Source of the DNA: Alphaproteobacteria bacterium
Lineage (GTDB): Bacteria > Pseudomonadota > Alphaproteobacteria > ATCC43930 > CGMCC-115725
DNA: 38,792 nt
Reading direction: 5' to 3'
Assembly (NCBI GenBank): GCA_030042035.1
Contig: JASIAN010000290.1
Coordinates: 1 to 38,792, forward strand
Below are positions 1-38,792 of the stretch, piece by piece. The notes below the pieces were generated by a model. It had not been told where the DNA came from and searched no databases. It worked only from the letters and a program-made list of their open reading frames with translations. Position 1 is the first letter of the stretch, and each line of letters starts with the position of its first letter. The translations under genes and the position numbers were made by a program.

Positions 1-690
1 GTCGAGCCGGTAGTCGTTGTGCAGCAAGGCGGCGCCGCGCGAGGCGGGCAGCTCCGCCGCGAGCCGGTCGAGCAGCGGCGCCCACAGCGCGGCCGAGCGC
101 TCGGCCGCGGCGCCGCCTTGCGCCGCCTGCCAGCGCCGCGTCCAGCCGGCGAGCTGGCGCTCGAGATAGCCTTCCGCGCGGCCGAGATCGCCAAGCCCGA
201 CCTCCTCCGGCCGCACAAGATGCAGATCGGCCAGCGCATCGACCAGCGCCTCGCCGATGCGGCGGTTGAGCGCCGGCCGGCCGGCGAATTCCGCCGGAAT
301 GTTGTCGCGGATCACAAAGCCGCGCCGCCGCTCTTCGACGAGGAAGATGGCGCCGATGACGCTCTCGTCTTCACACAGGAGCAGGCTTCTCGGCGCCGGC
401 CGGTAGCGCCGGTGGAGCGCCGACAGCACGCGGTGCTCGCGGCGCATGTCGTGCGCGCCGGGCGGGATCGGCCCCAAGGGCGGCCGCCGCAGCACGAATT
501 CGTTGACGCCTTCCTCGGCGTCGAAGCGCAGCAGGTAGGTCAGATTGGCCTTGCCGCCGCCGAACTGGCGCACCGACAGCCGGCCCGCGGCGCCGGGCAG
601 ATGGGCCTTGAGGTAGGGTTCGAGCCGGGCCGCATCGAGGCGCTCGTCCGGCCGCTCGTCGATCAGTTCGGCGGCTTCGAGGGATTGCAT
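1..690 (-). CDS. Phosphotransferase family protein (APH/ACAD10-like kinase fold), C-terminus cut off by window edge
   Basis: Minus-strand reading from ATG at 690: [56 protein letters not shown]...[65 protein letters not shown]; the [13 protein letters not shown] and FVLRRPP...[11 protein letters not shown] motifs are typical of the family. Not in the ORF track because it is open at the edge. Confidence 0.85.
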   Translation of the reverse strand, partial: [230 protein letters not shown]

Positions 691-715
691 CGGGGATGCG
701 CCGAGACGCGCCGGG

Positions 716-928
716 CTAGAGGGCCAACGGCTTGCGGCACAGCGAATACCACAAGCCGAGGTTCTGCTGTTTCCACATCGGGTTGGCACAGTCTTGCTGG
801 AGGTGCTGCCGGCCGTTCGTGTCGCCCGGAACCGGCACGAACTTGCCGCCGGAACAGCCGGCCAGCGCCAGCGCCGCTACCGCCGCCAGCACCAGCAACC
901 CCGCTCTGCGCACGCCGCATCCTCCCAT
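716..928 (-). CDS. Small lipoprotein (hypothetical)
   Basis: Frame of ORF 716..982; signal peptide with lipobox RRAGLLVLAAVAALALAGC followed by a short Cys-containing tail. Start could also be GTG at 913. Confidence 0.55.
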   Translation of the reverse strand: MGGCGVRRAGLLVLAAVAALALAGCSGGKFVPVPGDTNGRQHLQQDCANPMWKQQNLGLWYSLCRKPLAL

Positions 929-948
929 CGCCGCAACCCATTGCCCGT

Positions 949-1722
949 TCACCAGCCGCACTCTGCCGCACTCGTGCACCATCGTCGCAGCGTGATGACA
1001 AGCGGCAGATAATCGAGTGAGACACTGAACGACAAGGGCATCAGCCGCGGCTCCTCCGACATCGTCAACCGCGCCGGGCGCGGCGCGGCATCGGGATTGC
1101 CATCATCGCTCGATTCGCCCTTGAAGCCGGCGATCGGCGACAGCAGCAGGGCGAGATGCAGACGCTTGTCGCCGGCCGCTTTAGGCAGGACGCGGACGGT
1201 CAGGTCGAAGCGCCGCGCTCCGTCATAGACCGGCACGGCAAACGGCCCGCGATTGCCATGGCGCAGCTCGTCCCGGATCGCCGTCAGCGCGCTCAGCGGA
1301 TCGACGACGCCGGTGCGAAACCGCTCGGCCAGCGGCGGTTTGTCGCTGGTATCGCCGGGACCGCGATCGGCGATGACGGCGCCGTCATGCGCCGCGAACT
1401 GCATGACCAGCCGCTTGTGGCGTTTTTTGCGCAGCGCATACCGCGCGTCATACCGCTGCGGCGCCGGCAGCGGCGCGCCCGCGCGGCCGTCGCTGACTGC
1501 GACGGCGCTGAACCGCGTGAACAGCCACGGCAGACCCTCGGTGCGAATCGCGATCTCGTCCTCGTAGGTGCCGCGGCCGTCGCGCAGCTGAAGGCGGAGC
1601 TCGCCCGCCGGCAAGCCGGCCCAATAGGCCTGATAGAGCGCCGCGACATCGACCGCGCCCGCCGGCCGCGGCAACCACAGCGCCGCCGCGCCGACGAGCG
1701 CCATCCAACGCGCGTATCGCAT
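949..1722 (-). CDS. DUF3108 domain-containing protein
   Basis: 257 aa ORF with signal peptide; AALYQAYWAGLPAGELRLQL...Y...RYALRKKRHKRLVMQF pattern resembles the DUF3108 family. Confidence 0.7.
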   Translation of the reverse strand: MRYARWMALVGAAALWLPRPAGAVDVAALYQAYWAGLPAGELRLQLRDGRGTYEDEIAIRTEGLPWLFTRFSAVAVSDGRAGAPLPAPQRYDARYALRKKRHKRLVMQFAAHDGAVIADRGPGDTSDKPPLAERFRTGVVDPLSALTAIRDELRHGNRGPFAVPVYDGARRFDLTVRVLPKAAGDKRLHLALLLSPIAGFKGESSDDGNPDAAPRPARLTMSEEPRLMPLSFSVSLDYLPLVITLRRWCTSAAECGW

Positions 1723-1728
1723 CGGGCC

Positions 1729-3672
1729 TCAATCCGACCCCGCCGCGGCAGCCTGCGGGACCGCCGCCTCGGCGCGGTATTCCGGCACCAGCCGGTGCAA
1801 CAGGTCGAGGACGCGCGCCGCGTTGCCGGAATGCGCCTGCTCCTCGAGTTCGTCGAGCGAGCGAGCCAGCACGGCATAATCCGCGGTGCGCGGCGCCGCC
1901 AGCCGCAGCGCCGGGTTGCGCGTCGGGATCGGCGCCTCGTCGGTGTGGAACAGCGCTTCGTGCAGTTTTTCGCCGGGCCGCAGCCCGATATAGCTGATCG
2001 CGACGTCGCGCTCCGGCCTGAGGCCGGCCAGCCGGATCATCTGCCGCGCCAGCTCGACGATCTTGACGGGCTCCCCCATGTCGAGCACGAAAATCCTGCC
2101 GCGCTCGGCCTCGCGACCGCCTTCCGCCTGGGTCGCCGCCGAGGCCTCCAGCACCAGCTCCACCGCCTCGCGCACGGTCATGAAAAACCGGCTGACCTCG
2201 GGGTGGGTCACGGTCAACGGACCGCCAGCGGCGAGCTGGCGCTGGAACAGCGGCACGACCGAGCCGGTCGAACCGAGCACGTTGCCAAATCGCACCGTCG
2301 CAAACCGCGTGCCGGCGGTGCCGCGGCGCGCCTCGTCAAGGTCGAGCGCCTGGCAGAACGCCTCGGCGAGGCGCTTGGTCGCGCCCATCACGCTCGCCGG
2401 ATCGACCGCCTTGTCGCTCGACACGAGAACGACGAGCCCGGCGCCAACGCTGCGCGCCGCCTCGGCGACATTGCGGCTGCCGATCGTATTGGTCAGCACT
2501 CCCTCGATCGGGTTGTTCTCGACCATCGGCACATGCTTCAGCGCCGCCGCGTGAAACACGATCTGCGGCTGCTCGCGCGCCATCAGCGCCTCGATGCGGC
2601 GGCGGTCGCGCACATCGGCCAGCACCGGCTCGACAACGAGAGGCGGGTGGCGCTCACGCAGTTCGCTGTCGATCGAATAGAGCAGAAACTCGCTGCTGTC
2701 GACGAGCACCAGCCGGGTCGGCGTCAAGGCGGCGATCTGGCGCACGAGTTCAGAGCCGATCGTACCGCCGGCCCCGGTCACCAGCACGCGCCGGCCGCGG
2801 ATCAGCCGGCCCATCGCCTCGCGGTCGAGCACCGCCTGCGGCCGCCCCAACAGGTCCTCGATCGCGATCGGTTCGACGGCGCGCGGCATATCGGCGCGGG
2901 TCTGGCGCAGTTCGGTCAGCCGCGGCAGGCGCGCCAGCGGTATCGCCAGCGCATCGGCGCGGTCGAGCAGCCGCCGCACCTCGGCGCCGGCGAGGCCCTG
3001 CGGCGTGATGACCAGCTTTTGCGGCCGCCGGCCGCGCCGATCGAGGGCGGCGACGACGCGCTCCAACGCATCGATCGTACCGAGCACCGGGACGCCATAA
3101 ATCTCGCGCCCGACCCGCGACGGGGTATCCGACAGCATGCCGATGACGCGGTAGAGCGCATTGCGGTCGCGCACGGTTTCCCGGATGAACGTGTCGGCGC
3201 CGTCTTTCGTGCTGATCAGCAGCACCGGAATCCGGCCGCCGCGGGTGCGTTCCAGCACGTGATCGAGACCGCGGTCCTTGAACAGCCGATAGCCGAGCCG
3301 CGGTCCGCCCAACAGCGCCACGAGCACCAGCCAGTCGATCAAGAGAAACGAGCGCGGCAGCGTGTTGAGACGGGTGAACAGGAACATGACCGGCAGGAAA
3401 ACGAGTTCGGTCAACGTCGCCGCGCGCGCGATGTTGAACAGGTCGGGCAGCGAGGCGTAGCGCCAGATGCCGCGGTAGAGGCCGGTGACGAGGAACACGA
3501 CCGCGGCGATCAGCGTGAAGGCGGCGCCGTAGAACAGCGTGAATTTCGGATGGAACGACAGCGCTCCTTCGCCCAGGCGCAGAAACAGCGCCAGCACGAA
3601 CGACAACGCGGCCATCGCGACATCGTGCAGAAAGGCGAAGGCGGCGCGGTGCGATTTCGGCACAAGCGGCAA
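1729..3672 (-). CDS. Polysaccharide biosynthesis protein, CapD/FlaA1-like nucleoside-diphosphate sugar epimerase/dehydratase
   Basis: 647 aa; N-terminal TM helices, RRVLVTGAGGTIGSELVRQIA Rossmann motif, VFHAAALKHVPMVENNPIEGVLTN, VLVSSDKAVDPASVMGATKRLAE, PGEKLHEALF. Confidence 0.93.
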   Translation of the reverse strand: MPLVPKSHRAAFAFLHDVAMAALSFVLALFLRLGEGALSFHPKFTLFYGAAFTLIAAVVFLVTGLYRGIWRYASLPDLFNIARAATLTELVFLPVMFLFTRLNTLPRSFLLIDWLVLVALLGGPRLGYRLFKDRGLDHVLERTRGGRIPVLLISTKDGADTFIRETVRDRNALYRVIGMLSDTPSRVGREIYGVPVLGTIDALERVVAALDRRGRRPQKLVITPQGLAGAEVRRLLDRADALAIPLARLPRLTELRQTRADMPRAVEPIAIEDLLGRPQAVLDREAMGRLIRGRRVLVTGAGGTIGSELVRQIAALTPTRLVLVDSSEFLLYSIDSELRERHPPLVVEPVLADVRDRRRIEALMAREQPQIVFHAAALKHVPMVENNPIEGVLTNTIGSRNVAEAARSVGAGLVVLVSSDKAVDPASVMGATKRLAEAFCQALDLDEARRGTAGTRFATVRFGNVLGSTGSVVPLFQRQLAAGGPLTVTHPEVSRFFMTVREAVELVLEASAATQAEGGREAERGRIFVLDMGEPVKIVELARQMIRLAGLRPERDVAISYIGLRPGEKLHEALFHTDEAPIPTRNPALRLAAPRTADYAVLARSLDELEEQAHSGNAARVLDLLHRLVPEYRAEAAVPQAAAAGSD

Positions 3673-3783
3673 GCGCGGCAGCCCGGCGGTTGGCGTGGCA
3701 AAGCGCCTCTATAGCAAAAATCGCCGCGGGCAGGAAATCACCGGGGTATTCCGGCATTAGGCATTGCCGCGTAAACTGCGGCG

Positions 3784-4968
3784 ATGGATCGCCGCCGCCT
3801 CTACCTTATTTTGCGGCCGGAAAGCACCGGCACTGCTGCGCGAATCTTCCGCGTCCTGCATCACGTCATGGCGGCGCTCGGCATCGCGCTCATGCTGATC
3901 GTGACGGTAGAGCCGCTCGAGCAGGCCTATGGCGCGGGGTTGGCCGGCGGGTTCTACGTCGTCGCGGCGTTTTTCCTGCTTGAATATGTCCTGCGTCTGA
4001 TCGCCGCGCCCGAGGCGCCGGGGGGCCAGCATCGCGGCGAGCACCAGACGCGCCTCGCGTGGATGTTCTCGCTCGGCGGCCTGTTCGACCTGGCGGCCGT
4101 CATGCCCGGGGTCATCGCGCTCTACTACGGTCCCGACGGGACGCTCTTCGGCTTCATCTGGGCCTTCAAATACGTGCGCTATTCGCCGGGCCTGGCGAGC
4201 CTCGGCCGCGTTATCAGCCACGCCCGCCACGCGCTTCTGTCGGTGCTGCTCGGCTTCTGCATCGTGCTGTTGTCGGCCGCCAGCCTCGCTTACCTGCTGG
4301 AGCGCCACGCCGTCCATCCCGGCGATCCGGGAGCCTTCAAGTCGATCCCGGCGGCGCTGTGGTGGGGCATCGTGACAATGACGACGACAGGCTACGGCGA
4401 TGTCGTGCCGCAGACCTTTGCCGGCCGCGCGTTGTCGGGTTTCGTCATGGTCGGCGGCATCCTGATCTTCGCGCTGTGGACGGGCATTCTCGTCAACGGC
4501 TATGCCGAGGAGCTGCGTCGGCGCGATTTTCTGCGCACCTGGGAACTCGTCGCCAAGGTGCCGTTCTTCCACAACATCGGCGCGGCGCTGATCGCCGAAG
4601 TGGCGCGCCTGTTGCGTCCGCGCGACTATCCCGAGGGCACCATCATCATGCGGCGCGGCGAGGCTGGCGATTGCATGTATTTTATTGCCGACGGCGAAGT
4701 CGAGGTGCGGCTGCAGTCGGGTTCGATCTATCTCGGCTCGGGCCAGTTTTTCGGCGAGCGGGCGCTCGTCACCGGCGAACCGCGCAACGCGACGGTCGTC
4801 GCCGCTCACACCTGCACGCTCCTCGTGCTCGATATCGTCGATTTCCACGAGCTCTTGGCGCGCCAGCCCGAGCTTGCCCGCATCATCCGCGAGGAGGCAC
4901 ATAGACGGCTCGGCGACGATGTGCCGCGCCCGGTGCCGGCGCTGGAAGCGGACGCGCCGATCTCGTAG
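3784..4968 (+). CDS. Cyclic-nucleotide-gated potassium channel (MlotiK1-like)
   Basis: 394 aa; six-TM-like N-terminal half, K+ selectivity filter WGIVTMTTTGYGDVVPQT, and C-terminal cyclic-nucleotide-binding domain with FFGERALVTGEPRNATVVA phosphate-binding cassette. Confidence 0.92.
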   Translation: MDRRRLYLILRPESTGTAARIFRVLHHVMAALGIALMLIVTVEPLEQAYGAGLAGGFYVVAAFFLLEYVLRLIAAPEAPGGQHRGEHQTRLAWMFSLGGLFDLAAVMPGVIALYYGPDGTLFGFIWAFKYVRYSPGLASLGRVISHARHALLSVLLGFCIVLLSAASLAYLLERHAVHPGDPGAFKSIPAALWWGIVTMTTTGYGDVVPQTFAGRALSGFVMVGGILIFALWTGILVNGYAEELRRRDFLRTWELVAKVPFFHNIGAALIAEVARLLRPRDYPEGTIIMRRGEAGDCMYFIADGEVEVRLQSGSIYLGSGQFFGERALVTGEPRNATVVAAHTCTLLVLDIVDFHELLARQPELARIIREEAHRRLGDDVPRPVPALEADAPIS

Positions 4969-4987
4969 CGCGCCGCGCGGGATCGCG

Positions 4988-5275
4988 TCAGCCGCCTTCG
5001 ATGATGAACGCGCGGGCTTGCGAATTGGCCTGGCGGATCGGCAGCGCCCGCTGATATTCCGGCGAATTGTACCAGCGGCGCGCCGCCGCGGCGTCGGCGA
5101 ACTCGATGATGACGATGCGCTTCGGCTCGGGGCCGCCCTCGATCAGATCAGCCTTGCCGCCGCGCACCAGAAACCTGCCGCCATATTGCGCGATGCTCGC
5201 CGCGGCCAGCGGCCGATACGGCTCGTAGCCCGCCGGGTTCGTGACATCGACCTCGGCAACAAAATAAGCCGGCAT
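4988..5275 (-). CDS. DUF1330 domain-containing protein
   Basis: 95 aa, MPAYFVAEVDVTNPAGYEPYRPLAAASIAQYGGRFLVRGGKADLIEGGPEPKRIVIIEFADAAAARRWYNSPEYQRALPIRQ matches the DUF1330 pattern. Confidence 0.9.
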   Translation of the reverse strand: MPAYFVAEVDVTNPAGYEPYRPLAAASIAQYGGRFLVRGGKADLIEGGPEPKRIVIIEFADAAAARRWYNSPEYQRALPIRQANSQARAFIIEGG

Positions 5276-5296
5276 TTCCGCTCCTCCTTACTCCGC

Positions 5297-5378
5297 AGTC
5301 CCGGCACAGGCCGGGATCCACCGTTCAGCATGGGGAATGTTTCGAGCCTGGGTCCTGGCTTTCGTTGGGACAGGAGCG
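5297..5378. repeat. Intergenic palindromic repeat (family A)
   Basis: Hairpin CCCGGC-acag-GCCGGG at about 5300-5315, followed by ggatccaccgttcag and degenerate second arm gggtcctggctttcgttgggaca; lies between two gene ends/starts. Confidence 0.55.
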
Positions 5379-5388
5379 AGCCCGCCCG

Positions 5389-6585
5389 CTATGCGGAAAA
5401 AGCCGGGATGCCGGTCTGGGCGCGCCCGAGGATCAGCGCATGGATGTCGTGCGTGCCCTCGTAGGTGTTGACGGTTTCGAGATTGACGAGGTGGCGGATC
5501 ACGTGGAACTCGTCATGGATGCCGTTGCCGCCGTGCATGTCGCGGGCGAGCCGCGCGACATCGAGCGCCTTGCCGCAATTGTTGCGTTTCAATAGCGAGA
5601 TCGCTTCGGGCGGGCAGCGCCCCCGGTCTTTGAGGCGGCCGAGCCTGAGGCAGGCATGCAGCCCCAGCGTGATCTCGGTCTGCATGTCGACGAGCTTTTT
5701 CTGAATGAGCTGGTTGGCCGCGAGTGGCCGGCCGAACTGTTTGCGGTCGAGCGTGTATTGCCGCGCCTGATGCCAGCAGAACTCGGCGGCGCCGAGCGCG
5801 CCCCAGGCAATGCCGTAGCGGGCGTTGTTGAGGCAGGAAAACGGCCCGCGCAATCCCGACACGCCGGGCAGCAGGTTCTCCTCGGGCACGAACACGTCGT
5901 CCATGACGATCTCGCCGGTGGCCGACGCGCGAAGGCTCATCTTGCCCTCGATCTTCGGCGCCGTGAGACCCGGCATGCCGCGTTCTAGGATGAAACCGCG
6001 GATCCTGCCGTCCTCGGTCTTGGCCCAGACGACCATGACATCGGCGATCGGCGCGTTGGTGATCCACATCTTGTTGCCGCGCAGCACATAGCCGCCCGCG
6101 GCCTTGCGGGCGCGCGTCTCCATGCTGCTGGGGTCGGAGCCGTGGTTTGGCTCGGTTAACCCGAAACAGCCGACCCATTCGCCGCTCGCCAGCTTCGGCA
6201 GATATTTCAGCCGCTGTTCCTCGCTGCCGAAGTCGTAAATCGGGTACATGACGAGGCTCGACTGCACGCTCATCGCCGAGCGGTAGCCGCTGTCGACACG
6301 CTCGACTTCGCGGCATACGAGGCCGTACGACACGTAACTTGCGCCGGCGCAGCCGTAGCCCTCGATCGTCGAGCCAAGAAAGCCCAACGCGCCCATCTCG
6401 GTCATGATCTCGCGGTCGAAGCGCTCCTCGCGGTTGGCGCTAAGCACGCGCGGGAACAGCTTTTCCTGGCAATAGGCGCGGGCGCTGTCGCGGACGAGAC
6501 GCTCGTCTTCGCCGAGTTCGTCCTCGAACAGCAGCGGGTCGGACCAGTCGAACGCGGCAGGATTAGGGTCGGCGGAACGGCTCAT
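5389..6585 (-). CDS. gcdH: Acyl-CoA dehydrogenase, glutaryl-CoA dehydrogenase type
   Basis: 398 aa; [139 protein letters not shown]. Confidence 0.93.
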
Positions 6586-6616
6586 CGCATCACGCCCGCA
6601 TATTGCATCGATGCCG

Positions 6617-6733
6617 TGCGTCCTTCGAGACGGCTGCTTCGCAGCCTCCTCAGGATGAGGAAATAACTGGATGCCATCAAAACCAACCCGTCATGCTGAA
6701 GAACGCCCGAAGGGCGCGTCTCGCAGCATGCGC
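6617..6733. repeat. Intergenic palindromic repeat pair (family B)
   Basis: tccttcgagacGGCTGCttcGCAGCCtcctcaggatgagg (perfect hairpin 6632-6646) then tCATGCTGaagaaCGCCCgaaGGGCGcgtctcgCAGCATG (hairpin 6692-6730); resembles a repeat widespread between genes in alphaproteobacteria. Confidence 0.65.
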
Positions 6734-6755
6734 ACCGCGGCCGCACATCACCCGA

Positions 6756-7640
6756 TTACGCCTGCCTGGCTTCGATGATCGAGCGGCGGATCGCGCGGGT
6801 GCGCGTGAACCATTCGTGCAAGGCCTCGCCATCGCCGCGGCGGATCGTGCGCTGCAGCGCGGTCAGGTCCTCGTTGAAGCGCTGCAACAGCTCCAGCACC
6901 GCCTCGCGATTACTAAGAAAAATGTCGCGCCACATGACCGGGTCGGAAGCCGCGATGCGGGTGAAGTCGCGGAAGCCGCCGGCCGAATAGGCGACGACCT
7001 CGGATTGCAGATCCTGGCCCAATTCGGTTGCGGTGCCGACGATCGTATAGGCGATCAGGTGCGGCAGATGCGAGGTCACCGCCAGTACCTTGTCGTGATG
7101 GTCGGCCGCCATCGTCGCGACCCGCATGCCCGCCATCTCCCACAACGCCGCGATCCTTGCGACGGCTGCAGGGGCCGTTTCCGGCAGCGGCGTCAGGATG
7201 CACCAGCGGTCGCGGAACAGGTCGGCAAAGCCCGCTTCGGGACCGGAATGCTCGGTGCCGGCGACCGGATGGCCGGGGACGAAATGCACGCGCTTCGGCA
7301 AGGTCGGCTGAAGCGCCGCGATCGCCGCTCCCTTGACCGAGCCGACATCGGTAACGATCGCGCCGTCCTCGAGCGCCGGCGCGATGCGGCGGGCAACTTC
7401 GGCATAGGCCGACAGCGGGGTTGCGATGACGACGAGATCGGCGCCCGCAACCGCGGCCGCCGCATCGTCCGTCGTCGCGTCGGCGAGGGCGAGCCGCTTG
7501 ACCGTCGCGAGCGTCTCGGCCCGGCGGGCGCAGGCGACGATGCGGGTCTCGGGGCTGTCGCGCCGCAGCACGCGGGCGAGCGAGGAGCCGATCAGCCCGA
7601 ACCCGATGATCGCGACGCGTTGAAACAACACCCCGCGCAT
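6756..7640 (-). CDS. tyrC: Prephenate/arogenate dehydrogenase family protein
   Basis: From MRGVLFQRVAIIGFGLIGSSLARVLRRDSPETRIVACARR...VTDVGSVKGAAI...FVPGHPVAGTEHSGPEAGFADLFRDRWCILTP...SHLPHLIAYTIV...SAGGFRDFTRIAASDPVMWRDIF; start ATG overlaps the hisC stop (TGATG). Confidence 0.92.
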   Translation of the reverse strand: MRGVLFQRVAIIGFGLIGSSLARVLRRDSPETRIVACARRAETLATVKRLALADATTDDAAAAVAGADLVVIATPLSAYAEVARRIAPALEDGAIVTDVGSVKGAAIAALQPTLPKRVHFVPGHPVAGTEHSGPEAGFADLFRDRWCILTPLPETAPAAVARIAALWEMAGMRVATMAADHHDKVLAVTSHLPHLIAYTIVGTATELGQDLQSEVVAYSAGGFRDFTRIAASDPVMWRDIFLSNREAVLELLQRFNEDLTALQRTIRRGDGEALHEWFTRTRAIRRSIIEARQA

Positions 7641-8743
7641 CACCGCGCCATGAACTCGGCCACGGCGGCGGCGACGATCTCCATTTCCTCGCCGGTGCCG
7701 ATCGTCATGCGCAAATGCTGCGGCAGGCCGTAGGCGCCCATCTTGCGGGTCAGGATGCCGCGGGCATGCAGGAAGTCGTGCGCCGCCTCGGCATTGTGCC
7801 GGGCATCGTCGGGAAACCGCGGCAACACGAAATTGCCGACGCTCGGCGTCAATTCGAGACCGAGCGCCGCGAGCTTTTCGGATAGCCACGGCTGCCAGCG
7901 GTCGTTGTGGGCGCGGGCGCGCGCCACCGCCTCGGTATCTTCGACCGCGGCGACACCGGCGGCGAGCGCGGCAGACGACACGTTGAACGGGCCGCGGATG
8001 CGGTTCAGCACGTCGGCGATGGCCGGCGGGCAATAGGCCCAGCCGAGCCGCAAGCCGGCGAGCGCATAGATTTTCGAGAACGTGCGCAGCATGACGACAT
8101 TGTCGGCCTGGTTGACCAGCGCGATGCCCGCTTCGTAGTCGTTGCGGTTGACGAACTCGGCATAGGCGGCGTCGATCGCCAGCACGACATGGGACGGCAG
8201 CCCGGCATGCAGCCGCGCCATCTCGCCGGCCGAAATATACGTGCCTGTCGGGTTGTTCGGGTTGGCGACGAAGACGAGCCTTGTGTTGTCGGTGATCCGC
8301 GCGAGAAAGCCGTCGACATCGGTCGTCAATGCGCGCTCCGGCACCGCGATGGGCCGCGCGCCGACCGCCTGCGCGCCGATCGGGTACATCAAGAAGCCGT
8401 GCCGGCTGTACAGCACTTCGGCGCCCTCGCCATGGGCATAGCCGCGCAGCAGGAGCGAGATCAATTCATCAGAGCCGGCGCCGCAGACGATGCGCTCGGG
8501 ATCGAGGTTGTGACAGCGGCCGAGCACCTGGCGCAATTCGGCCGCGGTGCCGTCGGGGTAGCGATGGATGTCCTGCGCCAGCGCGCGATAGGCGGCGACG
8601 GCCTTGGGGCTCGGGCCGAGCGCGCTTTCGTTGGAGGCGAGGCGAATCGGCCGGGTTCCCGGCGGCGCCCGCGATTCGCCGCCGATATAGGGCGAAATGT
8701 CAAGGATACCCGGTCCGGGGGCCGGGGCGGGTCCGCTCGTCAT
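7640..8743 (-). CDS. hisC: Histidinol-phosphate aminotransferase (pyridoxal-phosphate aminotransferase class I/II)
   Basis: MTSGPAPAPGPGILDISPYIGGESRA...IRLASNESALGPSPKAVAAYRALAQDIHRYPDGTAAELRQVLG..., NPNNPTGTYIS, DAAYAEFV, RTFSKIYALAGLRLGWAYCP. Confidence 0.93.
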   Translation of the reverse strand: MTSGPAPAPGPGILDISPYIGGESRAPPGTRPIRLASNESALGPSPKAVAAYRALAQDIHRYPDGTAAELRQVLGRCHNLDPERIVCGAGSDELISLLLRGYAHGEGAEVLYSRHGFLMYPIGAQAVGARPIAVPERALTTDVDGFLARITDNTRLVFVANPNNPTGTYISAGEMARLHAGLPSHVVLAIDAAYAEFVNRNDYEAGIALVNQADNVVMLRTFSKIYALAGLRLGWAYCPPAIADVLNRIRGPFNVSSAALAAGVAAVEDTEAVARARAHNDRWQPWLSEKLAALGLELTPSVGNFVLPRFPDDARHNAEAAHDFLHARGILTRKMGAYGLPQHLRMTIGTGEEMEIVAAAVAEFMAR

Positions 8744-8747
8744 CGCA

Positions 8748-9665
8748 TCAGTCTCTTGCTGCCGTCGCGGCGGCCGGCGCCGCCGGGCCGGGGGCCTGCA
8801 GTGTTGCCAGGTCGGCCGGCGACAACGGCACCGCATAGCCGCCGAACCGCACCAGTCGCGTCAGCGCCGGGCCAAGCTGGGCGCGCAGCCGCTCGAGCCG
8901 CGGGTCGGAAGCGGCGACAAACCCGTCGATCTCGATCAGCGTGTTGGCGCCGTCGGCAAATTCGGAAGACGCCATGAAGGTGCACGCAAGGCCGAGACCC
9001 GCCAGCGTCGAGAAGATGCGGCCGCGGCTGATATCGAGGGTGTTCTCGGCGGCAAAGAAGCTGCGGTCGCGGCCGGTCGGGAGCTGCGCGCCATGCCCGA
9101 TCGCCAGCCCGTTGGCGCCGTCACCGCGCGCGTTGCCGCGGGCGCCAAACGGCAACCGTGCGACGACGCGCGGCGCATCCTCGTTGTCCCACAAGAGATG
9201 CCGCCACCAGGGGTCGCGCTCTTCCTCCTCGGGCATCGGCAGCACACCGACCGAAGCCTGGCCCTCTGTCACCGCCCGGATCACCTGCGCAGTGGAGCCG
9301 AACGCCAGCATCGGCGTCTGGCTGCCGTAATGGTCGCGCGCCAAATCCCAAAAGCCGTGCGCGTCCGGCGGCGCGTAGACCGCGATCGTGAAAGCGCCCT
9401 GCATCCGCGTCGCGGCAGCCAACAGTTCGCGCCACATGCGCACCAGCGTCGCCGCCGGCAGCGGCCCGCGATTGCGCCCGACCAGCCGGCGGATGATCTC
9501 GGCTTCGCGCGCCGGCTGGTGCGGCGCCAGCGCGCCGTTTGAGCGCTTGTGCGCGGCGATGCGCGATACGACATCCAGGCGTTCGATCAACAGGTCATGC
9601 AGCCGGTCGTCGATCTCGTCGATGCGGCGGCGCAACTGTTCGAGATCGTACGGGATATCTGCCAT
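8748..9665 (-). CDS. Chorismate mutase with ~200 aa C-terminal extension
   Basis: 305 aa; N-terminal AroQ-type MADIPYDLEQLRRRIDEIDDRLHDLLIERLDVVSRIAAHK...REAEIIRRLVGRNRGPLPAATLVRMWRELLAAATRMQG, followed by a long domain (FTIAVYAPPDAHGFWDLARDHYGSQTPMLAF...). Confidence 0.88.
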   Translation of the reverse strand: MADIPYDLEQLRRRIDEIDDRLHDLLIERLDVVSRIAAHKRSNGALAPHQPAREAEIIRRLVGRNRGPLPAATLVRMWRELLAAATRMQGAFTIAVYAPPDAHGFWDLARDHYGSQTPMLAFGSTAQVIRAVTEGQASVGVLPMPEEEERDPWWRHLLWDNEDAPRVVARLPFGARGNARGDGANGLAIGHGAQLPTGRDRSFFAAENTLDISRGRIFSTLAGLGLACTFMASSEFADGANTLIEIDGFVAASDPRLERLRAQLGPALTRLVRFGGYAVPLSPADLATLQAPGPAAPAAATAARD

Positions 9666-9799
9666 GTTCGGGATCGCTGCCAGGGGCCGCTAGTAGTAAG
9701 GTTCTGCTTTGGCAAAATCAAAGAAAACGTTGACATGCCTCACCTGCGATCCCTAGCTAGGCCGCCCGGCGAACCGGCTGACCCAGCGCAGAGCGCCCC

Positions 9800-10972
9800 T
9801 TGTCGATCCTGACCGTTCCCCGTCTCCGGCGTTCCGGGCGCGACTGGCCCGGCCACCGGCTCGTCGTCGCGGACGAATTGCCGCTCGATTGCGGCGCCGC
9901 CCTCGGGCCGTTCACGATCGCCTACCAGACCTACGGGCGATTGAACCCGGAGCGCAGCAACGCGATCCTTGTCTGCCACGCGCTGACCGGCGATCAGTAC
10001 GTCGCCGATCCGCATCCGATCACCGGCCATCCCGGCTGGTGGACGACGCTGGCGGGACCCGGCGGCGTGCTCGACACCGAACGCTATTTCCTCATTTGCG
10101 CGAATGTGCTCGGCGGCTGCATGGGCACCACCGGCCCGCGCGAGATCAATGCCGCGACGGGCGAAGCCTGGGCGCTCGATTTCCCGGTCATCACGATCCA
10201 CGACATAGTGCGGGCGCAGAAGCTCCTGGTCGACCGGCTCGGCATTGAGGAGTTGTTCTGCGTCATCGGCGGCTCGATGGGCGGCATGCAGGTGCTGCAA
10301 TGGGCGTCGAGCTATCCCGACCGTGTCTTTGCCGCGGTGCCGATCGCCGCGGCGGCGCGCCATTCGGCGCAGAACATCGCGTTTCACGAGGTCGGCCGGC
10401 AGGCGATCATGGCCGATCCCGACTGGTGCGGCGGGCGCTATCTGAAGGAAGGGCGCAACCCGTCGCGCGGGCTGGCGGTCGCGCGCATGGCGGCGCATAT
10501 CACCTACCTGTCGGAAGCGGCGCTCCACCGCAAGTTCGGCCGCAATCTGCAGGACCGCAACCAGATCACCTATGGCTTCGACGCCGATTTCCAGGTGGAA
10601 AGCTATCTGCGCCACCAGGGCAGCACGTTTGTCGACCGGTTCGACGCCAATTCCTATCTCTACATCACGCGGGCGATGGATTATTTCGACCTTGCGGCCG
10701 AGCATGGCGGCTCGCTGCCCGCCGCGTTTGCACGCCGCCAGCCGCGCTTCTGCATCATCTCGTTCACCAGCGACTGGCTGTTCCCGACCTCGGAAAGCCG
10801 GGCGCTGGTGCATGCGCTGAACGCCGTGGCCGCCAATGTCAGCTTTGTCGAGATCGAGACCGACAAGGGGCACGACGCGTTCCTGCTGCACGAACCCGAG
10901 CTGTTTGCGACGCTGCGCGGTTTCCTGACCGGCTGCGCCGAGCAGCGCGGGCTGCCGCGTTTCTGGACATGA
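9800..10972 (+). CDS. metX: Homoserine O-acetyltransferase
   Basis: 390 aa from TTG start; GATHER alpha/beta-hydrolase with [112 protein letters not shown]. Confidence 0.96.
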
Positions 10973-11673
10973 GAACCGCCGCCGCGCTGCGTCTTGCGGC
11001 CGACGCGCCGCCCGAAGCGGCGCCCGCGCCCGGCGAATTGCGGAGCGACCTGCGGCTCATCGCCGACATGATTGATCCGAATTCGCGGGTCCTCGACATC
11101 GGCTGCGGCGACGGCGCGCTCTTGGCTTATCTGGCGCGCGACAAGGCGGTCGATGCGCGCGGCATCGAACTCTCGCAGTCCGGCGTCAACGCCTGCGTGC
11201 GGCATGGCCTGTCGGTCATCCAGGGCGACGCCGACCGCGATCTCGACGCCTTTCCCGACGGCGCCTTCGATGTCGTCGTGCTGAGCCAGACGCTGCAGGC
11301 GACGCGGCAGCCGCGGCATGTGCTGGAGGCGCTGCTGCGCATCGGCGAGCGGGCGATCGTCTCGTTCCCCAATTTCGGCTTTTGGCGCATCCGCCTGTCG
11401 CTCTTGTGTCGCGGCCGCATGCCGATGTCGCCGCTGCTCAATAACCCGTGGTACGACACGCCCAACATCCACCTCTGCACGATCCGCGATTTTGTCGCGC
11501 TATGCGACGAATTGGGCGCGCGCATCGAGCGCAGCCTGAGCCTTGACCGGCACGGCCGGACGATCGCGCTCGATCCCCGCGGCAGCCTCGCAAACCTCTT
11601 CGCCGAGCAGGGCATCTTCGTGCTGGCGGCGGGCGTCGCAGCCGCGTCGGGGAAGCGGAGAATGGCACGATGA
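10969..11673 (+). CDS. metW: Methionine biosynthesis protein MetW
   Basis: [119 protein letters not shown]...[20 protein letters not shown]-type; ATGA overlap with metX. Confidence 0.95.
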
Positions 11674-12503
11674 TCGTCGCCCAGATCTCGGACACGCACA
11701 TCCTGGCGCCCGCGGCGCGCTATCGCGCCGTCGTCGAGCGGTCGCCGGCGGGCGAACGGGTCTACGCCGAATTCGACACGGCAGGCTGCCTCGCGCGCGC
11801 CGTCGCTGAGATCAACCGGCTCGATCCGCTGCCCGATGTGACGGTCGTCACCGGCGATCTCGTCGATCACGGCGAACCGGCCGAATACGAGCACCTGCGC
11901 GCGCTGCTCCGGCCGCTGCGCATGCCCGTCTTTGTTATTCCCGGCAATCACGATGCGCGCGAACCGCTGCGGCGGGCGTTTCGCGACGCCGGCTATCTGC
12001 CGGCCGGAGACCATTTGCAATACGCCGTCGAGGATTACCCGCTGCGGCTCGTCGCGCTCGATACGCTCGTCCCCGGCGAGCATCGCGGCGCGCTGTGCGC
12101 CGAGCGCCTCCAATGGCTCGACCGCACCCTTGCGGCGCAGCCCGACCGCCCGACAGTCGTCCTGATGCACCATCCGCCGTTCCCGACCGCGATCACGTTC
12201 ATGGACCGCTACGGTCTCGAAAACGCCGCGGCGCTGGCCGAGATTCTGGCGCGCCACGGGCAGGTCGAGCGGGTATTGTGCGGCCATCTGCACCGCGCCA
12301 TCGACCGCCGCTTCGGCGGCACCGTCGCCGGCACCGCGCCGAGCACGGCGTACCAGATCCGCCTCAATATCGCGCCGGAGGCGCCGCTGTGCTTTGCCGC
12401 CGAGCCGCCCGGCTACCAGCTGCACCTCTGGCAGCACGACAGCGGGCTGGTCAGCCACACCGCGGTGTTTGGCGACTGGCCCGCTCCCGTTGTAGGCCGG
12501 TAG
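11670..12503 (+). CDS. Metallophosphoesterase / phosphodiesterase (CpdA-like)
   Basis: [11 protein letters not shown]...VVTGDLVDHGEPAEYEHLR...FVIPGNHDAREPLR...VVLMHHPPF...RVLCGHLHRAI; ATGA overlap with metW. Confidence 0.9.
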   Translation: MIVAQISDTHILAPAARYRAVVERSPAGERVYAEFDTAGCLARAVAEINRLDPLPDVTVVTGDLVDHGEPAEYEHLRALLRPLRMPVFVIPGNHDAREPLRRAFRDAGYLPAGDHLQYAVEDYPLRLVALDTLVPGEHRGALCAERLQWLDRTLAAQPDRPTVVLMHHPPFPTAITFMDRYGLENAAALAEILARHGQVERVLCGHLHRAIDRRFGGTVAGTAPSTAYQIRLNIAPEAPLCFAAEPPGYQLHLWQHDSGLVSHTAVFGDWPAPVVGR

Positions 12504-12510
12504 GCCCGGG

Positions 12511-13842
12511 TTACACGCCGGCGTATTCCTCTGAGATCGCCTTGCCGGTGTAATCGGTCAACAGCGCGGTCGAGACAATGCCGATAATCGCGCACAAGGC
12601 GATGTAAATCGAAATCGGCAAGCTCGAATGATACTTGGCAAACAGCCACGTCGCGATGAATGGCGACGGCCCGCCGGCAATGATCGACGCGAGCTGGTAG
12701 CCGAGCGAGGTGCCGCTGTAGCGGAGCCGCGGCGAGAAGCTTTCGGCGATCAGCGCCGCCTCCGGCCCATACTCCGTCATAACCGGCAGCAGCGACACCG
12801 CGATCGCAAAGAAGATCAGCCAGGGAATGCCGGTATTCAGCATCGGATAGTAGATAAATCCGAAGACGCCCATAAAAATTGCGCCGTAGATGAACATGTT
12901 CTTGCGGCCGACCTTGTCCGACAGCGCGCCGGCGCAGACGACCCAAAGGAAGCCAAGCACGGTCTGGCTGATCACCGCGATCAGAATGAAGTTGCGGTCT
13001 TGATGCAGTACCGTCGTCGCGTACGTAAAGATGAACGTGCCGACAATATAGCCCGGCGCCTGCTCCGGCAGGCGCAACAGGCAGGTCAGGAGCACCTGCT
13101 TCGGCTGCCGCTTCAGGACTTCCAGAACGGGAACGCGCTCGATCCGTTCCTCGGCGAGAACCTTCTGGAACACGGGCGTCTCGGCGATGCCGAGGCGAAT
13201 CCACAAGCCGACAACGACCATCACGAAGCTGAGCAGGAACGGAATCCGCCAGCCCCAGACGCTGAACTGGTCGCCCGACCAATAACTGAAGCCGAGCACC
13301 GCGCAGTTGGCGAGGAACAACCCGGCCGGCGCGCCAAATTGCGGCCACGCCGATAGGAGGCCGCGGTTTTTGGTCGTGCGCGCCCATTCCATCGCCAGCA
13401 GCACCGAGCCGCCCCATTCGCCGCCGACGCCGATGCCCTGCACGAGGCGGATGATGGTCAACAACACCGCACCCCAGATGCCGATGCTCGAATAGGTCGG
13501 CACCAATCCGACGGCGATCGTCGCGATGCCGGTGATCAGCAAGGTCGCGATCAGCGTCGCCTTGCGGCCGATGCGGTCGCCCCAATGGCCGAAAATCGCG
13601 GCGCCGATCGGGCGCCCGACAAAGCCAATGAAGAAAATCCCGAATGACGCCAGTACGCCCGCCAGCGGATCTTGTTTCGGGAAGAAAAGTGGCCCGAAGA
13701 CCAGCGCGCTGGCCGTACCATAGAGCAGAAAATCGTACCATTCGATCGTCGTGCCGACGGTGCTGGCGATCAGCGCTCGGCGCAACTGTGCGCGATGTTC
13801 TGCGTCGGATAGACCGGCCATCGCGACATTGGTGGAAGTCAT
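12511..13842 (-). CDS. MFS transporter, metabolite:H+ symporter (MHS) type
   Basis: From MTSTNVAMAGLSDAEHRAQLRRALIASTVGTTIEWYDFLLYGTASALVFGPLFFPKQDPLAGVLASFGIFFIGFVGRPIGAAIFGHWGDRIGRKATLI...VQGIGVGGEWGGSVLLAMEW; multiple TM helices. Confidence 0.92.
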   Translation of the reverse strand: MTSTNVAMAGLSDAEHRAQLRRALIASTVGTTIEWYDFLLYGTASALVFGPLFFPKQDPLAGVLASFGIFFIGFVGRPIGAAIFGHWGDRIGRKATLIATLLITGIATIAVGLVPTYSSIGIWGAVLLTIIRLVQGIGVGGEWGGSVLLAMEWARTTKNRGLLSAWPQFGAPAGLFLANCAVLGFSYWSGDQFSVWGWRIPFLLSFVMVVVGLWIRLGIAETPVFQKVLAEERIERVPVLEVLKRQPKQVLLTCLLRLPEQAPGYIVGTFIFTYATTVLHQDRNFILIAVISQTVLGFLWVVCAGALSDKVGRKNMFIYGAIFMGVFGFIYYPMLNTGIPWLIFFAIAVSLLPVMTEYGPEAALIAESFSPRLRYSGTSLGYQLASIIAGGPSPFIATWLFAKYHSSLPISIYIALCAIIGIVSTALLTDYTGKAISEEYAGV

Positions 13843-13995
13843 AGGTTTCTCTCCCCAGATTTCTCCTGCGCCCGGCATGTCGCGAGCGCAAGTTTCTACC
13901 GTTGCGATGGTATTTGGCCGCCGCCCAAAAATCCACCCGGCGAAATCGATAGACGCCAATGCGTCCGCAACAGGCGACGCCGCACTCGGCCGGTC

Positions 13996-14715
13996 TCAAA
14001 GCCCGTGCGGCGCCGGGGCGTAGACGAGATGGCGGCGCGGCGCCCGCAAGGCGGCCGGCTTTGCGTAAATCTGCTTTGTCGCCTCGACCAGCAGCACGCC
14101 GGCAAACCCGGGAAACCAGCGCTTGCCGACGCGTTCCCACGCCACCGCCGCGCGCAGCGTCATGCGGTGCTTGGCCGGCGGGATGAACAGCGCCGCGTCG
14201 GACGCGACCGGCGTGAACTGTTCATCGCGCAACAGTTGCGAGAGTTGCGACAGCGTATAGGGCCGGCCCGAACCGAACGGCGTGCGCTCGAACCGGGCCC
14301 AGATGCCGCGGCGGTTGGGCGCCACGATCAACAGCCGGCCGCCGCCCGCCAGCACCCGCCAGATTTCCTTCAGCATCGGGCGCACCTCTTCGCTGGTCTC
14401 CAGCGCGTGCACCAGGAGGACGCGGTCGATCGAATAATCGGCGAACGGCAGTTCCGCCTCGTCGGCCAGCGCGACGCGATTGGCCGCCTCGGGCGGCCAG
14501 CCCAGCACGCCGAGCGATGCCGGCATGACCGCGATGGTGCGCTCGGTCTCGTCCGAAAGCGCTGTGAGGAATGGCGTCGGATAGCCGAGCCCCAACAGCC
14601 GCATGCCGCGCAGATCAGGCCACACGCGGCGGATCGCAAGGCGGATCATGCGGCGCGCGACCTGGCCCAGCGCGTCGCGATAGAAATCGCGCAGATCGAC
14701 GACATCGGATGCCAT
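13996..14715 (-). CDS. Class I SAM-dependent methyltransferase
   Basis: MASDVVDLRDFYRDALGQVARRMIRLAIRRVWPDLRGMRLLGLGYPTPFL...LPFADYSIDRVLLVHALETSEEVRPMLKEIWRVLAGGGRLLIVAPNRRGIWARFERTPFGSGRPYTLSQLSQLL. Confidence 0.85.
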   Translation of the reverse strand: MASDVVDLRDFYRDALGQVARRMIRLAIRRVWPDLRGMRLLGLGYPTPFLTALSDETERTIAVMPASLGVLGWPPEAANRVALADEAELPFADYSIDRVLLVHALETSEEVRPMLKEIWRVLAGGGRLLIVAPNRRGIWARFERTPFGSGRPYTLSQLSQLLRDEQFTPVASDAALFIPPAKHRMTLRAAVAWERVGKRWFPGFAGVLLVEATKQIYAKPAALRAPRRHLVYAPAPHGL

Positions 14716-14777
14716 GCGCCAGTGTACCACGCGAAGCCCAGGCCGCGCCTGCCGACGGCGCGCAGCGGCGGCGCTGA

Positions 14778-15746
14778 TCAGGCCGGGCGGCGGGCGGCGC
14801 GCGCGGCGTAGCGCGCCTCGATCGCGTCCCAGATTTTCGGCGCGATATCGACGCCGCCGAGGCGATAAATCTCCTGGATGCCGGTCGGCGAGGTCACGTT
14901 GATCTCGGTCATCCAGTCGCCGATCACATCGATGCCGACAAAGACGAGACCCTGCGCCCGCAGCGCCGGCCCGATCGCGGCGCAGATGTCGCGCTCGCGC
15001 GCGGTCAGTTCCGTGCGCTGGGCGCGGCCGCCGACATGCAGGTTGGCGCGCGCCTCGCCCGCTGCCGGGACGCGGTTGACCGCGCCCACCGGCTCGCCCT
15101 CGACGAGGATGACGCGCTTGTCGCCCTGCCGCACTTCGGGCAGGTAGCGCTGCACCATGACCGGCTCGCGATAGACCGAGGCGTACATCTCAAGGAGCGA
15201 GTTGAGGTTGTCGTCGCCCGGCCGCAGGTGAAAGACGCCAGCGCCGCCGTTGCCAAACAAGGGCTTCAACACGATCTCGCCGTGCTCCTGCCAGAATGCG
15301 CGGATCTCGGCCGGATCGAGCGTCAGCAGGGTGGGCGGCATCAGGTCGCGGAAGCGCAGCACAAAGAGCTTTTCCGGCGCGTTGCGCACCGCCGCCGGAT
15401 CATTGACGACGAGCGGCCCGTCCTCCGGCAAGAGCTCCAACAGGTGCGTCGCGGTGATGTAGGCCATGTCGAACGGCGGGTCCTGCCGCATCAGCACGAT
15501 GTCGAAGCCGGCCAGGTCCAATTCCTCGAAGGCGCCGAAGCGATGATGGTTGCCGCGCTGGCGTCTGACCTCCAAGGCGCGACCGCGTGCGAAGAGGCGG
15601 CCGTCGCGCAGGGTCAGCGCCCGCGGCAGGTAATGGTAGAGCGCGTGGCCGCGCGCCTGCGCTTCCAATGCCAGCGCAAAGGTCGAATCGGCGTCGATGT
15701 TGATCGTATCGATCGGATCCATCTGGATCGCGACGGCGAGACCCAT
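14778..15746 (-). CDS. gshB: Glutathione synthase
   Basis: [49 protein letters not shown]...[22 protein letters not shown]...[18 protein letters not shown]...[16 protein letters not shown]...[23 protein letters not shown]. Confidence 0.95.
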
Positions 15747-15794
15747 ATTCCCTCCTCGCACCGCGGCAACTTTTATAGCAGAACCGCCGCGATT

Positions 15795-16556
15795 TTATTT
15801 GGGCGCAACGGCGCGGAAGCGCAGCCGGACATAATCGGCGATCCACGTGCCGGTCTCATCGACCAGCACCGGCCGCAGGAGATCGACGATCTCGGTCCGC
15901 GCCGCAGCGCGCTCGGCGGCGGCGAGCGGCGCGAAGAAATCCTCGGCGAAATTGTCGAGCCAGGCGTCGATGCCGCTGTCGAGCACGGTCGGCCGGCCGA
16001 ACAGGCTGATCTCAGTTACCGCGAAGCCAGCCGCCTCGAGCTTTGCGCGGTAGGCCAGGGCCGACGGGAAATACCAGGGGCTCAGCGCCGGCGCATTGAG
16101 GCCGCGGCGGCCGAGCACCGCGGCGACGGCGACCATGATCGCGGCGATGTTGTTGTGGCCGCCCATCTCGGCGACAAACCGGCCGCCCGGTTTCAGCGCG
16201 CGGCGGACGCCCTGCAGCACGGTCTCGGGCGGTCGCATCCAGTGCAGCGCCGCATTCGAGAACACCGCGTCGAATTCGCGCTCGAAGGCGAGGCTCTGGC
16301 CTGGCATCACGCGCGCGTCGAGGCCGCCGGCCCGCGCAGCGGCGACCATGTCGGGCGCCGCATCGACTGCGACGACGCTGGCGCCGGCGGCAGCGATCTC
16401 CTTGGTCAACGCGCCATCGCCGCAGCCGAGATCGAGGATGCGCTCACCCTGCTGCGGCGCCAGCAGCGCCAGCACCGCGGCGCCGCCGGCCGGCACAAAG
16501 GCGGCCGTTGCGGCATAGCGCCGAGCCTGCCATGTCTGTCGCGACAATTCTGCCAT
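15795..16556 (-). CDS. Class I SAM-dependent methyltransferase (trans-aconitate methyltransferase-like)
   Basis: ERILDLGCGDGALTKEIAAAGASVVAVDAAPDMVAAARA...FDAVFSNAALHWMRPPETVLQGVRRALKPGGRFVAEMGGHNN. Confidence 0.88.
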   Translation of the reverse strand: MAELSRQTWQARRYAATAAFVPAGGAAVLALLAPQQGERILDLGCGDGALTKEIAAAGASVVAVDAAPDMVAAARAGGLDARVMPGQSLAFEREFDAVFSNAALHWMRPPETVLQGVRRALKPGGRFVAEMGGHNNIAAIMVAVAAVLGRRGLNAPALSPWYFPSALAYRAKLEAAGFAVTEISLFGRPTVLDSGIDAWLDNFAEDFFAPLAAAERAAARTEIVDLLRPVLVDETGTWIADYVRLRFRAVAPK

Positions 16557-16849
16557 CGCCGATCATTTCAGCCGATGCGTCGGCCGCAGGGAAGGGCCTC
16601 ATCGCGGCAGCCGGCCTGCCCGCCACGGGAGTCGCCGGTTTGTCGTCGATCTGCTAGCCTCGCGCGATCCGAGGGCGCGGCCCATCGCGCCGACCAATCG
16701 GCCGCAGCAGCGCAACGGGGACGGCAGCGACGATCGCACCGTACAGTCCTGGGCGAGGCAGAAGCGATGTTCTCTGACAACAGCACGCGCACAGCGCCGC
16801 CGCCGGTCATGAGCCGGGCTGCGGCAGCACGATTTCTCGGGTAGCGGCG

Positions 16850-18214
16850 ATGGACGACGAGCCGCTCGCCCCGCTTGCGCCGACGCTGCCGGAGCGCGGC
16901 TACCCGGCAGCGGAGATGCGCCGCGTTGCGCCGCAGCCCGACGACGAGACGCCGGTGCTGCACGAGGGGGACGAGCCGCGCGGCGGCCGGCGCAGCGCAT
17001 TGTGGCTGCTGCTCGGTCTCTTTGTCATCGCCGGGCTGGCGACGTGGCTCATTGTGCGGCACGGTCACCAGGCCGTCCCGACCCGGCGCTTTACGCTCTC
17101 GGGTCCGATGCCGGTCGGCACCGCCAAGGTGAGCCTGGGCAACATGCCGGTCGAACTCTCCGCGCTCGGCACCGTGACGCCGCTCGCCACCGTGACGGTC
17201 AAGACGCAGATCAACGGGCAATTGACCGAGGTCGCGTTCAGCGAAGGCCAAATGGTCAAGAAGGGCGAATTTCTCGCCCAGATCGATCCGCGGCCCTATC
17301 AGGTCGCGCTGGAACAGGCCGAGGCGCAGCAGGCCAAGGACACCGCGACGTTGAATAATGACGTGGTGAACCTGAAGCGCTACCGGACGCTGGTGGCGCA
17401 GAACTCGATCGCCACACAGACCCTTGACACTCAGATCGCGACCGTCGCGCAGGACCAGGCGACGCTGAAGGCCGACCAGGCGCAGATCGACGCCCAGAAA
17501 CTCAACCTGACCTATGCCCACATCGTCGCGCCGGTCGCCGGGCGGGTCGGGCTGCGCCAGGTCGATCCGGGCAATTACGTGCAGACGAGCGATCCCAACG
17601 GCATTGTCGTCATTACCCAGCTGCAGCCGATCTCGGTCATCTTCACGCTGCCCGAAGACAACCTGCAGGAGGTGCTGCAGCGGCTGCACGCCGGCGCCAC
17701 GCTGTCGGTTGTCGCGTACAACCAAACCGGCACGACAAAGCTTGACAGCGGCATGCTGGAGACCGTTGACAACCAGATCGACCCGACGACCGGCACGGTC
17801 AAGCTGCGCGCGATTTTCAATAATCCCGACATGATTTTGTTCCCGAACCAGTTCGTCAACGTGCGGCTTCTGGTCAATACGCTGAACAACACCGATCTGG
17901 TGCCGACCGCGGCAATCCAGCGCGGCGCGCCGGGAACATTCGTCTATGTCGTCAAGCCCGACCACACGGTCACCGCGCAGCCGGTGACGCTGGGGCCGAG
18001 CGACAGTCTGCAAGTCGCCGTGACCAAGGGGTTGCAGCCGGGCGAGCTCGTCGTCACCGACGGCGCCGACCGGTTGAAGGACGGCGCCGAGGTCCGCCTC
18101 GCCGAGGCATCGACGCCCGGCGGCAGCGTCGCGCCGTTGCAGAAGGCGATGCCCGGCAACGGTCACGGCAATGGCGCGCACCGCCATCGCAGCAGCCAGC
18201 CGAGCGGCGGGTGA
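16850..18214 (+). CDS. mdtA: RND efflux transporter periplasmic adaptor (MdtA family)
   Basis: 454 aa; VELSALGTVTPLATVTVKTQINGQLTEVAFSEGQMVKKGEFLAQIDPRPYQVALEQAEAQ...LTYAHIVAPVAGRVGLRQVDPGNYVQTSDPNGIVVITQLQPISVIFTLPEDNL. Confidence 0.94.
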   Translation: MDDEPLAPLAPTLPERGYPAAEMRRVAPQPDDETPVLHEGDEPRGGRRSALWLLLGLFVIAGLATWLIVRHGHQAVPTRRFTLSGPMPVGTAKVSLGNMPVELSALGTVTPLATVTVKTQINGQLTEVAFSEGQMVKKGEFLAQIDPRPYQVALEQAEAQQAKDTATLNNDVVNLKRYRTLVAQNSIATQTLDTQIATVAQDQATLKADQAQIDAQKLNLTYAHIVAPVAGRVGLRQVDPGNYVQTSDPNGIVVITQLQPISVIFTLPEDNLQEVLQRLHAGATLSVVAYNQTGTTKLDSGMLETVDNQIDPTTGTVKLRAIFNNPDMILFPNQFVNVRLLVNTLNNTDLVPTAAIQRGAPGTFVYVVKPDHTVTAQPVTLGPSDSLQVAVTKGLQPGELVVTDGADRLKDGAEVRLAEASTPGGSVAPLQKAMPGNGHGNGAHRHRSSQPSGG

Positions 18215-18225
18215 GGGTGCAAATG

Positions 18226-18303
18226 GCGTCATTGCGAGCGCGGCAACGCAATCGCGGGCGGTTTGCCTGGCGACATCGGGATTGCTTTGCCGCTGCTTCT
18301 CGC
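18226..18303. repeat. Intergenic inverted repeat (family C, GTCATTGCGAGC...GCAATC type)
   Basis: gcgtcATTGCGagcgcggcaaCGCAATcg and downstream counterpart cgggattgctttgccgctgcttctcgccgca between mdtA and mdtB; matches a common dispersed intergenic motif. Confidence 0.5.
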
Positions 18304-18354
18304 CGCACCGCCGATTGGGTAGCGCCGACGGCCGGCGCGGCTTGAGCAATATAA

Positions 18355-21300
18355 ATGAGCCCGTCGCGGCCGTTCATTCTGCGCCCGGTAGCGACCTCGC
18401 TGTTGATGGCGGCGATCCTGCTGGTCGGGCTTGTCGCCTACCGTTTTCTGCCATTGTCGGCGCTGCCCGAAGTCGATTACCCGACGATCCAGGTCGTCAC
18501 GCTCTATCCCGGCGCCAGCCCCGATGTGATGACCTCGTCGGTCACTTCGCCCCTGGAAGTGCAACTCGGGCAGATGCCGGGCCTCAACCAGATGTCGTCG
18601 GTGAGCTCGGCGGGGTCTTCGGTTATCACGCTGCAGTTCGATTTGTCGCTGAGCCTCGACATCGCCGAGCAGGAGGTGCAGGAGGCGATCAACGCGGCCG
18701 GCAACCTGCTGCCGTCCGATCTGCCGGCGCCGCCGATCTACGCCAAGGTCAACCCGGCCGACGCGCCGATCCTGACGCTGACGCTGACCTCGAAGACGCT
18801 GCCGTTGACAGAGGTCGAGGATCTCGCCGACACGCGCCTCGCACAGAAGATCTCGCAGGTCAGCGGCGTCGGCCTCGTCACGCTGAGCGGCGGGCAGCGC
18901 CCGGCGGTGCGCATCCAGGCCAATCTGCGCCAGCTCGCCGCCTACGGCCTCAACATCGACGACCTCAGGACGACGATCGCCAACGCCAACGTCAACACGC
19001 CGAAGGGCAATTTCGACGGCCCGATGCGGCAATACACGATCAACGCCAACGACCAGCTGCACAGCGCGGTGCAATACGACAAGCTTGTCGTCGCTTATAA
19101 AAACGGCGCGCCGGTACACCTCTCGAATGTCGCGACCGCGACCGACGCGGCGGAGAATACGAAGCTCGCCGGCTGGATGGACACAACGCCGGCGATCATC
19201 ATGAACATCCAGCGCCAGCCCGGCGCCAACGTCATCGCCGTCGCCGACACGGTGAAGGCGCTGTTGCCGACGCTGCAGGCGGCGTTGCCGGCCTCTGTCA
19301 CCGTGACGATGCTGACCGACCGCACCAACACGATCCGCGCCTCGGTCGCCGATGTCGAATTCGAATTGGGCCTCGCGGTCGTGCTGGTTGTTCTCGTCAT
19401 CTTCCTGTTTCTGCGCAGCCCGTCGGCGACCGTGATCCCGAGCCTGTCGGTGCCGCTGTCGCTGGTCGGCACGCTGGCGGTCATGTACCTCGCCGGGTTC
19501 AGCCTCAACAATCTGTCGCTGATGGCGATGACGATCGCGACCGGGTTTGTTGTCGACGATGCGATCGTCATGATCGAGAACATCTCGCGCTACGTCGAGG
19601 CGGGCGATCCGCCGCTGCAGGCGGCGCTGCGCGGCTCCGAGCAGATCGGCTTCACGATCATCTCGCTGACCGTGTCGCTGATTGCGGTGCTGATCCCGCT
19701 CCTTTTCATGCCGGATGTCGTCGGCCGCCTGTTCCGCGAATTCGCGATCACGCTGTCGGTGACGATCGTCATCTCGGCCGTCGTGTCGCTGACGCTGGTG
19801 CCGATGATGTGCGCGAAGCTCCTGCGCCGGCGGCGGCCCGAGCAGATGTCGCGGGTGGCGCGGGTGAGCCAGACGTGGTTCGACCGGGTCATTGTCGGCT
19901 ATGGCCGCATGCTGCATTGGGTGCTCGAGCACCAGCCGTTCACGCTGACCGTCGCGGTCATGACTCTGGCGCTGACCGTCATCGCCTATGTCGCGATCCC
20001 GAAGGGCTTCTTCCCGGTGCAGGACACCGGCCTCATCCAGGGCATTTCGGAGGCGTCGACCGGCGTGTCGTTCGCGGCGATGGCGGAGCGCCAGGAGGCG
20101 CTCGCGCGCGCGATCCTGAAGGACCCCGACGTTGTGAGCCTGTCCTCCTTTATCGGCGTTGACGGCACCAACCCGACCCTCAACGAGGGCCGCATGCTGA
20201 TCAACCTGAAGCCGGTGGACGAACGCACGGCGAGCGCCAGCGCCATCATCCGCCGGCTGCAACGCGAGATCGCCAGCATTCCCGGCATCACGCTTTATAT
20301 GCAGCCGGTGCAGGATTTGACGATCGACGCGACGGTCAGCCGCGGTCAGTACCAGTTCGCGCTGGAGGACGCGAACCCCGACGAGTTCGCGACGTGGGTC
20401 CCGCGTCTGATGCAGAAACTGGAGCAGCTGCCGCAGCTTGCCGATGTCGCGACGAGCTACAGCCAGAACGCGCCGTCGGCCTATATCCGCATCGATCGCG
20501 CAACGGCGGCGCGCTTCGGCATCACGCCGGCGACGATCGACAACGCGCTTTACGATTCGTTCGGCCAGCGCATCATCTCGACGATCTTCACCCAGTCGAA
20601 CCAGTACCGCGTCATCCTCGAGGCCGCTCCAAAGGAGCAGCAATCCCTGGCGTCGCTTGACGCGATTTATCTGCCGTCCTCGACCGCGATCGGCGGCGAG
20701 GTGCCGCTGTCGGCGCTGGCTCAGGTCGTAGAGGAAACGGCGCCCATCGAGATCGAGCATATCGGCCAGTTTCCGGCCGCGACGATCTCATTCAACCTGA
20801 CGCCAGGCACCTCATTGGGGCAGGCGGTCGATGCGGTCCGCCAGGCGGAATCAGAGATCGGCATGCCGGCCAGCATGATCACCCGCTTCGAAGGCGCGGC
20901 CGCGGCATTCCAGGCGGCGCTCGGCAACGAACTTTTCCTGATCGCGGCGGCGATCGCGACGGTCTACATCGTCTTGGGTGTGCTCTACGAGAGCTACATC
21001 CACCCGATCACGATCATCTCGACGCTGCCGTCGGCCGGGCTCGGCGCGCTGTTGGCGCTGATGCTCGATGGCAGCGACCTCAGCGTCATCGCGATCATCG
21101 GCATCGTTCTGCTCATCGGTATCGTCAAGAAGAACGGCATCCTGATGGTCGATTTCGCGCTCGAAGCGCAGCGCGAGGAAGGAATGATGCCGCGCGAGGC
21201 GATCTATCGGGCGTCGCTGCTGCGGTTCCGGCCGATCATGATGACGACCGCCGCCGCGATCTTCGGCGCGCTGCCGCTGATGCTCGGCAGCGGCACCGGC

Positions 21301-21468
21301 TCGGAGCTGCGCCACCCGTTGGGCGTCACGATTGTCGGCGGTCTCGTGCTAAGCCAGGTGCTGACGCTGTTCACGACGCCGGTCATCTATCTCTTTTTCG
21401 ACCGGCTTGCCCGCGCTGCGCGGCTTCGCTTCGGCGGCCATTTCAATGCCGAGGAGCCTGCCGAGTGA
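18355..21468 (+). CDS. mdtB: Multidrug efflux RND transporter permease subunit (MdtB family)
   Basis: 1037 aa; [68 protein letters not shown]..., [37 protein letters not shown], typical RND topology. Confidence 0.96.
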
Positions 21469-24400
21469 GCCTGTCCACGCCGTTCATCAAGCGGCCGGTC
21501 GCGACGACGCTGCTGACGATCGGCGTCGCGCTCGCCGGCATTTTCGCGTTCTTTCATCTGCCGGTGTCGCCGCTGCCGAATATCGATCTGCCGACGATCT
21601 CGGTGAACGCCGTCATGCCCGGCGCCAGCCCCGAGACGATGGCGACGACGGTCGCAACCCCGCTCGAACGCCATCTCGGCGTCATCTCCGACGTGACCGA
21701 GATGACCTCGTCGAGCACGGTCGGCCAGACACGCATCATTTTGCAATTCGGTCTCGACCGCGACATCGACGGCGCGGCGCGCGACGTAGAGGCGGCGATC
21801 AACGCGGCGCGGGTCGATCTGCCGTCGAACCTCAGGTCGAACCCGACCTATCGCAAAGTCAACCCGGCCGCGTTTCCGATCCTGATCCTGTCTCTGACCT
21901 CCGACACATTGACCCGCGGCCAGATATACGATCTCGCCTCGACGATCCTGCAGCCGGCGCTGTCGCAGATCGATGGGGTCGGCGAAGTGGATATCGGCGG
22001 CAGCGCCGCCCCGGCGGTGCGGGTCGAACTCAACCCGCTGCCGCTGTTCAAATTCGGCATCGGCCTCGAAGACGTGCGGGCGGCGCTCGCCTCGGCCAAC
22101 GCGCACAGCCCGAAGGGCGCGATCGATGTCGGCGACAAGCGCTATCAGCTATACACCAACGACCAGGCGACGACGCCCGACGACTACAAGCCCTTGATCA
22201 TCGCCTACCGCAACGGCGCGCCGGTGCACCTCACGGATGTCGCGTCGGTCGAGGAAGGCCCGGAAAATCTCCGCAACGCCGGTCTTGCCAACGGCAAGCC
22301 GGCGGTCCTCATCATCGTCCGTGCCGAGCCGGGCGGCAACATCATCGATACGGTCGACCGCATCCGCGCCGAACTGCCGCAACTGCGCGCTGCGCTGCCG
22401 CGCGGCATCGACATGCGGATCGCGATGGACCGCAGCACGACGATCCGCGCCTCGGTGCACGATGTCGAGGCGACGCTTGTGATCGCGATCGGCCTCGTGA
22501 TCCTTGTCGTCTTCGCGTTTCTGCGAAATTTCCGCGCGACGCTCATTCCGAGCGTCGCGGTGCCGGTGTCGCTGATCGGCACGTTCGGCGTCATGTACCT
22601 GATGGGCTACAGCCTCGACAATCTGTCGCTGATGGCGCTGACCGTCTCGACCGGATTTGTCGTCGATGACGCGATCGTCGTGTTGGAGAACTTCACGCGC
22701 CACGTCGAGGCCGGCATGAAGCGGCGCGACGCGGCGCTGCTCGGCGCGAGCGAGGTCGGCTTTACCGTGCTGTCGATGAGTCTGTCGCTCGTCGCGGTGT
22801 TCCTGCCGATCCTGCTGATGGGCGGCATTGTCGGCCGGCTGTTCCGCGAGTTCGCGATGACGCTGTCGATCGCGATCCTCATTTCGCTGATCGTGTCGCT
22901 GACAACGACGCCGATGATGTGTGCCTATGTCGCGATGCCGCGGCGGGACGCGCAACCGGCGCGGTGGAAGCGCCCCGCCGAGCGGGTGTTCGACGCGATG
23001 CTCGGCTTCTACCGGCGGACGCTGGCCGAGGCGCTGCGCTGGCCGCGCATCGTGCTGCTGATTCTCGTCGCGACGATCGCGCTCAACGTCTACCTCTTTA
23101 TCCTTGTGCCGAAGGGGTTTTTCCCGCTGCAGGACACCGGGCGCATGATCGGCGGCATCCAAGCCGACCAGAGCATCTCGTTTCAACTGATGCAGAAAAA
23201 GCTGACGCAGTTCATCCGCATCATCGGCCACGACCCGGCGATCGACAGCGTCGTCGGCTTTACCGGTGGTGGGCAGACCAATTCCGGTTTTGTGTTCATC
23301 TCGCTGAAGCCGCTGTCCGAGCGCAAGGCGTCGGTCTTTCAGGTGATTGGCCGCCTGCGCCGCCGGCTCAACCAGGTCGCCGGCGCGCGTCTCTTTCTTG
23401 TGCCGGTGCAGGACATCTCGGTCGGCGGGCGGCAGAGCAACTCGCTCTACCAGTACACGCTGACCGGCGACGATCTGGAGCAGCTCTACAAATGGACGCC
23501 GCGGGTCATGGCTGCGATGGAGAAAGTGCCAGAGATCACCGACGTCAATTCCGACCAGCAGCAGAAAGGGCTGGAAACCGACATCGTCTATGACCGGGCG
23601 ACTGCGGCGCGGCTCGACCTGGCGATTTCACAGATCGACAACACGCTCTACGACGCATTCGGGCAGCGGCAGGTGTCGGTCATCTACACGCCGAAAAACC
23701 AGTACCATGTCGTCATGGAGGTGGCGCCGCAATACTGGCAGAGCCCGGACACGCTGAAAGAACTCTACATCAGCACGGCGGGCGGCCCGGTCGGTGGCAC
23801 GGAATCGACCAATGCGCTGGCCGGCACGATCACGCCACCGACCAGCACCAGCGACAGCGCCACCAGCGCCATCGCCAATCCCGCCGCCACTGCCGCGCAA
23901 CCCAGCAACGCGGCCACCGCCGTCACGAATAACGCGGCGACCGCGACCGCAAACAACGCCGCCAGTGTCAGCGCGAGCACCACCGCGACGACGACGGCAG
24001 CGCAGTTCGCCGCCGATACCGCGCGCAACCAGGCCAACAACGCGCTCGCCAATACCGGGCACAGCGCGACCTCGACCGGCGCGGCGGTCAGCACCGCGCA
24101 GGAGACAATGGTGCCGTTGGCGGCGGTTGCGCATTACGAGGCCGGCAACACGCCGCTCGCGGTCAATCACCAGGGCCTCTTTGTCGCCAGCACGATTTCG
24201 TTCAACCTGAAGCCAGGCGTCTCGCTCGGCGAGGCGGAGCAGGCGATCGAGCGGGCGGTTACCGAACTCGACATGCCGGCGACGATCCACGGCAACTTCG
24301 CCGGCGCCGCGCAAGTATTCCAGCAGTCGCTGGCCGACGAGCCGATCCTGATCGGCGCCGCGCTTATCGCCGTCTATATCGTGCTGGGTGTGCTGTACGA

Positions 24401-24890
24401 GAGCTACATCCACCCGATCACGATCTTATCGACGCTGCCGTCGGCCGGGGTCGGCGCGGTCATGGCGCTGATGCTGTGCAACACCAGTTTCAGCATCATC
24501 GCGCTCATCGGCGTGTTTCTGCTGATCGGCATCGTCAAGAAAAACGCGATCATGATGATCGATTTCGCGATTCTTACCGAGCGCCGCGAGGGGCTTTCGT
24601 CGCGCGAGGCGATCTACAGGGCGGCGGTGCTGCGCTTCCGGCCGATCATGATGACGACGATGGCGGCGATGTTGGGCGCGCTGCCGCTGGCGATCGGCTT
24701 TGGCGAGGGGGGCGAATTGCGCCGGCCGCTCGGCATCGCGATCGTCGGCGGTCTCATCCTCAGCCAGCTCTTGACGCTCTACACGACTCCCGTCGTCTAT
24801 CTCTATCTCGACCGGCTGGCGCTGTGGGCCACGCGCCATCGGCGACGTTCGGCACTGCCGCGCGGCAGCGCGCCGCAACCCGGCGAATGA
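21465..24890 (+). CDS. mdtC: Multidrug efflux RND transporter permease subunit (MdtC family) with low-complexity insertion
   Basis: 1141 aa; [72 protein letters not shown]..., [15 protein letters not shown]; 4-nt overlap with mdtB. Confidence 0.96.
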
Positions 24891-26413
24891 AAGGGCTCGC
24901 GGTCTGCGTCGGTGCGGCGGCGCTGGCGACGGCGCTCGCCGGCTGCGTCGTCGGGCCGGATTATCATCGCCCGCCGGCGCTGGTTCCCGCCGCTTATAAA
25001 GAGGCGAAAGGCTGGCAGCCGGCGCTGCCGGCCGATGCGATGAAGCGCGGCGCGTGGTGGGCGATCTACCGCGATCCGGTGCTCGATCGGCTGGAACGAC
25101 GCGTCGCGATCTCAAACCAGACTCTGAAGGCCGCCGCGGCGGCCTATCGCGAGGCGACGGCCATCGTCGCCGAGGCGCGCGCGCAATGGTTTCCGACCGT
25201 CACCGGCAACGGGTCGGCGACGCGCTCGCGCACGTCGGGCGTCGGCAGCACCTCCCTCGCGGAACTCGGCGGGACCTCCGGCTTCATCTCGAACAGCTTC
25301 TTGTTGGATGCGGCGGCGAGCTGGACACCCGATCTGTGGGGCCGGATCGATCGCCTCGTCGAGGCCAACATCGCCAGCGCCGAGGCCAGCGCCGGCGACC
25401 TCGCCAATGCGCTTCTGTCGGCGCAGGGCACGCTCGCCAGCGACTATATGCAGCTGCGCGTCGCTGACGAGATGGCGCGCCTGCTGACCGCTTCGGCCAA
25501 CGCCTATGCCGCCTCGCTGCAGATCACGCAAAACCAGTACCGCGCCGGCACCAGCGATCAATCGGCGGTGGCGCAGGCCGAGGCGCAGCTCGAAGCCACC
25601 CGGGCGCAGGCGATCGCCGTCGCCAATACGCGTGCGGCGCTCGAACACGCGATCGCGGTGCTGGCCGGCGAGCCGCCGGCCGACGTAACGATCGCGCCGA
25701 CGACCGCGGTCATCGCCGTGCCGCAGATCCCGGCCGGGCTGCCCAGCGCGCTTCTCGAACGCCGCCCCGACATCGCCGCCGCCGAGCGTAGCATGGCAGC
25801 CGCCAACGCCGAGATCGGCGTCGCCGAGGCGGCATTCTTTCCGGATGTCACATTGTCGGCGCAATCGGGCACCGCGGCGGCGATGCTGGCGAGCCTGTTC
25901 ACCGCGCCCGCGCGCACCTGGTCGCTCGGCGGCAATCTTGTCGAGACATTGTTCAACGGCGGCTTGAACCAGGCGACCGTCGAACAGCAGCGCGCCGCCT
26001 ATGATGCGGCAGTCGCCACCTATCGGCAGACGGCGTTGACCGCGCTCCAGCAGGTCGAGGACGAACTCGCCGCCCAGCGCATCCTGGCCGACGAGGCCAA
26101 GGCCGAGGCGGCGGCCGTCACCGCCGCGCGCCAGGCCGAGAGCATCATCAACAACCAGTACAAGGCAGGCACGGTGGCCTATACCAGCGTCATCGTCGCC
26201 GAACAGACGGCGCTGACCGATGCCGTGACCGCCGCCAATATCCGGCAGGCGCGGCTCGTCGCCAGCGTCGCGCTGATCCAGGCGCTGGGCGGCGGCTGGG
26301 AGGCGTCGCAGCTGCCGACGCCGGCCGCGGTCGAACGGCAGAACCCGCTCAATTTCAGTCCCATTCCGCCGTCCGATTCGTGGCCGCGATTCCTGCGCTT
26401 CTGGGAACTGTGA
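24887..26413 (+). CDS. Efflux transporter outer membrane factor (OprM/NodT family lipoprotein)
   Basis: [34 protein letters not shown] lipobox plus family start; GTSDQSAVAQAEAQLEATRAQAIAV, LLERRPDIAAAERSMAAANAEIGVAEAAFFPDVTLSAQSG; ATGA overlap with mdtC. Confidence 0.95.
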   Translation: MKGLAVCVGAAALATALAGCVVGPDYHRPPALVPAAYKEAKGWQPALPADAMKRGAWWAIYRDPVLDRLERRVAISNQTLKAAAAAYREATAIVAEARAQWFPTVTGNGSATRSRTSGVGSTSLAELGGTSGFISNSFLLDAAASWTPDLWGRIDRLVEANIASAEASAGDLANALLSAQGTLASDYMQLRVADEMARLLTASANAYAASLQITQNQYRAGTSDQSAVAQAEAQLEATRAQAIAVANTRAALEHAIAVLAGEPPADVTIAPTTAVIAVPQIPAGLPSALLERRPDIAAAERSMAAANAEIGVAEAAFFPDVTLSAQSGTAAAMLASLFTAPARTWSLGGNLVETLFNGGLNQATVEQQRAAYDAAVATYRQTALTALQQVEDELAAQRILADEAKAEAAAVTAARQAESIINNQYKAGTVAYTSVIVAEQTALTDAVTAANIRQARLVASVALIQALGGGWEASQLPTPAAVERQNPLNFSPIPPSDSWPRFLRFWEL

Positions 26414-26414
26414 T

Positions 26415-27293
26415 TTGGCTGCCGCCACCGCCGGCGCCGCTATCCCCGCCGTCGTGACACGGTTTGCGCCGAGCCCGACCGGCTATCTGCATCTCGGCCA
26501 TGTCCGCTCGGCGCTCGCCGGCTGGCGCGCCGCGCGCCAGGCCGGCGGCCGCTTTCTGCTGCGTCTCGAAGACATCGACCATACCCGCTGCCGGCCCGAA
26601 TTCGCCGATGCGATCATCGTGGACCTCGCCTGGCTCGGCCTCGATTGGGACGGCCCGATCCGCCGTCAATCCGAGCACTTCGCCGATTACCGCGCGGCGC
26701 TGGCGCGGCTCGAGGCGGCGGGCCTGCTCTACCCATGCTTCTGCACGCGGCGCGACATCCAGGACGAGATCGCGCGGGCCGGCGGCGCGCCGCAGGGCGA
26801 ATTGGGCGTGCCCTATCCCGGCACCTGCCGTCACCTCGGCGCGGCCGAACGCAGGGCGCGGCGGGAGGCGGCACGGGACTATGCGTTGCGCCTTGATGTC
26901 GCCGCGGCGCTCGGCCGTACCGGGCCGCTCGTCTGGTGCGAGGACGGGCGCGCGATTGCGGCCGAGCCGGCCGCGCTCGGCGATGTCGTGCTGGCGCGCA
27001 AGGAATTTCCGACCAGCTACCACCTCGCCGTGACGGTCGACGATGCGTTGCAGGGCGTGACGTTGGTGACGCGCGGCGCCGACCTTTATGCCGCCACCCA
27101 CATTCACCGGCTATTGCAGGCGCTGCTCGGCCTGCCGACGCCCGACTATTGCCATCACCCGCTGGTGACCGACGCGGCCGGGCGCCGGCTCGCCAAGCGC
27201 GACGGCGCCGCGACGATCCGGGCGATGCGCGCCGCCGGTATGACGCCCGACGACGTCATCGCCGCGGCGCTCGCCGGCGCGGCTATGCCATGA
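26415..27293 (+). CDS. gluQ: tRNA glutamyl-Q(34) synthetase GluQRS
   Basis: TTG start; TRFAPSPTGYLHLGHVRSALAGW, LRLEDIDHTRCRPEF, LYPCFCTRRDIQDEI...YPGTCRHL, RLAKRDGAATIR. Confidence 0.93.
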   Translation: MAAATAGAAIPAVVTRFAPSPTGYLHLGHVRSALAGWRAARQAGGRFLLRLEDIDHTRCRPEFADAIIVDLAWLGLDWDGPIRRQSEHFADYRAALARLEAAGLLYPCFCTRRDIQDEIARAGGAPQGELGVPYPGTCRHLGAAERRARREAARDYALRLDVAAALGRTGPLVWCEDGRAIAAEPAALGDVVLARKEFPTSYHLAVTVDDALQGVTLVTRGADLYAATHIHRLLQALLGLPTPDYCHHPLVTDAAGRRLAKRDGAATIRAMRAAGMTPDDVIAAALAGAAMP

Positions 27294-28491
27294 CCTCTTC
27301 GGCGGCCGGCACGGTCTTCACCTCATGCGCCTGGAGCCGCGGCAAGACCTCGCGCGCAAAGCGCTCGATCTGGTTCATGAACAGATCGTGCGGCAGACAG
27401 CCGCGGTTCATCGCCAATTGCACCTGATTGGCGCCGGCGCTCTCGCACGCGTCGATGATGCGCTGGGCCACCTCGTCCGCTGTGCCCATCGGCATCGTCT
27501 CGGCCTGCTCTTCGAGCTGCGCCATCGTCAGGTTGCGGAATTCCGAGCGCAGATTGGCCGCGGCGCGCAGATTTTCCGGCCGCACGTAATCGGTCGAAGA
27601 TTGCGTTGTGTAGCCCGATTCGCGCTGCTTCTCGGTCTCGATGAAATTGCCGTGGCTGAACAGGGTGCGGTTGAAATAGAGGATATGCGGCCCGTATTCC
27701 TTAAGCGCCTGCTTTTTCGAGTCGGCGACATAGGCGGTGATGCCGAGCGACAGGTGGCCCGGGGTGACGCGGTGGCCGGCCTGCGCCAAGCATTTTGCAT
27801 AATAGCGGATGATGTCGTCGCGCAAGCCGCGATGGCGCCCGAGACCGGGCGTGATCGGCAGGTTGTGCCGGGCGGCGAACTCGATCGATTCCTTGCTGCC
27901 GACGATCGGCATCCAGATCGGCGGATGCGGCTGCTGCACCGGGCGCGGCCACAGCGCAACGTCGTGAAACGACCAGAATTTGCCCTCGTAATTGAAGACT
28001 TCCTCGGTCCACGCGCGCGTCACGATGTCGTAGGCTTCCTCAAAGCGCGCCCGCGATTCCGAGAGCGGCACATTGTGCACCTGGTATTCCCTGAGGATGC
28101 CGCGGGCAAAACCGGAAATGAGCCGGCCTTTCGACAGGCAATCGATCATCGCCAGTTCTTCGGCCAGCCGCAGCGGATTGTGCAGCGGCAACAGGTTGCC
28201 GTAGATCAGGAGTTTCAGGTTCTTCGTGCGCTGCGCCGCCGAGGCCGCCATCAAATTGGGGCTGTTCATGAGGCCATAGGGCGAGCAGTGATGCTCGTTG
28301 AAGCCGACCCCGTCATAGCCGAATTTGTCGAGCGCCTCCCACGCGTCGAGGTGCTCCTCATAGGTGCGCATCGCAATGTCGCGATCGAAATAGCGCCTGG
28401 CGAGCGGGTAGGGCAGCTCCTGCGATCCCGCCGCCTTCAGATGATCGAGATTGGCGTCGTAGGCCAAGAGGTCGAAGACAAAAACCTTCAT
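27283..28491 (-). CDS. LLM class flavin-dependent oxidoreductase
   Basis: MKVFVFDLLAYDANLDHLKAAGSQELPYPLARRYFDRDIAMRTYEEHLDAWEALDKFGYDGVGFNEHHCSPYGLMNSPNLMAA...; luciferase-like family motifs (EHH, WMPIVGSKESIEFAARHN). Confidence 0.92.
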   Translation of the reverse strand: MKVFVFDLLAYDANLDHLKAAGSQELPYPLARRYFDRDIAMRTYEEHLDAWEALDKFGYDGVGFNEHHCSPYGLMNSPNLMAASAAQRTKNLKLLIYGNLLPLHNPLRLAEELAMIDCLSKGRLISGFARGILREYQVHNVPLSESRARFEEAYDIVTRAWTEEVFNYEGKFWSFHDVALWPRPVQQPHPPIWMPIVGSKESIEFAARHNLPITPGLGRHRGLRDDIIRYYAKCLAQAGHRVTPGHLSLGITAYVADSKKQALKEYGPHILYFNRTLFSHGNFIETEKQRESGYTTQSSTDYVRPENLRAAANLRSEFRNLTMAQLEEQAETMPMGTADEVAQRIIDACESAGANQVQLAMNRGCLPHDLFMNQIERFAREVLPRLQAHEVKTVPAAEEVMA

Positions 28492-29846
28492 GATGTCAGC
28501 TCCGTAATCGCCAGATGCGGGAGTTGCCCGGCGCGCACCTTCAAGAGCGCCGTCGCGATCGCGGCGATCATAGCGAACAGGCAGGCGCCGAGGAAAATAT
28601 GCAGCGGCGCGACGCCGCTCTTCAACAGCCAGCCGCCGAGCAGCGGCGCGACGATGCCGCCGAGCCGGCCGACGCCCAAGGCCCAGCCGATGCCGCTGGC
28701 GCGCATGCGCGCCGGGTAAAGCGCACCGCACGCCGCATTGGCGCCGGTCTGGCTGCCGATGATCGTCATGCCGGCGAGGAAGATCGTCGCCAGCAGGATC
28801 GCATAAGGCAGCGCCACCAGCGCGATCAGCGCGATGAATACGCCACCGGCGACGTAATGCGCCGCGAGCGCCCGCTGCGCCCCGAACCGGTCGATCGCAA
28901 AGCCGAGATAGAGCACCGCCGCGATGCCGCCGAAATCCCGGAGGCTCGACGCGAACACCGCACCGGCCGGCGTCATGCCGATCAGATGCAGCACCTCCGG
29001 CAGCCAGAAGCCGAACAGGTACAGGTTCAGCAGGCTGCAGAAAAAGATGATCCACAACAGGATCGTCGACACCGCGTAGCCCTCGCCGAACAGCATCACG
29101 ATCGGGTTGCCGCGGGCAACATCGACCGTATTGGGGTCGAGCGATCCCGGCGCGATGTCGAGCCGCGCGAGGAGCGCCTGGTGGCGCGGCGCAAGGTTGC
29201 TGCGCGCTGCCAGAAAACGCGGCGACTCTGGCAAAAACATCGCCATGATGACGAGCAGCGCGAGTGGAAAGAAGCCGCCGATGATGAAGATGATCGGCCA
29301 GCCGAAACCCTGATGCAGCAACAGCGCCACGATCTGGCCGCCGACAAAGCCGCCGGTCGGGGCGCCGGTGAAACAGATCATAATCATCGTCGCGCGCAGC
29401 CGTTGCGGCGTGTAGTCGCCGGTCAGCGCCACCGTTCCGGCAAACGTGCCGGCAATGCCGAAGCCGGTGAAAAACCGGCAGGCCGCCAGGTACGTTAGCG
29501 AGGCGGCAGCGGCGGTCGCGAGCGAGGCCAGCCCGAAGATCGCGATGCTGGCAAGCAGCAGCGGCTTGCGGCCAAAGCGGTCGGCCAGCGGGCTGGCGAC
29601 CAGCGCCCCCGCCATGATGCCGATATTCGAGAAGGCGAAGGCAAAGGTGAACGCCGGCCCGCTCATGTGCCAGGCCTGGGTCAGCGACGGCACCGCCCAG
29701 CCGATCGCGCCGATGTCATAGCCGTCGCACATCTGGATCAGAAAGCAGATCGCCACGACGGCGATCTGCAAACTGCCGACCCGCTGGTTTTCTAGCGCGT
29801 GCTCGGTCACGGACGAATGTGCTGTCTGCACACGGCTCTCCCGCAA
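28488..29846 (-). CDS. MFS transporter, aromatic acid:H+ symporter (AAHS) type, copy 1
   Basis: 452 aa; LIQMCDGYDIGAIGWAVPSLTQAW, SPLADRFGRKPLLL, GDYTPQRLRATMIMICFTGAPTGGFVGG; ATGA-type overlap with LLM gene. Confidence 0.92.
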   Translation of the reverse strand: MRESRVQTAHSSVTEHALENQRVGSLQIAVVAICFLIQMCDGYDIGAIGWAVPSLTQAWHMSGPAFTFAFAFSNIGIMAGALVASPLADRFGRKPLLLASIAIFGLASLATAAAASLTYLAACRFFTGFGIAGTFAGTVALTGDYTPQRLRATMIMICFTGAPTGGFVGGQIVALLLHQGFGWPIIFIIGGFFPLALLVIMAMFLPESPRFLAARSNLAPRHQALLARLDIAPGSLDPNTVDVARGNPIVMLFGEGYAVSTILLWIIFFCSLLNLYLFGFWLPEVLHLIGMTPAGAVFASSLRDFGGIAAVLYLGFAIDRFGAQRALAAHYVAGGVFIALIALVALPYAILLATIFLAGMTIIGSQTGANAACGALYPARMRASGIGWALGVGRLGGIVAPLLGGWLLKSGVAPLHIFLGACLFAMIAAIATALLKVRAGQLPHLAITELTS

Positions 29847-29880
29847 ATGTGTCCGCGTCGAGCGGCGCAGACCCGCAATT

Positions 29881-31221
29881 CTACGACGCCGCCTCCGTCG
29901 CCGCGAGCGGCGCGGTGCGTTTGGTGCCGATCCCCAACAGCGCGGTGCACGCCGCCGCGATCACCGCGAAGATGACGGCGCTGAGGAAGACGTGCCGCGG
30001 CGCCAGGCCGTGCGACAGCAGGAACCCGCCGAGCGGCGCCGCCGCGATGCCGCCAAGCCGCCCGACGCCCAGCGCCCAGCCGATGCCGCTGGTGCGCATG
30101 CGCGCCGGATAGATCGCGCCGCACGTCGCGTTCGAGCCGGTCTGGCTGCCAATGACCGTCGCCCCGGACAGGAAGACGATCAGCAGCAGCACAAGGTAGG
30201 GCATCGACGCCAAGGCCAACAGCGCGATGAACACGATGCCGAGCGCAAAATTGGCGGCCAACGCGCGCTGCGGACCAAAGCGGTCGATCAGGTAGCCGAG
30301 GTAGAACACGGCGGCGATCGCGCCGAGCGTCAGGAGGCTCGTCGCAAACACCGCCTCGGCCGGCGTCATGCCGGTCAGGTGCAGGATTTCCGGCAGCCAG
30401 AACACGAACAGAAACAGGTTCAAGAGGCTGCAGAAGAAGATGATCCACAACAGGATCGTGCGCAGCGCATACCCTTCGCCGAACAGCATCTTGATCGGGC
30501 TGCCGGCCGGCAGATCGACGGCATGCGCGACGCCGGTGTGCTCGATGTCGAGCCGCTGCAAGAGCGCCCGGTGGCGCGGCGCGAGGTCGCTCCGGGCGGC
30601 GAGGAAGCGCGGCGATTCCGGCAGCCAGATGGCCATGACCACGACCAGGACGAGCGGGAAGACGCCGCCGATGATGAAGATGATCGGCCAGCTGAAGCCG
30701 AGATGCAGCAGGTATGAGACGATGAGCCCACCGACAAAGCCGCCGAGCGGCGCGCCGGTAAACGTCACCATGATCAAAGTCGCGCGCAGCCGCGCCGGCG
30801 AATAGTCGCCGGTCAGCGCGGTCGTGCCGGTAAACCCGCCGGCGATGCCGGCGCCGGTAAAGAACCGCGTTACCGCAAGAAAGCCGATCGACGGCGAGAA
30901 GGCGCTCGCCAGCGAGGCGATGCCGAACAGCCCGATGCTGCCCATCAGCAAGGGCTTGCGGCCAAAGCGGTCGCCGAGCGGCCCGGAGATCAGGGCGCCG
31001 ACCAGAATGCCGACATTCGACCACAGGAACACCATGGCAAAGGCCGCCGGCTGCATGTGCCAGACATGGGTCAGCGACGGTACCGACCAGCCGATTGAGC
31101 CGACATCGTAGCCGTCACACATCTGCACCAGCGTACAGATCACGATAACCAGCAACTGCAGCGAACCGAGCCGCTGGTTCTCAAGTGCATGTTCGGCCGC
31201 CGATACCGAAGGCTCCACCAT
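29881..31221 (-). CDS. MFS transporter, aromatic acid:H+ symporter (AAHS) type, copy 2
   Basis: From MVEPSVSAAEHALENQRLGSLQLLVIVICTLVQMCDGYDVGSIGWSVPSLTHVWHM; obvious paralog of 28488..29846. Confidence 0.92.
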   Translation of the reverse strand: MVEPSVSAAEHALENQRLGSLQLLVIVICTLVQMCDGYDVGSIGWSVPSLTHVWHMQPAAFAMVFLWSNVGILVGALISGPLGDRFGRKPLLMGSIGLFGIASLASAFSPSIGFLAVTRFFTGAGIAGGFTGTTALTGDYSPARLRATLIMVTFTGAPLGGFVGGLIVSYLLHLGFSWPIIFIIGGVFPLVLVVVMAIWLPESPRFLAARSDLAPRHRALLQRLDIEHTGVAHAVDLPAGSPIKMLFGEGYALRTILLWIIFFCSLLNLFLFVFWLPEILHLTGMTPAEAVFATSLLTLGAIAAVFYLGYLIDRFGPQRALAANFALGIVFIALLALASMPYLVLLLIVFLSGATVIGSQTGSNATCGAIYPARMRTSGIGWALGVGRLGGIAAAPLGGFLLSHGLAPRHVFLSAVIFAVIAAACTALLGIGTKRTAPLAATEAAS

Positions 31222-31348
31222 TTCCTCTCTCCTGCCGACCAGGCGTCGTGCGCGCCCGCTTGGCGCCGATCTTGTTTTCCAATGTGTTGCATTTCGCCGT
31301 CGGGTGCGCAAGCCTGCGATCGGCCGCATCTGGCCCCGGAAGCCTGCG

Positions 31349-32476
31349 ATGACCCAGCGCCCGCCCGCCGAAATCGGCATGCCATTGGACGAGGTCGACA
31401 CCCCCGCCCTCGTCATCGATCTCGACGCATTCGAGCGCAATCTCGAGCGCCTCGCCGACCGCGTGCGCGACACCGGCGTTCGCCTCAGGCCGCATGCCAA
31501 GACGCACAAATGCCCGGTCATCGCGCTGCTGCAGATCGCGCGGGGAGCGGTCGGGGTCTGCGTGCAGAAGGTCGGCGAGGCCGAGGCGATGGTCTACGGC
31601 GGCGTCAAGGATGTGCTGGTCACCAATGAAATCGTCGGCCGCCCGAAATTGCGCCGCCTGATGGCGCTGGCGCACGTCGCGCAGGTCAGCGTCTGCGTCG
31701 ACGATCCGTTGCAGATCGCCGATCTCGACACCGCCGCCGCGGAGGCCGGCGTCAAGCGCCTGCCGGTCCTTGTCGAGATCAACATGGGCGGCAACCGCTG
31801 CGGCGTCGAGCCGGGCGCGCCGGCGCTCGAACTCGCGCGCCGCATCGGCGACTCGCGATACCTCGCGTTTGGCGGCCTCCAGGCCTATCATGGCTCGGCC
31901 CAGCATCTGCGCGGCTGGAACGAGCGGCGCGCGGCGATCGCCGGCGCCGCGCAGAAGGCGGCCGAAACCCGCGACCTCCTCGCCGCCAACGGGATTGCCT
32001 GCGGCACGATCACGGGGGCCGGCACCGGCACGTTCGAATTCGAGGCGGGAAGCGGCGTCTATACCGAGTTGCAATGCGGCTCCTACATCTTCATGGACGC
32101 CGATTACGGCCGCAATCTCGATGCGGGCGGCCAGCCCACCCGCGCCTTCGAGCCGTCGCTCTTCGTGTGGGCGACCGTCATGAGCCGGCCGGCCGAGGAG
32201 CGCGCGATCGTCGATGCCGGCCTCAAGGCGTTGGCCTTCGATTCCGGCCCGCCCTTGGTGTGGGACGAGCCGGCGGCGAGTTACGAGCGCGCCTCCGACG
32301 AGCACGGGCGCCTCGGCATCACGGCGGCGACCAATCGGCTGAAGCTCGGCGACAAGGTAAAGCTCGTGCCCGGCCACTGCGACCCGACCGTCAACCTCTA
32401 CGACTGGTACGTCGCGGTGCGCGGCGAGCGCGTCGAAGCGATCTGGCCGATCGCCGCGCGGGGGGCGCTGTACTAG
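31349..32476 (+). CDS. DSD1-family PLP-dependent aldolase (D-threonine / 3-hydroxyaspartate aldolase-like)
   Basis: MTQRPPAEIGMPLDEVDTPALVIDLDAFERNLERLADRVRDTGVRLRPHAKTHKCPVIALLQIARGAVGVCVQKVGEAEAMVYGGVKDVLVTNEIVG...GAGTGTFEFEAGSGVYTELQCGSYIFMDADYG...KLVPGHCDPTVNLYDWYV. Confidence 0.92.
   Translation: MTQRPPAEIGMPLDEVDTPALVIDLDAFERNLERLADRVRDTGVRLRPHAKTHKCPVIALLQIARGAVGVCVQKVGEAEAMVYGGVKDVLVTNEIVGRPKLRRLMALAHVAQVSVCVDDPLQIADLDTAAAEAGVKRLPVLVEINMGGNRCGVEPGAPALELARRIGDSRYLAFGGLQAYHGSAQHLRGWNERRAAIAGAAQKAAETRDLLAANGIACGTITGAGTGTFEFEAGSGVYTELQCGSYIFMDADYGRNLDAGGQPTRAFEPSLFVWATVMSRPAEERAIVDAGLKALAFDSGPPLVWDEPAASYERASDEHGRLGITAATNRLKLGDKVKLVPGHCDPTVNLYDWYVAVRGERVEAIWPIAARGALY
32418..32474 (+). repeat. 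57-bp direct repeat, copy 1 (3' end of the DSD1 aldolase ORF)
   Basis: tgcgcggcgagcgcgtcgaagcgatctggccgatcGccgcgcggggggcgctgtact; matches 33306..33362 at 56 of 57 positions. Confidence 0.97.
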
Positions 32477-32533
32477 CGGTGCGGCGGGGTGATTGTGACG
32501 GTGTGACTTCTGACGGTAAGGTCGCGGCGTACC

Positions 32534-32956
32534 ATGCTGGACAACTTTTTGCGGAGTCTTGCCTCGCTGCGCCTTACCGGCGGAATCTTTACAAAGACCA
32601 TATACCTGCTGATAGTGCTCGCATTTTCCGTCACTGTCATCGTTGCGGTCCTGCGTATCTGGTGGATAGCGCTGATCCTCATGATACTCTTGTTCGGGTT
32701 GGTGTTTTACGCAATGCGACGTTTATTCGATTTCACCGATAAATACCCCTTCGCCGCTGTAATGGAGGGTCCGGAGCTGCTGCGGCTGGAGGAGATACGA
32801 CAAGGTCAGAAGGGACAGGAAGATTTGCCACTATCGCCTCCAACAATCGAACATGAAGCGCCGCCAATTCCAGAAAACGAAATCACCACTCCTGACGCGC
32901 AACCGCAGCTGAGTATTGAGATCGATCAGGGTTCTCCCAAAGACCAGGAACTTTAG
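32534..32956 (+). CDS. Hypothetical 2-TM membrane protein with Pro/Glu-rich cytoplasmic tail
   Basis: 140 aa; hydrophobic IFTKTIYLLIVLAFSVTVIVAVLRIWWIALILMILLFGLVFYAM, then RRLFDFTDKYPFAAVMEGPELLRLEEIRQGQKG and tail PPTIEHEAPPIPENEITT. Confidence 0.75.
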   Translation: MLDNFLRSLASLRLTGGIFTKTIYLLIVLAFSVTVIVAVLRIWWIALILMILLFGLVFYAMRRLFDFTDKYPFAAVMEGPELLRLEEIRQGQKGQEDLPLSPPTIEHEAPPIPENEITTPDAQPQLSIEIDQGSPKDQEL

Positions 32957-32957
32957 A

Positions 32958-33260
32958 ATGTCCGCAGCCGAATTCTACACCATCTATATCGATCGGGATC
33001 CAGACGTGGCTTACGACGATGTGAAGAAAGTAATGGATCTCGCGCTCCATTGGTACAGAATAACATCGAGATATTGGATTGTTTATACCACAGGCGATTC
33101 GGAGAAGTGGTATGGACGACTGAAAAAATTTGTTACGAATTCCGGTAACCTCTTTATTTGTAGGCTCGACATAGCGGAGCGCCAAGGCTGGATGAGCGAA
33201 GACTTCTGGAATTGGCTCCGCGAGCGCGAGCGGTCACGGGAAGCCCGCCAGATCTCATAA
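32958..33260 (+). CDS. Hypothetical ~100 aa protein, possibly Cas2/SinR-like ferredoxin fold
   Basis: MSAAEFYTIYIDRDPDVAYDDVKKVMDLALHWYRITSRYWIVYTTGDSEKWYGRLKKFVTNSGNLFICRLDIAERQGWMSEDFWNWLRERER; the sWIV...s...y..L......LF...L.....W....WL layout is reminiscent of SinR/Cas2-like small proteins. Confidence 0.65.
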   Translation: MSAAEFYTIYIDRDPDVAYDDVKKVMDLALHWYRITSRYWIVYTTGDSEKWYGRLKKFVTNSGNLFICRLDIAERQGWMSEDFWNWLRERERSREARQIS

Positions 33261-33305
33261 TGAAGGGGAAAGAAAGAAAACAAGCGGTGTTGACTTCTTG
33301 CGGCA

Positions 33306-33362
33306 TGCGCGGCGAGCGCGTCGAAGCGATCTGGCCGATCACCGCGCGGGGGGCGCTGTACT
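33306..33362 (+). repeat. 57-bp direct repeat, copy 2 (orphan 3' end of aldolase gene)
   Basis: atgcgcggcgagcg...ctgtactga still reads M-RGERVEAIWPITARGALY-stop, versus VRGERVEAIWPIAARGALY-stop in copy 1. Confidence 0.97.
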
Positions 33363-33384
33363 GATTTGCGAACGGACGACCACG

Positions 33385-34284
33385 ATGCTCGAGTTGCGAC
33401 AGCTGCATCCGACCTTGGCCCGCGAAGTCAGGGGCCTGCGCTTGTGGGAGCCGCTTGACGGCAGCACGCTCGCCGAGCTGCGCGCGCTTTATGCGCAGTA
33501 TGGCGTCGTCGTGTTTCGCCGCCAGGCGCTGAGCGAAGCGGAGCTTTCCGCGTTCTGCGCGCTGTTCGGGGCGCTGGAGCGCACGGTGCGCGGCGACTGG
33601 GCGTCGCCCGCGACGCCCGAGGTGACGGTGCTCTCCAATCTGAGAGACGGGCTCGGCCGGCCGATCGGCGGGCTCGGCGACGGCGAATTGCAATGGCATT
33701 CCGACCAGTCGTACATGCTGGAGCCGGCGACCGGCGCGGCGCTCTATGCGCTCGAACTGCCGCAAGCGGGCGGCGCGACATTCTGGGTCGATCTGCGCGC
33801 CGCCTATGGGGGCCTGCCGCGCCGGCTGCGGGCGGCGGTCGCCGGCAAGCGCGGCATCTTCGATTATACAAAGCGGCTCGGCGGTTACGGCCGCGACGCC
33901 GACCGGCAGATTTCCGAAGAGGCGCGGCGCCTGACGCCGCCCGTCACGCACGCGCTGGTGCGCGCCCATCCGGAGACCGGCGACCGCTCGCTCTATCTCG
34001 ATACGACGACGACAGTCGGCATCGACTACATGGATACGGCCTCGGGCCTCGCGCTGCTCGACGAGATTTACGGCTGCGCGACGAGCGACGAATTCGTCTA
34101 CGCCCACCAATGGCAGGTCGGCGATGTCGTGTTGTGGGACAATGGCTATACGATGCACCGCCGCACCGCCTTCGACCCCGCCGCGCGGCGCCTCATGAAA
34201 CGGATGACGATGCGGCTCGACCGCCGTCGCCACGTGATGCCCGACGGCCGGCTCGCCCAGTCGGAGATCGGCATGCCGATCTGA
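33385..34284 (+). CDS. TauD/TfdA-family Fe(II)/2-oxoglutarate-dependent dioxygenase
   Basis: MLELRQLHPTLAREVRGLRLWEPLDGSTLAELRALYAQYGVVVFRRQALS..., LQWHSDQSYM (HxD), LWDNGYTMHRRTAFDPAARRLMKRMTMR (distal His/Arg). Confidence 0.9.
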   Translation: MLELRQLHPTLAREVRGLRLWEPLDGSTLAELRALYAQYGVVVFRRQALSEAELSAFCALFGALERTVRGDWASPATPEVTVLSNLRDGLGRPIGGLGDGELQWHSDQSYMLEPATGAALYALELPQAGGATFWVDLRAAYGGLPRRLRAAVAGKRGIFDYTKRLGGYGRDADRQISEEARRLTPPVTHALVRAHPETGDRSLYLDTTTTVGIDYMDTASGLALLDEIYGCATSDEFVYAHQWQVGDVVLWDNGYTMHRRTAFDPAARRLMKRMTMRLDRRRHVMPDGRLAQSEIGMPI

Positions 34285-34378
34285 CCGGCCGGCGATGTTC
34301 GCCGCCGCGCGCCGGCGGCGGGTTGACGCCGCCGCGGCTTCGGCCGATCGTGGCGGCACATCCGGATGGAGGGCCGCC

Positions 34379-35530
34379 ATGAAGGTCGGGATCGCGCTCA
34401 ACATGCTGTGCCAGCCGGGCCGCTCGGACGCCTCGGTCGTCGGCGAGCATCTGGCATTGGGCGACCTCGCCGAGCCGCTCGGCTTCGATTCGCTGTTTGC
34501 GCTCGAACACCATTTCACCGGCTATGCGATGTCGCCCGCGCCGACAGAGCTCCTCGCCTATTTCGCCGGCCGCACCCGCCGCATCCATCTCGGCACCGCG
34601 GTCATCGTCTTGCCGTGGCACGATCCGGTGCGGGTTGCCGAACAGATCGCGCTGTTGGATGTATTGTGCGGCGGGCGGTGCCTCTTCGGCTTTGGCCGCG
34701 GCGCCGCCAGCGTCGAGTACGAGGGCTTCCGTATTCCGATGGGCGAGGCACGGCCGCGCTTTGTCGAGGTGGCAAAGATCATCGTTGCGGCCCTCGCGAG
34801 CGACAGCTTCGACTATGACGGCGAGTTCTTTCACATCCCGCGCACGGCGATCCGGCCGCGGCCGATCTCGCATCCCGAGCGACGCTTTTATGCCTCGGCG
34901 GTCAGCCCTGATTCGGCCGAGATCATGGCTCGGCTCGGCTTCGGCGTGTTGATGGTCATGCAGAACGAATGGCCGAAAGCGGCGGAAAGCATCATGGAAT
35001 ACCGCCGCATCGCGACCGCCGCCGGGCACCGGCCGCGGCCGCCCATTATCCTGACCAATGTGTGCTGCGCCGACAGCCGCAGCGAGGCGCACGACCGCGC
35101 CGTCCGCTATCTCGGCGAGAAATGGCAGTCGATCGACGACCACTACCATTTCTCCGACGGCCATCTCGCGACGGTCAAAGGCTACGAGAGCTACGGCAAG
35201 ATGGCCAAGACCTACGCCAAGATCAGCGACAGCGCCGAGCAGCGGCAGAAGGCGACCGATTTTTATGTGAAGATCCAAATCGTCGGGACGCCGCGTGATT
35301 GCCTCGAACAGATCGGCGAATTGCAGCGATTGACGGGCCTCGACCATCTCGTCACCGAATTCTCGTTTGGCGCGATGCCGCACAACGAGGCCGAAGTCAA
35401 CATGCGCCTGTTCGCCGACCGCGTACTGCCGATCCTGCAGCGCGACCCGGCCTTTGCCGGCGGCGGTGCGCCCGATCTCGCGCCGCGCCCGCCAGAGGCG
35501 GTGCGGGAGAATCTGTTCGCCCCGGCATAA
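34379..35530 (+). CDS. LLM class flavin-dependent oxidoreductase
   Basis: MKVGIALNMLCQPGRSDASVVGEHLALGDLAEPLGFDSLFALEHHFTGYAMSPAPTELLAYFAGRTRRIHLGTAVIVLPWHDPVRVAEQIALLDVLCGGRCLFGFGRG. Confidence 0.92.
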   Translation: MKVGIALNMLCQPGRSDASVVGEHLALGDLAEPLGFDSLFALEHHFTGYAMSPAPTELLAYFAGRTRRIHLGTAVIVLPWHDPVRVAEQIALLDVLCGGRCLFGFGRGAASVEYEGFRIPMGEARPRFVEVAKIIVAALASDSFDYDGEFFHIPRTAIRPRPISHPERRFYASAVSPDSAEIMARLGFGVLMVMQNEWPKAAESIMEYRRIATAAGHRPRPPIILTNVCCADSRSEAHDRAVRYLGEKWQSIDDHYHFSDGHLATVKGYESYGKMAKTYAKISDSAEQRQKATDFYVKIQIVGTPRDCLEQIGELQRLTGLDHLVTEFSFGAMPHNEAEVNMRLFADRVLPILQRDPAFAGGGAPDLAPRPPEAVRENLFAPA

Positions 35531-35550
35531 AGGATGCTGGCGGCCGGCGC

Positions 35551-35690
35551 CCCCTCACGCTGTCCCTCTCCCCGTTTACGGGGAGAGGGAACCGTGTTGG
35601 AAGCACACGAAAACCGGTTGATCGCGTTGCTGTGGCGGCGCCGCAATTCTCCCTCGCCCCGCGCAGCGGGGAGAGGGCCGGGGTGAGGGG
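35551..35690. repeat. Intergenic palindromic repeat (family D, CCCTCTCCCC...GGGGAGAGGG type)
   Basis: cccctcac...TCCCTCTCCCCgtttacGGGGAGAGGGA (35563-35590) and CCCTCgCCCCgcgcagcGGGGAGAGGG (35651-35677)...gtgagggg; outer ends cccctcac/gtgagggg are also complementary. Confidence 0.8.
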
Positions 35691-36474
35691 CAATGGCGCC
35701 GGCGAGGCGTTTCTCGCCGATACGCCGGTGTTGCGCGGCCACGCCGGCACGCAGCCGGATTTGTACCTCGCTTGGAACGCAGCGGCGCGCGCCGCTGCCG
35801 TCATCGATGTCGTTGTGCATCTGCACGGGTTTTCGCAGCAAGGCGGTGCGATGCCGCTCGCCGAAAAGGTCGGGAAGAGCGGCCTCACCCTCGCCGGTCG
35901 CGCGCGCCCGACGCTGGCGCTGATGCCGCGCGGCAACTGGATCCGTCATACCTGGTACGATTTTCCGGCACTCTTCGACGGCGGCCTCGACCGTCTCGTC
36001 GAGTACGCCGTCGCGCATTTCGGCGACGGCCGCGGCCTCGCGGTCGATCGGCTGATCGTGACGGCACATTCCGGCGGCGGCATGGCGGCGATCGACGCCG
36101 TTGCCGGCGCCGGCCGGCCGCCCGATGAGGTGCACATCTTCGATGGGCTTTACGGCCGCGACCCGGCGCAGGGCGACCCGCTCGGCGGCATCGACATCAT
36201 GGATCGCTGGCTCGCGGCGCGCCTTACTGCCGAGCCGGCGCGCCCCGGCGCGCTGCGCGTCGTCTATATCGAGCGGCAGACCGGTGAGTTCTCTCGCGCG
36301 GTCGAGTGCCGCATCGCGGCGCGCCTCGCGGCGCTCGAACCCGGCCTCGCGGCTGCCATTGCGCCGCGCTACCGGGTCGAGCGGTCGGGCGTGCCGCATG
36401 CCTATGTCGCGGCGGTGTGCGGTCCGGTGCTGCTCGCCGATCCCTCCGCCGATATCGACTGGTCGCAGGTGTGA
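35683..36474 (+). CDS. Alpha/beta-hydrolase-like hypothetical protein
   Basis: Frame of ORF 35299..36474; body [17 protein letters not shown]...[22 protein letters not shown]...[12 protein letters not shown]. Start uncertain (GTG 35683 or GTG 35728). Confidence 0.65.
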
Positions 36475-37316
36475 GCACCGCGGCGCCAGAGCTGCCGCCG
36501 CTGCGCGAGGTCATCGCCCGGTACGGCATCGCGGCGAAGAAGAGCCTCGGGCAGAATTTCATCCTCGATCAGAACCTCGTGCGGCGCATCGCGCGCGCCG
36601 CCGCGCCGCTCGCCGGCCATGACGCGATCGAGATCGGCGCCGGCCCCGGCGGGTTGACGCGGGCGCTGCTCGGCGAAGGGGCGCGGCGGGTCGTCGCGAT
36701 CGAGCGCGACCCGCGCGCTCTCGCCGCGCTTGCCGAACTGGCGGCGCACTATCCCGGCCGGCTCACTGTCGTCGCTGGCGATGCGCTGGCGCTCGACCCG
36801 GCCGAGCTGACCGCGCCGCCGCGCGTCATCGTCGCCAATTTGCCCTACAACATCGCGACCGCACTCCTGTTGCGCTGGCTCGACCGCATCACGGCGTATG
36901 AGCGGCTGGTGCTGATGTTCCAGCGCGAGGTCGCGCTGCGGCTCATCGCGGCGCCGCGCGAGGCTGCCTACGGCCGGCTGTCGGTGCTCGTGCAGTGGCT
37001 GTGCGAGGTCAGGATCCTATTCGATGTGGCGCCGTCCGCCTTTGTGCCGCGGCCGAAGGTGACGTCCAGCATCGTGCTGCTGCAGCCGCGCGCCGAGCCG
37101 CTGGCGCCGGCGTCGAAGGCGATGCTGGAGCGGGTGACCGCGGCGGCCTTCGGGCAGCGCCGCAAGATGCTGCGCACGAGCCTAAAGACGCTGGGCCTCG
37201 CCGTCGCGCCGCTGCTCGCCGCCGCCGGCATCGCGCCGACCGCGCGCGCCGAGGAACTGCCGGTCGCCGCCTTCTGCGCGCTGGCCCGCGCCGCCGCGGC
37301 CATCGAGCGCGGGTAA
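36471..37316 (+). CDS. rsmA: 16S rRNA (adenine(1518)-N6/adenine(1519)-N6)-dimethyltransferase
   Basis: GTG start; [110 protein letters not shown]. Confidence 0.96.
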
Positions 37317-37330
37317 TCCCCGTGGCTTCC

Positions 37331-38038
37331 TCAGTTGAGGTTGTGCGTGACGAGCAGGTCAGTGGCGTCGAAATAACCGGTCCACGGGTAGCCCATCCAC
37401 ACCGTGACGCCGTCGAACTGCTGCGCCAGCGGCTGAAACGGCGAGAGGATCGTGTAGTCGGTCGAGCCCGACGCACCGCTCCCGATTAGCGCGATGTGCG
37501 CCGTCGCCGGCGAGGCCGCGGTGTTCAATGTCACAATCACGTCGAATGGTTGATTGCGCGGAAACGTGCCGAATTTGGTGGCATCGTTATCGTCGAGGCG
37601 GATCATGTTGTCGGTGGTGAAGTCGAGATGCAGGAAATTCGTCAGATCGCCCGGCTGCAGCCCGACCGGATCGAACGAGATCGTCGCGAGACCGCTGCCG
37701 GAGGGCATGAACATCGCGCACAGAAACGTGTATTGGCCGGGACCGCGAAATGCCGACAAAGTTCCCAGCATGCCGGCGATCTGCACCTTATTGTTCGCGC
37801 GGCCGATCTGCACCCATCTGGTGGTGGTTGGGTCGACTCCGGCGGCGACGACAACGCTGCCGGGCGGGCCGAACACCCCGGCGGTCCCGACCGGCTGGGC
37901 GGGAGCCGGCGGCTGCCCCGGCGGCGTCGCGTTGAAGTTCGTTTCAAATAGCGTTTCCGCGTTGCAGCCGGCCAGCAACGTCAGGCTGATAGCCAGCAGC
38001 GAGCGGCGGATCGTCTGTGCTAGGCGGGCGGTCGGCAT
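37331..38038 (-). CDS. Hypothetical lipoprotein
   Basis: MPTARLAQTIRRSLLAISLTLLAGCNAETLFETNFNATPPGQPPAPAQP: lipobox LLAGC, beta-rich remainder. Confidence 0.75.
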   Translation of the reverse strand: MPTARLAQTIRRSLLAISLTLLAGCNAETLFETNFNATPPGQPPAPAQPVGTAGVFGPPGSVVVAAGVDPTTTRWVQIGRANNKVQIAGMLGTLSAFRGPGQYTFLCAMFMPSGSGLATISFDPVGLQPGDLTNFLHLDFTTDNMIRLDDNDATKFGTFPRNQPFDVIVTLNTAASPATAHIALIGSGASGSTDYTILSPFQPLAQQFDGVTVWMGYPWTGYFDATDLLVTHNLN

Positions 38039-38175
38039 GATCGATCTCCCTCTTCGCGATTTTGGTATTGAACTTCTTTTACCACGGGGTGCTTCCACCC
38101 GTACCGGCGATCGTGTTGAATGCCGGCAAGCTCGCAGCGCCGGAGCCGCTGCGTGTCGGCACAATGGAGGGCGCA

Positions 38176-38792
38176 ATGCCGCTGACCCAGGACCTCGGCC
38201 GGTTTGTCGCCGGCCTCAGCTTTGAGAATGTGCCGCCGGAGGCGGTCGCGGTTGCCCGCACCGGCTTTATCGACACGATCGCGACGATGATCGCCGGCGC
38301 CCATGACCCGGCCCCGCAACTCTTGCGCCGCGGCCTCGCGCCCGCCCAAGGCCCCGCGAGCCTCTATTTCTCCGGCGACAGCGCGCCGGCACCGGAGGCG
38401 GCGTGGATCAACGGCACCGCCGGCCACGCGCTCGATTACGACGATGTCGGCTGCCGCGGCCACGTCTCGACCGTGCTGGTGCCGGCGATCATTGCCGAGG
38501 CGGAGACGCTCGGGCTCGGCGGCCGCGGCATGCTGGCGGCCTATGTCGCCGGCTATGAGACGTGGGCCGAGCTCTCCGAGCGCGACCCCGGCCATCATCA
38601 CGTCAAGGGCTGGCACCCAACCGGCATTTTCGGCGCGATCGGCGCTGCCGCGGCGTGCGCCAAGCTGCGCCGGCTCGGCGCCCAAGAGGCGACAATGGCG
38701 CTGGCGCTGGCGGCCTCGCAGGCCGGCGGCATCATGGCCAATTTCGGCACGATGACAAAGCCGTTCCATGCCGGCCGCGCGGCCCATGCCGG
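38176..38792 (+). CDS. MmgE/PrpD family protein (N-terminal part, truncated by window end)
   Basis: MPLTQDLGRFVAGLSFENVPPEAVAVARTGFIDTIATMIAGAHDPAPQLL...WINGTAGHALDYDDVGCRGHVSTVLVPAIIAEAE...GWHPTGIFGAIGAAAACAKL; upstream in-frame start at 38164 possible. Confidence 0.92.
   Translation, partial: MPLTQDLGRFVAGLSFENVPPEAVAVARTGFIDTIATMIAGAHDPAPQLLRRGLAPAQGPASLYFSGDSAPAPEAAWINGTAGHALDYDDVGCRGHVSTVLVPAIIAEAETLGLGGRGMLAAYVAGYETWAELSERDPGHHHVKGWHPTGIFGAIGAAAACAKLRRLGAQEATMALALAASQAGGIMANFGTMTKPFHAGRAAHA

Follow-up and report, generated by a model that had tools for sequence, protein, structure and literature searches.

The window analysed here, a stretch of 38,792 nucleotides that makes up contig 57 of a draft alphaproteobacterial genome (3.8 Mb in 351 contigs), contains an aldolase gene whose 3' end occurs a second time downstream, with two small genes in between. 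The locus is present once in the genome and comprises the following features:

31349-32476, forward strand: DSD1-like PLP aldolase (Ala_racemase_N, PF01168, E 4e-22; D-ser_dehydrat, PF14031, E 4e-25), the anchor gene, whose 3' end forms the junction
32418-32474, forward strand: repeat copy 1, the functional 3' end of the aldolase, with an Ala codon, GCC (IAARG)
32475-32533, forward strand: leader between the aldolase and orf1, holding a CGGTGTGACTTCT stretch with a near-match before copy 2
32534-32956, forward strand: orf1, 140 aa, with two hydrophobic stretches at residues 14-66 and then a proline-rich soluble tail
32958-33260, forward strand: orf2, 100 aa, matching PHROG_1090 (E 4e-8)
33306-33362, forward strand: repeat copy 2, a putatively displaced aldolase 3' end, with a Thr codon, ACC (ITARG)
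33385-34284, forward strand: tauD (PF02668, E 1e-58), following copy 2

An earlier note on this DNA had described a 57-bp duplication of the aldolase 3' end with one mismatch, and a repeat finder recovered exactly these coordinates as a direct repeat of 57 nt (98% identity, one mismatch, start-to-start spacing 888). The second-longest repeat family of the region measures 34 nt at 65-71% identity. Both copies end with the first base of a stop codon, TAG at copy 1 and TGA at copy 2, and approximately 20 bp separate copy 2 from tauD. Two small reading frames do lie between the repeats, as the note had it; they are co-directional and separated from each other by one base, and the intervening DNA is indeed lower in GC (0.46-0.52, compared to about 0.68 in the surroundings). 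Third codon positions follow suit, with GC3 values of 0.59 and 0.58 for the two genes of the module, 0.90 for the aldolase and 0.86 for tauD.

To place the repeat in its genomic context, 41 contigs (373 kb) of the window genome were scanned for repeats of at least 25 bp and at least 80% identity lying 150-12000 bp apart. One other similar pair was obtained, a Walker-B segment common to two adjacent ABC ATPases, which is explained by these neighbours being paralogues. The repeat-bracketed insert at the aldolase is a real and uncommon feature. The inner ends of the cassette are not significantly alike, given that the near-match of the CGGTGTGACTTCT stretch before copy 2 is equalled by 2.6% of random pairs. 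No tRNA or known RNA was found as an insertion target, and a promoter and terminator scan gave no excess over shuffled sequences. Elsewhere in the window, two adjacent minus-strand MFS transporter genes at 28488-31230 are apparent paralogues, and this tandem is kept in relative G001. Positions 35530-35700, apparently between a second LLM-type gene and the next gene, carry palindromic repeats of the CTCTCCCC/GGGGAGAG type that look like intergenic repeats; a motif resembling them occurs in locus L035 near 1430-1480.

The orf1 protein has no family match above its cut-off, and the hydrophobicity of its sequence predicts a two-helix membrane protein. For orf2, no Pfam match and no curated family were obtained, and the matching PHROG_1090 is of unknown function. 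An AlphaFold2 model of orf2 (mean pLDDT 83, pTM 0.68) displays a ferredoxin-like fold, for which the top solved-structure matches are Cas2c, Cas2, and BPSL1038. Foldseek assigned a probability of 1.00 to both Cas2c 7f84_A and 7vxr_B, while the best E-value is 2.8e-3, with none reaching 0.001, identities are 17-20%, and TM-scores are about 0.5. BPSL1038 is a Cas2/VapD-like nuclease (PDB 7vxr; PMC10491678), and the model predicts that orf2 shares this Cas2/VapD-type ferredoxin fold. In contrast to Cas2, neither Cas1 nor a CRISPR array adjoins orf2, the nuclease activity of which is putative, and a distant orf2 relative compared with CRISPR_Cas2 gave only E 0.04. The PADLOC anti-phage defence models matched neither orf1 nor orf2, nor the orf2 of the second carrier described below (G017). 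Given that non-synonymous divergence between the window genome (G000) and G017 is 0.18-0.20 for orf1 and orf2 with synonymous divergence saturated for both, the two genes are under purifying selection. From fold, topology, and layout one might guess that the module is perhaps a toxin or defence pair.

The module is rare. Among 39 family genomes, the orf1-orf2 pair has one further carrier, G017, which belongs to another genus; no other close relative of orf2 was found in this set, and none of the seven same-genus genomes has orf2. The two carriers are both draft assemblies (G017 is metagenome-assembled), and their comparison is one between genera. No further copy was found in the window genome itself. 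The 39 family and 43 order genomes together yielded only G017 and a 29% relative, a conserved-peptide-pattern search of GTDB species genomes matched G017 alone, 385 class genomes contained distant orf2 relatives only, and among 399 phylum genomes the window alone matched. Phages and viral contigs gave nothing, and plasmids gave orf2 matches of 25-28%, from Vibrio only. In genome G025 (L051:4977-5682), a two-helix membrane gene and an orf2-like gene (29%, weak) lie between pepA and holC. These two genes directly adjoin each other in five genus mates, making the pair a clear insertion relative to an empty site. The membrane gene looks unrelated to orf1, and a 20-bp similarity sought as a target duplication at this insert is not significant (5% of random pairs). 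Genome G378 holds a comparable pair of a membrane protein and an orf2-like gene.

The aldolase is more widespread than the module, with orthologues in ten family genomes. Nine relatives carry it module-free, and eight of these have no second 3' end, G029 being the exception. Within the genus, gene order is partly conserved up to the aldolase (flavin-dependent LLM enzyme, MFS transporters, aldolase), and the DNA 3' of it differs from genome to genome; the anchor gene is conserved in relatives and the right junction is variable. The earlier note had proposed an alignment with relatives lacking the insert: same-genus relatives without the module exist, but an empty site with the aldolase next to tauD was found in no relative examined, tauD lying elsewhere.

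In G017, an orthologous aldolase is directly followed by orf1 and then orf2, as in the window, at amino acid identities to the window of 71% (orf1) and 72% (orf2), and with a module GC3 that is also about 0.6. The upstream neighbours of this aldolase differ. Approximately 20 bp after orf2 lies CCGATCACCACCCGCGTCGCGGGGCATTGA, a 30-bp remnant of an aldolase 3' end, degenerate and in register with the stop codon. Scored with a weight matrix built from the aldolase ends of nine other relatives, with the window and G017 left out, this remnant reaches 28.1 bits, while the second-best site in 9.7 kb reaches 6.2 bits and the best chance site at any locus or its reverse strand about 12 bits. The G017 module is thus also bracketed by aldolase ends. 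The earlier note had suggested looking for the module in other contexts; in the genomes searched it turned up at the same gene, with an aldolase 3' end on both sides. A freely mobile compact module is not supported, since the sole close relative found occupies the same gene and no other context turned up.

G029, which lacks the module, contains an intact aldolase, then a 3.9-kb insert with a sensor kinase, and then a 193-bp second aldolase end (85% identity). Beyond this end lie further small genes and a 95-bp third aldolase fragment, part of which is duplicated along with a DUF433-type gene. Taken as a whole, this region (L048:2200-8260, 3' of the aldolase) holds the sensor kinase, DUF433-type and PIN-like small genes, and at least three aldolase fragments, which differ in age, with part of the region tandemly duplicated. 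The aldolase of G029 looks mosaic, its 87% identity to that of G005 being confined to the last 188 bp. Contigs break within the aldolase in both G017 (C223/C293) and G029 (C445/C368), where the contig ends overlap exactly over 110 and 137 bp, and these breaks may represent strain variation at the locus.

The one codon that distinguishes the two copies of the repeat offers a hint as to which is older. In both carriers, copy 1 has Ala and copy 2 has Thr; Thr is also found in eight of the nine module-free relatives, the ninth having Val. This pattern suggests that copy 2 is the old resident end and that copy 1 came in together with orf1-orf2. The Ala/Thr difference concerns a single codon, and the last 168 bp of the aldolase contain no sites shared exclusively by the window genome and G017; a donor close to the resident aldolase would show no visible tract.

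We consider it about an even chance that the locus arose by homology-anchored illegitimate recombination at the aldolase 3' end, with the old end displaced downstream; the recombination route, the donor, and the direction are all inferred. The incoming DNA would have consisted of a donor aldolase 3' end together with orf1-orf2. Homology to the aldolase would have anchored its left side, keeping the gene whole, while its right side would have been joined by chance, over a short stretch of homology or none, at a point 57 bp short of the resident gene's end, shifting the resident's old 3' end downstream to just before tauD. Repeated events at one anchor could then account for the same site being occupied in another genus and for the stack of fragments in G029. 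Several lines of evidence favour recombination at the aldolase end: G017 has the module behind its orthologous aldolase and followed by a remnant of its own, G029 shows a second and a third fragment with different inserts, and synteny is conserved up to the aldolase and variable after it. The Thr of copy 2 and the Ala of copy 1 in both carriers, the differing lengths of the right-hand fragments beside a complete gene on the left, the mosaic appearance of the G029 aldolase, and the GC3 of about 0.6 in a host at 0.9 also favour this reading. Counting against it, the 98% identity of the window copies means that the donor aldolase must have nearly equalled that of the resident. A search for a wider donor tract found none, the Ala/Thr difference is confined to one codon, and the module has two carriers, both in draft assemblies, which likewise weighs against it.

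Similar arrangements have been described. Displaced 3' genes in the immunity-gene arrays of the Vibrio cholerae T6SS have been attributed to homology-facilitated illegitimate recombination (PMC5361080), and displaced 3' ends in Rhs loci, as cited there, to the same process. Homology-anchored recombination of this type predicts an intact left gene, a variable right scar, and stacking on repetition. As in the T6SS arrays, new DNA at the aldolase lies beside a conserved anchor with what looks like old 3' sequence moved downstream, neither an integrase nor a fixed site is involved, and fragments can stack, here in G029. In contrast to these arrays, the aldolase that serves as anchor is an intact gene for a metabolic enzyme rather than an effector gene, and the putatively displaced piece is a non-functional gene end. 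Rhs C-terminal displacement loci, to the extent that they are covered in PMC5361080, likewise combine a constant gene with orphaned 3' ends downstream, but at the aldolase the C-terminus is regenerated unchanged and not swapped for a new domain.

The main rival to homology-anchored recombination, which we regard as unlikely, is that repair or replication duplicated the target as the module went in. Either template switching during replication or a break leaving long overhangs at the aldolase 3' end would have doubled 57 bp, both copies being resident and the Ala/Thr difference a later mutation. Variable repeat lengths and near-identical copies would follow without a donor aldolase. However, 57-193 bp is long for such a route, and it leaves unexplained both why another genus carries this module at the equivalent gene end and why Ala recurs in copy 1 and Thr in copy 2 in both carriers.

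Integrative elements that enter the 3' ends of protein-coding genes, such as prophages at icd, encode an integrase and use a fixed att core. A non-autonomous element of this kind, with the aldolase 3' end as attB, the repeats as attL and attR, and a tyrosine recombinase acting in trans, would share with them the duplicated target end and the regenerated C-terminus, and it would account for the same target in two genera. We nevertheless judge it improbable. Neither an integrase nor a fixed att core is seen at the window or at the occupied sites of relatives: in agreement with the earlier note, which saw no recombinase, the repeats enclose no genes other than orf1 and orf2, and neither of these matches a recombinase family. 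No identical core was found across the occupied sites, where the downstream repeats measure 57 bp (window), 30 bp (G017), and 193 bp (G029) and differ in their left boundary, whereas on the left the gene is complete in every case. These differing scar lengths and the missing recombinase make a fixed att site unlikely, and the element would also have to be reconciled with inner ends lacking significant similarity and with the failure to find the module at another site in the genomes searched.

Still more improbable is a single ancient insertion in the ancestor of the family, inherited vertically and lost from most lineages, with gene conversion keeping the window repeat alike. Non-synonymous divergence between G000 and G017 is equal for the module genes (0.18-0.20) and the aldolase (0.21), which speaks for this history, but five same-genus genomes in which the aldolase is assembled, and four of the genus of G017, would all have to have lost the module cleanly, and a single old insertion sits poorly with a module GC3 remaining at about 0.6 in both hosts and with the different genes upstream of the G017 aldolase. 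An assembly chimera of strain variants is very improbable, for although G017 is metagenome-assembled, the window genome is a 351-contig draft, and contig breaks fall within the aldolase of both G017 and G029, the order aldolase-orf1-orf2-3' end remnant occurs in two independently assembled genomes and the copies in the window are told apart by one base and by their stop codon.

The AT-rich two-gene module is a recent acquisition, and the occupied sites suggest that DNA has joined here repeatedly by partial homology and not via a dedicated mobile element. Of the earlier proposal that a module integrated where a coding gene ends and regenerated its C-terminus, the acquisition at this 3' end, the intact C-terminus, the missing recombinase, and the absence from same-genus relatives are supported, whereas free mobility is not. 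Genome variation is mostly ascribed to integrases, transposases, or integrons. In at least three members of the family, by contrast, the aldolase 3' end acts like a recurrent capture point that works without a recombinase. We tentatively propose, as a possibility that is somewhat doubtful at present, that it is a standing capture site of this kind, at which successive acquisitions are anchored in the gene and each one turns the gene end that preceded it into a dated scar. If so, stacked fragments would give the order and age of acquisitions, and the locus would let homology-anchored capture be read in a natural setting other than toxin loci, with low-GC inserts flanked by duplicated gene 3' ends as the signature by which to search for others.
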